A program made the position numbers and the translations under genes. A stretch of 64,000 nt of DNA from Chitinophagaceae bacterium (GTDB lineage: Bacteria; Bacteroidota; Bacteroidia; Chitinophagales; Chitinophagaceae): contig JANINS010000003.1 of NCBI GenBank assembly GCA_024508725.1, positions 620,001-684,000 on the forward strand, given 5' to 3'. The notes beneath the pieces were generated by a model that saw only the letters and a program-made list of their open reading frames with translations, was not told where the DNA came from and did not search any database. Shown here in pieces: positions 1 through 64,000 of the stretch (positions within the stretch are counted from its first letter, which is position 1; every line of letters begins with the position of its first letter).

Positions 1-140
1 ACAATGCCAGTCGTTGCATTTTTAAGACTAATGAAAACTTACAGGCTGATATACCGATCGCCACAACGATTTACCAGATTCTTTGGGAGAATTTACCACC
101 GGAAGAAGGTTTTAAAAGAATTGAACAACGCCTTCAATAA
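1..140 (+). CDS. gpsA: Glycerol-3-phosphate dehydrogenase [NAD(P)+], C-terminal fragment
   Basis: The window opens inside a gene read in the frame that starts at base 3; its TAA stop is at 138-140. The 45 visible residues include PIATTIYQILWENLPPEEG, which matches the conserved C-terminal helix of GpsA (pattern 'MPI...VY.IL.....P..A...L'). GpsA reduces dihydroxyacetone phosphate to sn-glycerol 3-phosphate in the cytoplasm, the entry step for phospholipid synthesis. Only the tail is present, so catalytic and NAD-binding residues cannot be checked. A longer open frame (4-333) covers the same bases in another phase, but it resembles nothing and its end is encoded by an interspersed repeat, so I prefer the GpsA reading. 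The call rests on a short stretch. Confidence 0.72.
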   Translation, partial: NASRCIFKTNENLQADIPIATTIYQILWENLPPEEGFKRIEQRLQ

Positions 141-157
141 AATTGTAACTTTAGGAT

Positions 158-259
158 ATGCCAGTTTCATTTACATTACTACAGCCAATTGGTTTGATAC
201 TTCTGCTTGGAGTAGTAGTAATGATCAATTTTTTGAAACAGAAGAAAACTTCGCATTGA
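158..259 (+). CDS. Possible 33-residue single-span membrane peptide
   Basis: An ATG frame begins 17 bases after the gpsA stop and encodes 33 residues. The middle (roughly residues 11-25) is strongly hydrophobic with a GLILLLGVVVMI core, and the tail is basic (KQKK). This is the shape of a small single-pass inner-membrane protein, but there is no recognisable Shine-Dalgarno sequence and no family I can name. It may be read from the gpsA transcript. It could equally be a chance frame. Confidence 0.25.
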   Translation: MPVSFTLLQPIGLILLLGVVVMINFLKQKKTSH

Positions 260-310
260 TTTCAAACAAAGCTGAACAATTTCAATTTACCATCTGCTTT
301 GTTGATCAAA

Positions 311-369
311 GTTCCGAACGTACAAGTGAGTGACACAACGGAAGCTCAGCAGCAATTTGCCGCTGGCTA
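311..369 (+). repeat. Interspersed intergenic repeat, copy 1 (TGAGTGACAC type)
   Basis: Core GTACAAGTGAGTGACACAAC lies at 320-339. It is preceded by AGTTCCGAAC and followed by a variable stretch ending in GCTGGCTA at 362-369. The 3' end of the repeat overlaps the stop codon (367-369) of the leftward membrane-protein gene, so that gene's transcript runs straight into the reverse complement of the repeat. The same core recurs in many other intergenic gaps of the window. Confidence 0.85.
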
Positions 370-573
370 AATTCTATCTATCCTGTCTATTCTATCTGAA
401 GTATTCCTGATGAGACCAATTCCTGCAATAAAGAATATCGCACCGAGGATCAGATACACTGCTATCGCTCTGTAGTTATGCGTACCTGAACTACTGGCAA
501 AATAATATGCTGCAAGGATCAATCCTACGATACCTAAAATGGTGAGTATGATCCCAAACACACGCTTCTCCAT
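367..573 (-). CDS. Small two-span membrane protein
   Basis: Encodes 68 residues from an ATG at 573. A longer frame reaches an ATG at 606, but the residues added look unlike a signal and the MEKRVFGIILTILGIVGL start resembles small membrane proteins I associate with Chitinophagaceae, so the shorter start is preferred. Two hydrophobic helices (about residues 5-24 and 37-55) are separated by a short polar loop. The C-terminus is a threefold degenerate nine-base repeat that encodes DRI three times. The gene lies just downstream of nadB on the same strand, with 8 bases between the nadB stop and the longer start, so co-transcription is likely. The function is unknown. Its stop codon sits on the end of repeat copy 1. 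Confidence 0.65.
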   Translation of the reverse strand: MEKRVFGIILTILGIVGLILAAYYFASSSGTHNYRAIAVYLILGAIFFIAGIGLIRNTSDRIDRIDRI

Positions 574-613
574 GATAACTGTTTTCAATATGGAGACAAA
601 CAACATGCCGTTG

Positions 614-2218
614 CTACAAGATCGTGTTTTGCAATACGTTACTTTTCTTAGGATGATCTGTATTGAAGTGTAATCCCCTGCTTTCTTTCCTGAATTGGGC
701 TCCTTTTACAATAAGAAAACCGACAGTGATCAGGTTTCTTAGTTCGCATAATTGCGGAGAAACTTTGGTAGTCCGATACAACTCTTCTGTTTCTTCGAAT
801 AACAGGTCTAAACGTTTCATGGCTCTTCCAAGACGAACATCGGTTCTAACAATACCAACATAATCACTCATCAGTAACTGCAGCTCTTTTAAACTTTGCG
901 TAATGAGGATCATTTCTTTCGGGTCTGAGGTTCCCTGTGCATTCCACTCCGGCAAATCAGTTCTTAATTCAACTTTATTGATCCGTTCAATACTGTCAAG
1001 AAAACAACGATGACCAAACACCATTGCTTCCAGCAAGCTGTTACTGGCCAAACGATTGGCACCATGCAATCCTGTGCTGGCTGCTTCTCCACAGGCATAT
1101 AAATTGGTGATCGATGTTCTGCCCCATTCGTCTGTTTTAATTCCGCCGCAACTATAATGTGCAGCAGGAGCAACGGGAATCATTTTTTGCGAAACGTCGA
1201 TACCAATGCTCAGGCATTTTTCATAGATATTCGGAAAGTGATGAATAAACTTTTCTTTATCCATGTGCCGGCAATCAAGAAATACATGCTCCGTTCCGGT
1301 GATCTTCATCTCACTATCGATAGCTCTTGCAACAATATCTCTTGGTGCAAGATCTTTACGGGCATCGTAACGCTCCATAAACGCTTCGCCATTTTTATTG
1401 CGAAGAATTCCACCATCACCACGAACAGCTTCGGTAATAAGAAACGAAGGTGAAACGCCAGGCTCATACAAAGCAGTAGGATGAAACTGGATAAACTCCA
1501 TGTTTTCAATTCTTCCTTTTGCACGATACACCATTGCAACACCATCTCCGGTTGCGATCTTTGGATTCGTGGTAGTTCTATACACCTGTCCACAACCTCC
1601 TGTTGCAAGCAATGTGATTCTGGAAAGAATCTTTTCTATCGTGTGTGTACGAAGGTTAAGTACATAAACACCATAACAGGTAATATCGGGTGTTGATTTG
1701 GTAACAAGATAACCAAGATGATGTTGTGTAAGAATATCGACTACGAAACAATGATGAACGAGTTCAATGTTTGGTTGCTTTTCCATCGTATCAAGCAAAG
1801 CTCTTTCCATTTCCTTACCGGTTACATCTTTATGATGCAGTATCCTAAACTCACTATGGCCACCTTCTCTGCCTAATGCAAATTCGCCGCTATCGGTTTT
1901 ATCGAACTGTGCACCCCATTCAATGATCTCACGAATACGTTCGGGACCTTCCTTCACAACGATCTCTACCACTTCAGGATCACATAATCCATCACCGGCG
2001 ATCAAAGTATCTTCAATGTGTTTATTAAAGCTATCTTTTACTTCATCCATTACACCTGCAATACCACCTTGTGCATATTTGGTATTCGTTTCATCTGCCT
2101 GTGCTTTGGTGATCACAGTGATTTTCTTTTCAGGAAACTGTTGCGCTGTTTTCAGGGCATATGTTAAACCTGCAACACCTGAGCCGATCACCAGGAAATC
2201 TGTGTGCTTGTTCTTCAT
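614..2218 (-). CDS. nadB: L-aspartate oxidase
   Basis: Encodes 534 residues, the usual length for NadB. This FAD-dependent cytoplasmic enzyme oxidises L-aspartate to iminoaspartate, the first step of de novo NAD synthesis; NadA then uses the product. The N-terminus has the dinucleotide-binding motif GSGVAGLTYALK, followed by TNTKYAQGGIAGV, which is typical of NadB. Mid-protein motifs include GREGGHSEFRILH, FIQFHPTALY and ITEAVRGDGGILRN; near residue 400 come HYSCGGIKTD and GLHGANRLASNSLLEA. These separate NadB and fumarate reductase family flavoproteins from other flavoproteins. The ATG at 2218 is preceded by the -7-like element TATTTTTG at 2224-2231, so the leader would be very short. No nadA or nadC is visible nearby. 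Confidence 0.95.
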   Translation of the reverse strand: MKNKHTDFLVIGSGVAGLTYALKTAQQFPEKKITVITKAQADETNTKYAQGGIAGVMDEVKDSFNKHIEDTLIAGDGLCDPEVVEIVVKEGPERIREIIEWGAQFDKTDSGEFALGREGGHSEFRILHHKDVTGKEMERALLDTMEKQPNIELVHHCFVVDILTQHHLGYLVTKSTPDITCYGVYVLNLRTHTIEKILSRITLLATGGCGQVYRTTTNPKIATGDGVAMVYRAKGRIENMEFIQFHPTALYEPGVSPSFLITEAVRGDGGILRNKNGEAFMERYDARKDLAPRDIVARAIDSEMKITGTEHVFLDCRHMDKEKFIHHFPNIYEKCLSIGIDVSQKMIPVAPAAHYSCGGIKTDEWGRTSITNLYACGEAASTGLHGANRLASNSLLEAMVFGHRCFLDSIERINKVELRTDLPEWNAQGTSDPKEMILITQSLKELQLLMSDYVGIVRTDVRLGRAMKRLDLLFEETEELYRTTKVSPQLCELRNLITVGFLIVKGAQFRKESRGLHFNTDHPKKSNVLQNTIL

Positions 2219-2223
2219 TTAAG

Positions 2224-2231
2224 CAAAAATA
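2224..2231 (-). promoter_or_regulatory. Candidate -7 promoter element for nadB
   Basis: On the minus strand the bases read TATTTTTG, an exact match to the Bacteroidota -7 element TAnnTTTG. It ends only six bases before the nadB ATG, which would give an almost leaderless mRNA. No convincing -33 TTG was found at the expected 19-21 base spacing, so this stays a candidate. Confidence 0.4.
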
Positions 2232-2239
2232 GTCTTGTA

Positions 2240-2273
2240 TAAAAGAAAATGACCCACAATGTTGTGAGTCATT
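2240..2273 (-). terminator. Intrinsic terminator-like hairpin between lipoprotein gene and nadB
   Basis: Arms AATGAC-CACAA and TTGTG-GTCATT at 2248-2273 pair over 11 positions with one C/A mismatch and a two-base loop. On the minus strand the hairpin is followed by TTTTCTTTT. It would end leftward transcripts from the lipoprotein gene at 2412-3212, just upstream of the nadB promoter element. The plus strand also has a T-rich flank, so it might work in both directions. Confidence 0.6.
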
Positions 2274-2280
2274 GATTTTA

Positions 2281-2340
2281 TTTAACCAGCGTTCAATTCG
2301 CTATAAGGCTTTACTTGCGTCGCACTCTTGTACTTGAGTT
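2281..2340 (-). repeat. Interspersed intergenic repeat, copy 2a (AGTGCGACGC type)
   Basis: On the minus strand the core reads GTACAAGAGTGCGACGCAAG (2314-2333), and the element ends in GCTGGTTAAA near 2281. It lies upstream of nadB on the same strand. It is arranged head to head with copy 2b, only 11 bases away. In the transcript of the lipoprotein gene the two copies could form one long stem, with about 17 of 20 core positions paired. Confidence 0.85.
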
Positions 2341-2351
2341 CAATGATCAAC

Positions 2352-2414
2352 AAAGTTCAGAACGTACAAGTGAGTGACACAACCGGAACTGCATAAAGTT
2401 TTAAAGCTGGTTTA
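2352..2414 (+). repeat. Interspersed intergenic repeat, copy 2b (TGAGTGACAC type)
   Basis: Core GTACAAGTGAGTGACACAAC at 2364-2383, preceded by AAAGTTCAGAAC and followed by CGG, then a spacer and AGCTGGTTTA. The last bases overlap the stop of the leftward lipoprotein gene (2412), the same geometry as copy 1. AACCGG and CTGGTT flanking the spacer can pair. Confidence 0.85.
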
Positions 2415-3212
2415 ATAATTAATTGTAAAATCAAAATCAGCCGGAAGTTGAGGATCGTCTAACGACATACTTTTATTGAACTTCACCTGTTTTTTATCGG
2501 CAGACAAAACGCCTTTGCCCGAAACTTTTGTAGCTGGCCTTGGCAGATTTACAACTGTTGTGTAGTTCACCTTCATCATTTCTTTGAACTGTGCAGGCAT
2601 TTCTTCTTCTTTGCTTTTCGTTTTTGTTTGTGTGTTTGCCTTTGCATTCAGCTTTCTTGAAAAACTGTTTGCAGCCAGGTTGTACACAAAATCAGAAATA
2701 GGTAACCCACCTTTGTTTCCGGCTTTATCACCACCCATTCCGCCGGTCATTGGATCCATTCCATCAGGAGCACCGGCACCAGATTTCATCGCTTTACCCA
2801 CAGCATCCATCAGGGTATTATTTCCTTTTGAGTTTACGATCTTCTGGATCAGTTTCAACTGTTTGCTATCGTTAAAAGGAAATGTCATATTCACATACAT
2901 ATCACCTTCCTCTTCATCCATGTGAATTTTTGCAAAAGCATTTTCTACGGCAGCTTTTTCTTCGTTGGTCAAAGAAGTTAATGTATCCGTTAACGATTTA
3001 TAATAAATGGTGCTGTCGAGTTTTTCTGGAGCTTTACCATCTTCCCTCGCACCTTGTTTCATCATTGCAAACATTGACATGGCTCTCGACATATCCATTT
3101 TAAGTTCATAAACACCACTTCCGTCTTCTTTTAGATTGAAAGTTTCAGTCATATCGAAACAACCTGTAAGGCTGATAACGAAAGCTGCAAGTGCAAGTAA
3201 TCTTAGTTTCAT
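2412..3212 (-). CDS. Predicted lipoprotein, function unknown
   Basis: Encodes 266 residues with a clear lipoprotein signal peptide: a hydrophobic stretch and the lipobox LTGC, lipidated Cys at about residue 18. The mature part begins FDMTETFNLKEDGSGVYELKMDMS, a beta-strand pattern seen in Bacteroidota envelope proteins that I cannot assign to a named family. A central segment is rich in Gly, Met and Asp (GAGAPDGMDPMTGGMGGDKAGNKGG split around residues 148-168) and is probably flexible. It is likely periplasm-facing. The ispG stop is 13 bases upstream on the same strand, so the two may share a transcript. Two head-to-head repeats and a terminator follow it. Confidence 0.7.
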   Translation of the reverse strand: MKLRLLALAAFVISLTGCFDMTETFNLKEDGSGVYELKMDMSRAMSMFAMMKQGAREDGKAPEKLDSTIYYKSLTDTLTSLTNEEKAAVENAFAKIHMDEEEGDMYVNMTFPFNDSKQLKLIQKIVNSKGNNTLMDAVGKAMKSGAGAPDGMDPMTGGMGGDKAGNKGGLPISDFVYNLAANSFSRKLNAKANTQTKTKSKEEEMPAQFKEMMKVNYTTVVNLPRPATKVSGKGVLSADKKQVKFNKSMSLDDPQLPADFDFTINY

Positions 3213-3225
3213 TGTTGTATTTCGG

Positions 3226-5259
3226 TTAATTGTTTACAGGTTCGATCCAGGCTTCATTTTCTTTTAAGAGATTGATCAGTTCATCAACAGCAATCTCACT
3301 ATCAATGTTTCGCTTTACGATCTCTTTGCCTTTGTACAAAGTGATCTTTCCTACTCCACTGCCCACATATCCAAAATCTGCATCGGCCATTTCTCCCGGG
3401 CCATTCACAATACATCCCATGATGGCGATCTTAACGCCTTTCAGGTGATTGGTTCGTGACCGGATCTTTGCTGTTGTTTCCTGCAGATCAAATAATGTTC
3501 TTCCGCAACTGGGGCAGGAAATATATTCAGTCTTTGAAATTCTTGTTCTTGTTGCCTGCAGAATGCTGAATGCAGTGTTGTTGATGAATTGTTCAACAGA
3601 ACTGCTTTGCAGATAATTTCTTCCGCTGGCATTTACCTGTGCTGCATTTTGATAAGCAGATGAACTCATGCCGAGACAGATGCCATCTCCAAAACCATCG
3701 AGGAATAAAGCACCACATTCAGTTGAATAATGAATCAAATGCTCATCAGCCGTTTGCCAGTTGCTATCGCAGATGATAATTGCAGGATTCTGAATGTTCC
3801 TGTTTTGCAGTTCAACAAACATTCTGCGAACAGACTGCATTGCATTTTTATTCTCACTGCTTACACACAGCACTGCTGTTTTATCTTTCCCGATGTCATC
3901 GATAAAACTAAAATCGTTTACCGGTGTTTCATCGCTGAAACAGTCTTTCATCACGAAGTTGATGCGATTGCTTTTTTTATTTGCATCAATATAAGCGGCA
4001 GCATCGAATATGGGGAAGTAGGTTTCAGTTAATGCCGGAGCTTTGTCAATTGCTTCAGCCCATGTAGCGGGATAGCAGATCACTTTTAATGTTCCGGGCA
4101 AAGCGAAATCCAGGATTTGATTACCGGTGAAAACATAATCGGCAGCAGCATCACCAATATTCCATTTATCGGTTGGCTCATCGTAAGAATAACCAACGGC
4201 TTTCAAATGTTCCCTGTTGATCCTGGTGATCTTACTCAGATCAGCAATTACAACCGGAACATGAGTGCCGCCGATATTATCAATGGTAAAAGTTTCCCTT
4301 CTCTTGTACTCAAATGGACTGTAGTTGAGCTTATCTGCAACCGCGACAACACCGTTGCCAGTTGATGATTGATCGTTGGTTGCATATCTTTTTACAAGGT
4401 CTCTGCAAACAGGAATCTCAAATTCGGGATCTTCCGTTAAACTCACACGAATCGTATCACCAATGCCATCTTCTAATAATGTTCCGATGCCGGCAGCACT
4501 TTTCACTCTTCCATCTTCTCCGTCACCGGCTTCAGTTACACCCAGATGCAAAGGATAACATTCTCCAAACTCAGCATCCATTTGTTGTATGAGTAATCGG
4601 TAAGCCTGCACCATCACCTGAGGATTGCTGCTTTTCATACTCAGCACAATGTTGTGGTAGCTTTCGCTTCTTGCCACACGTAAAAATTCCATTGCACTTT
4701 CCACCATTCCCATGGGAGTATCACCATAACGGCTCATGATACGATCACTGAGTGAACCATGATTCGTTCCGATCCTCATTGCTGTGCCATATTCTTTACA
4801 TATCTGAACGAGTGGCGTAAATCTTTCTCTGATCCTGTCGATCTCTTCAGCATAATCAGCATCAGAGTATTCGATCAGTTCAAACTTTTTCTTATCAATA
4901 TAATTTCCGGGATTCACTCTCACCTTCTCAACAATTCTGGCTGCGATCTCTGCTGCATTTGGTGTGAAGTGAATATCTGCAACAAGTGGAGTTGTATAAC
5001 CTCTCTTCCTTAATTCATTTTTGATGTTAAGCAGGTTCTCTGCTTCTTTTTTGGATGGAGCCGTAATTCTTACCAGCTCTGCACCAGCTTCAATGCAACG
5101 AATAGATTGTTCAACAGTAGCAATGGTATCCATTGTATCTGTTGTTGTCATCGTTTGTACACGAATCGGATGAAAATTGCCCAGCAACAGATCACCGATC
5201 TTTACTTCACGTGTTTTGAGTCGCTGATACCCGGTAAGAGAATTACAATAAAGCTGCAT
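3226..5259 (-). CDS. ispG: 4-hydroxy-3-methylbut-2-enyl diphosphate synthase (long form)
   Basis: Encodes 677 residues from the ATG at 5259; an upstream TTG (5295) would add 12 low-complexity residues and is unlikely. IspG converts methylerythritol cyclodiphosphate to HMBPP with a [4Fe-4S] cluster, the penultimate step of the MEP isoprenoid pathway. The TIM-barrel half begins IGDLLLGNFHPIRVQTMTTTDT and includes RVNPGNY. The C-terminal half carries the cluster ligands in CPSCGRTLFDLQ and the GCIVNGPGEMADADFGYVG motif. At about 680 residues it is far longer than the E. coli enzyme (372). Bacteroidota, Chlamydiae and plants have this form with an extra central domain, here roughly residues 270-530. 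A -7-like element lies at 5305-5312. Confidence 0.95.
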   Translation of the reverse strand: MQLYCNSLTGYQRLKTREVKIGDLLLGNFHPIRVQTMTTTDTMDTIATVEQSIRCIEAGAELVRITAPSKKEAENLLNIKNELRKRGYTTPLVADIHFTPNAAEIAARIVEKVRVNPGNYIDKKKFELIEYSDADYAEEIDRIRERFTPLVQICKEYGTAMRIGTNHGSLSDRIMSRYGDTPMGMVESAMEFLRVARSESYHNIVLSMKSSNPQVMVQAYRLLIQQMDAEFGECYPLHLGVTEAGDGEDGRVKSAAGIGTLLEDGIGDTIRVSLTEDPEFEIPVCRDLVKRYATNDQSSTGNGVVAVADKLNYSPFEYKRRETFTIDNIGGTHVPVVIADLSKITRINREHLKAVGYSYDEPTDKWNIGDAAADYVFTGNQILDFALPGTLKVICYPATWAEAIDKAPALTETYFPIFDAAAYIDANKKSNRINFVMKDCFSDETPVNDFSFIDDIGKDKTAVLCVSSENKNAMQSVRRMFVELQNRNIQNPAIIICDSNWQTADEHLIHYSTECGALFLDGFGDGICLGMSSSAYQNAAQVNASGRNYLQSSSVEQFINNTAFSILQATRTRISKTEYISCPSCGRTLFDLQETTAKIRSRTNHLKGVKIAIMGCIVNGPGEMADADFGYVGSGVGKITLYKGKEIVKRNIDSEIAVDELINLLKENEAWIEPVNN

Positions 5260-5304
5260 TGTCAATGCTAATTTGCTAATGTGCTGATTTGCCAATTAGT
5301 GCAG

Positions 5305-5312
5305 CAAATGTA
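5305..5312 (-). promoter_or_regulatory. Candidate -7 promoter element for ispG
   Basis: On the minus strand TACATTTG matches TAnnTTTG exactly and lies 46 bases upstream of the preferred ispG ATG at 5259. The whole 5270-5390 gap is dense in TTTGC/GCAAA words, direct and inverted, so a chance match is possible. Confidence 0.35.
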
Positions 5313-5383
5313 AATGTAAACGCTGGCATTCGGCTGAGCTTTAGTATTAGCAAATTTGCATATTGGTACATTTGCAAATCATC

Positions 5384-6004
5384 TTACCAATCCTTTAACT
5401 GCCTTCCGGCTGAATTTTTATTTTGCAGGTCTTTCTGAAGATTCTTTTCTTCTTTAGCAAGTTCTTTCAGTCTTCGATCTGCTTCTTCGGGAGTTAGGTT
5501 AGACTTAGGTTTTTGTGGCTGATCTTTTTGATTTTTATTATTCTTATTCTTCTGCTTATCATTTTGTTGAGGCTGCTGTTGTTTTTGCAGTTCCTTTAAT
5601 GCTTTCTGCAGATTCTCTCTCGTGTCATTATCATTAGCGTTTAATCGCAAAGATTGCTTCAGTACCTGTATTGCCTCTGTTAATTTATTTTGTTTGATAT
5701 AAGCCAAACCCTGGTTATAAAGTGCCTGTGCTTTCACCAATGGATCTTTTGCATTCGCAGCTGCTGTTTCATAAGATTTTGCTGCCTCTTCAAATTTGTT
5801 CATTCTTTGGCTGGCATTTCCCGAATTAAACTGAGCGATAGCATTGGTTTGATCTTTCTGCAAAGCTTTGCCATACTCTTCTTTTGCTTTCACAAATTGC
5901 TTCTGCTTATAATTCGAATTGCCTTTCTCAATCAACTGTGCTGTTTTCTGAGCAGATGCAGCAACACCTACAATTAACAAAACGAATAAATAATGCCATT
6001 TCAT
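5384..6004 (-). CDS. batC: TPR protein, BatC-like
   Basis: Encodes 206 residues: a signal peptide (cleavage after ASAQ, about residue 19), then about three tetratricopeptide repeats between residues 22 and 130 (for example KQKQFVKAKEEYGKALQKDQTNAIAQF), then a tail rich in Gln, Lys and Asn. Its ATG overlaps the stop of the upstream VWA gene (ATGA), so translation is probably coupled. BatB and BatC occur together in Bacteroidota and spirochaetes in the aerotolerance (Bat) cluster, where they are thought to form a periplasmic or membrane complex. The exact role is not settled. The other usual members (MoxR, DUF58, BatA, BatD) are absent from this window. Confidence 0.75.
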   Translation of the reverse strand: MKWHYLFVLLIVGVAASAQKTAQLIEKGNSNYKQKQFVKAKEEYGKALQKDQTNAIAQFNSGNASQRMNKFEEAAKSYETAAANAKDPLVKAQALYNQGLAYIKQNKLTEAIQVLKQSLRLNANDNDTRENLQKALKELQKQQQPQQNDKQKNKNNKNQKDQPQKPKSNLTPEEADRRLKELAKEEKNLQKDLQNKNSAGRQLKDW

Positions 6005-6999
6005 GCAACAGACATTTTGCGTTCAGGAATAAATACTTCAGCCAAGAGTAACACAACCGCCAATGCGATCAATAAAGGAAAAAAATTGAGATAGTCTATA
6101 TTTCCACTTGCAGAAAATCCTTTCTTTTCCATAGCGTTGATCTGACTTGCAACGGAACTCGCTGTTTCGCCAACATTATCCAATCTATGATACGTTCCTT
6201 TTGTAGTATTTGAAATCTTTTGAAGTAAACTTTCATTCAATTTTGAAACAATGATGTTTCCATCCAGATCCTTTTTAGGTTCGGTAGCTCCCGGTTCTAC
6301 AATGTTCGATCCTTCTGCAGAACCAATGCCAATAGTATGAACTACTACGCCTTTTTCGTAAAGATCTTTTGCAGCCTGTTCAGCATTCTCGTCATTGTCT
6401 TCGCCATCAGTGATCATGATGGCTGTCTTATATTTTTTTTCTTTTACATCAAGCGAATGATCTGCCAGTGTCAAGGCTTCGCTGAATACAGTTCCCTGTA
6501 CAGGAACCGCTTCTGTTGATGCGTTTGCAACAAACATTTTGGCTGCAGAAATGTCTGGCGTTAATGGCATTTGTAAATAAGACTGACCCGCAAACAGGAT
6601 CAATCCTACCCTGTTGTTTTCCAACTTTGGAAGCAGACTATTGATGAACTGTTTGGCTTTGTCCAATCTTGAAGGACTTGCATCCTGGCTGAGCATGCTT
6701 TTACTTACATCCAGCATGATCATCACATCTACACCTGTACCTTTTGCATTTTCAGCAGCAACAGGCTTTCGCAGATTTGCAGCGGCGAGAATTCCCAAAC
6801 CAATAGCGACAAGGATGAAAATGATCTTTGTTTTAAATAAGGAAGATGAATACCCTTTTAATAATTGATCGACTAACCTTTTGTTGCCAAGTTTAGTTCG
6901 TATCCATCGCTTCCAATACAGTAAACCAATAAAAAGTGCAGTTAAGGGAAGTAATGCAATCAGTGCAAAGAGGAATTGTATGGTTTCAACCTGGATCAA
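6001..6999 (-). CDS. batB: von Willebrand factor A membrane protein, BatB-like
   Basis: Encodes 332 residues. Two hydrophobic helices near the N-terminus (about 8-28 and 57-75) precede a VWA domain (about 90-285) with an intact MIDAS metal site: DVSKS and MITDGEDND. A final helix (about 308-325) anchors the C-terminus. This is the BatA/BatB architecture, with the VWA domain facing the periplasm and able to bind a partner through a divalent metal. No in-frame ATG exists upstream before a stop, so the start is most likely the TTG at 6999. It overlaps the downstream TPR gene by four bases. The next gene upstream is a beta-lactamase with its own terminator, so this looks like a two-gene unit. Confidence 0.8.
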   Translation of the reverse strand: MIQVETIQFLFALIALLPLTALFIGLLYWKRWIRTKLGNKRLVDQLLKGYSSSLFKTKIIFILVAIGLGILAAANLRKPVAAENAKGTGVDVMIMLDVSKSMLSQDASPSRLDKAKQFINSLLPKLENNRVGLILFAGQSYLQMPLTPDISAAKMFVANASTEAVPVQGTVFSEALTLADHSLDVKEKKYKTAIMITDGEDNDENAEQAAKDLYEKGVVVHTIGIGSAEGSNIVEPGATEPKKDLDGNIIVSKLNESLLQKISNTTKGTYHRLDNVGETASSVASQINAMEKKGFSASGNIDYLNFFPLLIALAVVLLLAEVFIPERKMSVA

Positions 7000-7091
7000 A
7001 ATAAAGATTGGATTAGTACACTGATGAGCTGCAAAACGAAATCGATCGCAAAACCGAATGCATCATGTTTCTTCATCTGGATTGTTTAAGC

Positions 7092-7123
7092 AAAAATGAT
7101 TCCGATAAACCTTATTGGAATCA
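7092..7123 (-). terminator. Intrinsic terminator after the beta-lactamase gene
   Basis: TGATTCC (7097-7103) and GGAATCA (7117-7123) pair perfectly and enclose a second short stem, ATAA/TTAT. On the minus strand the hairpin runs into TTTTT. It lies 44 bases past the stop of the class D beta-lactamase gene and separates it from batB. Confidence 0.7.
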
Positions 7124-7166
7124 AATAAGATGAAGATAAAAATCCTGGAATGAAAATGTTGTTAAA

Positions 7167-7991
7167 CTACTTCCTCCCTTCCATAAAACCCATCTTCTTT
7201 AAAATGCCTTTCAGCACATTCATCCTTGCAGCAACCATGTCCATGTCGTGTTCCCCTTCAAGATTTAATACAAAGAAATATGGATGTTTATTCTCTTCGA
7301 TCCAACCTACAACCCAACCCAGGCTTTTTCCATTCTCTTTATAGCCCCAACCAGTTTTGTAGCTGAGTTTGTAATTGGCATTATCTTCCTGCAGCATCAC
7401 CTGGCGAACGATTCTTTGTGATCTTTTATCGAAAGGAAGTTGATCAAAGTACAATCGTTTTACCAATCCAAGTTGTTCATCAGGAGTGATCTTAAGTGAA
7501 TTATCCAGCCAAAAAGTATCTATCGCAGTCTTGATCTTACGAGTGCCATATTTTAAACTATCCAGCCAAAGTTGCATGGTGTCTTTTCCAATTCGTCTTG
7601 CCACTTCCTGGTAATAAGGAACAGCAGAAACTTTAAAAGCCTGTTCCATAGTAAGATCATGATTCCAGGCATCAATAGATCTTGTTTTGCCATCCCATTT
7701 GATCACCATTTTCTCATCGAAAATTCTTCCGGTATGGAGGCCGATCAACGAATTCACGATTTTAAATGTAGATGCCGGCAAAAATGCAGAATCCCTGTAA
7801 CGGGCTAAATTATAAATGGTGAACTCGTTCTTACCATTATCATACAAGCCAAAACAACCTTCTACTTTATTCGAATCGAAATAAGTTTTCAGGCTATCAT
7901 TGGTTGTTACATTATTGGGAGAGCAACTGCTAAAAAATACAATTGCTAAAAGGCAAATGCCCGATAAAATTCTTTCAACTGGTTTCATCAT
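7167..7991 (-). CDS. Class D (OXA-type) beta-lactamase-like lipoprotein
   Basis: Encodes 274 residues from the ATG at 7991. The signal ends in a lipobox-like FSSC (Cys at about 23), so it is probably a lipidated periplasmic protein. The class D motifs are present in order: STFK (nucleophile Ser and carbamylated Lys, near residue 75), SAV followed by PYYQEVARRIG, and KTGWG near residue 214. The usual YGN is YGT here. Between them lie the expected LTMEQAFKVSAVPYYQ and WLDNSLKI.PDEQ regions. The family hydrolyses beta-lactams or acts as a sensor; real activity cannot be told from sequence. The ATG is three bases after the kbl stop, so the two are probably co-transcribed, an odd pairing. Confidence 0.88.
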   Translation of the reverse strand: MMKPVERILSGICLLAIVFFSSCSPNNVTTNDSLKTYFDSNKVEGCFGLYDNGKNEFTIYNLARYRDSAFLPASTFKIVNSLIGLHTGRIFDEKMVIKWDGKTRSIDAWNHDLTMEQAFKVSAVPYYQEVARRIGKDTMQLWLDSLKYGTRKIKTAIDTFWLDNSLKITPDEQLGLVKRLYFDQLPFDKRSQRIVRQVMLQEDNANYKLSYKTGWGYKENGKSLGWVVGWIEENKHPYFFVLNLEGEHDMDMVAARMNVLKGILKKMGFMEGRK

Positions 7992-7994
7992 CAA

Positions 7995-9182
7995 TTATTT
8001 TAACACACCTAATTCTTTACCCACTTTTGTAAATGCCGCAATGGCTTTATCCAGATGTTCTTGCTGGTGAGCAGCACTCAACTGTACCCTTATCCTTGCT
8101 TTACCTTTTGCAACAACAGGATAGAAAAAGCCGATCACATAAATACTTTCTTCCAGCAACTTAGCAGCAAACTCCTGTGCAACGGTTGCTTCGTATAACA
8201 TAATTGGAACAATCGGGTGATCTCCAGGCTTGATATCAAAACCTGCTTCAGTCATTTTTGTTCTGAAGTACTTGGTATTGTACTCCAGTTTATCTCGAAG
8301 CTCTGTTGTTTCTGTAAGCATGTCAAGCACTGCGATAGAAGCACCAACAATTGATGGAGCCAAAGTATTTGAGAACAGATAAGGTCTGCTTCTTTGCCTC
8401 AGCATTTCAATGATCTCTTTTCTGCCGCTGGTAAATCCACCACTGGCACCACCCAAAGCTTTACCCAGTGTTCCGGTGATGATGTCTATTCTTCCCATCA
8501 CTCCTTTGTATTCGTGTGTACCTCTTCCTGTTTTACCTAAGAAACCGGATGAGTGAGAATCATCCACCATCACGATCGCATCATACTTATCAGCGAGATC
8601 ACATATCTTATCCAACTGAGCAATGGTTCCATCCATACTGAACGATCCATCAGTAACAATGATCCTGCTTCTCAGGTTTTGTGTTTCTTTCAACTTAGCC
8701 TCGAGATCTGCCATATCGTTGTGCAGGTAACGATAACGTTGAGCCTTACACAAACGAACACCATCGATGATCGAAGCATGGTTCAGTTCATCACTAATGA
8801 TCGCATCCTGTTCATTAAACAATGGTTCAAATACACCACCATTGGCATCAAAAGCAGCGACGTATAAAATGGTATCTTCTGTTGCGAGGAAAGTTGCAAT
8901 CTTTTGTTCCAGTTCTTTATGTATATCCTGTGTTCCGCAGATGAAACGCACAGAACTCATTCCGTAGCCGTGACTGTCGATCGCTTTATGCGCAGCCTCG
9001 ATCACTTTGGGATGTGATGAAAGTCCCAGGTAGTTATTAGCGCAGAAATTCAATACGGTTTTCCCGTTTACAGTTATTTCCGGACCCTGCTCACTTGTAA
9101 TTATACGTTCTCTTTTAAACAATCCTGCTGCCTCTATATCCTTCAGTTCTGATGCTATTCGCTGCACAAATTTTTCGTTCAT
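7995..9182 (-). CDS. kbl: Glycine C-acetyltransferase (2-amino-3-ketobutyrate CoA ligase)
   Basis: Encodes 395 residues, standard for Kbl. It is a PLP-dependent alpha-oxoamine synthase that cleaves 2-amino-3-oxobutyrate with CoA to glycine and acetyl-CoA in threonine breakdown. Visible motifs: [70 protein letters not shown] (PLP-binding Asp/His) and [14 protein letters not shown] with the Schiff-base Lys. SVRFICGTQ and the acidic-rich N-terminus favour Kbl over the relatives BioF and serine palmitoyltransferase. No threonine dehydrogenase (tdh) is adjacent. A good promoter lies at 9203-9234, and the OXA-like gene follows at once. Confidence 0.9.
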
Positions 9183-9202
9183 AACAATCGTTTAAAGCGG
9201 GG

Positions 9203-9234
9203 CAAAGATATCAGCTAAATAGTCAACCTGCCAA
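9203..9234 (-). promoter_or_regulatory. Candidate promoter of kbl and the beta-lactamase gene
   Basis: On the minus strand TATCTTTG (9203-9210) matches the Bacteroidota -7 element TAnnTTTG, with TTG at 9232-9234 and 21 bases between them, close to the usual -33/-7 spacing. The kbl ATG follows 21 bases later. Confidence 0.5.
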
Positions 9235-9254
9235 TTTGATAATGTGTGACTTAT

Positions 9255-9315
9255 GAAACCAGCTCTAGAATTTTAGCATCGCCGGTTGTGTCACTCACTT
9301 GTACGTTCGGCACTT
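9255..9315 (-). repeat. Interspersed intergenic repeat, copy 3 (TGAGTGACAC type)
   Basis: Minus-strand core GTACAAGTGAGTGACACAAC at 9285-9304, followed by CGGCGATGC, an AT-rich spacer and AGCTGGTTT. AACCGGC and GCTGGTT flank the spacer and can form a seven-pair stem with one G/T. It lies upstream of kbl on the same strand; the rest of the 240-base gap holds the kbl promoter. Confidence 0.85.
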
Positions 9316-9420
9316 TTATCAGCATTTCCCAAATGTTAAGGCTTTGCAAACAAAACTTTTTGCCAGTTCACTGTAACCTTTCCACTCTAACTTCGTTGTA
9401 TAGACCTCAAGCCACTGTTT

Positions 9421-9624
9421 ATGAAACGCTTACTTATTGCCAGTTTTTTAATTATCTGTTCAGTTAGCATACTGGCGTTAACCCACAAACCCTCTAAAAA
9501 GACGGCGTGCAGGCAGAAGATCTGCTGCACAAAAAAATGCGACAAGACTGAACAAAACAACAGTCCCAAAACGGACTATATATTCTGGGAACCGATGCAA
9601 AGACTTTTGCTCGTTACCTATTAA
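9421..9624 (+). CDS. Small Cys-rich exported or membrane peptide
   Basis: Encodes 67 residues. An N-terminal MKR plus hydrophobic run (about 4-20) looks like a signal peptide or anchor. It is followed by a Lys- and Cys-rich segment with C-x4-CC-x3-C (residues 30-40) and a hydrophobic end, WEPMQRLLLVTY. A strong intrinsic terminator begins seven bases after the stop, which supports a real transcript. It lies about 100 bases before the ECF sigma factor gene. The close cysteines suggest metal binding or disulfides, but no known family was recognised and no function is proposed. Confidence 0.6.
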   Translation: MKRLLIASFLIICSVSILALTHKPSKKTACRQKICCTKKCDKTEQNNSPKTDYIFWEPMQRLLLVTY

Positions 9625-9630
9625 ATATTA

Positions 9631-9660
9631 TCCCACCAAATGGTGGGATTTTTTTTCTTT
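9631..9660 (+). terminator. Intrinsic terminator after the Cys-rich peptide gene
   Basis: TCCCACCA and TGGTGGGA pair perfectly around a two-base loop (9631-9648) and are followed by TTTTTTTTC. It is a classic rightward terminator. It isolates the small gene from the sigma factor gene downstream. Confidence 0.9.
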
Positions 9661-9725
9661 GTACCTGTAACATTTGATTTTCAGCTGCGTTACACAAGAG
9701 CAAACACAACGACCTACCCCAGCTT

Positions 9726-10214
9726 ATGACAGAAAAAGAATATAACGAATGCGTTAATCTTTATTCCGACGGCGTTTTTCGCTTTATAGTGAAAAACCTG
9801 AGGCATGAGGAAGATGCAAGAGATATAGTTCAAACCGCATTTGAAAAACTCTGGCGACACAGAGAACAGGTTGAACATGCAAAAAGCAAATCGTACCTGT
9901 TTACTGTAGCCTACAACCAGATGATCGATCACCTGAGAAAGAGTAAAAGAATACAGTTGAAAGATGAGTTTAGTGCAGAAGTAAAAATTCAGCAATCAAA
10001 CTTTAACAGCAACACGAAAAAAATATTGATGGAAGCACTGAACAGGTTAAATGAAACACAAAGAAGCCTGGTGATGCTGAAAGATTATGAGGGATATAAT
10101 TATGAAGAGATCGGACAAATAATGGGATTGACTGAAAGCCAGGTAAAGGTTTACCTGCACAGAGCAAGACTGGCTTTAAAAAACTATTTGGTGAGCCCTG
10201 AAAACGTTATGTAA
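9726..10214 (+). CDS. ECF-type RNA polymerase sigma factor
   Basis: Encodes 162 residues, normal for an extracytoplasmic-function sigma factor. Region 2 is clear (residues 10-75: YSDGVFRFIVKNLRHEEDARDIVQTAFEKLWRHRE, then AYNQMIDHLRK). Region 4 is clear too (about 100-155: LNETQRSLVMLKDYEGYNYEEIGQIMGLTESQVKVYLHRARLALK), with the helix-turn-helix. The next gene starts two bases after the stop and encodes a single-span protein with anti-sigma-like repeats, so the two probably form a sigma/anti-sigma pair. There is no FecR-type protein or TonB receptor alongside, so it is not a classic SusCD-linked sigma factor. The genes it controls are unknown; the beta-barrel gene downstream is a natural candidate. 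Confidence 0.92.
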   Translation: MTEKEYNECVNLYSDGVFRFIVKNLRHEEDARDIVQTAFEKLWRHREQVEHAKSKSYLFTVAYNQMIDHLRKSKRIQLKDEFSAEVKIQQSNFNSNTKKILMEALNRLNETQRSLVMLKDYEGYNYEEIGQIMGLTESQVKVYLHRARLALKNYLVSPENVM

Positions 10215-10216
10215 AA

Positions 10217-11302
10217 ATGATCAACCGCAATAATTACGAAGAATACCTGCTGATGTACATTGACGGTGAACTATCACCAACAGAAGCAAAAGCAGTAGAA
10301 GCTTTTATCCAGGCAAATCCTGATTTAAAGGATGAATTGGAACTGCTGCAGCAAACTGTTCTTCAGCCGGAAGAGAATATCACTTTTAACCAGAAAGATC
10401 TTTTATATAGAAAAGAAGAAGGCATTCACCTCAACAATTACCAGGAGTATTTTCTTTTATATGTAGATGAAGAACTGAATCCATCTGAAAAAGAATCAGT
10501 AGAAACTTTCGTTCTTAAAAACCCGGAACTACAGGATGAATTCACTTTGCTAAAACAAACAATTCTTCCAAAAGAAGCGATCATTTTCACCAGCAAAGAA
10601 ATTCTTTACAGAAAAGAAGAAAAGAGAAGACCGGTTGTTATTGGTATGCGTTGGGCTTCTTTGGCTGCAGCGATCATGATAGGAATTGTAGCCTTAGTTT
10701 GGGTAATGAATTCAGGAAATAAATCGAATGGTACCGATCCAAACAGTTTTGCTGGCCAGGTTGCTCCAAAAAAGAATATTGAACCAACTCCTTCAACTCA
10801 GCCTGAAAAAACCTTACCTGTTACTGCGGTTGATGGAACAACACTAGCAGCAACAGATGAACAAAAAACAACTCAGCCGCAACAGAATATTAAAGTGCAG
10901 CAGGTACAACAGCAACCATCAACAGGTCAGCAGGTAGCTGTTGCGCCTCAACCGAAGAACGAGCAGAAAGCTATTGAACAACAAGTTCCTTACCGAGAAC
11001 CCGATCCTATTGCTTACAACCCTACCAACCCTGTAACAATTGGTTCCGGCACAACAAAGATCACCAGTGTAAGCACTCCTGAGGTTAACGCAAATAATTA
11101 TGTTCAACAGGCTGTTTACACAGAAGAGTTGAATACGGACGAAGAAAAGAACAAAAACGTCTACGTAGGAGCTCTTGAAATAAACACTGATAAGGTTCGT
11201 GGCTTTTTTAGAAAAGCCGGAAGGTTCTTATCCAGTAAAGTAAAAAAAGAAGATGGCGACAAAGTACAGGTTGCCAATATTGAAGTAAATAAACTAAAGT
11301 AA
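10217..11302 (+). CDS. Putative anti-sigma factor with duplicated N-terminal domain
   Basis: Encodes 361 residues. Residues 6-67 and 73-135 are tandem copies of the same unit: NYEEYLLMYIDGELSP and NYQEYFLLYVDEELNP, each ending in LLYRKEE or ILYRKEE. The unit resembles the cytoplasmic anti-sigma domain of Bacteroidota (the 'Y..Y.DGELS..E...VE.F...NP.L..E...L' pattern), but has no HxxxCxxC zinc site. A membrane helix at about 145-165 is followed by a Gln/Pro-rich linker and a periplasmic tail. It starts two bases after the sigma factor stop. Its likely role is holding that sigma factor at the membrane until a periplasmic signal arrives. The doubled domain is unusual. Confidence 0.75.
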   Translation: MINRNNYEEYLLMYIDGELSPTEAKAVEAFIQANPDLKDELELLQQTVLQPEENITFNQKDLLYRKEEGIHLNNYQEYFLLYVDEELNPSEKESVETFVLKNPELQDEFTLLKQTILPKEAIIFTSKEILYRKEEKRRPVVIGMRWASLAAAIMIGIVALVWVMNSGNKSNGTDPNSFAGQVAPKKNIEPTPSTQPEKTLPVTAVDGTTLAATDEQKTTQPQQNIKVQQVQQQPSTGQQVAVAPQPKNEQKAIEQQVPYREPDPIAYNPTNPVTIGSGTTKITSVSTPEVNANNYVQQAVYTEELNTDEEKNKNVYVGALEINTDKVRGFFRKAGRFLSSKVKKEDGDKVQVANIEVNKLK

Positions 11303-11324
11303 ATACCCTTAAATCTATACTCAA

Positions 11325-12170
11325 ATGAAAAAGGTTGTAATCGCTATCGCAGCTTTGCTGGCTGCAGGAAATCTCTTTGCTCAAACAGACAGTACTACAT
11401 CAAAAGCTGACACGATCAAAGTAGGCAATTTCATCATTATCAAAAAAGACAAAAAAGTTACTGCTGAACGTACGAGTTCCAGTTCCGATTCGGTGAAAGT
11501 GGCGAAAAGAAAAAAGAGCAACGTTTCTACTAACTGGAGCATTCTTGATATTGGTTTTGCCAATGTAAGAGATGAAACAGAATACGGATCTGCAGAAGCC
11601 AACAGCTACCTGAGAGGTGGTGTTACACCTTTCACAAAAGATGACATGAAGCTGCGTACCAACAAAACATCGAACGTGAACTACTGGCTATTTATGCAGA
11701 AGGTGAACGTTTCCAAACATGTACTGAACCTGAAATATGGTTTGGGATTGGAGATGTACAACTTCCGTTACAGCAAGAACATCAGCTACCGTGAAAATTT
11801 GCCAGGTGGAGTTACCGGTGTGTTCAGAGATACGGTTCAGTTCAGCAAGAACAAATTATATGCTGGATACATCACTGTTCCATTCATGATCAACGTAAAT
11901 ACAACTCCCGACAGGAAAAGAGGATTCAGCTTTAGTGCTGGTGTAAGTGCCGGTTATTTAGTTGGAAGCAGGAACAAACAAATAAGTAATGAAAGAGGCA
12001 AGCAAAAAGTGAAAGGGGATTTTGACCTGGCAAAATGGAGAGTGGCTTACATCGCTGAGCTTGGATTGGGCCCGATTCGTTTGTACGGAAGCTACAGCAT
12101 GAATCCTTTGCATGAAAAAGGATTGAAGCAATATCCTTATGCAGTAGGATTAAGATTAAGTAACTGGTAA
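11325..12170 (+). CDS. Outer membrane beta-barrel protein
   Basis: Encodes 281 residues with a signal peptide ending AGNLFAQ (about residue 20), a Ser/Lys-rich linker (about 45-70), and a region of alternating polar and hydrophobic strands that ends RLSNW, with the C-terminal aromatic typical of outer membrane barrels. It resembles the Bacteroidota 'outer membrane beta-barrel' proteins of PorT type (PF13568-like), though no specific function can be given. It follows the anti-sigma gene by 22 bases and is closed by a strong terminator, so sigma, anti-sigma and barrel probably form one operon. A similar-sized barrel is at 61899-62630. Confidence 0.75.
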   Translation: MKKVVIAIAALLAAGNLFAQTDSTTSKADTIKVGNFIIIKKDKKVTAERTSSSSDSVKVAKRKKSNVSTNWSILDIGFANVRDETEYGSAEANSYLRGGVTPFTKDDMKLRTNKTSNVNYWLFMQKVNVSKHVLNLKYGLGLEMYNFRYSKNISYRENLPGGVTGVFRDTVQFSKNKLYAGYITVPFMINVNTTPDRKRGFSFSAGVSAGYLVGSRNKQISNERGKQKVKGDFDLAKWRVAYIAELGLGPIRLYGSYSMNPLHEKGLKQYPYAVGLRLSNW

Positions 12171-12210
12171 GATTTTTTATTTCATAGTTTTTCTCATGTG
12201 CATTAGAACG

Positions 12211-12240
12211 GCTCCCAGTTCCCTGGGAGCTTTTTATTTT
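12211..12240 (+). terminator. Intrinsic terminator of the sigma / anti-sigma / barrel operon
   Basis: GCTCCCAG and CTGGGAGC form a perfect eight-pair stem around a four-base loop and are followed by TTTTTATTTT. Confidence 0.9.
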
Positions 12241-12277
12241 GAAAATCAGCTTTGTAAAACGTGTTAAGTGATGAATT

Positions 12278-12332
12278 GAAAGTACAAGAGTGCGACGCAA
12301 GCAAAGTTGCCAGTAGCAATGTAGCCGACCCC
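12278..12332 (+). repeat. Interspersed intergenic repeat, copy 4 (AGTGCGACGC type)
   Basis: Core GTACAAGAGTGCGACGCAAG at 12282-12301, followed by a GCAA/TTGC mini-hairpin and TAGCCGACC at the 3' end, a diverged version of the usual GCTGGTT. It lies in the 345-base gap between the barrel gene and the L,D-transpeptidase gene. The rest of this gap holds a terminator and a UUCG hairpin. Confidence 0.8.
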
Positions 12333-12466
12333 AAAAAATTAATTCTTTCTTTTTGAGCTTAAGAAATGCTCAAGATGAATAATGTGCACAGTTATTGCTT
12401 TTGCAGAAAACAAAGATGAGTGCTGCATGTGAGAGCGATAATTTTTTGTGAAAGCGACAATGCAGT

Positions 12467-12485
12467 ATAATCTTCGGATTATTTT
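12467..12485 (+). other. TTCG-loop hairpin in the leader of the L,D-transpeptidase gene
   Basis: ATAATC and GATTAT enclose TTCG, a very stable tetraloop in RNA. Three T residues follow, and the ATG of the next gene is 30 bases further on. It could be an mRNA-stabilising leader hairpin or a weak terminator; the sequence does not decide. Confidence 0.4.
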
Positions 12486-12515
12486 ACCGTTCCAATTTAA
12501 AATCATAAAGGTCCT

Positions 12516-13028
12516 ATGCGATTCACCATCAGCACTGCATTGCTGTTGCTATTACTTACCACCACTTCTTCATTTTATGTAAAGCCCACTTATACTATTG
12601 TAGTAGATAAAAGTGACTATGAACTGAGTGTGTTTGATGAAGATGGAAAATGGGTTGTTACCTATCCGGTGGTATTTGGCAGTAAAGACCAGGGCGATAA
12701 GATGATGGAAGGTGATCGCAAAACACCTGAAGGAACATTTTACATTACCAGCAAACGGGTTCATGAAAAATGGTGTAGGTTTTTAATGCTCGATTATCCC
12801 AATACCGACAGTTACAACAAGTTTAACGACAGGAAATCAAAGGGAGTGATTCCTAAATCGGCAAAGATCGGTGGCTCTATTGGTATACATGGAACCTGGC
12901 CGAGAGAAGAGTTTGCAGTGGATCGTTACCAGAACTGGACACAAGGATGCATCAGCACCAAGAATGAATACATTATTGAGATCTATAACATGATTCCAAA
13001 TGGAACGAAGGTGACGGTGAGGAAATAG
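12516..13028 (+). CDS. L,D-transpeptidase (YkuD) family protein
   Basis: Encodes 170 residues with an N-terminal signal peptide or anchor (about 1-18) and one YkuD domain. IVVDKSDYELSVFDEDGKWVVTYPVVFG is the typical first half. The active-site region is IGIHGTWPREEFAVDRY followed by TQGCIS, with the catalytic Cys at about residue 148 and the conserved His in IHG. Most family members have SHGC; here it is TQGC, a variant also seen in working subgroups. Such enzymes form or edit 3-3 peptidoglycan crosslinks, or attach proteins to the wall, in the periplasm. The gene appears to be on its own. Confidence 0.88.
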   Translation: MRFTISTALLLLLLTTTSSFYVKPTYTIVVDKSDYELSVFDEDGKWVVTYPVVFGSKDQGDKMMEGDRKTPEGTFYITSKRVHEKWCRFLMLDYPNTDSYNKFNDRKSKGVIPKSAKIGGSIGIHGTWPREEFAVDRYQNWTQGCISTKNEYIIEIYNMIPNGTKVTVRK

Positions 13029-13042
13029 GGAATGGTGAATAG

Positions 13043-14029
13043 TTAGTCGTGAGTTGGAGCATTTGCTAACAGGAACTTGCTTACAGAACTCAGCCATTTC
13101 TCTGGTTCACTGGTGCATAGATTCTGATGACCAGAATTGGAGTAAGTGACAAGTTGTTTTTGCGATGTCTTTAAATTTCTGAAGATCGTTTCAGTTTCAA
13201 TTTTCGAAACCCGCACATCTTTTTCACCCCATTGTAGCAATACCGGGCAATCGATTGACTTTGCATAATCTTCAGGATTGTGATCAAAAGCCCAAAATCC
13301 TTGTTCTACTCCTCCCCAAAAAGTCAATAGAGTTGAAATTGGTTGAGTTGGAACACCCATAATTCTGCATCTTCCTTTCACTGCTTCTAGCAAACTGCCA
13401 AAAGGCATTTCAATTATCATTTTAGTGGGCTTGAGATTATAATCCTTTATCGCTTTCATCTCTGCAGCAGCACCTAAAGAAATACCGTAGAAGATGATGT
13501 TCTTTTCTCCACTGTCTGCAACATGATCATAAGCTGCTTTCACATCTTTGGCTTCATCAAAACCTATCGTGCAAATATTTCCTGAGCTATTGCCGTGAGC
13601 CCTGAAATCAACCATTAAAACATTGTAACCTAGTTTATAAAAAGATCCAGCCTCGTGCAGAATACCAGCTTTATTTCCAGCATGTCCATGGAACATGATG
13701 ATCGTTCCTTTTGTTGCCATTGAATCAACAGATGGATGAGTTACATGCCATGCTTCCAAGTTCAGTTCATCTTCCGTTTTAATTCGAACAATCTGATAAT
13801 TGAAAGATGGAAACTCATCAATTGGTTTTTTATAAGACTTTACACCAAACAACAAAGCACCTGCCTTCTCGAAGAAGCCAGCTTTCTCAGCCTGAAACAA
13901 ATCCCTCTTCTCTTTCGTATCGTAAAAGTGGGTGAACTTATATGCATGAAAAGCTGCCATTACATTCAGCAACACAAATAAGATCAATGTTGTGTAGCCA
14001 ACTCGTTTCAGCAGCTTTTTCCAATTCAT
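13043..14029 (-). CDS. Membrane-anchored alpha/beta hydrolase
   Basis: Encodes 328 residues. One hydrophobic helix (about 10-28) anchors the protein, followed by an alpha/beta-hydrolase fold. Visible landmarks are the oxyanion region MFHGHAGNK, the nucleophile elbow GISLGAA (Ser near residue 162), a likely acid in WGEKDVRVSKIETE, and the His in NSGHQN near the end. Serine, acid and His thus form a full triad. The substrate cannot be deduced; similar proteins are annotated as alpha/beta hydrolase or prolyl-oligopeptidase-like. Its ATG is one base from the serS stop, so it is probably co-transcribed with serS. Confidence 0.82.
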   Translation of the reverse strand: MNWKKLLKRVGYTTLILFVLLNVMAAFHAYKFTHFYDTKEKRDLFQAEKAGFFEKAGALLFGVKSYKKPIDEFPSFNYQIVRIKTEDELNLEAWHVTHPSVDSMATKGTIIMFHGHAGNKAGILHEAGSFYKLGYNVLMVDFRAHGNSSGNICTIGFDEAKDVKAAYDHVADSGEKNIIFYGISLGAAAEMKAIKDYNLKPTKMIIEMPFGSLLEAVKGRCRIMGVPTQPISTLLTFWGGVEQGFWAFDHNPEDYAKSIDCPVLLQWGEKDVRVSKIETETIFRNLKTSQKQLVTYSNSGHQNLCTSEPEKWLSSVSKFLLANAPTHD

Positions 14030-14030
14030 C

Positions 14031-15302
14031 TTAATCCAAGATTACACTTCCAAAATATTTCTGCAATACCGCCGGAATTTTTATTCCTTCAGCCGTCTGA
14101 TGATTCTCGAGCAATGCAGCCACAATTCTCGGTAAAGCCAAACTACTTCCGTTCAATGTATGCACAAGCTGTGTTTTTCCTGATGCATCTTTATAACGAC
14201 ATTTCATCCTGTTAGCCTGGAAGTTCTCGAAGTTGCTTACACTACTCACTTCTAACCATCTTCCCTGTGCTGCAGAGTACACCTCAAAATCGTAAGTAAT
14301 GGCACTTGCAAAACCCATATCGCCACCACACAAACGAAGAATACGATAAGGCAACTCTAGTGATTGAACCAGTCGCTCAACATGGTTCACCATTTCATCA
14401 AGTGTTTCATAACTCTTCTCCGGATCAACGATCTGGATGATCTCCACTTTTTCAAACTGGTGCAACCTGTTCAATCCACGAACATCTTTTCCATAACTGC
14501 CGGCTTCTCTTCTAAAGCAAGGAGAATAAGCCGTCATCTTGATCGGCAGATCTTCTGTCTTCACAATTGTATCTCTGTAAATATTTGTTACAGGAACTTC
14601 TGCCGTTGGAATCAAATAGAATTTGTCTTCTGTAACATAATACATCTGGCCTTCCTTATCAGGCAGCTGACCAGTACCATACGCCGAGTCTTCATTTACT
14701 ACAAACGGCGGAATAAATTCAACGTAACCAGCCTCTGTGTTGTAATCCAAAAAATACTGGATCAACGAACGTTGCAGCTTCGCTCCTTTATTAATGTAAA
14801 CAGGGAAGCCACTGCCTGTTATCTTATTGCCAAGCTCAAAATCTATCAGGTTATACTTCTTAGTAAGTTCCCAATGTGGCAAAGGCTCATTTGCAAATTC
14901 AGGACGAATGCCACCTTCTCTCACCACCACATTATCTTCCGGGGTTTTTCCAACAGGCACTTGTTCACTTGGCAGATTCGGAAGCTGGATCAAAGTATCG
15001 ATCAGCTTCTTCTCCACTTCAGCCATCTGCTGCTTTAATGGACCAGCAGCATCTCTATACTTCGCCACCTCTAACTTCAGATTTTCAGCTTCCTCTTTCT
15101 TTCCTTGACCCATCAATTTTCCGATATCCTTTGAACCAGCATTCAACTTAGCCATTGCTTCGTCAAACTCAACCTGTAATCTTTTACGTTCATCATCCAG
15201 TGCAATCACTTCATCAACGATCTCGGGTTGTTTAAAATTCTTGATCGCCAGCCTTCTCAGCACTTCATCTTTATGCTGCCTTAAAAAATTTACCTGTAAC
15301 AT
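14031..15302 (-). CDS. serS: Serine--tRNA ligase
   Basis: Encodes 423 residues, the usual length. The N-terminal long coiled-coil arm (about 30-100, rich in Lys, Glu and Leu) binds the tRNA-Ser variable arm. The class II catalytic core has motif 2 in PCFRREAGSYGKDVRGLNRLHQFEKVE and motif 3 in LNGSSLALPRIVAALLENHQT. The enzyme charges tRNA-Ser in the cytoplasm. Its ATG lies 16 bases downstream of a -7-like element (TATCTTTG at 15319-15326). No T-box or other leader control element is visible. Confidence 0.97.
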   Translation of the reverse strand: MLQVNFLRQHKDEVLRRLAIKNFKQPEIVDEVIALDDERKRLQVEFDEAMAKLNAGSKDIGKLMGQGKKEEAENLKLEVAKYRDAAGPLKQQMAEVEKKLIDTLIQLPNLPSEQVPVGKTPEDNVVVREGGIRPEFANEPLPHWELTKKYNLIDFELGNKITGSGFPVYINKGAKLQRSLIQYFLDYNTEAGYVEFIPPFVVNEDSAYGTGQLPDKEGQMYYVTEDKFYLIPTAEVPVTNIYRDTIVKTEDLPIKMTAYSPCFRREAGSYGKDVRGLNRLHQFEKVEIIQIVDPEKSYETLDEMVNHVERLVQSLELPYRILRLCGGDMGFASAITYDFEVYSAAQGRWLEVSSVSNFENFQANRMKCRYKDASGKTQLVHTLNGSSLALPRIVAALLENHQTAEGIKIPAVLQKYFGSVILD

Positions 15303-15318
15303 CGGTTGCTATTTGCGG

Positions 15319-15326
15319 CAAAGATA
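15319..15326 (-). promoter_or_regulatory. Candidate -7 promoter element for serS
   Basis: On the minus strand TATCTTTG matches TAnnTTTG, the same eight bases as the kbl candidate, 16 bases before the serS ATG. No clear -33 TTG at standard spacing. Confidence 0.4.
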
Positions 15327-15357
15327 AGAGCTGGATACTGGGTTCCGGATGCTGGTT

Positions 15358-15418
15358 TTGCCAGCACCTGTAATTCTTTTCAGCTTCTGTTGTGTCACTC
15401 ACTTGTACGTTCTGTAAT
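15358..15418 (-). repeat. Interspersed intergenic repeat, copy 5 (TGAGTGACAC type)
   Basis: Minus-strand core GTACAAGTGAGTGACACAAC at 15389-15408, followed by AGAAGCTGAAAAGAATTACA and GGTGCTGG. The spacer is almost the same as in copy 8 (AGACGCTGAACAGAATTACA), so similarity between copies reaches well beyond the core. It lies between divergent serS and the 15506 gene. Confidence 0.85.
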
Positions 15419-15505
15419 TCTATTCAACAAGCTGCCGAGCGTTAAGCTCTCAGAAATTCGACAGACCAGCATCCAGCATCTGGCATCCAGCTTACATTTG
15501 CACCC

Positions 15506-15850
15506 ATGAACATGAACGACGACCTGATGCAGCGTTGGTGGAGCCTGGAAGCCAAACTGGTGGAGCGATTTGGCAAAAAACCCGACATGGAAGCAATTCT
15601 TTTTCTTATTGGTATAAATGAGACCGGCTTTACACCTTCAAAAATCACCAAAGAACAAAAGCAAGACCTGATGCATGTGGCTACTTGTAGCTTACTTACT
15701 CCCAGTGGTTATTATATTTTCGAAGGCAGAGACGAAGAAGGCTGGCCACACTATAAACAAGTAAAGGAATTGCCAAATCTTGCTTTGCCAGAACAGGAAA
15801 ATTTCCTGAGAGACCATATTTTACTTTATTTCGAGCAACAAGGATTCTAA
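15506..15850 (+). CDS. Conserved small protein of unknown function
   Basis: Encodes 114 residues with no signal peptide or membrane helix, probably cytoplasmic. It has two Trp-rich segments (LMQRWWSLEAKL and EGWPHYKQV) and is mostly acidic. The style (compact, soluble, highly charged ends) suggests a genuine conserved Bacteroidota protein, but I do not recognise the family. A GTG or TTG start is not needed; the ATG at 15506 gives a clean N-terminus, with a second Met two codons later. It is transcribed away from serS and stands alone: it is followed by an inverted repeat and then a cyclophilin gene. Confidence 0.7.
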   Translation: MNMNDDLMQRWWSLEAKLVERFGKKPDMEAILFLIGINETGFTPSKITKEQKQDLMHVATCSLLTPSGYYIFEGRDEEGWPHYKQVKELPNLALPEQENFLRDHILLYFEQQGF

Positions 15851-15930
15851 AGTTTTGAGTTTCGGGTTTTCAGTTTTTAGTTAAGAAACTGAGACGCTAA
15901 CCGGAAACAAAAAACTAAAAACTTTAAACT
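15851..15930. repeat. Long inverted repeat of AGTTTTTAGTT arms
   Basis: AGTTTTTAGTT (15872-15882) and AACTAAAAACT (15913-15923) are perfect 11-base inverted arms around a 30-base loop. Shorter outer arms, GTTT/AAAC and AGTTT/AAACT, extend the pairing. It lies between the 15506 gene and the cyclophilin gene. Without a T-run after the hairpin it is not a clear terminator. Confidence 0.6.
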
Positions 15931-15935
15931 AAGTC

Positions 15936-16676
15936 ATGAAACGCTTTTTACTTTTATTCATTGTCTTCGGCAGTTTGGCAAGTTCAGCACAAACAAAAAA
16001 GCCAACCACGCCGGCTAAAAAACCAACAGCTACCAAGCCTGCTCCAAAACCTAAAACAGCTCCGGTAAGTAAAGAAAGATTGGTGGAGCTTACTACCGAC
16101 TTTGGAACAATGGTTTTGAAGTTGTACGATTCTACTCCTTTGCACAGAGATAATTTTATTAAGCTGGTACAGTCTGGCTTTTATGATAGTTTATTATTTC
16201 ACCGTGTTATTTCAGGATTTATGATCCAGGGTGGCGATCCAACCAGTAAATATGCTGACAGTACAGCTATGTTGGGAGGTGGATCAGCACCCGGAGAAAG
16301 AATTCCGGCAGAGTTTAAGCCGCAATTCTTCCACAAGAAAGGTGCACTTGCTGCAGCAAGAGATGGAAACCCGGCCAAAGCCAGCAGCAATTGCCAGTTC
16401 TATATTGTGCAGGGTAACAAACTTCCGGCAGACCAGCTTGCACAACAGGAACAGAGTGTGAAAGCAAATTCAGGAAATCCAAATTTCAAATATTCAGCAG
16501 CACAGAAAGAAGTGTATGAAAGAATTGGCGGAACGCCTTTTCTTGATCAGAACTATACAGTTTTTGGTGAAGTGATCAGTGGATTGGATGTGATCGATAA
16601 GATCGCTGCAGTACAAAAGGGACAAGCTGATCGTCCGCTGAAAGATGTGAGGATGAAGATGAGAATGTTGAATTAA
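15936..16676 (+). CDS. Cyclophilin-type peptidyl-prolyl cis-trans isomerase, exported
   Basis: Encodes 246 residues with a signal peptide ending ASSAQ (about 20), then a Lys/Pro/Thr-rich linker (about 21-45), then a cyclophilin domain. Diagnostic motifs are LFHRVISGFMIQGGDP (the Arg/Phe active-site strand), GALAAARDGNPAKASSNCQFYIVQG, and FGEVISGLDVIDKIAAVQKG near the end. An insertion between the last two blocks (about residues 170-195, KLPADQLAQQEQSVKA) is common in Bacteroidota versions. It isomerises X-Pro bonds and probably helps envelope protein folding in the periplasm. Confidence 0.92.
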   Translation: MKRFLLLFIVFGSLASSAQTKKPTTPAKKPTATKPAPKPKTAPVSKERLVELTTDFGTMVLKLYDSTPLHRDNFIKLVQSGFYDSLLFHRVISGFMIQGGDPTSKYADSTAMLGGGSAPGERIPAEFKPQFFHKKGALAAARDGNPAKASSNCQFYIVQGNKLPADQLAQQEQSVKANSGNPNFKYSAAQKEVYERIGGTPFLDQNYTVFGEVISGLDVIDKIAAVQKGQADRPLKDVRMKMRMLN

Positions 16677-16702
16677 AATAAGAAGTAGGAAGTAAGAGAT
16701 CA

Positions 16703-16768
16703 GAAAAGTTCCGAACGTACAAGTGAGTGACACAACAGACGATGCTATGAAAATCATCTGCTGGTATC
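16703..16768 (+). repeat. Interspersed intergenic repeat, copy 6 (TGAGTGACAC type)
   Basis: Core GTACAAGTGAGTGACACAAC at 16717-16736, preceded by AAAGTTCCGAAC. The spacer forms a strong hairpin: CAGACGAT with ATCATCTG (eight positions, one G/T). The element ends in GCTGGTAT. It fills most of the gap between the cyclophilin gene and gcvH, about 40 bases before the gcvH ATG. Confidence 0.85.
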
Positions 16769-16806
16769 ATTAAAATTCCAATATTTGCAGCCTAAATAAC
16801 TGAGAT

Positions 16807-17184
16807 ATGAGTTATCCAAACAACCTCAAATACACCAAAGACCACGAATGGATCAAGCTGGAAGGCAATATTGCAACGATAGGCATCACTGATTTTGCTC
16901 AAAGAGAGCTGGGTGATATTGTGTACGTTGACATTAATACCGTGGGAAAAGCATTGAATGCTGAAGAGGTGTTTGGAACAGTTGAAGCGGTAAAAACTGT
17001 TAGCGACCTGTTTTTACCGGTTGCCGGAACCATTAAAGAAGTGAACTCGGCATTGGAAAAACAACCAGAGCTGGTAAATAATGATCCGTACAATGAAGGC
17101 TGGATGGTGAAAATGGAAGTTTCCAATCCGGCAGACGTAGATCAGCTAATGACTGCTGAAGCTTACGAGCAGATGGTTGGCTAA
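16807..17184 (+). CDS. gcvH: Glycine cleavage system H protein
   Basis: Encodes 125 residues, the standard length. The lipoylation site is Lys63 in VEAVKTVSDL, within the conserved FGTVEAVKTVSDLFLPVAG. The N-terminus (YTKDHEWI) and C-terminus (NNDPYNEGWMVKM) are also typical. H protein carries the aminomethyl group between the P, T and L subunits in glycine breakdown. No gcvT or gcvP is in the window, so the system is scattered. With kbl about 8 kb away there may be a functional link through glycine, but that is only metabolic inference. Confidence 0.97.
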   Translation: MSYPNNLKYTKDHEWIKLEGNIATIGITDFAQRELGDIVYVDINTVGKALNAEEVFGTVEAVKTVSDLFLPVAGTIKEVNSALEKQPELVNNDPYNEGWMVKMEVSNPADVDQLMTAEAYEQMVG

Positions 17185-17285
17185 ATCCGTCACTGTTTCC
17201 CATTACATTTTAGGTAAAATATAATGCAATCGCCTTGCGTTATTGGGTAGTTTTGCAAGACATACCCAAACATTGCAGCTACCTG

Positions 17286-19058
17286 ATGAAAAGGCTTGGC
17301 TCTTTCTTACGCATTAACGATCGTACGTTACCAATTGAAGACAGGGTGTTTATCATTGCCTGCAGTGCTACTATTTTCGCAACTGTCTTAAGTTTTTTTG
17401 CTAATCTTTTTCTTGGTCTGAGCTGGCAGGTTCATGTTGTTACCCTGTCCATCACAGTTATTTATTCCTACTTTCTCAGAGTATTGCTCCAGGGCAAAGC
17501 CAGTGAAAGGCTACGGCTGTATTTTGTATCGATCGGTTTAGCTATTTTCTTCCCGGTTTGGTTTTTTAATGGTGGAATAGAAGGGGCTATTCCTGTTTAC
17601 TTCATTTTTATTATGTCGGTAGGCATGCTGGCTTTGGGAGTTGAACGGCATAGAATATTTGGCGTTGGTTTAACTACACTCCTCGTATTGTTATACGCAT
17701 TAGAAAAGAAATTTCCAGGTCTTGTTACACGTTATCCCAACAGCAGTGTAAGAGAGCAGGATGTACTTATTACCATATTGATCGCTGTTATTATTGTAGG
17801 GCTGGTGTTGAGCTTCTTTAAAAAAAGTTATGATGCAGAAAGGGATGAACTTTCTAAAAGCCAGCAACAATTAGAAGAATACAACGAAGGTTTGATCGTT
17901 GCCAAGCAAGAAGCAGAAGCAGCCACGGCGGCAAAATCAAAATTCCTTGCGAATATGAGTCATGAGATAAGAACGCCATTGAATGGAATAATTGGGAGCA
18001 CTCAACTGCTTACACAGGCTAACAACATAAAACCTGAACAAAAAGAACTATTTCAAACACTGGAAGCCAGTTGTAATTTATTGCTGAATATTATTGAAGA
18101 TGTACTGGATATTTCTAAGATCGAAGCGGAAAAGCTGGTACTGACTGAGAAAAGTTTCAATTTAAAAGATGCAGTGAAGAGTGTGGTGGATATTACTTCT
18201 CCACGGATCAATGCTATGTCGAAACACTTGTTCCTGAAATACAGTATTGAAGATGATATTGCTGACTTTGTGATTGGTGATGAGAACAGGATCAAACAAG
18301 TATTGGTGAACCTTGTGGGCAATGCGATCAAGTTTACCGAGATCGGAGGAATTGAAGTAGTAGTATCAGGAAAAGAGATTCGGAATAATGTTCAGCTGAT
18401 CACATTCACCGTGAGAGATACAGGTATTGGTATTAAGAAGGAAGATTTTCCAAAACTGTTTCATCCATTTACACAAGTTGATTTTTCATCTTCAAGAAAA
18501 TACAGTGGAACCGGTTTAGGGCTTTCCATCTGCAAAAAACTGGTAGAGATGATGAGTGGATATATTGATGTAAAAAGCAAAGAAGGAAGAGGCTCTGAAT
18601 TTAGTTTTACCATACCAATGAAGGTGAGTGATGAACAGGCTTCCAGTTTATATGATGCTGCCAATTTTAAACATGTGCCGCTAAGTATTCTTTTGGTGGA
18701 GGATAACCAGATCAACCAATTGGTAGCTTCAAAAATATTTGAAACACTGGGATACCTTGTAGATATAGCCGATAACGGGGCCGAAGCTATTGAGAAAGCT
18801 AACAAGAAATCCTACGACCTCATATTCATGGATATTCAGATGCCCGAGGTAGATGGATTACAGGCAACAAAAGCTATTCTTTCGCATTATGAAAACATGC
18901 CTTCAGCTCCGATAATAGTTGCCATGACAGCTAATGCAATGAAAGAAGATGAAGAAGAATGTCATAGAGTAGGAATGAAAGATTTCATCTCCAAACCATT
19001 TACCATCGATGCTTTAAGAAACACGATAGCCCGATGGTCTGTTAAGGCTACTGCATAG
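17286..19058 (+). CDS. Hybrid sensor histidine kinase with C-terminal receiver
   Basis: Encodes 590 residues from the ATG at 17286; an upstream TTG frame start at 17235 is less likely. Five or six membrane helices fill residues 20-180, then a coiled-coil linker ([16 protein letters not shown]). The HisKA domain has the phospho-accepting His226 in [11 protein letters not shown]. The ATPase domain has its N box ([21 protein letters not shown]), G1 (DTGIGI) and G2 ([12 protein letters not shown]). A receiver domain follows (about 466-585), with the phospho-Asp516 in [11 protein letters not shown]. There is no periplasmic domain, so the membrane part itself may sense. No output regulator is adjacent; the receiver-only proteins at 60-62 kb are possible partners, but that is speculative. 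Confidence 0.93.
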
Positions 19059-19125
19059 TTTCGTTCACATACTTCTTCTTTTACTTACTTAAATGAAAGT
19101 GTTACACTTTTGATTATTTTTAATA

Positions 19126-19521
19126 ATGCTGTTAACCAAAACAGGATTCCATCCCGCTTTTGCCTGGCTAACGTTTATAACTGCTATGTTTCTTTTGCCG
19201 GGTGATGATCTGCCAAAAGAAGGTTGGCTCGATGCTATTTATGCCGACAAGCTGGTGCATGTTATGTTCTTTGCGGTACTTGTTTATCTTTTTTATCGTC
19301 CACTGAGACATAAATCAAAAAACTGGCTGCCATTAATTAGTTTGATTGCTTTGGTTTATGGGATTGCAATAGAGTTCATCCAGGGAAAATGGGGCATTAA
19401 CAGGAGTTTTGATAGCTGGGATATTGTTGCTGATGCCATTGGTTGTGTGACAGGTTACTTATATTCTTTAAGTCAGAAAAGCAGTTCGAGAAAGAGACGC
19501 TCAAGGTCAATAAAAAAATAA
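19126..19521 (+). CDS. VanZ-like family membrane protein
   Basis: Encodes 131 residues with four hydrophobic helices (about 10-24, 44-62, 72-90, 100-120). The motifs match VanZ: YADKLVHVMFFAVLVYL after helix 1 and IEFIQGKWGINRSFDSWDIVADAIGCVTGY at the end (the E-x2-Q and D-x2-D-x3-N/D-x4-G signatures). The C-tail is Ser- and Arg-rich. VanZ itself lowers teicoplanin sensitivity; the role of chromosomal relatives is mostly unknown. The gene appears to be transcribed on its own after the sensor kinase, from which it is separated by 67 bases. Confidence 0.85.
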   Translation: MLLTKTGFHPAFAWLTFITAMFLLPGDDLPKEGWLDAIYADKLVHVMFFAVLVYLFYRPLRHKSKNWLPLISLIALVYGIAIEFIQGKWGINRSFDSWDIVADAIGCVTGYLYSLSQKSSSRKRRSRSIKK

Positions 19522-19541
19522 GCCCCTGTGGAAACAGGGGC
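19511..19541 (-). terminator. Intrinsic terminator with GGAA loop
   Basis: GCCCCTGT (19522-19529) and ACAGGGGC (19534-19541) pair perfectly around GGAA. On the minus strand TATTTTTTTA follows, so it would end leftward transcripts from the cbb3 cluster. It begins at the stop of the rightward VanZ gene and may protect both. The remaining bases between here and 19711 show nothing else. Confidence 0.65.
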
Positions 19542-19711
19542 CGCAACCAAAACTAACTGCTTATGAGAAAATTGACTACTTGCATTAATATGTAGGCAAA
19601 ACCGGTGCCAAAACTTATTTAAATCTGTTAATAGACTTAGGTTTCATTGCCTGTTACATAATATAGAACGCTGAAAGGGTCCGAATGTTTAACAATGAAA
19701 TGTTAATCCAA

Positions 19712-20416
19712 TTAGTGGCATTGTACTGCTGCCGAATTGGCTGCAAAAGAGGGACTTAAATAAGGAATACCAAGGTTTAAACCACGAAGTACCAGCAGAA
19801 CTCCCATCAATAAAAAAGCATAAGGCGTTAGCTTACGGATGAAACTCCGTGTTTGAATACTGATCATAACGCCGGCAAACGAAAGAATAAGCAGAGCTGG
19901 CATAGTTCCTAAACCGAACGCTGCCATAAAACCTGCTCCCAGCCAGATATTTCCTACTGCTGCGGCACCCGTGATGGCGAGATACACCATTCCGCAAGGC
20001 AGTAATCCATTTGCCATACCGGTAAGAAATAAGCCGCCAAGATTATTTACCCGTAGAAAACGTGCAACAAGTAATTGCACATTATTGTAGAAGTAGTTAA
20101 TAAACTTTAAACCGGCAACTCTCTTCCGCAATAGTGACAGAATAAAGAAGAAAAGAATTAAAGCTCCGATGACGATAGAAAATGTTTGCTGGAAACCGGC
20201 AATGAAAATTTTCCTCCCTACAAAACCGAAAAATATTCCTAAGCCAGCATAGGTGGAAACTCTTCCAAAGTTGTACAGCAGAATGCCCAGGATCTTTTTA
20301 CGGTTTGAGTAATGAGCCATCGGTAATGAAAGTGCTAACGGACCACACATGCCAACACAGTGAAAACTACTGATGACGCCTAGTACAAAACCTGATATGA
20401 AAACATGCAGCAACAT
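19712..20416 (-). CDS. SafE/DsbD-like membrane protein of the cbb3 cluster
   Basis: Encodes 234 residues with about six helices. The motif SFHCVGMCGPLALSL in the first helices and MANGLLPCGMVYLAITGAAA in the middle mark the 'sulfite exporter TauE/SafE' UreH-like subgroup (PF13386 type) that sits next to cbb3 oxidase genes in many Bacteroidota and Epsilonproteobacteria. The paired Cys suggest metal or redox handling; a copper or heme maturation role for the oxidase is plausible, but not shown. Its ATG overlaps the fixH stop (TAATG), so translation is coupled. It is the last gene of the leftward cluster. Confidence 0.8.
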   Translation of the reverse strand: MLLHVFISGFVLGVISSFHCVGMCGPLALSLPMAHYSNRKKILGILLYNFGRVSTYAGLGIFFGFVGRKIFIAGFQQTFSIVIGALILFFFILSLLRKRVAGLKFINYFYNNVQLLVARFLRVNNLGGLFLTGMANGLLPCGMVYLAITGAAAVGNIWLGAGFMAAFGLGTMPALLILSFAGVMISIQTRSFIRKLTPYAFLLMGVLLVLRGLNLGIPYLSPSFAANSAAVQCH

Positions 20417-20847
20417 TATTTGACTGAAATGAATTCAGAATAATAATACTGCTTTTCACCTGCTGATAATTGCAGCTTCAGCTCATAGTTGTCGTTCAGA
20501 AACTTTGATTTGTCGAATATGTACACACCATTCTCGATCCTGATCTTAAATCGCTGATCTTTTGCAGCGTTTGTTTTGCAATAGAACCATGCATCGGCAT
20601 CAGCGATTACGGCCGATAGAGATGCTGGCAGTTGTAACGAGATGGTGCTGGCATCTTGTGTAAGATTGATCTTACCTGCTATGGCAGCATTGGCTGCTCC
20701 GTCCAGTTTTTCCTGGTATCGAAGTTCATCTTTATAATAATCTTTCGAAACCAGTTCGAATTTTGTATTAACTGCTTTGAAAACAAGTGTTCCCATTAAG
20801 CCGGCAAAGGCTACGAACACGACCACTAATTTGTTACCCCAACTCAT
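20416..20847 (-). CDS. fixH: FixH-family protein
   Basis: Encodes 143 residues. One N-terminal helix (about 5-25) is followed by DYYKDELRYQEKLDGAANA, the typical FixH segment, and a beta-rich periplasmic domain. FixH (CcoH) is a membrane protein needed for cbb3 oxidase assembly or stability, and works with the CcoI copper pump and CcoG. The gene lies between ccoG and the SafE-like gene. The gap to ccoG is unusually long for the operon because repeat copy 7 is inserted there. Confidence 0.82.
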   Translation of the reverse strand: MSWGNKLVVVFVAFAGLMGTLVFKAVNTKFELVSKDYYKDELRYQEKLDGAANAAIAGKINLTQDASTISLQLPASLSAVIADADAWFYCKTNAAKDQRFKIRIENGVYIFDKSKFLNDNYELKLQLSAGEKQYYYSEFISVK

Positions 20848-20875
20848 CGTTTCGTTTTTAGCTGAATGATCTTTT

Positions 20876-20930
20876 ATAGTACAAGAGTGCGACGCAACGG
20901 ATGTATCATAGTAGCACTTCAGCTTGTTAA
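20876..20930 (+). repeat. Interspersed intergenic repeat, copy 7 (AGTGCGACGC type)
   Basis: Core GTACAAGAGTGCGACGCAAC at 20879-20898 followed by GGATG, a spacer, and AGCTTGTTAA. Its 3' end stops 8 bases before the ccoG stop codon and faces it, the same geometry as copies 1, 2b and 11. It splits ccoG from fixH inside what is otherwise a tight operon, so it would be part of the polycistronic mRNA in antisense. Confidence 0.82.
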
Positions 20931-20938
20931 AAAATTAT

Positions 20939-22348
20939 CTAATCTGTTACAGGACCAAGGAAGTTTGTTTTTACCACTGCGATCTTTTTATCGCCTTCGT
21001 ACAGTCCTAATTTTATTTCTGTTTTTCTTTTGTGGATCATTTGCTTTGGCAGCACTACGAAAAATGAACCGCTACCCTGGCCTTCTTCCTGTACCGGAAT
21101 GTAGTTCCTGCCAATGATCTCGATCTTTCCTTTATCATTCTCTAACCTGATGGTGAGTGGAATTGGCTTTACTGTTTTGTTCACCATTTTGATGTTGTAC
21201 AAATTGGAGATGCTGTCTGTTCCTCTTTCCTGGAAGAGAATTCCCGGTGTTCTCATAACGGTAGCCCCAACATCTTTTCTTGTAACCAACAAAGTGGTTA
21301 ATACCCCAAGTAACAACACACACAGCCCTGTATAAACTTTCATTCTTGTAGTGAAATGAAACTTAACACCACGAGATATAGAATCTTCAGATGCGTAACG
21401 AATAAGCCCTGTTGCCTTATTGATGCGTTGCATAACAAGGTCACATGCATCGATACATGCAGTGCAGCCCACGCATTCCATTTGTACGCCGTTACGGATA
21501 TCAATTCCTGTTGGGCAAACATCAACACATTGATAGCAGTCGATACAATCACCTAAAGGTTTTTCTTTTTCTTTCTTAAAGTTGCCTCTGGGTTCTCCAC
21601 GTTTGTAATCGTAAGCAACGATCATTGAATTTTTATCGAGCAGTACACTTTGCAATCTTCCGTAAGGACAAACTGCGGTACAAGCCTGCTCTCTGAAGAA
21701 TGCAAACACTCCATAAAATACTCCACTAAAAGCAAGGATCGCGGTAAAGCCAACGATATGTTGTGTTACAGGTTCTGTTATGATCTTCTCCAGCTCATTG
21801 ATACCAATGATGTAAGAGAGAAAGAAGTTGGCAATGATAAATGAGATGAGATAAAAGGTGATGTGCTTACCACCTACTTTTAAAAACTTTTTTATGCTCC
21901 ATGGCGCTTTACGTAATGCTCTTTGCTGGTTGGGATTACCGATGAAGAGATATTCTATTTTACGAAACATCATCTCCATAAAATTTGTGTGCGGACAAGC
22001 CCAGCCACAAAACAATCTGCCGAAAGCTGCAGTAAAGAGAATGATGAAGAATATAAAGGTTAACATGATCAGGCCGAAGATGAAAAAATCCTGCGGCCAG
22101 AACACTTTTCCAAATAAGTGAAACTTTGCTTCTGCTACATTGAACAGGAATAATGGTCTTCCATCAATATGAATAAACGGAAGTGTAAAGAACAGTGCAA
22201 AGAAAACAAAGCTCAGAACGGTCCTTGCGTTGTAATATTTACCCTTTGGTTTTTGTGCAAAAACCCATTTACGTTTTCCTTTCTCATCAATTGTTGAAAG
22301 GCGGTCACGAAAACTTTCTTGTTGTGCTATGTCTGGTTCGGTGTTCAT
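20939..22348 (-). CDS. ccoG: cbb3 oxidase maturation protein CcoG (FixG)
   Basis: Encodes 469 residues. Residues 1-250 hold five or so membrane helices with WACPHTNFMEMMFRKIE, a CcoG hallmark. Residues 240-300 hold the bacterial ferredoxin motifs: CPYGRLQS, then CIDCYQCVDVCPTGIDIR and CVGCTACIDACD. These bind two [4Fe-4S] clusters. A periplasmic Ig-like domain (about 370-465) completes the protein. CcoG reduces copper from Cu(II) to Cu(I) for insertion into the oxidase. Stop and start of ccoG and ccoP are separated by one base, which supports one operon. Confidence 0.95.
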   Translation of the reverse strand: MNTEPDIAQQESFRDRLSTIDEKGKRKWVFAQKPKGKYYNARTVLSFVFFALFFTLPFIHIDGRPLFLFNVAEAKFHLFGKVFWPQDFFIFGLIMLTFIFFIILFTAAFGRLFCGWACPHTNFMEMMFRKIEYLFIGNPNQQRALRKAPWSIKKFLKVGGKHITFYLISFIIANFFLSYIIGINELEKIITEPVTQHIVGFTAILAFSGVFYGVFAFFREQACTAVCPYGRLQSVLLDKNSMIVAYDYKRGEPRGNFKKEKEKPLGDCIDCYQCVDVCPTGIDIRNGVQMECVGCTACIDACDLVMQRINKATGLIRYASEDSISRGVKFHFTTRMKVYTGLCVLLLGVLTTLLVTRKDVGATVMRTPGILFQERGTDSISNLYNIKMVNKTVKPIPLTIRLENDKGKIEIIGRNYIPVQEEGQGSGSFFVVLPKQMIHKRKTEIKLGLYEGDKKIAVVKTNFLGPVTD

Positions 22349-22349
22349 A

Positions 22350-23516
22350 TTACGGCTGTTTTACAGCAGCAATCTTGGTTGAGTCTGATGTTGCAGCTTG
22401 CTCCTTGTACAACGTTCCCTGAGGCTCTTTCGGATTGGCTACTTTAGTTCCACGAATTGATTTTATATAGCTGGCTAATTGTGCGATCTGTGTTGGTGAA
22501 AAAGCACTTTTCCATGGTTGCATACCTTTATCAGGTACACCATACTTAATGGTTTTAAATACTTCGTTCACACTTCCTCCATGCAACCAATAATCGTCGG
22601 TAAGATTTGGCCCCACAATTCCACCACCATCAGCAGCATGGCAGGGAGCACAGGTTCCTGTATATATCTTTTTACCGGCTTCTATATCTGTAGCTGCAGT
22701 CAATAACTTCACCGTATTCTCATCAATGTTGTTACCGGCTTTCTTCAAATTGCTTGCTTTTTCTTCCTCCGCTTTCGTCATTGCGATCTGCAATTCTTCT
22801 GCACTAAGTGGAGCTGAATGTGAAACATGGTATCTCCACAAATAAATTCCGGCGAAGATGATGGTAACATAAAATCCATAGATCCACCATGGTGGAAGCT
22901 TGTTGTCCAACTCACGGATGTTGTCGTAGTCATGTCCCATATCAATGTCCTGCTCCTCCTGCATCGAGCGGAAGCTGTTGATCTTAAGCCACCATTTCTT
23001 CCATGAACTTTCTTTTGCTACAGTAGCTTCTTCACTTACTGCTTCAACTGCATATTCTTTTGCAATGAAAGATCTCAGGAACCACAACATCCAAACGATC
23101 ACTAATATTTCGAGCCCGATCACAGCAAGTAAAGAGTAAAACGAAGCTTTAGAAAGCCCGTTGATCGTGTTACTTACTACTTCCTGAGTAGCTGTAGTTG
23201 TGTTTGCATCCTGTGCAAATACAGCGGTACTAAAAAGGCATAGCAATACAACCGATGCAATCTTAGCTGCAGCTGCGGCTTTGTCTTTTTTGAATCGTTG
23301 AACTTTAAGCTGGGCAGCACCAATCACCACATGTGCTAATAAGGCAATGGCAAGCAATAATGCACCGATCACGATCAATAAAGTGATCGCAAGTGGATTA
23401 TCCAATTCTGATTTTTGTGGTGGACCAGCAGCCCAAACTTTTGTTGGAACAAGCTGTGCAGCAAAACACACAGCAGCGAAGCGAAACATCCATTTATTGT
23501 TTAACAACTTTCTCAT
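22350..23516 (-). CDS. ccoP: cbb3 oxidase subunit CcoP, mono-heme
   Basis: Encodes 388 residues. An N-terminal extension with two hydrophobic spans (about 10-25 and 42-65) and a further two helices (about 85-105, 120-145) precede the CcoP signature HDYDNIRELDNKLPPWW (about 195-211) and its anchor helix. A single cytochrome c domain follows, with CxxCH at 289-293 and a distal Met (in GMQPWK). Proteobacterial CcoP has two hemes; only one is present here, as is common in Bacteroidota. It feeds electrons to CcoO. The neighbours upstream are ccoQ and ccoNO, downstream ccoG. Confidence 0.93.
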   Translation of the reverse strand: MRKLLNNKWMFRFAAVCFAAQLVPTKVWAAGPPQKSELDNPLAITLLIVIGALLLAIALLAHVVIGAAQLKVQRFKKDKAAAAAKIASVVLLCLFSTAVFAQDANTTTATQEVVSNTINGLSKASFYSLLAVIGLEILVIVWMLWFLRSFIAKEYAVEAVSEEATVAKESSWKKWWLKINSFRSMQEEQDIDMGHDYDNIRELDNKLPPWWIYGFYVTIIFAGIYLWRYHVSHSAPLSAEELQIAMTKAEEEKASNLKKAGNNIDENTVKLLTAATDIEAGKKIYTGTCAPCHAADGGGIVGPNLTDDYWLHGGSVNEVFKTIKYGVPDKGMQPWKSAFSPTQIAQLASYIKSIRGTKVANPKEPQGTLYKEQAATSDSTKIAAVKQP

Positions 23517-23526
23517 GTTGTAACTT

Positions 23527-23688
23527 TTAATTATCTAACGGTAATCTGTTGATTTTATCGATCAGTTTTTTATCAGCTTTCCAAGCCCACAATGTCATCA
23601 CTACAAAAAATGTAAAGAATATCATGAACGATGCAAGTGCATATACATCCACACCTGTGATCGATTCTAAATAATTAATGAATTTCAT
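23527..23688 (-). CDS. ccoQ: cbb3 oxidase small subunit CcoQ-like
   Basis: Encodes 53 residues from the ATG at 23688 to a TAA at 23527, in the gap between ccoNO and ccoP. One membrane helix (about 15-37: YALASFMIFFTFFVVMTLWAWKA) is followed by a basic tail, ending LPLDN. Length, topology and position are all typical of CcoQ, the small stabilising subunit. Ten bases separate its stop from the ccoP ATG, so it fits the operon. It lacks catalytic residues, as all CcoQ do. Confidence 0.85.
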   Translation of the reverse strand: MKFINYLESITGVDVYALASFMIFFTFFVVMTLWAWKADKKLIDKINRLPLDN

Positions 23689-23700
23689 GGCTTCAATTTT

Positions 23701-23765
23701 TTTTACCGCCTTTTGTAATTCTGTTCAGCGTCTGTTGTGTCACTCACTTCAACGTTCTGAACTTT
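23701..23765 (-). repeat. Interspersed intergenic repeat, copy 8 (TGAGTGACAC variant)
   Basis: Minus-strand core GTTGAAGTGAGTGACACAAC (23734-23753) differs from the common form at two or three positions. Both the upstream flank AAAGTTCAGAAC and the spacer (shared with copy 5) are well conserved. It lies within the cbb3 operon between ccoNO and ccoQ, so it must be transcribed. Its 3' end is 12 bases from the ccoQ ATG. Confidence 0.8.
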
Positions 23766-23828
23766 ATTTGCCAGTGGAGGAAAGCAGCAAGTGGGGGTAA
23801 ATACTTACTGCCTCCTTTATTCCACTAA

Positions 23829-25952
23829 CTATTTTTCAGCTACCTGCTGTTTTTTAATATCAGTACCTACTCGTTGCAGGTATGCGATCAATGCTATTAT
23901 CTCTGCATTACTGCTTGTTGACAGCTTATCTTTTCGAAGATTCTCAGTGATCTGTTTAGCCTGTGCTCTCAGATCATCATTTGCGGTTTTATCATATCCT
24001 TCAGGATAAGGCACACCAAGTGTTTGCATTGCCCTGATCTTAGCTCCAGTAATAGCGGTGTCGATCTGGTTATCAAACAACCATGGATAATTCGGCATTA
24101 TAGATCCGGGGCTCATGATCCTTGGATCAAGCATGTGGTTGTAATGCCATGCATTGGAATATTTACCACCGATCCTCGCTAAGTCAGGTCCTGTTCTTTT
24201 ACTTCCCCACTGAAATGGATGATCATATACAAACTCACCGGCTTTGCTATACTCGCCATATCTTTCAACCTCATCTCTAAACGGACGAACCATTTGTGAG
24301 TGACAGGTGTAACAACCTTCCCTGATATAGATATCTCTACCTTGTAACTCAAGTGGCGTATAAGGTTTTACAGAAGTGATCGTTGGAATATTACTTTTCA
24401 CCAGGAACGTTGGAACGATCTCCAGTATACCACCAATCGCTACAGCCACTAAGCTAAACACCAACAATTGAATGGGTCTTCTTTCGATCCATCTGTGCCA
24501 GTGTTGCTTTCCGTGTGTTTCGATCACTTTTGGTAATGGCGCAGCTTCTGCAGCTTCATTGGCAACCAGTTTACCATTGGCAACTGTTTTCCAAATGTTA
24601 TACACCATGATGAATACACCGGTGAGATAAAGGAATCCACCAACACTTCTCAGCACATACATCGGAAGAATATTGGTAACTGTTTCAAGGAACTGAAATT
24701 TCAGGATTCCATCTTCATTGAAGGTCTTCCACATAGTAGCCTGAGCAAATCCTGCCCAATACAGCGGCACTGCATAAAGAATAATTCCTATTGTACCGAT
24801 CCAGAAGTGAGTTGTCGCTAACTTCTTAGAATATAATTGCGTGTTGAATATTTTTGGAATGATCCAGTACAACACACCGAATGTTAAGAAGCCGTTCCAT
24901 CCAAGTGCACCAACGTGTACGTGTGCAATCGTCCAGTCGGTGAAGTGAGAGATGGCATTTACACTCTTCAGGCTCAACATCGGTCCTTCGAATGTTGCCA
25001 TACCATAACATGTGATCGCAACAACGAGGAATTTAAGAATAGGATCTTCTCTTACTTTATCCCATGCACCACGAAGAGTGAACAATCCATTTAACATACC
25101 ACCCCAGCTTGGTGCTATAAGCATTACGCTGAATACTGTACCAAGGCTCTGAGCCCAATCTGGCAAAGCGGTATATAATAAATGGTGAGGGCCAGCCCAG
25201 ATATAAATAAATATCAAAGCCCAGAAGTGAATGATCGAAAGCCGATAACTATATACTGGTCTGTTCGCTGCTTTAGGCAGGAAGTAGTACATGATACCGA
25301 GATATGGCGTTGTAAGGAAGAATGCCACGGCATTATGACCATACCACCACTGAACCAAAGCATCCTGCACACCTGCATACCAGCTATAACTCTTCATGAA
25401 AGAGAAAGGGATCTCGAATGAGTTTACGATGTGCAGCATGGCAACTGTAACCCATGTACCGATGTAAAACCAGATCGCAACATATAAATGGCTTTCTCTT
25501 CTTTTTAGGATCGTACCAAACATGTTGATGCCAAACACCACCCAGATCAAAGTGATCAGGATATCGATTGGCCACTCAAGCTCAGCATACTCTTTACCTG
25601 TTGTGTAACCTGCCAATAAAGTGACTGCTGCGAGAACGATGATCAGTTGCCATCCCCAGAAATGGATCTTACTTAATGCATCACTGAACATTCTCGCTTT
25701 ACACAAACGCTGAAGAGAGTAATAGACTCCCATAAAAATTCCGTTACCAACGAAAGCGAAGATCACTGCATTGGTGTGTAAAGGACGAACACGACCGAAA
25801 GTGGTCATTGGAAGATCCATGTTCGCAGCAGGTAAATAAATTTGAATAGCAGCAAGCAATCCTGCCAACATACCTACAGCACCCCAAAGTATTGTTGCGT
25901 AGGCGAACCATTTAACGATCTTGTTGTCGTAATAAAACTTCTCTAATTGCAT
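23829..25952 (-). CDS. ccoNO: Fused cbb3 oxidase subunits CcoN-CcoO
   Basis: Encodes 707 residues. Residues 1-460 are the heme-copper subunit CcoN, with 12 or so helices and His-bearing motifs such as PLHTNAVIFAFVGNGIFMGVYYSLQ, QWWYGHNAVAFFLTTPYLG, GPHHLLYTALPDW and TIAHVHVGALGWNGF. After a linker and one helix (about 490-512), residues 525-690 are CcoO with CxxCH at 547-551 (CYTCH) and the conserved RTGPDLARIGGKYS region. N and O are separate in Proteobacteria; this fusion is usual in Bacteroidota. The complex reduces O2 to water at low oxygen and pumps protons. Confidence 0.96.
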   Translation of the reverse strand: MQLEKFYYDNKIVKWFAYATILWGAVGMLAGLLAAIQIYLPAANMDLPMTTFGRVRPLHTNAVIFAFVGNGIFMGVYYSLQRLCKARMFSDALSKIHFWGWQLIIVLAAVTLLAGYTTGKEYAELEWPIDILITLIWVVFGINMFGTILKRRESHLYVAIWFYIGTWVTVAMLHIVNSFEIPFSFMKSYSWYAGVQDALVQWWYGHNAVAFFLTTPYLGIMYYFLPKAANRPVYSYRLSIIHFWALIFIYIWAGPHHLLYTALPDWAQSLGTVFSVMLIAPSWGGMLNGLFTLRGAWDKVREDPILKFLVVAITCYGMATFEGPMLSLKSVNAISHFTDWTIAHVHVGALGWNGFLTFGVLYWIIPKIFNTQLYSKKLATTHFWIGTIGIILYAVPLYWAGFAQATMWKTFNEDGILKFQFLETVTNILPMYVLRSVGGFLYLTGVFIMVYNIWKTVANGKLVANEAAEAAPLPKVIETHGKQHWHRWIERRPIQLLVFSLVAVAIGGILEIVPTFLVKSNIPTITSVKPYTPLELQGRDIYIREGCYTCHSQMVRPFRDEVERYGEYSKAGEFVYDHPFQWGSKRTGPDLARIGGKYSNAWHYNHMLDPRIMSPGSIMPNYPWLFDNQIDTAITGAKIRAMQTLGVPYPEGYDKTANDDLRAQAKQITENLRKDKLSTSSNAEIIALIAYLQRVGTDIKKQQVAEK

Positions 25953-25977
25953 ATAGATCTATTTGCAGTTCTGATTT

Positions 25978-26154
25978 TTATTGATTAGGTTTTGATTCTT
26001 TGTGGAGGCTGGAAGGTTTGTCGTCGAAGAGTATTCTAACTGGTGGGCTCACCTCATCATCGTACTGTCCCTTTTTGATGCTTCTGATAAATAAGCCCAG
26101 GAACATTGCAGCAACACAAATGCTGGCTATCATTAAAATAATAATCACGCTCAT
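25978..26154 (-). CDS. ccoS: cbb3 oxidase maturation protein CcoS
   Basis: Encodes 58 residues from the ATG at 26154; a longer frame starting at a TTG at 26178 adds unlikely residues. One helix (about 2-24: SVIIILMIASICVAAMFLGLFI) is followed by KKGQYDDEVSPPVRILFDD, the CcoS signature. CcoS is needed for cofactor insertion into the oxidase, probably together with CcoI. The gene lies 25 bases upstream of ccoNO and is preceded by a 110-base gap with two inverted repeats, so a promoter may lie there. Confidence 0.88.
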   Translation of the reverse strand: MSVIIILMIASICVAAMFLGLFIRSIKKGQYDDEVSPPVRILFDDKPSSLHKESKPNQ

Positions 26155-26171
26155 ACCCCTCTTATAATTTC

Positions 26172-26193
26172 GGCTCAAAAGTAGATTTGAGCC
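26172..26193. promoter_or_regulatory. GGCTCAAA/TTTGAGCC hairpin in the ccoS leader
   Basis: Perfect eight-base inverted arms around a six-base loop, ending 17 bases before the ccoS ATG. It could be an mRNA hairpin or an operator. No T-run follows, so it is not an intrinsic terminator for the preceding ccoI gene. Confidence 0.45.
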
Positions 26194-26227
26194 TATCCCT
26201 TGTTTATGACATTACTCAGGAAAAGAG

Positions 26228-26241
26228 ATGACATTTGTCAT
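26228..26241. promoter_or_regulatory. Candidate Crp/Fnr-type box upstream of ccoS
   Basis: ATGACATTTGTCAT reads ATGA-N6-TCAT, the spacing of Crp/Fnr-family sites (TTGA-N6-TCAA). A second half-site copy, ATGACATT, begins at 26206. The box is 74 bases upstream of the preferred ccoS start. It shares the TGA-N6-TCA core with boxes at 29242 and 30033 in the same cluster. The core is short, so chance cannot be ruled out. Confidence 0.4.
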
Positions 26242-26264
26242 GTTTCAATTAGCAGAATAATGGG

Positions 26265-28655
26265 CTATTTTAACCTAAGTCTATTTGCCAGGAAGTTACT
26301 CATGCCAAAAGTTATTAATAGAATACTCAGGCTGCTGGCTGGCATAAGGATGGCTGCGATCAAAGGTGAAAGTGTTCCCTGCACAGCAAATGAAAGTCCG
26401 ACGATATTGTAAAGAACTGAGATGACAAAAGCAAACAACACCACTTTTTTATTGGCCTTACATGCTTTGATGAAACTGTACAGGTATTTAAGCTTATCAG
26501 CTTTTAATATTGCGTCACTCGCAGGTGTAAAACTGTTGCTTTCTTCACTGATGGCTATACCTACGTCTGCTTGTTTTAATGCTCCGGCATCATTCAACCC
26601 ATCACCGATCATCATTACTTTTTTTCCTTGCTGTTGCAGTGCTTCAATGGCATATAGTTTTGCTTCAGGACTTTTGTTAAACAGTAATTGATGGCCTTTT
26701 CCTAATAATCTTTCCAGGTAATTTTTTTCCCCGTCATTATCACCGCTAAGTACAGAGATCGAATAGTTTTTCTGTAGCTTTCTTAATAAAACAGGGATCT
26801 CATCCCGATAATGGTTCCTGAAAGTAAACACGCCAATCAATTCACCTTCTACACTTAAGTACACAGATGATTGATTATTCTTTGAATGGCGATTACCTGT
26901 AACAAACAACTCAGATCCAAGACTGATCACATCTTCAGCAACGATTCCCTCAATTCCTTTTCCCGCTTTCTCTTTGAAACCTTGTACTGTATACCGTTGT
27001 GAAACATCCAGCCATTTAAGAATAGCCTTACTCATTGGGTGAGTAGATTGTGCAGCAAGTGATGCTATCTTTTTCTTCAGATCTGATGATAATGTCTGGC
27101 CGTTATAATCAACATCATTGTATCTGCCGGTAGTAAGTGTTCCTGTCTTATCAAATACAATATGATCTACTGCAGCGATATCTTCTATTGTTTGAGCATT
27201 TCTTAAATAGAATTCATTCCGTCCTAATATCCTTAATACATTTCCATTGGTGAAGGTATTGGACAACAATAATGCACAAGGACAAGCAACGATTAGCACT
27301 GCAGTAACAGCATTCCAGGTTTTAGATGGATCATTGATCTGCCAGTAGATCGCTGCAGCAATTGCAATGCTGAAAAGAATTACTGTGAAATATCTTGCCA
27401 TCATGTGAACGAATGAACGTTCATTCTCCACTACACGCTGCTTTTCTTCTTTATTCCAAAGTTTGGTGAGATAGCTTTGTGCCACTTCTTTAATAACAAG
27501 TATTTCAATGTTGCCTTCCACTTGTTTTCCTCCGGCATATACGATCTCTCCCATTTCTTTTGCCACAGGCAAACTTTCACCGGTAACAAAGCTGTAATCG
27601 ATCAGTGCTTTTCCTTTGGTGATGATACCATCTGCAGGAATTAATTCCTGGCTGTGTATCAAAAGTGTATCGTCTAATTTGATATCGGGTAACGTTACAA
27701 TCTCATCTTTCTCTTCTTTAACTAGGGTAACTGCTACAGGGAAGTAAGATGTATAATCTCTTTCAAAACTCAATTGCCTGTACACTTTGTCTTGCAACAC
27801 TCTGCCTACTAACATGAAGAACACTATACCAGCCATGGAATCGAAATATCCTCCTCCCGTTCCGGAAAGCACTTCGTAAACACTTCTTCCAAAAGCAATA
27901 AGTATTTCTAAAACAATAGGAGCATCGATGTTTAGAAACCGATGTTTCAATCCACTCCATGCTGAGCTATAAAACTCAGTAGCAGAATAAAAAAATACAG
28001 GTAAACTGAGTATGAGATTCAAATACCTGAAAATATTGACCAGCCCTTGCTCCTTTGTATCAATACCCAAATACTCAGGGAAACTCAACAACATGATGTT
28101 TGCAAAACAAAAGCCGGCAACACCCAGCTTAAATAATTTTGATCGGTCGTAGGAAGTTGTTTTCTTTTTAAGATTATTGAGACTGATGTATGGCTCGTAA
28201 CCAATACTCGTCAACAGTTCTGCTACTTTTCGCAGCGATACTTTGTTGTGATCAAATATGATGTCTGCTTCTTTCCTTGGAAAATTCACTTTACTGGTGA
28301 TCACACCATCATTCAACCGATATAAATTTTCGAGCAGCCATAAACAACTGCTGCAATGCATTTGTGGAAGGTAAAACGTTACATGAGTTTGTTCATCATC
28401 TCTGAAGTTGATCAGTGAAGCCTGGATATTTTCTTCATCCAGGAAAGCAAACTTGTCTTCCCTTACTTTTATTCGCTGACTTAAACCGGGGTTATTGCTG
28501 ATCTCATAGTAATCGCACATCCCGTTTTTATTCAGGATCTCGTACACTGATCTGCAACCTTCGCAACAGAAGTTCTTTTCGTGAGCCTTAATTATTGTAT
28601 TACACTCGTCGCCACAATGATAGCAACTAAGTGTTTGTTGTGCCGTTTTAGCCAT
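26265..28655 (-). CDS. ccoI: Copper-transporting P1B-type ATPase CcoI (FixI)
   Basis: Encodes 796 residues. Residues 10-36 hold a zinc-ribbon-like cluster (CYHCGDEC...CCEGC) seen in CcoI. An HMA domain follows with the metal-binding MHCSSC. Eight helices are expected; the membrane metal site CPCAL is near residue 455. The phosphorylation motif DKTGTLTTG, HP (in STHPMSKA) and GDGLNDAGAL complete the P-type core. CcoI exports or delivers copper for assembly of the heme-copper centre of the oxidase. Its ATG is five bases past the stop of the RIC-like gene, so the two form an operon. Confidence 0.95.
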   Translation of the reverse strand: MAKTAQQTLSCYHCGDECNTIIKAHEKNFCCEGCRSVYEILNKNGMCDYYEISNNPGLSQRIKVREDKFAFLDEENIQASLINFRDDEQTHVTFYLPQMHCSSCLWLLENLYRLNDGVITSKVNFPRKEADIIFDHNKVSLRKVAELLTSIGYEPYISLNNLKKKTTSYDRSKLFKLGVAGFCFANIMLLSFPEYLGIDTKEQGLVNIFRYLNLILSLPVFFYSATEFYSSAWSGLKHRFLNIDAPIVLEILIAFGRSVYEVLSGTGGGYFDSMAGIVFFMLVGRVLQDKVYRQLSFERDYTSYFPVAVTLVKEEKDEIVTLPDIKLDDTLLIHSQELIPADGIITKGKALIDYSFVTGESLPVAKEMGEIVYAGGKQVEGNIEILVIKEVAQSYLTKLWNKEEKQRVVENERSFVHMMARYFTVILFSIAIAAAIYWQINDPSKTWNAVTAVLIVACPCALLLSNTFTNGNVLRILGRNEFYLRNAQTIEDIAAVDHIVFDKTGTLTTGRYNDVDYNGQTLSSDLKKKIASLAAQSTHPMSKAILKWLDVSQRYTVQGFKEKAGKGIEGIVAEDVISLGSELFVTGNRHSKNNQSSVYLSVEGELIGVFTFRNHYRDEIPVLLRKLQKNYSISVLSGDNDGEKNYLERLLGKGHQLLFNKSPEAKLYAIEALQQQGKKVMMIGDGLNDAGALKQADVGIAISEESNSFTPASDAILKADKLKYLYSFIKACKANKKVVLFAFVISVLYNIVGLSFAVQGTLSPLIAAILMPASSLSILLITFGMSNFLANRLRLK

Positions 28656-28660
28656 GCTTC

Positions 28661-29176
28661 TTAGCTATTGATCTTCGGGTACAGATAGTTCTGCTCTATA
28701 TGTATCCAGTTGTATATCTTATTTTCTAACCTGAACATTTCATTCAGGCATTGTTTCCAATCTTTACTCCATGTTGGTTCAGTAGCGTAATTGTCGAGTA
28801 CCTGCCGCAGCTTTTGAACCAGATTCACAATCACTTTATGTGTTCCCTGTATGTTTCTGTAAACTGAATTATCTACACAATTACTGGGAATGATCTTTTC
28901 TGTTCCTTTAAAATGATGTTTGATACAAGGAAAGATGATAACACATTCTTTTTTAAACAGGTGCTGTACTTCATCATCCAGCTTTTTGAACAACAGGTGC
29001 ACCAACTCCGACACTGAATCAGACAATTCCAGCACCTGCAGGTTATCATCAAGGTATTCTCTTATCTTCTCAGCCGAATCATTGATCTCTGACTGTAGTT
29101 TGTACTCGATAATGTCGCACAAGCCCTGCGGTGTTAACGCATCTTGTGAATACCTGGAAATTTCTTGCAGGAACAT
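28661..29176 (-). CDS. RIC/ScdA-type hemerythrin-like protein with partly degenerate metal site
   Basis: Encodes 171 residues, all helical, cytoplasmic. It aligns by pattern with the RIC (YtfE/ScdA) hemerythrin-like domain that repairs iron-sulfur clusters after nitrosative stress. The C-terminal half keeps QGTHKVIVNLV and WIHIEQNYLYPKI, matching the family's EH and HIHLEnniLFP motifs. In the N-terminal half the usual double-His helix reads EYKLQSEIND, and HxxKEExILFP reads HLFKKECVIIFP, with Cys in place of one acidic ligand. The usual N-terminal ScdA domain is absent. It is co-transcribed with ccoI. A Crp/Fnr-type box lies 66 bases upstream. Confidence 0.65.
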   Translation of the reverse strand: MFLQEISRYSQDALTPQGLCDIIEYKLQSEINDSAEKIREYLDDNLQVLELSDSVSELVHLLFKKLDDEVQHLFKKECVIIFPCIKHHFKGTEKIIPSNCVDNSVYRNIQGTHKVIVNLVQKLRQVLDNYATEPTWSKDWKQCLNEMFRLENKIYNWIHIEQNYLYPKINS

Positions 29177-29241
29177 AGCAATCGTTTTATTAAAACTAAT
29201 TCCATCATTTAGGTATACGAATGAGTTTACTCAAGCACAAT

Positions 29242-29257
29242 ACTGATTTTAGTCAGT
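29242..29257. promoter_or_regulatory. Candidate Crp/Fnr-type box upstream of the RIC-ccoI operon
   Basis: ACTGATTTTAGTCAGT has CTGA-N6-TCAG with matching flanks. Its reverse complement, ACTGACTAAAATCAGT, agrees at 14 of 16 positions with the box upstream of the regulator gene (GCTGACGAAAATCAGT). It lies 66 bases upstream of the RIC ATG, in a 109-base gap. Confidence 0.5.
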
Positions 29258-29285
29258 AGTCCTTTCACAAAAACCCATTAGCTTA

Positions 29286-29999
29286 TCAGTCCTGGAGATT
29301 CGCTGTTCTGATCAGATCTTTCGGCTTTAATATCTTGATCTTTTTTCCTTCCAGTTCAACCATACCATCTCTCTTAAACTCTGATAATAACCTGATCGTA
29401 GATTCTGTTGCAGTTCCTACCAGGTTAGCGATCTCTTCTCTCGAAAAACGGATGTTCAGCGTTACGCCATCTTCTTCGTAGCCATAGGTTTCTTTAATGA
29501 ACAGCAGGGTTTCGGCCAAACGTTCTCTTACAGGTTTTTGAGCAAGATGTGTGAGTTGCAGTTCTGCCCTGTGCAGTTCATCACTCAACAGCTTCATGAT
29601 CTCGAAAGCAAGGCCGGCATCTTCTTTTAGAATTGCGATGAACAATTCTTTGGGAATAAAACATACATGTGCATCTTCCAATACAATGGCAGATGCTGCA
29701 TACCTGTCTCCACTCAACAAAGCACGATAACCGGTGATATCACCTTCTTTTAAAAGCCTTGTGATCTGCTCTTTACCATCATCACCCAAATGAGAAAGTT
29801 TGATCTTGCCTGAGTTCACACAATAAATACCGAAAGGGTGAGCTCCTTCATGAAAGATCGTTTGCCCTTTCTTGTACACATTGCACACCTTATGCATGTT
29901 GATCTCCTGTATGTGCTCTCTTTTAGCTTTACTCAGCACAGAATTAAATCGCACTTCACAGGCATTACATGCAGAGTGTACTTCTATCGGCATTTTCAT
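29286..29999 (-). CDS. Crp/Fnr-family transcriptional regulator
   Basis: Encodes 237 residues. The N-terminal SACNACEVRFNSVLS has two Cys (11 and 14) where Fnr-like proteins of Bacteroidota have a Cys cluster, but the third expected Cys is replaced by Ser. Further Cys are at about 39, 59 and 112. A cyclic-nucleotide-like domain covers residues 30-145 (GQTIFHEGAHPFGIYCVNSGKIKLS...GDITGYRALLSGDRYAASA). A winged helix follows, with RFSREEIANLVGTATESTIRLLSEFKRDGMVELEGKKI. Its position upstream of the RIC-ccoI and cbb3 genes suggests control of micro-oxic respiration or nitrosative stress. Confidence 0.88.
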   Translation of the reverse strand: MKMPIEVHSACNACEVRFNSVLSKAKREHIQEINMHKVCNVYKKGQTIFHEGAHPFGIYCVNSGKIKLSHLGDDGKEQITRLLKEGDITGYRALLSGDRYAASAIVLEDAHVCFIPKELFIAILKEDAGLAFEIMKLLSDELHRAELQLTHLAQKPVRERLAETLLFIKETYGYEEDGVTLNIRFSREEIANLVGTATESTIRLLSEFKRDGMVELEGKKIKILKPKDLIRTANLQD

Positions 30000-30000
30000 G

Positions 30001-30018
30001 CCTCAAAATAACTTGAGG
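30001..30018. promoter_or_regulatory. CCTCAA-N6-TTGAGG palindrome next to the regulator start
   Basis: Perfect six-base arms, ending one base upstream of the regulator ATG. It overlaps a -7-like TATTTTG on the minus strand (30004-30010), so a bound protein would block the promoter. An operator for autoregulation is one reading; an mRNA hairpin at the start codon is another. Confidence 0.4.
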
Positions 30019-30032
30019 AATTTGGGGAGAAA

Positions 30033-30048
30033 GCTGACGAAAATCAGT
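30033..30048. promoter_or_regulatory. Candidate Crp/Fnr-type box upstream of the regulator gene
   Basis: GCTGACGAAAATCAGT contains CTGA-N6-TCAG. Its centre (30040.5) is about 41 bases from the start of the regulator gene; with the -7-like element at 30004-30010, that is where a class II Crp/Fnr activator would bind. It overlaps the end of the M23 peptidase gene by five bases. Confidence 0.45.
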
Positions 30049-31015
30049 CGAGACTCTGATTCGCAGACGCTGCCAGCTTTAACAGCCTGTCATATTGTTC
30101 AGGCGTCAGATCATTATAAAAATAATATATAGGATCAACAGGATTACCATTTTTGTGCACTTCATAATGGCAATGTGCTCCTGTACTTTTACCGGTGTTG
30201 CCCACCCAGCCGATCACTTCTCCACGTTTAACAGTTTGACCCGGTCTTGCCTTTACCCTAACCATGTGACCGTACAATGTTTCGTACCCATAACCATGAT
30301 CTATTACCACATGGTTTCCATAACCTCCTGCATTGTACCCGGAAGTTTTGATACGACCATCGGCTGTTGCATAGATCGGTGTACCCTGTGGTGCAGTAAA
30401 ATCAAGCCCTGCATGGAACTTTGTAACCTTATAAACAGGATCGATACGATGTCCAAAGCCTGATGCGATCCTTCTCAACTCTTTATTGCTCACCGGCTGA
30501 ATCGCAGGAATGGCAGCAAGCAGTTTGGCTTTGTTCTTTACCATGTTCTCTATTTCCACATACGATCTTTCCTGGTAAGCCAGCCTGCTGGAAAGCAGGT
30601 TCAATTGCTGTGCAACATTGGTTATGATCTGTTGGTTGCTCAGCGTTTCTACATACTGTACTTCTTTGCTCTTCTCCATCTCAACGATTCTTACACTATC
30701 CGGTATAGGGCTCGATTCAAAAATGGATCTGTACACTTCATTATCCCTTGTCTCTATCTCAAGCATCTGTTTTTGCAACTGCTCAACTTTTGCATTCAGA
30801 ACGATATACTTGTCGTTCAGCTCTTCATTTTTTGCACGTAATAATTTTTCTTTCGGAGAATCTACATATTGAAAAGCGATCACTACAATTATGAAAGCTG
30901 TAAAAATTGCAGCGGCAAGAAATCCAAAAATGCGAAGAAGTTTCACCCTAAGAGGCGTAATCCACTTCTCAAAACGAAGTGTATGGGTGTTATAGTAATA
31001 TTTTATCTTCTTCAT
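30044..31015 (-). CDS. M23 family metallopeptidase (LytM-like), membrane-anchored
   Basis: Encodes 323 residues: one helix (about 28-50), a coiled coil (about 55-100, rich in Glu, Lys and Leu), a variable stretch, and an M23 domain (about 190-300). Zinc ligands are visible in KFHAGLDFTAPQG (H and D) and GAHCHYEVHKNGNPVDP (HxH), with YGNHVVIDHGYGYETLYGHM between them, so the site is complete and the enzyme should be active. Such proteins cut peptidoglycan crosslinks in the periplasm. A repeat copy (9) begins 15 bases upstream of the ATG, between this gene and the divergent alaS. Confidence 0.9.
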   Translation of the reverse strand: MKKIKYYYNTHTLRFEKWITPLRVKLLRIFGFLAAAIFTAFIIVVIAFQYVDSPKEKLLRAKNEELNDKYIVLNAKVEQLQKQMLEIETRDNEVYRSIFESSPIPDSVRIVEMEKSKEVQYVETLSNQQIITNVAQQLNLLSSRLAYQERSYVEIENMVKNKAKLLAAIPAIQPVSNKELRRIASGFGHRIDPVYKVTKFHAGLDFTAPQGTPIYATADGRIKTSGYNAGGYGNHVVIDHGYGYETLYGHMVRVKARPGQTVKRGEVIGWVGNTGKSTGAHCHYEVHKNGNPVDPIYYFYNDLTPEQYDRLLKLAASANQSLD

Positions 31016-31029
31016 TTGGGTGTAATTGT

Positions 31030-31089
31030 TAAGCCAGCTATAGAGCTTTTCTCATCTTCGTTGTGTCACTCACTTGTACTTCCTGAACC
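31030..31089 (-). repeat. Interspersed intergenic repeat, copy 9 (TGAGTGACAC type)
   Basis: Minus-strand core GTACAAGTGAGTGACACAAC at 31060-31079, followed by GAAGATGAGAAAAGCTCTATAGCTGGCTT split across spacer and 3' end. GAG-AAAA-GCTC is a mini-hairpin. It is upstream of the M23 gene on the same strand. The gap to alaS also holds a run of CTTTTGA/CTTTTCA units (31135-31165). Confidence 0.85.
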
Positions 31090-31236
31090 ATTATCACCAA
31101 TTAATAAATCATAATTAAAAAAGACATTTTCCAGCTTTTGACTTTTCACTTTTGACTTTTGACTTCCGTACCTTTGTCAGCCTTTAAAAAGCGTTCAAAG
31201 TTAGCTGCAACAGCTGGTAAATGTATTGTAAAAATT

Positions 31237-33864
31237 ATGATGACAAGTTCCGGGATTCGCCAACAGTTTTTAGACTTCTTTAAGTCCAAAGGTCACCACA
31301 TCGTACCTTCTGCTCCTATCGTTGTAAAGAACGATCCTACCCTGCTTTTTACCAATGCAGGAATGAATCAGTTCAAAGATTATTTTCTTGAGAACAGGAA
31401 GCCGGAACATCCAAGAGTTGCCGATACACAAAAATGCCTTCGTGTAAGTGGAAAGCACAACGACCTTGAAGAAGTGGGTGTAGATACTTACCACCACACG
31501 ATGTTCGAAATGCTGGGTAACTGGAGCTTTGGAGATTATTTTAAAGCAGAAGCAATAGCCTGGAGTTGGGAACTACTTACAGAAGTGTACAAACTGGATA
31601 AAGATCGTTTGTATGTAACCATTTTTGAAGGCGATGCAAAAGAGAATCTCCTGAAAGATGAAGAAGCATATAATGAATGGAAGAAAGTAATCGCAGAAGA
31701 TAGAATTCTCTTAGGCAATAAGAAAGATAACTTCTGGGAAATGGGTGATACGGGTCCGTGCGGACCATGTACCGAGATACATGTTGATTGCAGATCGGAC
31801 GAAGAAAGAAAACAGGTAGATGGTAAAACGCTGGTAAATAATGATCATCCCCAGGTGATCGAAATATGGAATAATGTATTCATTCAATTCAACAGGCTGA
31901 AAGATGGCTCGTTGGAATCTTTACCTGCCAAGCATGTTGATACCGGGATGGGTTTCGAAAGACTGGCTCGTGTGATACAGGGAAAACAAAGCAATTACGA
32001 TACTGATGTATTCACCGGAACAATTGCAGCGATAGGAAAGATCACCAAACAGGAATACACTTTTGGAGACGAGAAGAAAGATGTTGCTTTCAGGGTGCTG
32101 GCAGATCACATCAGGGCTATTTCATTTACAATAGCTGATGGCCAGCTACCCTCTAATACAGGTGCTGGATATGTAATCAGGAGAATTCTAAGAAGAGCTG
32201 TTCGATATTATTACACTTATCTTAATTACAAACAACCCTTATTGTTCCAGTTGGTTCCTGTACTGGCGAAGCAGTTTGAAAATGTGTTCCCTGAACTACA
32301 GAAACAGCAAGAGTTTGTAACTAAAGTAGTGAAGGAAGAAGAAGATGCCTTTTTAAGAACCTTAGATAAGGGATTGAAAAAGATCGACGAGATCATTTCA
32401 GTTGCTTCTTCTGATGCTGCAAAAACCATCAATGGGAAAGCCGCTTTTGAATTGTTCGATACTTATGGATTCCCGATCGATCTTACAAGGTTGATCGCAT
32501 CTGAGAATAATCTTACAGTTGATGAAGCTGCATTCGAAGCAGAAATGAAACAACAAAAAGATCGTAGCCGTGCTGCAGGAACTGTTGATGCCGAAGACTG
32601 GATCACTGTGAATGATGTTGCTTCTTCAAAATTTGTTGGTTACGATTCTCTTGAAGTAAAAACTAAAGTCGTTAAGTATAGGAGAGTAAAAGCGAAAGGA
32701 AAAGAAGCTTACCAGATCGCTTTGGAACAAACACCTTTTTATGCAGAGAGTGGTGGACAGGTTGGTGATACAGGTGTACTTGATTTTGGCGGAGAAAAAG
32801 TGAATGTGATCGATACCAAAAAAGAGAATGACCTCATCATTCACTTCACAGAAACCTTACCCGGTAATATTGAAACAGAAGTTCACGCTTCTGTAAATAA
32901 AATAAAACGACAACACACTACCATTCATCATAGTGCGACGCACTTGTTACATGCAGCGTTAAGACAAGTATTGGGAACGCATGTTGCACAAAAAGGTAGC
33001 TTGGTAAACGAAGAACATCTTCGCTTCGACTTCTCACACTTTGCAAAGGTTACTGATGAAGAGATTAAAAAGATAGAAGCCATCGTTAATCAAAAGATCA
33101 GGGAAAATGTTCCTGTGGTGATCAAAAGCATGAGCAAAGATGAGGCGGTGAAAATGGGTGCCATGGCTTTGTTTGGAGAGAAATATGGTGATGTTGTTAG
33201 AGTAGTTGTAATGGATCCCAATTACTCTATTGAACTCTGTGGCGGAACACATGTTGGCAATACAGGTGAGCTGGGATTTTTCAAAATCACTCATGAATCT
33301 GCTGTTGCTGCCGGTGTAAGAAGAATTGAAGCACTAAGTGGTGCAGCCGCTGAAACATATTTGAACGAACAATTGCAATTAATAGAAGACATCAAAGCAT
33401 CGCTTAAGAACCCAAAAGATCTTAAGAAAGCGATAGAAAATATCTCTGCTGAAAATGCTGACTTGAAAAAAACAGTTGAGTCGCTTCAGAATAAACAACT
33501 CAGCAGTATTCGACAGTCTTTAGTGAACAATGTTGAAGAATTGAACGGCATCAGCTTTATCGGAGCCGAAGTTGAAGTTAGTAATGCAGATGCTTTGAAG
33601 AAGCTGTGTTTTGATCTGAAGAATGATCTTACTGATTATGTAGTGGTGCTTACTGCTAATATTGGTGGCAAAGTAAATGTTGCAATAATGCTGGAAGACC
33701 TTATTGCCCAAAACAGGAATTTAGATGCAGGAAAGATCATTAAAGAACATATTTCACCGTTGATCAAAGGTGGTGGTGGTGGACAAAAAACACTTGCCAC
33801 AGCCGGAGGCCAGGATGCCAGCAACCTGAACCAGGTAATTGCCAAGGTGAAATCTTTGCTTTAA
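31237..33864 (+). CDS. alaS: Alanine--tRNA ligase
   Basis: Encodes 875 residues from the ATG at 31237 (a second ATG follows at once); a longer frame from a TTG at 31159 runs through simple-repeat DNA and is rejected. The start MTSSGIRQQFLDFFKSKGH is typical. The class II core carries NAGMNQFKDYFL, RVADTQKCLRVSGKHNDLEEVG and the DTGMGFERL motif. The editing domain has HHSATHLLHAALR and the zinc-site CGGTHVGNTGELG. The C-Ala domain ends GGGGGQKTLATAGG. It charges tRNA-Ala and clears mischarged Ser and Gly. Confidence 0.97.
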   Translation: MMTSSGIRQQFLDFFKSKGHHIVPSAPIVVKNDPTLLFTNAGMNQFKDYFLENRKPEHPRVADTQKCLRVSGKHNDLEEVGVDTYHHTMFEMLGNWSFGDYFKAEAIAWSWELLTEVYKLDKDRLYVTIFEGDAKENLLKDEEAYNEWKKVIAEDRILLGNKKDNFWEMGDTGPCGPCTEIHVDCRSDEERKQVDGKTLVNNDHPQVIEIWNNVFIQFNRLKDGSLESLPAKHVDTGMGFERLARVIQGKQSNYDTDVFTGTIAAIGKITKQEYTFGDEKKDVAFRVLADHIRAISFTIADGQLPSNTGAGYVIRRILRRAVRYYYTYLNYKQPLLFQLVPVLAKQFENVFPELQKQQEFVTKVVKEEEDAFLRTLDKGLKKIDEIISVASSDAAKTINGKAAFELFDTYGFPIDLTRLIASENNLTVDEAAFEAEMKQQKDRSRAAGTVDAEDWITVNDVASSKFVGYDSLEVKTKVVKYRRVKAKGKEAYQIALEQTPFYAESGGQVGDTGVLDFGGEKVNVIDTKKENDLIIHFTETLPGNIETEVHASVNKIKRQHTTIHHSATHLLHAALRQVLGTHVAQKGSLVNEEHLRFDFSHFAKVTDEEIKKIEAIVNQKIRENVPVVIKSMSKDEAVKMGAMALFGEKYGDVVRVVVMDPNYSIELCGGTHVGNTGELGFFKITHESAVAAGVRRIEALSGAAAETYLNEQLQLIEDIKASLKNPKDLKKAIENISAENADLKKTVESLQNKQLSSIRQSLVNNVEELNGISFIGAEVEVSNADALKKLCFDLKNDLTDYVVVLTANIGGKVNVAIMLEDLIAQNRNLDAGKIIKEHISPLIKGGGGGQKTLATAGGQDASNLNQVIAKVKSLL

Positions 33865-33880
33865 ACTGCTGAATCGATTT

Positions 33881-33937
33881 TTGAAAGTACAAGAGTGCGA
33901 CGCAACGGATGCTCAATAGTTATCCTGTTGCCGGTCA
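33881..33937 (+). repeat. Interspersed intergenic repeat, copy 10 (AGTGCGACGC type)
   Basis: Core GTACAAGAGTGCGACGCAAC at 33887-33906. The core end and spacer form a strong stem: GCAAC-GGAT with ATCC-T-GTTGC. GAC with GTC can extend it. It ends in GCCGGTCA and starts 16 bases after the alaS stop. Without a T-run it is not a classic terminator, though it is the only hairpin near the alaS 3' end. Confidence 0.85.
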
Positions 33938-33954
33938 TCCAAAAAATTTCTTTT

Positions 33955-33971
33955 AACATTTCCGAAATGTT
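33955..33971. promoter_or_regulatory. Perfect 8+1+8 palindrome upstream of the two-PDZ gene
   Basis: AACATTTCCGAAATGTT is a perfect inverted repeat with a single central base. It lies just upstream of a -7-like TAGATTTG (33993-34000) and 65 bases before the ATG at 34037. The size and symmetry are those of a dimeric repressor or activator site. The protein that would bind it is unknown. Confidence 0.55.
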
Positions 33972-33992
33972 TCGTATTTGATCATTTCCCCT

Positions 33993-34000
33993 TAGATTTG
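33993..34000 (+). promoter_or_regulatory. Candidate -7 promoter element for the two-PDZ gene
   Basis: TAGATTTG matches TAnnTTTG and lies 36 bases before the preferred ATG. The 33955-33971 palindrome ends 21 bases upstream, over the expected -33 position. Confidence 0.45.
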
Positions 34001-34036
34001 ATCTACGAAATTATTAGTAGAATCAAAATAAGCGTT

Positions 34037-35014
34037 ATGAATACTAACTGGAAAACTTCGGCACTTGCTCTTGCAGCAGTGCTTTCACTAACAACTGCAT
34101 CAGCGCAGAAAGAAAAAAAAGAAGTAGAGAAGAAAAGAAAAAGTATCACTATCGTAACAACAAATGATGGTGACTCTACCGAAAAAATGACCATTGTTGT
34201 TGATGGAGACAAAGTAACCATCAACGGTAAACCGGCAGAAGATTATAAAGGAGATGTAAGAGTGATCACAGGAAGAGATCATTTTAAAATTGCTTCTCCT
34301 CCGAGAGTTTGGAGCCAGGGAAAAGGGCCAAGAGCACCAATGGCAATTGCTGGAGTTGATGGTGATGTTTTTAGCTGGAACAGTAACTCAGCTGTTTTGG
34401 GTGTTAGCACAGCAGATACAGAGGGTGGAGCAAAGATCACTGAGTTATCGAAAGATGGTGCAGCTGAAAAAGCAGGATTGAAAGTAGGTGATGTTATTAC
34501 AAAAGTGAATGAGTTTAACGTGGCTGATTCTGATGATCTGCCAATGGCGATTGGTAAGTTCAAGCCCGAAGACAAGGTGACTGTAACCTATAAAAGAGAT
34601 GGAAAAGAGGAAACGGCATCTGCAACTTTACAAAAGAATAAAAACGGCTTTGGAAGTGCATTTGCTTTAGCTGATCATGATTTTGATTTCAACTTCAGCA
34701 ATGGCCAGGGAGTAAAGGCTTATGGATTTTTGGGTAAACCAAGATTGGGTGTGCAGATAGAAGACCTTGAAGAAGGTGGTGGAGTAAAAGTGCTTGATGT
34801 GAATGAGGATAGCCCTGCTGCAAAAGCCGGACTGCAAAAAGATGATGTGATCATTTCATTCAACGGAAAAGAAGTGAAAGAAGTTGATGATGTACGTATT
34901 GCCATGAAAGAAGTAGAAGCTGGAGCAACAGTAAAAGTTAGTTTTAAAAGAGGCGGCACCACCCAGAACATTGATATTAAATTTCCTAAGCCTGTAAAAA
35001 AGGCTAGTTTATAA
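34037..35014 (+). CDS. Exported protein with two PDZ domains
   Basis: Encodes 325 residues from the ATG at 34037; a TTG at 33998 would give an N-terminus without a signal. The signal peptide ends TTASAQ (about residue 23). A Lys- and Glu-rich linker follows. The first PDZ (about 110-200) includes VLGVSTADTEGGAKITELSKDGAAEKAGLKVGDVITKVN, and the second (about 230-315) GVQIEDLEEGGGVKVLDVNEDSPAAKAGLQKDDVIISFNGKEV. There is no protease domain, so it is not a full HtrA; it may scaffold envelope proteins or present substrates. A perfect palindrome upstream suggests dedicated regulation. A strong terminator follows. Confidence 0.82.
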   Translation: MNTNWKTSALALAAVLSLTTASAQKEKKEVEKKRKSITIVTTNDGDSTEKMTIVVDGDKVTINGKPAEDYKGDVRVITGRDHFKIASPPRVWSQGKGPRAPMAIAGVDGDVFSWNSNSAVLGVSTADTEGGAKITELSKDGAAEKAGLKVGDVITKVNEFNVADSDDLPMAIGKFKPEDKVTVTYKRDGKEETASATLQKNKNGFGSAFALADHDFDFNFSNGQGVKAYGFLGKPRLGVQIEDLEEGGGVKVLDVNEDSPAAKAGLQKDDVIISFNGKEVKEVDDVRIAMKEVEAGATVKVSFKRGGTTQNIDIKFPKPVKKASL

Positions 35015-35047
35015 AGAAGCGTTATTAGTCTCTCATGTAGCATTACG

Positions 35048-35074
35048 CCGCTGTTTTCTAACAGCGGTTTTTTT
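35048..35074 (+). terminator. Intrinsic terminator of the two-PDZ gene
   Basis: CCGCTGTT and AACAGCGG pair perfectly around a four-base loop and are followed by seven T. Confidence 0.92.
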
Positions 35075-35080
35075 ATGTAT

Positions 35081-35116
35081 TAAAAGAAAAAAGCTGCAGA
35101 ATATTCTGCAGCTTTT
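35081..35116 (-). terminator. Intrinsic terminator of the metalloprotease gene
   Basis: AAAAGCTGCAGAA and TTCTGCAGCTTTT are perfect 13-base arms with a two-base centre (35089-35116). On the minus strand TTTTCTTTTAA follows. It lies 21 bases past the stop of the leftward metalloprotease gene, back to back with the terminator at 35048. Confidence 0.88.
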
Positions 35117-35136
35117 CAATATTTAAGTGATATGAT

Positions 35137-37629
35137 TTAGTTCTTTATCAGCTTCGTTACTCCGATCAGTTCATTTGCAGTATAACATTTCAGCGTATAA
35201 ATTCCTGTGCTGAGCGACTGAACATTGATGGTTGTTCTGTTCACACCCGTTACAGAATTGTAAGTTTGGCTGGATACCAAAGCTCCTTTGCTATCGTACA
35301 CTTCCATCTTTACTTTACCTGCACGTTCTGTATAAAAATCAATTGTTGTTTGATCTTTAACCGGGTTTGGATAGATAGAAACAATTGAGCTGTTATCCTT
35401 GCTAAAGTAAACAGAAGCAATATTGCTATAAGTGAATTTTCCGTCAAGATCGATCTGCTTTAAACGATAGTAGTTCCATTTATTTAAAGGAGCATTATCT
35501 ACCAGGCTATAGTTTTGTACTGTTGTACTGTTGCCTGCAGCTTTCACTGTTCCAATAACTTCTTTAAACTCCGTTCCGTTTGAAGAACGCTCAACGATAA
35601 ATTTATCACTGTTGGTTTCTGTTGCTGTGCTCCAGTTTAGTACTGACTTACTTCCTTCTTTTCTAGCAGTAAAAGAAATAAATGTAACAGGCATTGGATC
35701 AGCTATCTTAAAATCATCAAGCGAAACGTTGTAGAAAACATTATTTGCACCCTTTACCATTACTCTTGCCGCAAGTGTATTTACAGCTGGTATAGGAACG
35801 TTTGCTGTACCTGTATTTGGAACTCCGGTAGCGAGTGTAATTGGGAAAGATAATCCGCCGTTCGTTGATAAAAAGATATCTACTGTGGCGCAATTAATAG
35901 GTGAGGCATTAGTGCCTGCAACATTCCATTGTACCACGCCGGTATTTGAGCCATTCTTGGTCCATATAGTACCCCAAGCAGGTGCAGTAACAGAAAACCC
36001 AGTTGAGTTACGAACATTCAATGTTACATTGGCTTCTGCAGTGCAGCCACCTAAAGCAGAATTATCTCTAACAGTTCCTCTGAAGTTCATGGTACGGGCA
36101 ACAGTTGGAATTACTTCCCAGGTTGTAGAGATTGTACCCTGTGATACTAAAGCTAAAGATGGAAAATATCTTGTATTTCCTGTATTTGATGGAGGATAAG
36201 ATCTAAATAACGGACCTGATGTGCTTGTTGGCGATGGACTAGCATTGGTTGAAAAATTACCATCTACCTGCTCCCATGTATAAGTTAATGCATCACCATT
36301 TGCATCCGTTGCATTCAAGCTTAATACAAATGGCGTATTTGCCGGAATATTATATGATGTTCCTGAAATTGATACGGACGGTGATTGATTGGCACTTGGC
36401 ATACCGGTTACACACGTTGCAGAGTTAAGGATATACGTTTGCATTTGTGCAATATTACCAGCATGGAAATACAAATCGAAGTTGGTTTGATAGGTAGGAG
36501 TACATACAGCAGGATAACCCATGATCGTTGATCCGGCACCAGGTTCCCAACCACCATTAGGATCATTAGCACCGCTACATGTTCCGGACATTGAGTGTCT
36601 TCCACCAAAAGTATGTCCCAACTCGTGAGTTGCCACGCCGATGAAATATGCTCCCGTTGTAGTTGGATAACCTGCAGCTGCATTGCCTTTAGTTGATGCG
36701 TTACATACCGTTCCTATTCCACCTGCTCTTCCTCCATTCCATAAACTGCTGAAAGTTATTGCAACATCATAATTGCCGGCTCCTACAACACCATTCATTG
36801 TAGTACCGCATTGTGTCATTGTAAGATCATCTTGAGCAGCACTTGTAGTATACGGATCGGTTGCTGGATCAGTGAAAATGATGTCTGTGTTGTTGACCAG
36901 TGAAAACTTAACGTTTAAATCTCTGAAGAAAATAGCACTAATAGAATTTACTGTTGAAGTGATACGTGCAACAGCCTGGGGAACACCTCCGGCATTCTGT
37001 GTATATTCACCTGTAGCAGCTACTGCCAGGCGGTAGGTTCTTGTCTGGCAATCTCCAGCAGCTCCTCTGTGTGCATACCCACCGGATGAGGGAGAAGCAT
37101 CACTTATTTCAGGACAAGGAAACAAAGGCCCTTCAACATCACTTACGAAATAAACAATATGATCCGACGTTCCGGCACCAATAGGTTCGATATATACAGA
37201 TTGTGTTCCATCGAAAATCAAAGCTGTTAACCTGCCTTCATATAATGTTGCGGTACCTTCAAAAGTTTTAGTAGCTGGATCAACAAGATTAAACGTTCTT
37301 ATACCTGCTTTATGCATAGCTACTTTATCTGCCCAAACAGATGTTTCAATAATGCTACTGAGCTTTGTACTTCCATCCGGTCTTGGAAGATCGATAGTAA
37401 CTGCAAGTTCAATTGATGTTTCATCAAAAAATGGAACATTACTAAGCTGTTGATAAAGTACAGACGCATCCAGGCTCAGTTGCTTGTAAGCCTTAATACG
37501 GTCATTCTTTTCCTTTGCCAAAAAAAATGAGCGATGCTCGAGTGAAGATGATGTCCAAAGGTTTTGTGCAGACGCTTCGAAGGATGCAATAGCAAGTGCA
37601 AAACACGCAATCCGTGTAAATAATCTCAT
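35137..37629 (-). CDS. Secreted metzincin metalloprotease with T9SS sorting domain
   Basis: Encodes 830 residues from the ATG at 37629 (a TTG at 37638 is also possible). A signal peptide (about 1-20, FEASAQ) is followed by a propeptide (to about 190) and a reprolysin-like catalytic domain. The zinc site is HELGHTFGGRHS near residue 340, and the Met-turn is in STIMGYPAVC, which identifies a metzincin. Ig-like/fibronectin-like domains follow. The last 80 residues (SIYPNPVKDQTTIDFY...GIYTLKCYT...) are a type A T9SS sorting signal, so it should cross the outer membrane by T9SS, whose machinery is not in this window. It probably supplies peptides, perhaps to the nearby SusCD systems. Confidence 0.92.
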   Translation of the reverse strand: MRLFTRIACFALAIASFEASAQNLWTSSSLEHRSFFLAKEKNDRIKAYKQLSLDASVLYQQLSNVPFFDETSIELAVTIDLPRPDGSTKLSSIIETSVWADKVAMHKAGIRTFNLVDPATKTFEGTATLYEGRLTALIFDGTQSVYIEPIGAGTSDHIVYFVSDVEGPLFPCPEISDASPSSGGYAHRGAAGDCQTRTYRLAVAATGEYTQNAGGVPQAVARITSTVNSISAIFFRDLNVKFSLVNNTDIIFTDPATDPYTTSAAQDDLTMTQCGTTMNGVVGAGNYDVAITFSSLWNGGRAGGIGTVCNASTKGNAAAGYPTTTGAYFIGVATHELGHTFGGRHSMSGTCSGANDPNGGWEPGAGSTIMGYPAVCTPTYQTNFDLYFHAGNIAQMQTYILNSATCVTGMPSANQSPSVSISGTSYNIPANTPFVLSLNATDANGDALTYTWEQVDGNFSTNASPSPTSTSGPLFRSYPPSNTGNTRYFPSLALVSQGTISTTWEVIPTVARTMNFRGTVRDNSALGGCTAEANVTLNVRNSTGFSVTAPAWGTIWTKNGSNTGVVQWNVAGTNASPINCATVDIFLSTNGGLSFPITLATGVPNTGTANVPIPAVNTLAARVMVKGANNVFYNVSLDDFKIADPMPVTFISFTARKEGSKSVLNWSTATETNSDKFIVERSSNGTEFKEVIGTVKAAGNSTTVQNYSLVDNAPLNKWNYYRLKQIDLDGKFTYSNIASVYFSKDNSSIVSIYPNPVKDQTTIDFYTERAGKVKMEVYDSKGALVSSQTYNSVTGVNRTTINVQSLSTGIYTLKCYTANELIGVTKLIKN

Positions 37630-37701
37630 TTGACGCAAAAATTTTAGATAGACACCGAAATTAAAGAACTGAAGCTTTGCTTCCGATTAAAAAAGATTCG
37701 T

Positions 37702-38838
37702 CTATTTTAATACCTCAGCCAATTTATTAGGTAAATCATTACCACGTAAATCACTGGCTATTATCTTTCCTGAGGGATCTATAAGCACATTAAAAGGAAT
37801 TCCTTCAAACTGGTAGGTTCCAACTACGACACTGTTCCAGTATTTAAGATCACTTATCTGCGTCCATGATAGCCCATCCTGCTGAATGGCCTCTATCCAG
37901 TTCTGCTTATCCTGATCTAACGATACGCCCAGGATAGTAAAGTTTTTATCTTTAAACCTGTTGAATGCAGCTACTACATTCGGATTTTCTCTACGGCAAG
38001 GTCCACACCAGCTGGCCCAAAAATCTACCAACACATATTTGCCTTTTAAACTGCTTAACGATACAGTATCTCCATTGGGAGTTGGCAATTTTATTTCAGG
38101 AGCCTGTTGATTTAGTAAAGCATATTGTTTTTTTGCCGGAGTAGATTCTAAAGTAACAAGGCTCTTAAATCTTGCCAGTCCGCTATGTTCAGGATATTTG
38201 GCTGCAACGGCATCAACGATCGGCTTTAATTCATTTGGATTACTAAAAGGAGCTAGCTGGCCTAATGCATAAAATATTGCAGCGGGACTATGAGATTTAC
38301 GAATGAACGTTGTAAGCAACTCTTTTCTTTCTTTTAAAGTTTGATCTCTTTGTATATTAAGTACAGTAGAAAGACTATCAGAGATTTTGCCACTGGCTGA
38401 TGAATCTAACTGGCTTTTGAAGGATACAAACGTGGAATCTTTTTGATAAAGATCTTCCATCAGTTGATGTAACTGATTCGAAGCTTCAGAACCTTCTACA
38501 CTGTAACTACGAAAATTATTGAGGTCGAGTCTTACACGAATGCTATTACCGTCATTTACCAATAGTATTTCTTTACCAGATTCCAGTACAAGCCTGTACA
38601 AACCTTCTTCTTTGGCCATTGCTCTTAACTCGAAAGTCCCGCCTTTTTTAAGTGTTGCAGTGTCAAGAATTATAGGTTGGTCTCCAGTAAATGGAATTTC
38701 CTGCAACGAGATCTTTTGAGGCGGTGCGTTCAATACTTTACCGGCTACTACAAAGGCACCATACTTCTTCGGCTGGCATGCGATCAATGTAATTATTGCC
38801 AATGCCACGATAACAATACTTCTCATGTATTTATTCAT
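37702..38838 (-). CDS. Lipoprotein thiol-disulfide oxidoreductase (TlpA/ResA-like)
   Basis: Encodes 378 residues. The signal ends in the lipobox LIAC (Cys at about 21). An N-terminal DUF4369-like beta domain (about 30-130) and helical stretch lead to a thioredoxin fold (about 240-375) with the active site WCGPC in VDFWASWCGPCRRENP and the cis-Pro in FEGIPFNVLID. It is a periplasm-facing redox lipoprotein of the AhpC/TSA-TlpA type common in Bacteroidota; its partner is unknown. Its ATG lies within the last codons of gatB (8-base overlap), so it is probably translated by coupling. Confidence 0.88.
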   Translation of the reverse strand: MNKYMRSIVIVALAIITLIACQPKKYGAFVVAGKVLNAPPQKISLQEIPFTGDQPIILDTATLKKGGTFELRAMAKEEGLYRLVLESGKEILLVNDGNSIRVRLDLNNFRSYSVEGSEASNQLHQLMEDLYQKDSTFVSFKSQLDSSASGKISDSLSTVLNIQRDQTLKERKELLTTFIRKSHSPAAIFYALGQLAPFSNPNELKPIVDAVAAKYPEHSGLARFKSLVTLESTPAKKQYALLNQQAPEIKLPTPNGDTVSLSSLKGKYVLVDFWASWCGPCRRENPNVVAAFNRFKDKNFTILGVSLDQDKQNWIEAIQQDGLSWTQISDLKYWNSVVVGTYQFEGIPFNVLIDPSGKIIASDLRGNDLPNKLAEVLK

Positions 38839-40276
38839 TCAATTTTCTTTCTAAAATCTCATTCACCAGTTTGGGATCTGCTTTTCCCTTGCTGAGTTTT
38901 TTTACTTCTCCTACAAAAAGACCGATCAAACCCCGCTTACCTTTTCGATATTCGATCACCTTTTCAGGCATTTTATTTAAAGCGATGTTTATCCAATTTA
39001 TCAATTCCGCTTCATCACTAACCTTGAGGAGATCATATTGTTGAATGATCTCAATAGGTGGATTACCGCTATTAATAACTTTTGGAAGCACCTGGGATGA
39101 CGCTGAAGAGAAGCTAACCTTACCGTCTTCCACTAATAAGATAAGTGCTGCAAGATCAGACGGGGATAGTTTAAGATCTTCTATAGAGCAGCCACGGTCA
39201 TTTAACTGTTGTTTTACTGGCCCATTTATCCAGTTTGCAACTGATTTTGGATTCGAGACTATATCGTTCACATCCAAAAAAAAACGGGCAATATCCTTAT
39301 CTTCTGTTATCTGGTGTGCATCATAAAGGCTTAGACCATGATCTTGCTGCAACCGGGACTGCAATTGCTCGGGAAGCTCAGGCATTGAAATGCTGATGTC
39401 ATTAATGTATTTGCCAGATAAAACAAACGGTGCAATATCAGGATCAGGAAAATAACGATAATCGTTGGCCTCTTCTTTATCTCTTAAAGCAAAAGTGGTA
39501 TCGGTTACCGCATCGAAGCTTCTTGTTTGCTGAATGATCTTTTCATCATTCTCTAACATTGAAGACATTCGGGAAATCTCAAAGTCAATTGCTTTTCTCA
39601 GGTTACGAATGGAGTTCAGATTTTTTACTTCAACCTTCGTTCCGAGTTGTTTCTCTCCCTTTCGTCTTACAGAAATATTAGCATCACACCTTAGATTTCC
39701 TTTTTCCATATCACCATCAGAAACATTAAGCCATCTTACAAGTTTCCGCACGGTAGTAACATAAGCACATGCTTCTTCTGAGGTATGAATGCAAGGTTCT
39801 GTAACAATCTCTATTAAAGCTGTACCGGCCCTGTTAAGATCAATTAGTGAAAACGTTTCATCTACATCATGAATGCTCTTGCCGGCATCTTCTTCAAGGT
39901 GAATCCTGTTTAAGATTACTTCTTTTTCTATTCCGTTTACCATAATACGAACAGTACCTCCATTACATATTGGAATGGTATGCTGAGAAACCTGGTAACC
40001 TTTTGGTAAATCGGGATAAAAATAATTTTTCCTTGCAAAAAAGTTCTTTTCGCTGATGGAAGAATGGCATGCAAGCCCCATCCTAACGGCCAGTTCAACT
40101 GCCTTGTTATTAGTCCTTGGTAATGTTCCGGGATGGGCAAGAGAAATGCTGCTCACTTGTGTATTGGCAGGTTCACCAAAAAGAGTTCTATCTCCACAGA
40201 ATAGCTTGCTTTCAGTAGAAAGTTGAACATGGATCTCCAGGCCAATTACTGCTTCAAATTCCAGGTTAGAATTCAT
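38831..40276 (-). CDS. gatB: Aspartyl/glutamyl-tRNA amidotransferase subunit B
   Basis: Encodes 481 residues, normal for GatB. The N-terminal catalytic 'cradle' begins FEAVIGLEIHVQLSTESKLFCGD and has NFFARKNYFYPDLPKGYQVSQ and GNLRCDANISVRRKG. The helical tail and YqeY-like C-terminal domain end RGLIGLFVGEVKKLSKGKADPKLVNEILERKL. With GatA and GatC it turns misacylated Glu-tRNA-Gln (or Asp-tRNA-Asn) into Gln-tRNA-Gln; the other subunits are elsewhere. It overlaps the thioredoxin-like gene by eight bases. Confidence 0.96.
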   Translation of the reverse strand: MNSNLEFEAVIGLEIHVQLSTESKLFCGDRTLFGEPANTQVSSISLAHPGTLPRTNNKAVELAVRMGLACHSSISEKNFFARKNYFYPDLPKGYQVSQHTIPICNGGTVRIMVNGIEKEVILNRIHLEEDAGKSIHDVDETFSLIDLNRAGTALIEIVTEPCIHTSEEACAYVTTVRKLVRWLNVSDGDMEKGNLRCDANISVRRKGEKQLGTKVEVKNLNSIRNLRKAIDFEISRMSSMLENDEKIIQQTRSFDAVTDTTFALRDKEEANDYRYFPDPDIAPFVLSGKYINDISISMPELPEQLQSRLQQDHGLSLYDAHQITEDKDIARFFLDVNDIVSNPKSVANWINGPVKQQLNDRGCSIEDLKLSPSDLAALILLVEDGKVSFSSASSQVLPKVINSGNPPIEIIQQYDLLKVSDEAELINWINIALNKMPEKVIEYRKGKRGLIGLFVGEVKKLSKGKADPKLVNEILERKLNE

Positions 40277-40289
40277 CAGGAGGTGAAAG

Positions 40290-40330
40290 TACTAAAATAA
40301 TAAAGGGCTGGCATTACTGCCAACCCTTTA
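40290..40330 (-). terminator. Intrinsic terminator after the lipoprotein gene of SusCD unit 1
   Basis: TAAAGGG-C-TGGCA (40301-40313) pairs with TGCCA-A-CCCTTTA (40318-40330) around a four-base loop, one mismatch. On the minus strand TTATTATTTTAG follows. Confidence 0.85.
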
Positions 40331-40352
40331 TGCGATAAAATCAACTTACTAA

Positions 40353-41312
40353 TTATTGCTTAACTAATGTTTGAGTGAACACACTGCTTGAACCAGTAGA
40401 AGTAACATAACCAAGGAATGTACTTGTACCAGCAGCATAAGCACCTACTCTGTACTTGATAACAATATTATTAGAGCAGTAAGTGTATGTTCCTTCATCA
40501 GGAGCAGGGTTAGCACCAGTTGCAGGCAGAACATAAAGATCGTATGCTGCACTTAAACCAACCAGAGTTCCAGGACCTACTTTTTGAGGGCCATCAACAG
40601 TAACTGTTCTTGCTGAGAAATTAGAATAATCAAGAATGAACTTAGCTGTGATCGTTGTTCCCATTTCCCAGATATTACTTATAGTAACACGAGCGGTTGT
40701 AGGGCTAAGCGTTGTAGCAGAAGTTACACCTGAAAGATAACCACCACCTGGAGCGTAAGTATAAGTTAAGGCACCTGTGGTTTCATTGTATCCTCTTTCT
40801 GTGCTCTTATAACTTCCATTCAATGAAGCAGGATCAGTAGCGATCTCTTGCTCAGCACAAGGCCCACGCATGAAAAGAGTGAATACGCCGTTATAATCAG
40901 AAGCACCTACGCTGCTACCTTTATCAACACCCTGCATTGTGATTACGAGGGTATCTTTTCTACCTGCAGTGTATTGGGCATAAGTTCCTGTAATAACCAA
41001 TGTATCAATCACTTTACCTGCAGGTATTGTGAAGGTAGATTTGTTAACAGTATAATGCGTACCCTGAACAGCACCTGTAGGCGATGTGATAGCAATTTTT
41101 ACAGTTCTGTCAATATTTGAAGCTGTTGTTAAACCAATAGGAATTTTATAAACTACTCCCGGAGCTGTAATCTGATAAGTACCGCTGCTCACATTCATGA
41201 AGTGAGCCTGCTCTACAGGAACAGCCACATCTGTATTTTTCTTACAGCCTACCCAGGTTATTACTGATGCGAACAGCAACAACGAGAGCATGCGGCTAAT
41301 GTTATTTCTCAT
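40353..41312 (-). CDS. SusCD-associated surface lipoprotein
   Basis: Encodes 319 residues. The signal and lipobox (WVGC, Cys near residue 23) mark a lipoprotein. Residues 30-150 form a beta-rich, Calx-beta- or DUF1735-like Ig domain (PVEQAHFMNVSSGTYQI..., and GTHYTVNKSTFTIPAGKVIDTLVITG, the typical 'GTHY...F.IPAG' motif). The rest is beta-rich and unassigned (about 150-319). It is the third gene of a susC-susD-lipoprotein unit and follows susD by 29 bases. Such proteins usually sit on the cell surface and help capture the substrate of the SusCD pair. Confidence 0.75.
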   Translation of the reverse strand: MRNNISRMLSLLLFASVITWVGCKKNTDVAVPVEQAHFMNVSSGTYQITAPGVVYKIPIGLTTASNIDRTVKIAITSPTGAVQGTHYTVNKSTFTIPAGKVIDTLVITGTYAQYTAGRKDTLVITMQGVDKGSSVGASDYNGVFTLFMRGPCAEQEIATDPASLNGSYKSTERGYNETTGALTYTYAPGGGYLSGVTSATTLSPTTARVTISNIWEMGTTITAKFILDYSNFSARTVTVDGPQKVGPGTLVGLSAAYDLYVLPATGANPAPDEGTYTYCSNNIVIKYRVGAYAAGTSTFLGYVTSTGSSSVFTQTLVKQ

Positions 41313-41341
41313 ACGTTTTATTTTAAAATTACGGAATTGAA

Positions 41342-42739
41342 TTAGTATCCTGGATTTTGTGTTGTGTTCGGATTAGCGATGATCTCATCTCTTGGAATAG
41401 GTAAAATCCATCTGAAACTGTTCGCAGGAAGAGATTGCCATGCTGCATTTGCATCAGAAGCCAATCTTTGAACCGGCAGGTTGTTTCTTTTCAGATCAAA
41501 CCAACGGAAACCTTCAAATGCGAGTTCTTTGAAACGCTCATCCAACACAGCAGCAATTAAATCAGCAGCTGTTGCATAAGTTACAGGAGTGTAACCAGAG
41601 ATACGTGCAGCTCTTAATGTATTAAGATCAGCAGCTCCGTTTACTAAATCTGGAGTACCCAATTTCGCATAAGCCTCAGCTCTGATCAAATACATTTCTG
41701 CAATTCTCATTGCTTTAATGTCGTTGATTCTTCCACCAAGACCAGAAGTATAGAATTTATTTACATAATTATTTCCACCGGTATTACCAATGTAAGCTTG
41801 TAAACGGATATCACCTGCAGCATAAGAAGCTACCAGCTTATCAGACGGAGCAATGTAAATATCACCACCAGTTGTTGTCCACAAACCTCCAATTGTTGAA
41901 GTTGTATACAATCTTCTGAACAGAACTTCCTGGTTTTTGTTGGCATCGGTCCAGATGTTTCTGAAGTTGGTACCGGTAGCCAATGGACGAATGTTAGAGT
42001 TGATAACAGTTGTTGCGAAGTTGATCGCAGACTGATAATCTCTCTTATACAGAGCGATCCTTGCCTGGTAACCTGTAATGTTCAGTGCATTCAATACAGT
42101 ATCTGTGAAATTTGCTGCAGTAGCAGCAGGCATCAAAGACTTAGCAGTTGAAAGATCCAGATCGATTTGTGCCATTACCTGGCCCATCGTATTCCTTGCA
42201 GGTTGGCAGGTAGCACAAGAAGTAAGGATCAAAGGAACACCTGTTTTTGCCGGGTCATAACGGTCAGCATACATTTCCAGAAGGTGGAAATGTCCAAGAG
42301 CTCTTAAACCTAACAATTGACCTCTTAACACCTCACGTCTTGGTTCTTCACCTGGGTTGATAGCAACTTTATCGATTTGAGCCAACACCCTGTTTACCTG
42401 GTCGATCAACGAATACCAGCCATAATAAGCACCGGTAACATCTCCACCTGTAGTACCATCTGCACCATATTGGAAGCGGTAAGTAAGGGCTCCCTGGCCA
42501 GAGTTGCTGGCGCCAAGTTTCGCCTCATCACTCAATAATGCACTCACATACATGTGATTTGCATAAGCACTATATCTACCAAAAGCACCATTTACACCAA
42601 GCTGAATTTCATTCAATGTTCTGAATGCATTCGCATCGCTGAAGGTGGCATTAGGCTGCTGATCCAGTGCTCTCTTACATCCTGCAGATGCCAATAATGC
42701 ACCGCAAAGGAGAATCACTAAATTATTTCTAAGCTTCAT
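41342..42739 (-). CDS. SusD/RagB-like nutrient-binding lipoprotein (unit 1)
   Basis: Encodes 465 residues from the ATG at 42739; a TTG at 42757 would only lengthen the signal. The lipobox SAGC (Cys at about 21) is followed by KRALDQQPNATFSDANAFRTLNEIQLGVNGAFG, typical of the SusD N-terminus. The helical TPR-like region contains RGQLLGLRALGHFHLLEMYADRYDP and ends with AELYLIRAEAYAKLG-type and ELAFEGFRWFDLKRNNLP motifs, then WILPIPRDEIIANPNTTQNPGY. It caps the SusC transporter on the cell surface. It is four codons from its susC partner. The substrate is unknown; no glycoside hydrolase is present. Confidence 0.93.
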   Translation of the reverse strand: MKLRNNLVILLCGALLASAGCKRALDQQPNATFSDANAFRTLNEIQLGVNGAFGRYSAYANHMYVSALLSDEAKLGASNSGQGALTYRFQYGADGTTGGDVTGAYYGWYSLIDQVNRVLAQIDKVAINPGEEPRREVLRGQLLGLRALGHFHLLEMYADRYDPAKTGVPLILTSCATCQPARNTMGQVMAQIDLDLSTAKSLMPAATAANFTDTVLNALNITGYQARIALYKRDYQSAINFATTVINSNIRPLATGTNFRNIWTDANKNQEVLFRRLYTTSTIGGLWTTTGGDIYIAPSDKLVASYAAGDIRLQAYIGNTGGNNYVNKFYTSGLGGRINDIKAMRIAEMYLIRAEAYAKLGTPDLVNGAADLNTLRAARISGYTPVTYATAADLIAAVLDERFKELAFEGFRWFDLKRNNLPVQRLASDANAAWQSLPANSFRWILPIPRDEIIANPNTTQNPGY

Positions 42740-42761
42740 TTTACTTGTTGTTTTCAATTTT

Positions 42762-45700
42762 TTAGAAAGTTAAATCAAGACCTACAGTAACTGCACGTGG
42801 GTTTGGATATTCTGACAAGTTGATGTTTGTTGCACCAGCTTCAGGATCCATTCCTTTCCACTTAGTCCAGATCAGCAGGTTAGTTCCCTGAACATAGAAA
42901 CGAGCTCTTGAGATGAACTTAGTTCTGTCAAGTACACTTTGTGGCAGGTTGTATGTTAAAGTCAAATCTCTCCAACGTAAGAAATCTGCATTCTGAATGA
43001 TCTTTGAAGAGAAGTTTACGCTGTAAGCAGGGCTAGGCGTAGATACAACATCACCTGGTTTTTGCCAGAACTGAAGTGTATTACCCTGATTGTAACCATT
43101 AGCAAGGAATCCAACCGGGTTTTCCATAAAGTATTCCAGGTTGTTTACTTTGTTTGCGCCTTTCTGCCAGCTAAACAATGTAGAAAGTTCGAATCCTTTG
43201 TAACGTACTGTTGTTCCAAAACCACCTCTCCATGGAGCTTCCCATGTACCATAATCCTGTACTGCATCTGAAGCATTGTAAACATTGGTAAGCTTGCCAT
43301 CAGCAGTATAATATAAAGGAGCACCTGTAGCAGCATCTACACCAGCCCATTTAACTTCATAATGAGAACCGAGTGGTAATCCTACAGAGATCAGTTCAGT
43401 ACCTTGTTCGAAAGAAGACTCTCCACCAAGGCTGATCACTTTATTTCTATTATAAGAGAAGTTACCAGAAACTGTCCAGGTGATATCTCTTGTTCTAACT
43501 ACATCGCCATTACCAGAAAATTCTATACCCTTATTCTGTAACTCTCCTGCATTTACGTTGATTGCACCAAAACCAGAGGTTGCAGAAAGTGTTTTCTGAA
43601 CAAACAAGTCTTTCGTACGCTTATCGTATAAGTTGATATCACCCCAGATTCTGTTTTTCAAGAATGCGAAGTCGATACCCAGGTTAGCTACCCAGGTTTT
43701 TTCCCATCTGAAATCAGGGTTACCAGGATACGTAGCAACTTGTGTATTCAAACCACCATAAGTACCTACACCGTAAGATGATTGGTAAGGATAATCACCA
43801 CCTGCAATATTGTCGTGGTTTCCAGATCCACCATAACTTAATTTAACACGCAAAGTGCTGATCCATCCTACGTTTCTGATGAAGTCTTCTTTAATTGCTT
43901 CCCAACTCAAACCTACTGAGTAGAAGCTCTGCCATCTGTTTGCTTCAGGAAGTTTAGATGATCCATCTCTTCTGTAAGAAGCATTCAATGTATACTTGCC
44001 ATCGTATGTATATCTCGCAGTAGCAAGACCTGATGCAATAGCATTCTGGCTTCTACCGCCACCAACTACAGCATATAGTTGGTTAGACCCATTACCCTGA
44101 GTGATTACAGCAGGTGTATTTGGAGTTCTAGGATCAATGCCATACCCGGTTAAGTTCATTGATTTTGCATACTGCTGAACATATTCACCATACACATTAA
44201 CATCTAAATCATGCTTTTGCTTAAAGATGTTTCTGTAACCAATTGATGGACGGATGTTACCTGAGAAGAATCTTGTTAAGGCTTCAGACTGGAAACCTGC
44301 CTGGCCCGTTAAAGATGTACTTGTTCTTCTTGTATAAGCAAGCCTGTTTCCGTAGTTAGATGTTTGTGTTTCACGGAAATCTACACCGGTAGTTAAGCCA
44401 GCAGTGATGTGATCAGTGATCTTGTAAGAAGACTGAATACCTAACGTTAATTTAAACTGATCGCTGTAGTTCATATCCAACATAGTGAGTTCGTAAGTAT
44501 TGTTACCTGCGAACTTGTTACCTGTGCCGGTAATAATATTACCATTAGCATCAAATAACCTAGAATAAGGAGTTGCGATATTCGCTACCAGGAATGGATT
44601 ACCTAAGTTATTGGTTGTTGTACTTTGTTGGAAATTACGTTTTGTATAACCCAGATTCGAAGAAACGCTGAACATGAATTTATCATCATTATAATCAACG
44701 TTGTTTCTCCATGTTACACGCTGCATATCGGTTCTGTAAGTAGTACCTTCTTCATCATAATAACCAAGGCTGCTATATAATCTTGTTCTTCCGGCACCAC
44801 CTTGTAAAACCAATTGATGGTTTTGGAAACTACCATCACGGAAGAATGCATCTCTCCAGTTAACATTGATCTTAGAAATAGAATCTAAAATTGCATCGTA
44901 CTGCGCTTTTTGAGCAGTTGATAATGCTCCATAAGCAGGATTGTTCTTTGAATAGAACCAACCTGGGATGTTACCAGCCGAAGATTGAGGAACGTTTAAG
45001 AAACGACCATAATCTTCCTGTGCTTTCAACAATTCTGGAGTTGTCATCATATCCCATGTAAATTCAGGGCGTGATTTTACACCGAACTGACCACCATAAG
45101 AAAGCTTCATTTTTTCGCCTTTACCTCTTTTCGTAGTTACTACGATAACACCTGCAGAACCACGAGAACCATACAATGCAGAAGCAGATGCATCTCTCAA
45201 TACATCGATTGATTCAAAGTCATTAGGATTGTACCCTTGGAAAACAGATTGTTCAACCGGGATTCCATCAACAATGAATAATGGAGTGCTACCACCTGTA
45301 ATTGAACTCTGACCTCTGATAATGATGTTAGCAGCACTACCAGGTGCTCCACTTGGAGTCAGGATCAATAAACCCGGAACACGACCTTGTAAAGCCTGAT
45401 CGAAAGAACCTACCGGTCTGTCTTCAATTGCTTTAGCATCGATCTTTGTTGCCGCTCCAGAGTATTCTGATCTTCTCTGGCGAGTGATACCTGTTACAAC
45501 CACACCTTCAAGATCAGCACTTGGATTCAAAGCTGCGTTGATTGTTGTGCTACTTGCTGTAATAGGGGCTGTAAAAGAAGCGTAACCAACATAGCTGAAT
45601 AATAATTGCTTAGCTGTGTTTGGAACGCTGATAGAAAATGTTCCTGCAGAACTGGTGATAGCATGGATGCTGGTTTTTGGAACCGATACATCTACTCCAG

Positions 45701-45812
45701 CCAAAGGATTCCCTTTCTCATCCGTAACCTTTCCGGTTATTGTTCTCGTTTGTGCCCACAACTGGCTAATAGCCAATGTCATGCACAGCACGAGCAAGAC
45801 AATTCTTCTCAT
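42762..45812 (-). CDS. SusC/RagA-type TonB-dependent transporter (unit 1)
   Basis: Encodes 1016 residues. The signal peptide ends LWAQ (about 21). A carboxypeptidase-regulatory-like beta domain follows (TITGKVTDEKGNPLAGVDVSVP, about 22-95), then the plug domain (about 110-225) with LQGRVPGLLILTPSGAPGS and FIVDGIP, and VLRDASASALYGSRGSAGVIVVTTKRGK. The 22-stranded barrel fills the rest and ends with an aromatic (VGLDLTF). It moves the substrate trapped by SusD across the outer membrane with TonB energy. It is the first gene of a susC-susD-lipoprotein unit closed at 40290. Confidence 0.96.
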   Translation of the reverse strand: MRRIVLLVLCMTLAISQLWAQTRTITGKVTDEKGNPLAGVDVSVPKTSIHAITSSAGTFSISVPNTAKQLLFSYVGYASFTAPITASSTTINAALNPSADLEGVVVTGITRQRRSEYSGAATKIDAKAIEDRPVGSFDQALQGRVPGLLILTPSGAPGSAANIIIRGQSSITGGSTPLFIVDGIPVEQSVFQGYNPNDFESIDVLRDASASALYGSRGSAGVIVVTTKRGKGEKMKLSYGGQFGVKSRPEFTWDMMTTPELLKAQEDYGRFLNVPQSSAGNIPGWFYSKNNPAYGALSTAQKAQYDAILDSISKINVNWRDAFFRDGSFQNHQLVLQGGAGRTRLYSSLGYYDEEGTTYRTDMQRVTWRNNVDYNDDKFMFSVSSNLGYTKRNFQQSTTTNNLGNPFLVANIATPYSRLFDANGNIITGTGNKFAGNNTYELTMLDMNYSDQFKLTLGIQSSYKITDHITAGLTTGVDFRETQTSNYGNRLAYTRRTSTSLTGQAGFQSEALTRFFSGNIRPSIGYRNIFKQKHDLDVNVYGEYVQQYAKSMNLTGYGIDPRTPNTPAVITQGNGSNQLYAVVGGGRSQNAIASGLATARYTYDGKYTLNASYRRDGSSKLPEANRWQSFYSVGLSWEAIKEDFIRNVGWISTLRVKLSYGGSGNHDNIAGGDYPYQSSYGVGTYGGLNTQVATYPGNPDFRWEKTWVANLGIDFAFLKNRIWGDINLYDKRTKDLFVQKTLSATSGFGAINVNAGELQNKGIEFSGNGDVVRTRDITWTVSGNFSYNRNKVISLGGESSFEQGTELISVGLPLGSHYEVKWAGVDAATGAPLYYTADGKLTNVYNASDAVQDYGTWEAPWRGGFGTTVRYKGFELSTLFSWQKGANKVNNLEYFMENPVGFLANGYNQGNTLQFWQKPGDVVSTPSPAYSVNFSSKIIQNADFLRWRDLTLTYNLPQSVLDRTKFISRARFYVQGTNLLIWTKWKGMDPEAGATNINLSEYPNPRAVTVGLDLTF

Positions 45813-45915
45813 AAGGACTTTAATTTTTAAATTTTAGGTTTGCAATATTAACAGAAAACTAATAACGTTTGACAGTTCCTTAAGAAATATTGCTGCATTG
45901 CTACGGTCGCCAAAA

Positions 45916-45954
45916 TGTCATAAAACGAAAAGAGCCCCATTACAGGGCTCTTTT
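45916..45954 (-). terminator. Intrinsic terminator after SusCD unit 2
   Basis: AAAAGAGCCC (45928-45937) and GGGCTCTTTT (45945-45954) pair perfectly around a seven-base loop; on the minus strand TTTTCGTTTTATG follows. It lies 24 bases past the susD stop and isolates unit 2 from the downstream unit 1. Confidence 0.9.
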
Positions 45955-45977
45955 ACAAGAAATTAAAAAAAACTTAA

Positions 45978-47567
45978 TTAATAACCAGGATTCTGGGCAA
46001 CAACGGGATTCTGAGTTACCTCGTCTGCCGGAATTGGCCAAAGGAACCTAAAATCACTATATGGAATTGCAGCCTGTGTTGGCGTATATGCACCGCCGCA
46101 ATTATAAATAGCTGCACCAGATGCTCCGTTTACTGCTTTTGCAGGTATGCCACCTGTTCCATAAGTTGCATCGGTAGCTAATCTGTGAATATCTGCCCAA
46201 CGCTTTCCTTCGAATAAAAATTCGATTCTTCTTTCCATTAAAACCGATTTAACCAAGGCTACTTTGTCTGCAAAGCTTCCTACTGTATAAGCATCCGCTA
46301 CAGGATTAGCAAGTGACCTATTTCTTACAGCATTTAATAAATCAACAGCTCTGGAAGAAACTCCTGAAGCCTGGCGAGCCTCTGCTTCTGCCAGAGTTAA
46401 AAGAACCTCAGCATACCTGATTTGTGGAGCATAATCACTTCTGTTTACATAGTCTTTATACTTTGTGGTCAGAATACTTGTACCTCCATTTGCATTGCCG
46501 CCGGTTACGTACATAAGCGTACGTCTTTTATCATCACATTTCCATGCGGCAGAATTATTCCAGATAATGGGAGAAACTGCAACAAGCCCTCTTCCTCCAA
46601 GTCCTGTAGCACCCAGCATATATGCCAGACCACCATTTACACTTGGAGCATCCAAAGCGTCATTTTTAATAGAGAAGATATTCTCCTTAGAAGTGTTATT
46701 TGTAAATGCACCATCAGGAGCAGTATTTAATGTCCACGCACCTATTGGACTAACCAATGCACCTGAAGCAGGAACGAGTTTATTTCCTTCTGTAATTACA
46801 CCAGCCCAATCGCCTGTATGCATTTTAATTCTCATTTTCAAAGCGATGGCAGCAGCTTTGGTAGCTCTGTACGTGCTTAAAGCAGCTGCACCCGGCTGTA
46901 ATGCAGGAAGATTGGTCTCAGCAAAATCAAGGTCTGCAAGAATCTTTGTGTATACACTATCTACTCGCATTCTTGGTGTCTTTCTCAGGTCCTGTACAGC
47001 AGTACTGCTGTTAACAGCGTAATCTCTGTAAGGTATACCAACCTTTGTTCCGTTTCCGTCACTGTATGGACGAGCAAAGTGAATCAGGAGTTCGTGATGA
47101 CCCATTGCTCTTAAAAAGCGGCACTCGGCTTCGTACTGTAAAGCGGTAGCTGCAGGAATAACGCCTTTAGTTCCGGCTCCTTTAAATCCATCGATCGCAA
47201 TATTTGCTTTATTGATCATAGCATAGGCATTATCCCACATAGCTACATTATTAGCCGATGTTGGATTGTATGTGCCTTGATAAGTGATCTGATAAAATGA
47301 AGCAATATTAATCACGTCTTCACCTCTAGCATCGCCCTGCTCAATATTTGCAGCACCAAAAGGGTATCCTCGTTTTTCTGTTCCTCCCTGGTAATTACCA
47401 CTCTGTGCAGCATCATATACACCATTTAATGCAAGCAGACATCTGTCTGCATTAGAAAATGCTGTTTCATCAGTAATAGAAGTGTACGATGACACATCTA
47501 ATACCTTTTTACAACTGATTGCACCAAGCGTAAATGCAGCCAGCATTATTATACTTATTTTTTTCAT
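45978..47567 (-). CDS. SusD/RagB-like nutrient-binding lipoprotein (unit 2)
   Basis: Encodes 529 residues. Lipobox AISC (Cys at about 19) is followed by KKVLDVSSYTSITDETAFSNADRCLLALNGVYDAAQSG. The central helices contain AECRFLRAMGHHELLIHFARPY, and the C-terminal part has YAEVLLTLAEAEARQ and ERRIEFLFEGKRWADIHRLA, closing with RFLWPIPADEVTQNPVVAQNPGY, all SusD hallmarks. It is 27 bases from its susC partner. It is about 60 residues longer than the unit 1 SusD, which suggests a different substrate. Confidence 0.93.
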   Translation of the reverse strand: MKKISIIMLAAFTLGAISCKKVLDVSSYTSITDETAFSNADRCLLALNGVYDAAQSGNYQGGTEKRGYPFGAANIEQGDARGEDVINIASFYQITYQGTYNPTSANNVAMWDNAYAMINKANIAIDGFKGAGTKGVIPAATALQYEAECRFLRAMGHHELLIHFARPYSDGNGTKVGIPYRDYAVNSSTAVQDLRKTPRMRVDSVYTKILADLDFAETNLPALQPGAAALSTYRATKAAAIALKMRIKMHTGDWAGVITEGNKLVPASGALVSPIGAWTLNTAPDGAFTNNTSKENIFSIKNDALDAPSVNGGLAYMLGATGLGGRGLVAVSPIIWNNSAAWKCDDKRRTLMYVTGGNANGGTSILTTKYKDYVNRSDYAPQIRYAEVLLTLAEAEARQASGVSSRAVDLLNAVRNRSLANPVADAYTVGSFADKVALVKSVLMERRIEFLFEGKRWADIHRLATDATYGTGGIPAKAVNGASGAAIYNCGGAYTPTQAAIPYSDFRFLWPIPADEVTQNPVVAQNPGY

Positions 47568-47594
47568 TTTTCTGTTCTTTTAGATTGATGAGAA

Positions 47595-50500
47595 TTAAAA
47601 TCCTACATTTAAACCAAATGAAATAGTTCTGATCTGTGGAGCGACACTTGCATCAACACCACCAGTTGAGATATTATCAGGATCTGTTCCGCTGTATTTT
47701 GTCCAGGTATGTAAATTCTGACCCTGAGCAAAAACCCTTACACTCTGAATATATCCGTTAGTGAATCTTTGAAGCTTATTGCGATCGAAGTTGTAGCTCA
47801 ATACTACATTCTGCAATCTCAGGTAGTCGCCATCCTCAACAAATCTTGAAATTGCAAGATTGTTTTGGTTGATGTTGTTTCCCTGACCCCATACCAATCT
47901 TGGAACTTCGGTGATCTGTCCTGGAGCTGTCCAGCGGTTCAATATTTCGCGGCCATTGTTATGGAAACTCTGGCTCATCAATGCTTCTTGCCTTGTAGTA
48001 TTCATGATCTTATTTCCGCCTGAATAACGCAACATTATCTCCAGGCTGAACCCTTTATAGCCAAAGCTGTTGGTAATAGCACCAAACCATGTAGGGATAC
48101 CTTCACCAAGTTTAACCCTGTCGTTAAAGGTCATTGTAGTTGCATTAGCTGCAGGGAAAGTGTTGTCATCTTTACCAGTAGCGTAATAGAAAGTATTGTT
48201 TGCTATATTATGTTGTACCAGTCTGCCATCAGCCTTATAATACATAGGGTTACCATTAGCCGAGTTAACACCTGCTGATTGATATCCATAAATAATATTC
48301 ATTGGCTCACCAACTTTGATCAGGTTATAGTTACCACTGGTAACAAACTGAGTTTGTGCTCCGTTGATATCGTATAAGCTCTTGATCTCATTTCTAACTT
48401 TAGTGAAATTGGCATCAACTGACCAAGTGAAATCTTTTTGATTGATAAGGTTTGCACCGACAGTGATCTCAATTCCCTTATTCTGTAAGGTTGCAATGTT
48501 TTGCTGGATCGAGTTACCTGGAATACCAGCACTCAAAGGTGTAGGCACAGCAAATACCAGATTATCTACATCATTCAGGAAATAATCTATAGCCAAGGTG
48601 TATTTACCCCCACGTAAGCTTAGATCTAAACCAACATCATATTTCTTACTCGTTTCCCATTGTAAAGCCGGGTTACCTATAGCATTTACTGCAATACCAT
48701 TTACATTACCATAAGCAGCAGCTCCAAATGTGCTTAAGTAAGGTAAACCACCCAATGTATTACCTACAGTGGCATAAGATGCCTTTATCTTAACATCAGT
48801 AAACCATTTGCCTAAGAAAGGATTGTTCTTCCAGAAACTTTCTTCTGATGGTCTCCATCCTGCAGAGAATCCAGGAAAAGTACCGTAACGTTTGTCCGGA
48901 GCTAAAGAGCTTTGTCCATCTCTTCTAACGCTTGCCTGTAAAAAATACTTACTGGCGAAATCATAATTCAATCTTGCAAAAAATGATTCAAAGCCTGCTT
49001 TGCTGTAAGAACCACCTATTGTTTGTGTAGATGCAGAACCTGAGATAACGTTTTCTTTAATGAAGAACATATCAGAAACGTTTTGGCCGGTAGCAGTCAC
49101 CCATTTAGTTTTTGAATTTTGTATCTCATGCCCTGCAGTAAGATAGAAGTTGTGGTTATTAAAGCTCTTATTGTAGTTTATGTAGTTCTGGAATACATAA
49201 CGGAAGAAGTTCTGATTTGCATTGTAAACAAGCCCATTTCCGCTATAACCATCACCATGTCTTGGGTCCCATGATTGAAAGCTGTAATCATTCAACATAT
49301 CTACGCTAAACTGAGAACGATATTTTAAACCCTTTACAGGAGATACTTCAACGAATGCATTATTGATAATTCTATATTTATCAGAATAATATTTATTATT
49401 TGCCAAGACGAATGCTACGTTGAAATAGTTATCGTCTACACCCTGAAGATTTGGTCCGTTTTCCATGGCATTTGCTGCCGGCTGACGGATATTAAATCCA
49501 CTTGGATGAGTAGAACTATAAGGAGAAACGTTAGGTAACAATCTCAATGCAGAAGCAATAGCACCTCCCAAAGAATTCGATCCCGTATTTTGATCGGTGT
49601 CTTCCTGACGAGATAAGGTTATATTATTACCAATTTTGATGTATTTGTTGGCTTCATGTTCAAGATTAACTCTTACACGATACGCCTTGTTCCAGTTAGA
49701 CATGATAGAGCCCTGCTGTTGAGAATAGTTCAAAGACATGTAATAAGTTGTCTTGTTTGTACCACCCTGAAAGCTCAATGTATGATTATGCACCATTGCA
49801 TTATCTACCAGAACTGTTTTCTGCCAGTCAGTATTTGTACCAGCAGCATCCATAAATGCACGTGGTGCCTGACCAGCATTTGCCAGCTTTTCGTTACTGA
49901 TTGTAACAAACTCCTGTGCATTTAATAAATCCCATCTTTTGGCTACGCTGTTCCAGCCAATATATCCATCGTAGGTAACTTTTGCAGACCCTTTTGCACC
50001 TTTTTTTGTAGTGATCATAATAACACCTGCGGCTGCTCTTGAACCATAGATGGCTGTTGCAGATCCATCTTTTAAAACATCTATAGACTCGATATCTGCA
50101 GGGTTAATGTCACCAATTGCATTAGAATTGGTAGTTGCTGCAAGGTTACCTGCAATAATAGGAATACCATCTACTACGATCAACGGATCGTTAGCCTGAT
50201 TAAGAGAATTGTAACCTCTGATACGAATTCTCGCTGGAGCATTAACGATACCACTTGAGTTAGTAACCTGAACACCCGGTGCACGACCAGCTAATTGCTT
50301 GTCAACAGAAGGAGTCATCAGGTTTGCAAACTTTTTTACATCTACTTTAGAAGCAGATCCTGTTACAGCTTTCTTCTGCTGAACACCATAACCTACAACA
50401 ACCACTTCAGAAAGCGAAGTCTCATCTGTAGTAAGTTTAACTGAGACGGATGTTTTGCCTGTAATAACAACGTCCTGGAGAACAAATCCCACATAACTGA

Positions 50501-50723
50501 AACGTAGTTGTTTTACTTTTTCCGGAACTGTGATACTGAAGCTGCCAGCTTCATCAGAGATAGCACGTTTGTCTGATCCTACTGCAGTAACTGTTACACC
50601 TGCCAGTGGATTTCCTTTGTCATCTGTAACCTTACCATTTATGGTCCGGTTTCCTTGTGCAAACACTTGTCCCAATAATAGGACTAGCGCTGCAAGCAGC
50701 GTAAAGAGTTTTCTCATGTGCAT
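47595..50723 (-). CDS. SusC/RagA-type TonB-dependent transporter (unit 2)
   Basis: Encodes 1042 residues (a second Met two codons in is an equal start). The signal ends QVFAQ (about 23). The regulatory-like domain is NRTINGKVTDDKGNPLAGVTVTAVG. The plug carries VVVGYGVQQKKAVTGSASKVD, RIRGYNSLNQANDPLIVVDGIP and IDVLKDGSATAIYGSRAAAGVIMITTKKG. The barrel ends ISFGLNVGF. It imports a polymer-derived oligomer with its SusD. Two SusCD pairs in tandem with no polysaccharide-degrading enzymes suggest peptide-type or otherwise non-glycan substrates, but this is only inference. Confidence 0.96.
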   Translation of the reverse strand: MHMRKLFTLLAALVLLLGQVFAQGNRTINGKVTDDKGNPLAGVTVTAVGSDKRAISDEAGSFSITVPEKVKQLRFSYVGFVLQDVVITGKTSVSVKLTTDETSLSEVVVVGYGVQQKKAVTGSASKVDVKKFANLMTPSVDKQLAGRAPGVQVTNSSGIVNAPARIRIRGYNSLNQANDPLIVVDGIPIIAGNLAATTNSNAIGDINPADIESIDVLKDGSATAIYGSRAAAGVIMITTKKGAKGSAKVTYDGYIGWNSVAKRWDLLNAQEFVTISNEKLANAGQAPRAFMDAAGTNTDWQKTVLVDNAMVHNHTLSFQGGTNKTTYYMSLNYSQQQGSIMSNWNKAYRVRVNLEHEANKYIKIGNNITLSRQEDTDQNTGSNSLGGAIASALRLLPNVSPYSSTHPSGFNIRQPAANAMENGPNLQGVDDNYFNVAFVLANNKYYSDKYRIINNAFVEVSPVKGLKYRSQFSVDMLNDYSFQSWDPRHGDGYSGNGLVYNANQNFFRYVFQNYINYNKSFNNHNFYLTAGHEIQNSKTKWVTATGQNVSDMFFIKENVISGSASTQTIGGSYSKAGFESFFARLNYDFASKYFLQASVRRDGQSSLAPDKRYGTFPGFSAGWRPSEESFWKNNPFLGKWFTDVKIKASYATVGNTLGGLPYLSTFGAAAYGNVNGIAVNAIGNPALQWETSKKYDVGLDLSLRGGKYTLAIDYFLNDVDNLVFAVPTPLSAGIPGNSIQQNIATLQNKGIEITVGANLINQKDFTWSVDANFTKVRNEIKSLYDINGAQTQFVTSGNYNLIKVGEPMNIIYGYQSAGVNSANGNPMYYKADGRLVQHNIANNTFYYATGKDDNTFPAANATTMTFNDRVKLGEGIPTWFGAITNSFGYKGFSLEIMLRYSGGNKIMNTTRQEALMSQSFHNNGREILNRWTAPGQITEVPRLVWGQGNNINQNNLAISRFVEDGDYLRLQNVVLSYNFDRNKLQRFTNGYIQSVRVFAQGQNLHTWTKYSGTDPDNISTGGVDASVAPQIRTISFGLNVGF

Positions 50724-50754
50724 TAAGTTTAAGTGTGTCTAAGATATCAGTAAA

Positions 50755-50781
50755 CAAAATACAGTCAGCAGAAAAACTCAA
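50755..50781 (-). promoter_or_regulatory. Candidate promoter of SusCD unit 2
   Basis: On the minus strand TTG (50779-50781) and TATTTTG (50755-50761) are 17 bases apart, a near match to the Bacteroidota -33/-7 pair. The ATG follows 31 bases later. Otherwise the 50724-50981 gap (about 260 bases) shows no gene or strong hairpin. Confidence 0.35.
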
Positions 50782-50981
50782 AAAGCTGTTTTGTTAAGGA
50801 AATTTTAATTTAGGTGAAACCAGATTAGAATTGATCACACACGTTTCAACAAAAGATATTGTCCTACTATTTGATATGGGTCAAACCTTTCAATTAGTTC
50901 GCAAGACAACAAAGAGAACTGTTAGGATGTTCCGTGTTTGTTCCATGTATACCGAATGTATGTCTCAGGTTAGTTGCATGT

Positions 50982-53315
50982 TCAAAGCGAAGTATTACGC
51001 TTTTTTACTTTGGCTACAGATAAAATAAGTACTGGAAGTAATACAAGGTTCGTTAATGTACTTACTAGTAATGTAAGAGATGTTAACCATCCCAAAGCTT
51101 TTGTTCCGCCAAAATCACTAAAGCAAAAAATCACAAAGCCTGCAACAAGTACAAGTGATGTATAGATGATACTTAATCCCGTATGCCTGATAGTTTGTAC
51201 TAAAGTTTGCAGAACATTTCCCTGGTATAGTGGAAGTTCCTGTTTATAGTTGACAAGGAAACGTATCGTGATATCGATCGCTATTCCCAAAGCGATACTA
51301 AAGATCAAAACAGTGGATGGTTTTAGTGATACTCCGATCCATCCCATTAATCCTGCAGTAATCACCAAAGGAACCAAATTAGGAATGAGTGAACAGATCA
51401 GTATTCTGAATGATCTGAACAAATACAGCATACACAATGCTATCAATAGAAAAGCCCAGAAGATGCTATCTCTAAGTCCGTTGATGATAAACCGAACACC
51501 TTCCAAAAAAGTTACACTGGTACCTGTAAATGTTACTTTGTATTTAGAAGGCTCGAAAGTAGAATCAGCCAACCGCTTAAGCGTATCTAAGAACACTGGA
51601 AGTCTTGCACTGCCAATATCCTTCATATTGATACTGATCCTTGCAACACTCAAACTATCTTTTCCAACGAACGATGTCATCAACTTAGTTAAACCCGTTT
51701 GTTTTGTTGAATCGCCTTTCGATCGCAATACATTTCTTAATGAAGCCGGAATGGTGATTGGTAACGCATAGCTGGCACTGTCGTTATCATAATAGGCCTG
51801 GTTGAAAAACTTTAAACCTTCAACAAGACTAAGTGGCCTTGCAGTCTCAGGCATAGCATTCACTTTATCAGAAAACTCTTCAATGTCCAGCAAGGCTTCC
51901 ATATCACTGCTGAGAACGCCATTCTTCTTTTTGGTATCCACGACTACTTCCAGAGGCATTACTCCGTGAAAGTTGCGCTCAAACCATTTCAGATCGGTAT
52001 ATATCTTATCCTGCTTTGGCAGATCATCTACAATAAAACCTTCGCTCTTCAGGCGGAATAATCCAACAACTGCAAATGCTGTAACCAATCCTGTTACAAC
52101 ATAGATCGTTTTGGTATGATGAACCGTCCACTTCTCTATCCTTATTAAAAAATTCTCCAGTATTTTATTATCGAGATACTTTGTATGATGTGGCTTAGGT
52201 GCCGGTAAATAACTCAGCACAGCCGGAATAAATACCAGCGAGATAAAGAACAAAGCCATGATGTTGATTCCTGCTACTGCACCAAACTCATACAACAATG
52301 CACTTTTAGTTAGTGCAAACACTGCAAACCCTACTGCTGCTGCAATATTGCAGAATAAAGTAACTACTCCCATCCTGCCGATCATTGTTACCAAAGCCTC
52401 ATTCTTATTGCCTGTTTCTCTATACGAAGAATGATATTTATTGAGAAAGTAAATACAGTTTGGAACACCTATCACAACGATCAATGGTGGTATCAAAGCA
52501 ATTAACAATGTGATCTTATATCCGAGTAACACAATTGTTCCCAAGCTCCATACCACTCCTATCAATACTACAGCAAGACTTATCATCATTGCACTGAAAG
52601 AACGGAAGAATAACAACAGTGTTATGGCACTGAGTACAATTGAACCGATCAAAAACCAGTTCATCTCATTCTTTATTCTGTTACCCACTTCTGTTCTGAT
52701 AAAAGGCAAGCCACTCACTTTCGTTTGAATACCTGTTTCTTTTTCAAACTCCTTCACTTTGGCCATGATATCATTTACCAGTCGTGTACGGCTTTTGCTA
52801 TTGATGCTGTCTTTATTAACACGAACGCCTGTCAGATATGAATGTGTTTCAGGATTGTATAATAACCCTTTGTAAAAAGGTAGATTCTCAAATACCGCTC
52901 TTGCACTATCCAGATTGGACTGATCAGCAAATGGATAACTGAATATCTTGGTAGGTATAAGTTTCTCTGAACTATCCTTCATCAACACCACTGCTTCGGG
53001 AATACTCAAAATATCTTCCACACCAACAACCGTTTTTAATTGCTGATGCAGTTTCCCAACGGCATTAAATATTTTAGCCGAATAAAATTCCTTACTCTCA
53101 ATTCCTATTGCCAATGTACCACCATCATCTCCAAACTTATCTTTGAACGACTGGAAGTCCTGGTATTTAGGATTGTCGGTAGGTATTGCTCTGGTAAATT
53201 CATAACTCAACTGAACTTTACTGGCTTTAAAAGCCATGAAAGCAGTTATACCAATAAGCACTATAAATAAAATCAAACGAAAACGAAGGATGAACTGACC
53301 TAACTTATGCCACAT
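50982..53315 (-). CDS. RND/MMPL-family transporter
   Basis: Encodes 777 residues in two similar halves. Each half has one helix, a large periplasmic loop, and a five-helix bundle (about 20-34 then 225-420; 400-416 then 625-770). It matches the 'hydrophobe/amphiphile efflux-3' or MMPL subgroup (YQDFQSFKDKFGDDGGTLAIGI and PSTVLIFSIALGIAIDITIRFLVNYKQELP). Helix 4 carries the acidic proton-relay residues typical of RND pumps (IDITI). There is no adaptor or outer membrane partner next door, so it probably moves a lipid-like molecule across or within the inner membrane. Whether it belongs to the polymer locus beside it is unknown. Confidence 0.85.
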   Translation of the reverse strand: MWHKLGQFILRFRLILFIVLIGITAFMAFKASKVQLSYEFTRAIPTDNPKYQDFQSFKDKFGDDGGTLAIGIESKEFYSAKIFNAVGKLHQQLKTVVGVEDILSIPEAVVLMKDSSEKLIPTKIFSYPFADQSNLDSARAVFENLPFYKGLLYNPETHSYLTGVRVNKDSINSKSRTRLVNDIMAKVKEFEKETGIQTKVSGLPFIRTEVGNRIKNEMNWFLIGSIVLSAITLLLFFRSFSAMMISLAVVLIGVVWSLGTIVLLGYKITLLIALIPPLIVVIGVPNCIYFLNKYHSSYRETGNKNEALVTMIGRMGVVTLFCNIAAAVGFAVFALTKSALLYEFGAVAGINIMALFFISLVFIPAVLSYLPAPKPHHTKYLDNKILENFLIRIEKWTVHHTKTIYVVTGLVTAFAVVGLFRLKSEGFIVDDLPKQDKIYTDLKWFERNFHGVMPLEVVVDTKKKNGVLSSDMEALLDIEEFSDKVNAMPETARPLSLVEGLKFFNQAYYDNDSASYALPITIPASLRNVLRSKGDSTKQTGLTKLMTSFVGKDSLSVARISINMKDIGSARLPVFLDTLKRLADSTFEPSKYKVTFTGTSVTFLEGVRFIINGLRDSIFWAFLLIALCMLYLFRSFRILICSLIPNLVPLVITAGLMGWIGVSLKPSTVLIFSIALGIAIDITIRFLVNYKQELPLYQGNVLQTLVQTIRHTGLSIIYTSLVLVAGFVIFCFSDFGGTKALGWLTSLTLLVSTLTNLVLLPVLILSVAKVKKRNTSL

Positions 53316-53444
53316 AACACGGTTTCAGCGGCAAAGAAACGTAAGCCTTGAACATTATACAAACCAAACTTGCTGTTTTGATGTTATGATAAACACGGCA
53401 AGAAGCATCATTTTCAATATTTTTATCCTTCAACAGATTAGGGC

Positions 53445-54683
53445 ATGTACAGCAAGATCGTATTAAGCTTTTTATTATTTATCAGTCTTTGCAGTTTTGC
53501 GCAGGACACTACATCATCCGACGGACTTTTTCAGTTAGCCCGTAAAGCAGCATTCGACGAAAAGAATTATCCCAAAGCAATCGAACTAAGCAGAAGAGCT
53601 TTGGATATCTCTCCCAAATATTCCGATATCAGGATTTTTCTTGGAAGAGTGTATACATGGAGCAACATGTACGATAGTGCAAAAGCTGCTTATGAGTATG
53701 TATTGAGTTATGATGCTGCATACGAAGATGCTTATGCTGCTTATACTGATCTTGAATACTGGAATGATCATAATGAAGCTGCTTTAAAGCTGGTGAATGC
53801 CGGATTAACGCATCATCCCAACTCCGAAACACTGTTACTAAAGAAAGCGAAAGTGCTATTCGCATTACGACGTTTCCAGGAATCGGCAGATGCAGTAAAT
53901 GATGTTCTAAAGATCAATAAAGCCAACACAGAAGCAAGGGCTTTTGCTGAACGATTAAAAGAAGCTGTTGCAAAAAACAGGATCGGCATCAGCTATAGTT
54001 ATACAACCTTCGATAAACAATTTGCTGATCCATGGCATATCCTCAGCTTCGATTATGGCAGGCAAACAAAACTCGGTTCCTTCGCAGCAAGGATCAATTA
54101 TGCCAATCGCTTTAAACAAAACGGACTGCAATACGAAGTGGATATGTATCCTCGTATCAATAAAACTTTCTATAGCTATGTGAGCTTTGGTTATTCGGAT
54201 GATGTAGGCGTTTTTCCAAAGTACAGGGCAGGATTTTCACTCTATGCTAATCTTCCTAAAAGTTTTGAAGCCGAGGTTGGAACAAGGTATCTCTATTTCA
54301 CCGATGCAACATGGATCTACACATTATACTTAGGTAAGTATTACAAGAATTTTTTGTTTGGTGCAAGAACATATCTCACACCTTCAAGCAACAGGGTTTC
54401 GCAATCGTACAATTTAATGGCGAGATATTATTACAGTGGTAATGCCGATGATTATCTACATGTCAACATCGGAACAGGTATTTCACCTGATGATCGCCAA
54501 TCTGCCATTCTCATTAACAGCAATTACAAATTGGTAAGTAATAAAGCTTCGCTTGATTGGAGAAAATCGTTCAACAGATTAAACATTTTAGGTTTATCAG
54601 CAGGTTGGGTAAACCAGGAATATCTTCCCAAAACAAAAGGTAACCAATACGAGTTTGGCATCTCATACCAAAGAAGATTCTGA
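53445..54683 (+). CDS. TPR + beta-barrel outer membrane protein (YaiO-like)
   Basis: Encodes 412 residues with a signal peptide (about 1-20, CSFAQ), about four tetratricopeptide repeats (residues 25-175: AAFDEKNYPKAIELSRRALDISPKYSDIRIFLGRVYTWSNMYDSAKAAYEYVL and more), then a C-terminal beta barrel (about 180-412) ending SYQRRF with a terminal aromatic. This matches the YaiO family and the general plan of PgaA, the exporter of poly-N-acetylglucosamine, in which TPRs in the periplasm guide a polymer to a barrel. It overlaps the next gene by one base (TGATG). It converges on a synthase-like operon on the opposite strand. Confidence 0.82.
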   Translation: MYSKIVLSFLLFISLCSFAQDTTSSDGLFQLARKAAFDEKNYPKAIELSRRALDISPKYSDIRIFLGRVYTWSNMYDSAKAAYEYVLSYDAAYEDAYAAYTDLEYWNDHNEAALKLVNAGLTHHPNSETLLLKKAKVLFALRRFQESADAVNDVLKINKANTEARAFAERLKEAVAKNRIGISYSYTTFDKQFADPWHILSFDYGRQTKLGSFAARINYANRFKQNGLQYEVDMYPRINKTFYSYVSFGYSDDVGVFPKYRAGFSLYANLPKSFEAEVGTRYLYFTDATWIYTLYLGKYYKNFLFGARTYLTPSSNRVSQSYNLMARYYYSGNADDYLHVNIGTGISPDDRQSAILINSNYKLVSNKASLDWRKSFNRLNILGLSAGWVNQEYLPKTKGNQYEFGISYQRRF

Positions 54684-55843
54684 TGTGGAAGAAAAAATAT
54701 AACCGCTATATTCTTTACGCTATTCTACTTACTCCTTTCTGGATGTGGATGGCATGGGTGCTTACTCCAAAGAAAAAATTGATGGTAGGCATCATTGATA
54801 AAACGGTGCTCACAAAAAAGGGACAGGAACATATTTCTTTGATGTGGGTATTGAATCATGAAAAATTTGCAAAGATCAACAACGACCTGTACGAAACACA
54901 GCGAGACTACTTCGGCTTTTTCCCTTTAGGTAATGAGAAATATAAAGTGAAAGGTCTTGAACGTTTTTCTTCAGCAAAGCTGAACCAGCTAAGCGAAGAT
55001 TGCGACATGGCTTATCTCACCGATGCGTATGGCATTTATAATAATGAATGGTATCAACGAAAAAATATCACTGAGAGATCGGGTATTGTTTATGGCGGAA
55101 TGAGCCAGCAGGATCTTGATTTCCTTCTTAAAATGAAGCAGAAAAAGAAGTTGGTGATTGCCGAATTCAATTGCCTGGGATCACCAACATCGATCAATGT
55201 TAGATCCGGTTTTGAAAATGCGTTTGGAATGAAATGGACCGGTTGGATCGGTAGATATTTCGATATATTGGATACAGCGATTAACCAGGAACTTCCAAAA
55301 TGGCTGGTGAATAATTATATCGCTCAGCATGGAGGCAAGTGGCCTTTTAAAAAGAGCGGAATTGCTTTTGTAAGAGAAGATGATCGTGTGGTGATACTCG
55401 AAAATCAAACGCATCTGAGTTATGAGTTACCCCAAATGTTCAGCAGGGCAAAGGCGATAGAGGAATATGATCTGCCAAAGAAGATCAATTATTCTTTTTG
55501 GTTTGATATAAATACAGTTGATACATCAGTAAATGAAGTATTAGCCGATTTTAAAATTCCTGTGAATAAAGCCGGTGCTACAGAATTACAGAAAGAAGGC
55601 ATCCCACAAATATTTCCTTCGATTATATCCCACAATAAAGAAGATTATAAGTTCTGGTATTTCTGTGCTGATTATTGCGACAACCCGATCAGCAATATTT
55701 CTTCATACTTTAAAGGAATATCTTTTTTTAGAAGGATGTTTTACAACACAACAGATCCGGCTGAACGAAGAAATTTCTTCTGGAATGTATATCGACCTCT
55801 TGTTACAAAGATCCTCGATGATTACCAGGAAACATTGAAATAA
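54683..55843 (+). CDS. Membrane-anchored protein of unknown function in the polymer locus
   Basis: Encodes 386 residues. One N-terminal helix (about 9-27) anchors a periplasmic or external part of about 355 residues. Conserved-looking patches are DYFGFFP, DMAYLTDAYGIYNNEW, LVIAEFNCLGSPT, GWIGRYFDIL and FYNTTDPAERRNFFWNVYRP. The MAYLTD and LVIAEFN strands have the look of a class I glutamine-amidotransferase or Rossmann-like fold, but I do not recognise the family. Its start overlaps the YaiO-like stop. It ends exactly where the opposing glycosyltransferase fusion gene ends (55843/55844), with no gap. It occupies the place of a polymer-modifying or docking partner. Confidence 0.6.
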   Translation: MWKKKYNRYILYAILLTPFWMWMAWVLTPKKKLMVGIIDKTVLTKKGQEHISLMWVLNHEKFAKINNDLYETQRDYFGFFPLGNEKYKVKGLERFSSAKLNQLSEDCDMAYLTDAYGIYNNEWYQRKNITERSGIVYGGMSQQDLDFLLKMKQKKKLVIAEFNCLGSPTSINVRSGFENAFGMKWTGWIGRYFDILDTAINQELPKWLVNNYIAQHGGKWPFKKSGIAFVREDDRVVILENQTHLSYELPQMFSRAKAIEEYDLPKKINYSFWFDINTVDTSVNEVLADFKIPVNKAGATELQKEGIPQIFPSIISHNKEDYKFWYFCADYCDNPISNISSYFKGISFFRRMFYNTTDPAERRNFFWNVYRPLVTKILDDYQETLK

Positions 55844-58800
55844 CTATTTGATCGTTGCAGAATCCGGAACCAACTTAAGACTGCCATTCACTTTTGCATT
55901 CTTTGATTTGAACTGGTCAAATGCTGCTTTTAACTGAGCCTGCTTTTTACTGTCATTTTCCATCTTCATGTCCATGTTCGGCTGAATGCTGTACAATTGT
56001 TCGCCGCTGAGCCAATAGTTGCCCATCATGAAATCTACTGTCTCGAGCTTTGTTTGAATAAATGGATAAGCATGAATATTCCTGAAGTTCTGAGCTGTAT
56101 CAATTCCGCTTCCCATCCAACTTGCAACAGCCGGAGGTTTTACACCATAGTTTTTAAGCCAGTTGAGTAATGTGGGCACCACATCAAGATGTGTTGATAT
56201 AGATGAAAATTGTGCGGTTCTTTTCAATAGCGGCGAATAAATAATAAACGGAACATGGTACCTGTCAAGCCTTGTTGCCATTGGTATTTCCGGCATTCTA
56301 TGGTCTCCTGTAATAATGAAAATGGTGTTGGCGTATTCAGGTTTTGATTTATACCCTTCGATCAGATCTCTTACAGCATCATCAGCAAAAAGAACACTGG
56401 CATATTGTGCCTTATATCTTCTTGCTGCATCCATTTGCTCAGGAGTGAATTTTAGTTGCCGCATTCGCTGCTCAAATCTTTTGTTGTACTCATCCATGTT
56501 GTTGATGAGAAACGGACTGTGAGTAGATACGGTAAGAATGATATCACAGAAAGGTGCTTTTTGCTGAGATGAGAGATATCTTCTTATCAATTCCTTATCA
56601 CCATAACCCCATGTAAACCCAAGTGACGACTGTGGCATTTTCTGGTATCCCGATGGAAAACTTTTCTCATCATATACAGCAACACCATTTCGTTGAAGGA
56701 ATAAATTCATGAAATCAAAAGAAGCATCACCACCATAATAAAACGATGAGTTGTATCCCTGTGTTTTAAGAATACTCATCAACGATTGATGTGGCGGCAT
56801 TTGGTCTTTCAACTCAGTGAATCCACTTTGCCCATAAGGAAGCGAAGCAGTTAATGAAGGCAACATTCCAAATGTTCTTCCACTGGCACTTAAGAAATTC
56901 TCCCAGTATAAACTTTTAGAAGATAAAGAATCAATATATGGAGTAAAGTTACCAAGGTATGCACCTTCATTCGTGAAAGCTCGTCCTAAACCTTCTACTA
57001 CAACAAAAACAATATTGGGTTTTGTCGGAGCAGTATTGAAAAAAGGTGACAATACATCTACAGTTGTATCAACAGTGTGCAGGAAAGGATATTCACTTTC
57101 ATTTACATAATTGAACTTCGCTATTGTAGTGTTTTCTTCCACTTCACCCGAAAAGATATCATCATAAATATCATAATCGTTGGTAGGAAAGAAATGTCTG
57201 AAACTTTGTGTGTAAAAGAAGTATGATTTGTTAGTGGTAAGATTGTTACTGTACTCCTGCTGCGTCATCAGAGAGTTGGTGGTACGAGCAAAGCGAAACG
57301 TAAACCCAATAGCAAGTATTAGTAGTAATGTTAAAGAGAATACCCTGGCAGGCTTAATCTTTTTTGAAACAAATCCAATCGCAAAAGCAATGGAAGCGAT
57401 CATTAATAAAGAGCCGAGTACAGTCCACACATTCAAAGCTCCGGAAGCTCCTATCGTTTGATTGATATCTTTCCACGAATACGCCCAAACATCAGAACCC
57501 AAAGGAACCAGTGTTGATACAAAATAGTACACCAATCCCGCCTGCACTACAACTGCAATCGTTCCAACAGCAATAAAGAAAATGGAAGCTATTTTCTTGC
57601 TCAAAAGATATAACAGGCAGAAAGAAAAAAACAACCAGATACCATAAGACAAAATAAACGACACATCCTTTACCAGGCTAAGTAATATCACTTCTGTTAC
57701 AGATGCAGGTGCTTCGTGGAGTTTGATGTTGATAATGATCTCTGCTGTTCTTACAAGCAGGAACAGTATCGCTAGTGGAATAAAATGAGCAACAAAAGAT
57801 CTCGCAGCTCCAATAATCTTCTCAATGAAACCTGGCTGGACTGTTTCTTCTTTACGAGAAACAGCAACAGGTGTGGGTTGAGCTGCAACAGGACTTATGG
57901 CTTGCTCTGTTTGCTTTTGTAATATTCCCGGTTGTATTTCTGCAACAGTTGGAGTTGCCTGGGGCTGAGCAGGTGTTGCACCAAAACCCTGCCTTGTCAT
58001 TTCGCCCCAGCTTTTCTTTTTGCGTAACAGATCAATGTAACCCATCACCCCATGCCACACAACAAATGGATGAAACCGGAAAGGCTCGGTTAAACCTGTA
58101 AGCAAAAGTTTCATTACATCCGTTCGCCGTTTGTACTGATTGTAAGTAAGCACTTCCATCAATACAGCGAAAGCTGAATAGGTATAACCGAATGAAATAA
58201 TGAAAGCAAGGAAAAGAAAAAAAGTACTCCAATCGATCACACCAAAAAAAGACATTATAAGTAAGGCGATAAATCCAAGAAACTCAATGGCGGGAGCACA
58301 CATTTCGAAAAAGAACCAATAAGGATAACTCAACATGCCTAATATCCCATACTTGGGATTAAAGAACATTTTTTTATGTATCTGCAGTGTTTCTATCGTG
58401 CCTCTTGTCCACCGGTTTCTTTGACGACCTAATATTTTATAAGAGGCTGGCGCTTCTGTCCAGCATAAAGGATCAGGAATGAAAGCAACTTTGTATGGCT
58501 CGTTCCGCTCTTCCATATAACGTCGCATTCTTACTACTAATTCCATGTCTTCGCCAACAGTGTTATGGTTGTATCCACCACATTTAATTACGATCTCTTT
58601 ATCAAATGCACCAAAAGCACCGGAGATCAAAAGCAGTCCATTCAACCGGCTCCAGGCCATTCTGCCAAGTAAAAATGCCCTGATGTATTCCAACACCTGC
58701 ATACGAGGCAGGTATTGTTCCGGCAAACGAACTTTTAATAACTTACCATGTTCAATCACACAGGAATTAGCGATCCTTACTACACCACCGGTAGCGATCA

Positions 58801-59389
58801 CTTTTACTTTTGTTTCCTCTATAAATGGTTTGGTGAGCTTTAATAAAGCATCCTGCTCCAGTACACAGTCAACATCAATGCAAACAATATAATCGTTAGA
58901 GGCGATGTTAACACCAACATTCAAAGCATCGGCCTTTCCGCCATTCATCTTATCAACAACAACCAGCTTTTTATAAACCGGGTTGCTGCTTTTATAAATA
59001 CCTCTCACTTCTTTCGTAGGTATCTGGTATCTCACGAAATAATCGATCTTCTTCAGGTCATAAGCCTTGATCAGCTTAGCCATCGTATCATCTTTACTGC
59101 CATCGTTGATGATAACCACCTCGAGATTACTGTAATATATAGAGAGCAGTGAACGGACATTCTCAATGATCGTTGCTCCTTCATTATAAGCAGGTGCTAA
59201 GATGCTGAGCGAAGGAACGTGTGGTGAAGAAACCAATGTTCTATAATCAGTAAAACTGTTCTTATTGATGTAATGCCTTGCATCTCCGGTTGAGTAAATG
59301 GCAATGAGTATATAAAAAAGCAACAGTGTTACCGAATAGGTAAATATTGCATAAGTGATGAAGTCATATATAAATACCTGCCAGCTCAA
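55844..59389 (-). CDS. Fused processive glycosyltransferase (GT2) and LtaS-like phosphotransferase
   Basis: Encodes 1181 residues. Residues 1-460 are a membrane GT2 of PgaC/cellulose-synthase type: D96 (INDG), D172-x-D174, E280-D281 and Q323-x-x-R-W, so all catalytic motifs are present, with flanking helices. A Pro/Ala/Gln-rich linker (about 468-520) leads to five helices (about 533-700) and an LtaS-like domain of the alkaline phosphatase superfamily. Metal and nucleophile residues are E799, T839 (GRTFG), H957 (THSPF), D1029-H1030 (GDHR). LtaS adds glycerol phosphate from lipid donors to an acceptor, so one protein may build a polymer and decorate it with phospho-groups. The start is a TTG overlapping the HEAT gene stop. 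Confidence 0.85.
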   Translation of the reverse strand: MSWQVFIYDFITYAIFTYSVTLLLFYILIAIYSTGDARHYINKNSFTDYRTLVSSPHVPSLSILAPAYNEGATIIENVRSLLSIYYSNLEVVIINDGSKDDTMAKLIKAYDLKKIDYFVRYQIPTKEVRGIYKSSNPVYKKLVVVDKMNGGKADALNVGVNIASNDYIVCIDVDCVLEQDALLKLTKPFIEETKVKVIATGGVVRIANSCVIEHGKLLKVRLPEQYLPRMQVLEYIRAFLLGRMAWSRLNGLLLISGAFGAFDKEIVIKCGGYNHNTVGEDMELVVRMRRYMEERNEPYKVAFIPDPLCWTEAPASYKILGRQRNRWTRGTIETLQIHKKMFFNPKYGILGMLSYPYWFFFEMCAPAIEFLGFIALLIMSFFGVIDWSTFFLFLAFIISFGYTYSAFAVLMEVLTYNQYKRRTDVMKLLLTGLTEPFRFHPFVVWHGVMGYIDLLRKKKSWGEMTRQGFGATPAQPQATPTVAEIQPGILQKQTEQAISPVAAQPTPVAVSRKEETVQPGFIEKIIGAARSFVAHFIPLAILFLLVRTAEIIINIKLHEAPASVTEVILLSLVKDVSFILSYGIWLFFSFCLLYLLSKKIASIFFIAVGTIAVVVQAGLVYYFVSTLVPLGSDVWAYSWKDINQTIGASGALNVWTVLGSLLMIASIAFAIGFVSKKIKPARVFSLTLLLILAIGFTFRFARTTNSLMTQQEYSNNLTTNKSYFFYTQSFRHFFPTNDYDIYDDIFSGEVEENTTIAKFNYVNESEYPFLHTVDTTVDVLSPFFNTAPTKPNIVFVVVEGLGRAFTNEGAYLGNFTPYIDSLSSKSLYWENFLSASGRTFGMLPSLTASLPYGQSGFTELKDQMPPHQSLMSILKTQGYNSSFYYGGDASFDFMNLFLQRNGVAVYDEKSFPSGYQKMPQSSLGFTWGYGDKELIRRYLSSQQKAPFCDIILTVSTHSPFLINNMDEYNKRFEQRMRQLKFTPEQMDAARRYKAQYASVLFADDAVRDLIEGYKSKPEYANTIFIITGDHRMPEIPMATRLDRYHVPFIIYSPLLKRTAQFSSISTHLDVVPTLLNWLKNYGVKPPAVASWMGSGIDTAQNFRNIHAYPFIQTKLETVDFMMGNYWLSGEQLYSIQPNMDMKMENDSKKQAQLKAAFDQFKSKNAKVNGSLKLVPDSATIK

Positions 59390-60483
59390 AATGTCATCTC
59401 GGCTTTTACGTGTTGATATATTTGTTGATACGGTTCAGGATTTTCAGCAGCTTTTTCTTCAAGCAATTTTATGCTTCCAAGTTCCGCCATTGCTTTGGCT
59501 GCAGCCAGCTTAAGAAAATCATTTTCATTTTCAAGTTCATGCTGCAAAAAAGGAATATGTGCTTCTGAACCGATCTTGTGAATTTGCTGAAGGATGTTGA
59601 TCCTATTGGTGAATCTTTCCTGCCTGTATTGCTGTATCATTTTGCCGGCACTGTTTTCATCGCCGATCTTGGCCAATGTAGCCACAGCTTGTATCCGCAC
59701 TTTTTCATTTGTATGGAAAAGACATTCCTCCACTTTATTTTTTACCTGGAATTGTTGGTAAACTTCCGATAGCTTTAAAGCAAAGATCACCACCGTATCG
59801 TTGGGAGATGAAAGCCATTGCTGCATTTTCGGCATGTCTTGCTGAGTAAAATTCTTTAGCTGTACCAATAGTTGAACCTGTTGCCATTCGCTAATGTCAT
59901 AAGATGCTATATTCAAAAAACGAAGACCGTTAAATCCCGACCAGTGAATGATGGCTGCTTGTGCCTCGTTACGAACAAGATCATTCTTACTATTGGTTAA
60001 CCGGTAAACCCTGAGCAGTTGATCATTCTGATCCATGATGGCCAGCTCCTGAATGCCTTTGGCTTTTATATACCAGAAGTTGCTTTGCAGTTTTTTAAGT
60101 GAGTCTTGTTTAAAGCCAAGTTCTTCGTACAACTGACGAATGTTATTGGCTACAGATCCTGAAAAAGTTTTTTTATTGGTGATGAGATTTTCTATCGCAT
60201 AATCTCTCGCTGCTTTTGTTTTAAAGAGCCGCTGAAATTTTTCGGGGATCCTGATCTCTTCATCATCATCTGCAAGGATCACATTGCTGATCCAGAGTTC
60301 AAGATTTTTTTTGATCCTTTCTTTAAAAAAGAAAGCCCTTTTCTTAAGCCCCAGGTATAAGTATGTAAAGAATACTATTGAAAATGTGATGCAAAGAAAG
60401 AACACCACGCAACTGATAAGCGTTTGCGGCGTGATGTATTGCTCGAATGCTGTTTTAAAATGGTTCTGAAACAGGAAAACCAA
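59386..60483 (-). CDS. Membrane-anchored HEAT-repeat protein
   Basis: Encodes 365 residues. One helix (about 22-46) is followed by a basic stretch and a cytoplasmic alpha-solenoid; HEAT-like repeats are clear at the C-terminal end (KVRIQAVATLAKIGDENSAGKMI and NDFLKLAAAKAMAELGSIKLLEE). The start is a TTG at 60483, as no in-frame ATG lies upstream before a stop. It overlaps the fused GT2-LtaS gene by four bases and follows a receiver gene by 34 bases. HEAT scaffolds usually bind partner proteins; here it could tie the receivers to the synthase at the membrane. That is inference. Confidence 0.7.
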   Translation of the reverse strand: MVFLFQNHFKTAFEQYITPQTLISCVVFFLCITFSIVFFTYLYLGLKKRAFFFKERIKKNLELWISNVILADDDEEIRIPEKFQRLFKTKAARDYAIENLITNKKTFSGSVANNIRQLYEELGFKQDSLKKLQSNFWYIKAKGIQELAIMDQNDQLLRVYRLTNSKNDLVRNEAQAAIIHWSGFNGLRFLNIASYDISEWQQVQLLVQLKNFTQQDMPKMQQWLSSPNDTVVIFALKLSEVYQQFQVKNKVEECLFHTNEKVRIQAVATLAKIGDENSAGKMIQQYRQERFTNRINILQQIHKIGSEAHIPFLQHELENENDFLKLAAAKAMAELGSIKLLEEKAAENPEPYQQIYQHVKAEMTF

Positions 60484-60517
60484 TGTATACCCCTTCTTTG
60501 TTTCGTGTTGTAAACTC

Positions 60518-60883
60518 CTAACCTTTTTTGGCCAGTCTTTTAATACGGATGCTTAACTCACTTAAGCTAAATGGCTTTTTCAGGTAATCATCTGCACCAA
60601 GTTCGAAAGCCTCTTCCACGATATTCTCCTGCCCCATTGTAGAAAGTACAATTACCGGAATATTCTTCTGCACATCATCCTGCTTTACTTTTCTCACTAC
60701 TTCCAGGCCAGACATATATGGCATCATAATATCTGTGATCACCAGGTCTGGTTGTTCTGCATCTATTTTTTGCAAGGCATCCAATCCATCGGTACAACCA
60801 ATTACATCATATCCTTCCTTCTTTAGCTTAAGCTCTAAAGTTTGCAAAATCAAAGGCTCATCCTCTGCTATAAGGATCTTCAT
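60518..60883 (-). CDS. Stand-alone response regulator receiver (REC) 1
   Basis: Encodes 121 residues, a bare receiver domain with no output domain. Acidic pocket D8-E9 (AEDEP), phospho-Asp51 (VITDIMMP), Thr/Ser near 82 (VLSTMGQ) and Lys near 103 (YLKKPF) are all present, so it should take up phosphate. It is closely related to the next upstream receiver; both start MKILIAEDE with near-identical DNA. It lies between that gene and the HEAT gene in an apparent operon. Confidence 0.92.
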   Translation of the reverse strand: MKILIAEDEPLILQTLELKLKKEGYDVIGCTDGLDALQKIDAEQPDLVITDIMMPYMSGLEVVRKVKQDDVQKNIPVIVLSTMGQENIVEEAFELGADDYLKKPFSLSELSIRIKRLAKKG

Positions 60884-60912
60884 ATCTGTTTTACTTTACT
60901 TACAAAATAAGT

Positions 60913-61275
60913 TTATTTACGCTTCAAAAGACGCCTTACTCTTAAACTCAGTTCAGTTGGATTGAAAGGTTTGGTCAGAAAATCATCAGCACCCAGGTTG
61001 AATGCTTCTAACACGGTTGCTTCCTGCCCCATGGCAGATAAAACAATTATGGGAGTATTTGGTTCAGAATGAGACCTGATAGTAGCTATCAGCTCTAAAC
61101 CGGTAGCATAAGGCATTAGTATGTCGGTTATCACCAGGTCTGGTGTATGATTCTGAAAAAGTTCAATGGCTTCCTGTCCGTCAGTTGCAATAATAACTTC
61201 GTATCCATCGTCTTCCAGATTCTTTTGCAGTACAGCAAGCATCATTGCCTCATCTTCTGCTATAAGGATCTTCAT
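60913..61275 (-). CDS. Stand-alone response regulator receiver (REC) 2
   Basis: Encodes 120 residues, receiver only. D8-E9, phospho-Asp51 (VITDILMP), Ser near 82 (VLSAMGQ) and Lys near 103 (FLTKPF) are conserved. It looks like a paralogue of REC 1; the first 27 bases of the two genes differ at a single visible position. Gap to REC 1 is 29 bases. Duplicated receivers may tune or branch the same signal. Confidence 0.92.
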   Translation of the reverse strand: MKILIAEDEAMMLAVLQKNLEDDGYEVIIATDGQEAIELFQNHTPDLVITDILMPYATGLELIATIRSHSEPNTPIIVLSAMGQEATVLEAFNLGADDFLTKPFNPTELSLRVRRLLKRK

Positions 61276-61334
61276 AAGTATATTTTCAAGTCAATGAAAA
61301 TACCTGTTTTTACTTCAAAAAAACAAAAATGCTA

Positions 61335-61736
61335 TCAGGCACGGAGTTGTGCAGGAGATATAAATTTAGCTAAAGCCGATGTGAGTGCCTCGATAGTAAA
61401 AGGTTTGGGTACAGAACCATTCATCCCAACCTGGCGAAACTTTTCGTCTTCTGTACTGGCTGGAAGTGCTGTCATCGCAAGAATAGGTGTTTGGAGCTTT
61501 AGTTCGTTACGAATGATGGCTGTGGTTTGATATCCGTCCAGTTCAGGCATGTGGATGTCCATCAAAATAACATCGTAACTGTTCTCATGAAGTTTTTCCA
61601 AAGCTTTTGTACCTGTATCACAGATATCAATATCGGCTCCGGAAGAAGAGAGTGTATATTTTACCAGCATCTGGTTGATGGCGTTGTCTTCAACAAGCAG
61701 TATATGTTTACCTGAGAGGAAATCGGGGGTTTCCAT
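61335..61736 (-). CDS. Stand-alone response regulator receiver (REC) 3, hybrid-kinase type
   Basis: Encodes 133 residues. A short leader (METPDFLSGK) precedes a receiver with LLVEDNAINQMLVKYTL and phospho-Asp60 (ILMDIHMPELDGYQTT), Thr (ILAMTALPAS) and Lys (VPKPF). This is the style of receivers found at the end of hybrid histidine kinases, unlike REC 1 and 2. It is the first gene of the leftward five-gene unit. It resembles the receiver of the hybrid kinase at 17286, with a similar VEDN.IN and DI.MPE.DG pattern. Its kinase is not identified. Confidence 0.9.
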   Translation of the reverse strand: METPDFLSGKHILLVEDNAINQMLVKYTLSSSGADIDICDTGTKALEKLHENSYDVILMDIHMPELDGYQTTAIIRNELKLQTPILAMTALPASTEDEKFRQVGMNGSVPKPFTIEALTSALAKFISPAQLRA

Positions 61737-61857
61737 GGTTTGGATTTTTCAAGTTATTGGATACGACTTCAATAGAAGCAGCTGCAAAGTACCGAGTTTT
61801 AAAATTTACTAATCCTGTTTTTGACTTTATTTTAACCCAAAAAGCAGCTGATTCATC

Positions 61858-61865
61858 TAAATTTG
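61858..61865 (+). promoter_or_regulatory. Candidate -7 promoter element of the beta-barrel gene
   Basis: TAAATTTG matches TAnnTTTG and lies 33 bases before the ATG at 61899. No TTG at the normal -33 spacing is visible. Confidence 0.4.
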
Positions 61866-61898
61866 TCCACTTATCTATTTTCTTCTTAATAAAACCAA

Positions 61899-62630
61899 AT
61901 GAAAAGAACGCTTTCGCTGCTTATTTTATTGGCTTCAGCCAATGTTTTGTTCGCACAGGATAGTACTCAATCACCTCAGAAGATCAATGTCAGCATTTCA
62001 GAAAGAGGAAGCGATCATCTTTTGATCCAATATGGATATACCGGCTGGGCCGGAACTCCTGACAGCATCAACACCAGTGGTTTCTCGAGGCATTTCAATA
62101 TTTACTTCATGTTCGATAAGCCTTTTAAAACCTCTCCTAAAATGAGTGTAGCTTATGGTGTAGGTATTGGAAGCGATAATATCTTTTTCAAGAACACTTA
62201 CATTGATGTAAAGAATACAGGAGCAACACTTCCATTCAAAAATGTTGCAGCAGCTGATCACTTTAAAAAGTATAAGCTCACCACCATCTATCTTGAAGCA
62301 CCAGTTGAGTTGAGATTCACTTCTAACCCCAATCAGCCTAACAGCTCTTTCAAATTTGCTATCGGAGCCAAGGTTGGAACCATGCTGAAAGCTTTCACGA
62401 AAGGTAAAGACCTTCAGAATGCTTCTGGAACCAGCTTATACGGTAACAGGTACATTGTAAAAGAATCTGAAAAAAGATTCTTTAATGGAACAAGATTAGG
62501 CGTAACGGCAAGAATGGGTTATGGTATTTTCTCACTCCACGGTTCTTACCAGATCACTCAATTGCTCAAGGAAAACACAGGGCCTGAGATTCGTCCGTTT
62601 ACGATTGGTTTAACCATAAGCGGTTTATAA
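61899..62630 (+). CDS. Outer membrane beta-barrel protein
   Basis: Encodes 243 residues. The signal peptide ends NVLFAQ (about residue 20). The rest is a beta-rich sequence with repeated aromatic/Gly strands (KMSVAYGVGIGSDNIFF, FKFAIGAKVGTMLKAF, RLGVTARMGYGIFSLHGSYQI) ending RPFTIGLTISGL. It is in the same general class as the 11325 barrel, small PorT-like proteins of Bacteroidota, but no specific role is known. It is divergent from the receiver operon and closed by a good terminator, so it is transcribed alone. Confidence 0.75.
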   Translation: MKRTLSLLILLASANVLFAQDSTQSPQKINVSISERGSDHLLIQYGYTGWAGTPDSINTSGFSRHFNIYFMFDKPFKTSPKMSVAYGVGIGSDNIFFKNTYIDVKNTGATLPFKNVAAADHFKKYKLTTIYLEAPVELRFTSNPNQPNSSFKFAIGAKVGTMLKAFTKGKDLQNASGTSLYGNRYIVKESEKRFFNGTRLGVTARMGYGIFSLHGSYQITQLLKENTGPEIRPFTIGLTISGL

Positions 62631-62650
62631 TAACAACTAAAATGATTGTG

Positions 62651-62685
62651 AACCCTGTTGGTGAATGCCGGCAGGGTTTTATTTT
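62651..62685 (+). terminator. Intrinsic terminator of the beta-barrel gene
   Basis: AACCCTG (62651-62657) pairs with CAGGGTT (62672-62678). The stem extends inward by GG/CC and two G/T pairs, and TTTTATTTTT follows. Confidence 0.85.
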
Positions 62686-62727
62686 TATGGCATTTCTTTT
62701 TATACAGAAAGATCAAACAAATCGAAA

Positions 62728-63917
62728 TTGATAGAGAAACAACAAAAGATACAGCAGGAAGAAAGAGCAGTGCTGGTGGGCGTTATCCAGAAAGAACAAA
62801 CGCAGGAACAGGTGTATGAATACCTGGATGAATTAGCATTTTTAGCTGAAACAGCCGGAGCCATTGCTGTAAGAAATTTTACCAAAAGCTTCCGCATCCT
62901 GATAGCAGAACCTTTGTAGGAAAAGGTAAGTTGGAAGAGATCAGGGATTATTGCAACGGAAAAAATATCGATCTATTGATATTCGATGATGAACTCACCG
63001 GTTCTCAAATTCAGAATATTGAAAAGGAAACAGGTGTAAAAACCATTGACAGAAGCGATCTTATCCTCGACATTTTTGCAAGAAGGGCAAGAACAGCACA
63101 GGCAAAAGTGCAGGTTGAGCTGGCACAATATCAATACCTGTTACCCCGATTAAAAGGAATGTGGAAACACCTGGAACGGCAAGGTGGTGGTATTGGCACA
63201 AGAGGTCCCGGTGAAACAGAGATCGAAACCGACCGCCGTATTGTGAAAGACAAGATCTCTCTATTGCGGAAACGACTCCAGGAGATCGATAAACAATCAT
63301 TTACACAAAGAAAAGATCGTGGAGAGTTCATCAGGGTGGCATTGGTTGGTTATACCAACGTTGGAAAAAGCACTTTAATGAATTTGCTAACGAAGAGTGA
63401 TGTTTTTGCCGAGAATAAATTGTTTGCAACGCTGGATACCACTACAAGAAAAGTGGTTTTTGAAAATACGCCTTTTTTGCTGAGCGATACAGTAGGTTTC
63501 ATTCGAAAATTACCGCATCACCTGGTAGAAAGTTTTAAAAGCACCCTTGATGAAGTAAGAGAAGCAGATATCCTGTTGCATGTAGTGGATATTTCTCATC
63601 CGCAACACGAAGAACAGATCGGGGTGGTGAATAAGACTTTGCAGGAGATCGGTGCTTTTGAAAAGCCCATTCTCACCATCTTCAATAAGATGGATATGTA
63701 TGCAGAAAAGAATTTTGATGAGTGGCTGGAAGATGAAGTGAAAGAAGATATTCTTCGTGAACTGCACGAAAAGTGGACTAATATCACCGAGGGGAATGCC
63801 GTTTTTGTTTCAGCTACAGAGCGGCAAAACATTGATGAGCTTAGAACTAGGATACTGAATAAAGTGAAAGATCTTTATACCATCAGGTATCCTTATAAAA
63901 CAGAATATCTGTATTAA
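62728..63917 (+). pseudogene. hflX: GTPase HflX with an apparent one-base deletion
   Basis: The reading frame is broken. The first part (from the TTG at 62728) reads IEKQQKIQQEERAVLVGVIQ...YLDELAFLAETAGAIAVRNFT and then stops at 62917-62919. In the next frame the protein goes on as QKLPHPDSRTFVGKGKLEEIR and matches HflX to the end (GPGETEIETDRR; G1 GYTNVGKST; DTVGFIRKLPHHLVESFKSTLDEV). A single missing C in ACC(C)AAAAG near 62882 would restore one frame of about 396 residues. HflX is a ribosome-splitting GTPase used in stress. It may be a sequencing or assembly error, a real mutation, or rarely a shift signal. Confidence 0.85.
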
Positions 63918-63973
63918 GCCGGCTGCAATATCGTTGTTCATCTTCCGTTGCGTCGCACACTTCTTCGTTCAGA
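63914..63973 (-). repeat. Interspersed intergenic repeat, copy 11 (GTGCGACGC variant)
   Basis: On the minus strand the core reads GAAGAAGTGTGCGACGCAAC (63947-63966), a diverged form. It is followed by GGAAGATG and ends AGCCGGCTTAA. Its 3' end overlaps the hflX stop (63915-63917) in the converging orientation, as in copies 1 and 2b. The last bases up to 64000 hold nothing else recognisable. Confidence 0.75.
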
Positions 63974-64000
63974 AATTGACTGAGCAGAAAAAAGACGAAA

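Follow-up and report, generated by a model that had tools for sequence, protein, structure and literature searches.

The locus described here probably encodes a so far undescribed system of Bacteroidota for synthase-dependent exopolysaccharide secretion, in which a phosphorelay would switch the synthase through a HEAT-repeat protein and the polymer would be decorated with phospho-groups at the membrane (probability about 0.7). This reading has its basis in domains, catalytic residues, predicted folds, a recurrent gene fusion and conserved gene coupling, from which we infer that the synthase is processive, that its activity is switched, and that the polymer is decorated and exported. The original prediction had outlined a surface glycan that is phospho-decorated, exported by a TPR-barrel and placed under two-component control; gene conservation supports that outline well, with corrections at four points.

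A seven-gene locus in two converging sets

Seven open reading frames make up the locus within the window, by which we mean the whole 64,000-nucleotide stretch of Chitinophagaceae DNA that was analysed. The original prediction had placed these reading frames and named catalytic residues in one product, and both the frames and every residue were found where it put them. The features are as follows:

53445..54683, plus strand: TPR and YaiO outer-membrane beta-barrel protein, 412 aa, with signal peptide (PF19413, TIGR04390, TPR_19)
54683..55843, plus strand: inner-membrane-anchored periplasmic protein, 386 aa, with a GATase1-like fold (structure model, fold search)
55844..59389, minus strand: GT2-LtaS fusion, 1181 aa, TTG start (motifs, alignment, model)
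57974..59389, minus strand: GT2 synthase part of the fusion, aa 1-472 (hyaluronan synthase fold; PgaC match)
57836..57973, minus strand: disordered linker of the fusion, aa 473-518 (pLDDT <50)
55844..57835, minus strand: LtaS-like part of the fusion, aa 519-1181, five TM helices and an alkaline-phosphatase-fold ectodomain (PF00884, fold)
59386..60483, minus strand: membrane-anchored HEAT-repeat protein, 365 aa, predicted coupling subunit (PF13646)
60518..60883, minus strand: REC1, stand-alone receiver (PF00072, 1.3e-30)
60913..61275, minus strand: REC2, stand-alone receiver (PF00072, 3.3e-32)
61335..61736, minus strand: REC3, stand-alone receiver of hybrid-kinase type (PF00072, 1.6e-24)

On the minus strand the order of transcription is REC3, REC2, REC1, HEAT and fusion, with gaps of 59, 29 and 34 bases followed by a 4-base overlap at TTGA between the HEAT and fusion genes. 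The plus-strand YaiO and anchored-protein genes overlap at TGATG, and the fusion and anchored-protein genes converge with their stops abutting at zero gap (55843/55844). The layout is thus the one first described, a 1181-aa GT2-LtaS fusion that closes a REC3-REC2-REC1-HEAT-fusion set and directly faces the genes of a TPR-barrel and an anchored protein. Pfam and NCBIfam agreed on the domains (GT2, Sulfatase/LtaS, YaiO, HEAT_2 and three Response_reg), and the 386-aa anchored protein was the sole product of the locus that neither assigned to a family.

A receiver-HEAT-synthase-barrel core is conserved across Bacteroidota

Scanning 197 genomes of the family, we found relatives in 93, weaker GT2 and LtaS kin included, and read the neighbourhoods at 40 of the Chitinophagaceae loci. 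The expectation that all seven genes stay together held for a core of receiver, HEAT, GT2 and YaiO genes, but not for the LtaS part and the anchored protein, which are variable. The true unit, (hybrid kinase)-receiver-HEAT-GT2-TPR-YaiO, is conserved across Bacteroidota, and the cluster was found in Flavobacterium, Maribacter, Chryseobacterium, Sphingobacterium, Pedobacter and Chitinophagaceae.

In 129 of 139 loci the HEAT gene lies immediately upstream of GT2 and reads in the same direction; the median overlap is 4 bp, and 120 of the gaps are shorter than 30 bases. A reverse profile search with the HEAT protein gave matches in 57 of the 197 family genomes, nearly all beside GT2; the exceptions are G130, G047 and G194, on separate contigs of draft assemblies, and one weak second match in G042. 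The protein itself carries a TM segment at residues 16-47 followed by six K/R residues. An OMP gene and hflX flank the locus in about nine genomes, so part of the synteny is plain chromosome order. These recurrent borders are what one would expect if the genes were neighbours through inheritance alone, with the receivers and HEAT protein belonging to another pathway, but such an account is highly improbable, given that the cluster keeps together in differing surroundings throughout Bacteroidota and partly also in Myxococcota, and that most loci have a HEAT gene abutting or overlapping GT2.

A receiver is encoded near GT2 in 124 of 140 loci. The receivers had been described as bare, without an output domain, which is true of the window, but while 112 of the 140 loci have a stand-alone receiver, 76 have a REC protein of hybrid-kinase size, and three such proteins proved to be hybrid histidine kinases that carry HPt. 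The relatives of REC3 in two loci (L046 and L063) bear a C-terminal HPt domain, and the best NCBIfam match of REC3 itself is the receiver region of BarA. Together, these HPt-bearing kin and the hybrid kinases at related loci suggest that the window encodes the output stage of a phosphorelay, with no adjoining kinase. The phospho-acceptor residues of REC1 and REC2 are intact, as judged by eye.

The barrel is a clear member of the YaiO family (PF19413, 245.7 bits against a cut-off of 23.9; TIGR04390, 192 bits against a cut-off of 32), has an N-terminal hydrophobic segment at residues 1-19, and is encoded near GT2 in 123 of 140 loci. A TPR-bearing outer-membrane barrel is the exporter of synthase-dependent exopolysaccharide secretion, and export by this one is predicted; we infer its joint action with the synthase from the vicinity of the genes, the barrel being encoded on the opposite strand in the window.

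The GT2 half resembles processive exopolysaccharide synthases

All GT2 motifs are complete at the residue level (D96, D172/D174, E280-D281 and Q323/R326/W327). These are the motifs of processive synthases and, combined with membrane helices, are what synthase-dependent exopolysaccharide secretion calls for, such that the enzyme would be processive. In a fold search with the model, residues 10-475 resembled hyaluronan synthases (Z about 25, best 25.8). E. coli PgaC was the nearest of three E. coli GT2s compared (26% identity, E 3e-27), and E. coli YaiP was also matched by the GT2 profile, with 42 bits. The sequence scores far below the cut-offs of the equivalog models for PgaC (123.9 of 422.3 bits) and CelA (28.8 of 699 bits), and the polymer therefore cannot be named.

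The LtaS-like half is a putative transferase that lacks the glycerol-phosphate motif

The second half of the fusion matches PF00884 with 108.7 bits and has a complete LtaS-type active site (E799, T839, H957 and D1029-H1030). As in LtaS, five TM helices precede an ectodomain of alkaline-phosphatase fold that carries the Glu/Thr/Asp-His catalytic set, and the fold of residues 767-1178 was matched by 3lxq (VP1736; Z 33.4) and by LtaS (Z 30.7-32.4). The model of the whole fusion has a pLDDT of 76, with the linker at 473-518 under 50, and a count of TM segments in and out would place the linker on the cytosolic side and the ectodomain on the periplasmic side.

Since the Pfam family is named Sulfatase and the fold search matched many sulfatases (Z 24-27), we considered a hydrolase that trims or removes groups instead of transferring them. 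We regard this as quite improbable, because VP1736 and LtaS/LtaP are the best matches in both fold and sequence, the nucleophile is a Thr within GRTF, with no sulfatase C/S-x-P-S-R motif, and the five-TM N-terminal domain is that of LtaS and BcsG. A true sulfatase is ruled out by the nucleophile motif and the best matches.

The original prediction had the LtaS part add glycerol phosphate. This assignment is at most tentative, as the substrate-site motif FYNR of LtaP is replaced here by FDFM, with an Asp (D892) in place of the aromatic residue, and this Asp is invariant in the aligned fusions (n=9); we take these positions, from the S. aureus structure, to be the glycerol-phosphate contact of LtaS. 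The same replacement speaks against a teichoic-acid-like or glycolipid pathway, in which GT2 would supply a lipid anchor bearing a short glycan, on which the LtaS part would polymerise glycerol phosphate. Although the LtaS fold (Z 31-32) and the complete catalytic residues fit such a pathway, the score on the LtaS equivalog NF053595 is only 49.1 of 970 bits, the GT2 has the fold of a processive synthase and the TPR barrel would be left unexplained, making the pathway rather improbable.

Among four E. coli proteins of the AlkP superfamily compared by profile, OpgB was the only match (37 bits, E 9e-13), and BcsG and EptB were not detected by this search; a Bcs complex entry containing BcsG was present among the fold matches. 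A GT2 paired with an OpgB-type transferase is the logic of osmoregulated periplasmic glucans. The locus might accordingly make a periplasmic, non-exported glucan substituted with phosphoglycerol, using an OpgH-like GT2 and an OpgB-like transferase, with the barrel serving another purpose. This is unlikely in view of the frequent presence of YaiO near GT2; moreover, PgaC and YaiP were the best GT2 matches of those compared, OpgH not being among these, and no OpgG/OpgD-like gene was present among the Pfam-scanned proteins of the locus. The OpgB equivalog model was likewise matched at a small fraction of its cut-off (29.1 of 574 bits). Decoration of an exported polymer remains our preferred reading.

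Fusion of synthase and transferase is recurrent and labile

The fusion is not an artefact. It occurs in nine other Chitinophagaceae loci (L036-L043 and L063; 1162-1221 aa, one of them truncated by a contig end), the rest of the 40 loci having GT2 and LtaS as separate neighbouring genes in some cases and GT2 without LtaS in others, and a scan of named genomes found further fusions in Sphingobacterium, Chryseobacterium/Kaistella, Empedobacter and some Flavobacterium. Three fusions (L158-L160) are longer, at 1260-1270 aa, and carry an extra TPR domain. An assembly artefact or a chance fusion is ruled out by the nine further family fusions and those elsewhere.

Of 140 sampled GT2 loci, 27 had a fused LtaS part, 53 had LtaS nearby and 60 had no LtaS; in most of the non-fused relatives that bear LtaS, it is the neighbouring gene of GT2. 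That the two are fused or near each other in 80 of 140 loci is what would be expected of proteins acting on one substrate. The LtaS proteins of Flavobacteriaceae have a C-terminal TPR domain like that of the barrel, which fits a possible hand-over from decoration to export.

The LtaS part is also readily absent. It is missing in 8 of 29 family genomes with a close GT2 orthologue, and in the nearest relative, a same-genus draft genome (L044) with 88% identity, GT2 ends at 474 aa and no LtaS follows. In Flavobacterium johnsoniae (L102), the receiver, YaiO, HEAT and GT2 genes likewise occur with no LtaS nearby. On the GT2 tree, constraining the 18 fused GT2s of the nearest clade to be one clade was rejected (p-AU 7.8e-6), as was grouping the window with the other Chitinophagaceae fusions (p-AU 7.7e-6). 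The fused GT2s thus do not form one clade, suggesting that the fusion was gained or lost repeatedly; gain and loss both fit the GT2 tree and cannot be told apart. Rejected monophyly, taken with the GT2 of L044, implies a labile, recurrent fusion, and a fusion that arose once, long ago, and was kept ever since is ruled out on the GT2 tree by both constraints.

The anchored protein travels with LtaS and has a GATase1-like fold

The LtaS part and the anchored protein form a plug-in module that comes and goes. The anchored protein was present in 19 of 21 family genomes with GT2 and LtaS versus 0 of 8 without LtaS (Fisher 1e-5), and counting tree-independent pairs gave a ratio of about 7:0 (median p 0.016, range 0.004-0.22). 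Beyond Chitinophagaceae the association is weaker, with fusions but no anchored protein in Sphingobacterium and Chryseobacterium, and with the anchored protein but no LtaS in one Myxococcota locus (L155).

The protein had been called unrecognised, and searching the PDB with its sequence indeed gave no meaningful match, but its model (pLDDT 85.4) and a fold search revealed a GATase1/CBM87/GIFT-like fold of the alpha/beta/alpha type. Agd3 was the top Foldseek match, with GH42 and ThuA-like proteins also on top. VIA Z scores were 13.2 for the CBM87 region of Agd3 (146-363), 14.2 for the GATase-like domain of GH42, 12.7 for an OST48-type chain and 12.3 for IFT52. The CBM87 of Agd3 uses a GATase-like fold that lacks the catalytic (amidotransferase) residues to bind exopolysaccharide (PMC7229062), and sugar binding has been proposed for the GIFT domain of OST48/Wbp1 (PMC7226087). 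Among relatives of the anchored protein, many Trp, Tyr and Asp residues are conserved, and no Cys is found among the positions conserved in 90% of them; a class I glutamine amidotransferase is ruled out, its Cys nucleophile not being conserved. The fold and this pattern of conservation point to a glycan-binding role, and our best guess is that the protein is a glycan-binding partner of the system. In one locus (L148) a 700-aa extension is fused to the anchored protein, for which no match with a useful score was found in Pfam, NCBIfam or the PDB.

A model for synthesis, decoration and export

Combining these results, we chart a model in which the GT2 part would polymerise sugar on the cytosolic face and extrude the chain through the inner membrane, and the LtaS-like part, tethered to the synthase by fusion in the window and by gene adjacency elsewhere, would move a phospho-group from a membrane lipid onto the chain as it emerges on the periplasmic side. 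The anchored CBM87/GIFT-like protein may bind or guide the chain, and the TPR-YaiO barrel would carry the polymer over the outer membrane. Control would be exerted by a phosphorelay of hybrid kinase, HPt and receivers that acts on the synthase through the membrane-bound HEAT protein and not on DNA.

The matrix polymers of Bacteroidota are, to our knowledge, poorly characterised compared with those of Proteobacteria, and the cluster, found across Bacteroidetes, has apparently never been described so far. The original prediction matched it to no named system, and we likewise found in the open-access literature no description of the locus or of a YaiO-family exporter in such a role, a subscription paper being possible. 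Synthase-dependent exopolysaccharide systems are already known; what is new is the control module and the recurrent fusion of synthase and transferase. We tentatively suggest, at somewhat less than even odds, that the locus represents a widespread, unnamed secretion type in which a phosphorelay with a HEAT adaptor replaces c-di-GMP and a decorating phosphotransferase has been joined to the synthase on repeated occasions, yielding a new phospho-substituted exopolysaccharide of Bacteroidota. The cluster predicts such a polymer, a synthase switched by receivers that lack a DNA-binding output, and a glycan-binding subunit of GATase-like fold. The fusion sets synthase and decorator at 1:1, and co-synthetic decoration would be easy to reconstitute.

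Comparison with known systems

By sequence, the window locus is kin of the uncharacterised E. coli yaiP/yaiO genes. The E. coli yaiS-yaiP-yaiX-yaiO locus similarly has a GT2 near a YaiO barrel, but its YaiO has 257 aa and it contains deacetylase and acyltransferase genes, with no LtaS, HEAT or receivers. PgaABCD shares the combination of a PgaC-like GT2 and a TPR barrel; however, our barrel scores 27 of 367 bits on the Pga equivalog model, and neither a PgaB deacetylase nor PgaD was found among the locus proteins with Pfam and NCBIfam.

LtaS and OpgB share the five TM helices, the ectodomain fold and the E/T/DH/H catalytic set, but here this unit is joined to a GT2, its contact motif is replaced and its equivalog scores lie far under the cut-offs. 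The CBM87 of Agd3 and the GIFT domains of OST48, IFT52 and GldG resemble the anchored protein in having a GATase1-like fold, no conserved catalytic Cys and a link to glycans, whereas the protein described here stands alone, is membrane-anchored, shares about 10% sequence identity with them and belongs to no Pfam or NCBIfam family.

The Bcs type II cellulose system likewise couples a GT2 to a five-TM transferase of AlkP fold and has a TPR barrel exporter. It differs in that our transferase lies on the LtaS/OpgB side, BcsG not being matched by profile, and in that control would be by receivers and HEAT; no PilZ, BcsB, BcsZ or c-di-GMP module was found in the locus with Pfam and NCBIfam. E. coli BcsA recruits the five-TM transferase BcsG, which modifies nascent cellulose (PMC11470070), whereas here synthase and transferase are fused. 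BcsA-BcsG is the nearest experimentally known parallel to the co-synthetic decoration that we propose.

The locus border and a GT2 without LtaS

In the same-genus draft genome, the GT2 is present (L044:4763-6187, coordinates within that related locus) and LtaS is absent, with the C-terminal end of the synthase falling shortly past the conserved WGEMTRQGF motif. The chromosomal border of the locus is formed by two flanking genes:

Window 61899-63917: outer-membrane-like 243-aa protein and hflX-like GTPase gene

The same flank was found again in about nine genomes, and this recurrence looks like the ordinary gene order of the chromosome.

Variant architectures among related loci

Variant loci L069-L072 carry tandem GT2 genes, a 950-aa YaiO protein with long TPR, and a DUF4838 (GH20/GH67-like) protein replacing LtaS and the anchored protein. 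Maribacter-type loci (L083, L085 and L120 among them) encode HEAT proteins of 700-1187 aa, whose long extension gave no domain match, and LtaS proteins with a C-terminal TPR. At L148:11382-14651, from an assembly labelled Bacillaceae, the domain of the anchored protein is fused to ~700 residues for which searches of Pfam, NCBIfam and PDB returned no useful match, and a GT2 adjoins. Another pairing of an LtaS-like protein with GT2 occurs in other Chitinophagaceae (L073:7977-13991 and L074:8015-13983), where a distant LtaS-like paralogue (810 aa, ~30% identity) is adjoined, in divergent orientation, by a 1150-aa protein combining GH18, polysaccharide deacetylase and GT2.
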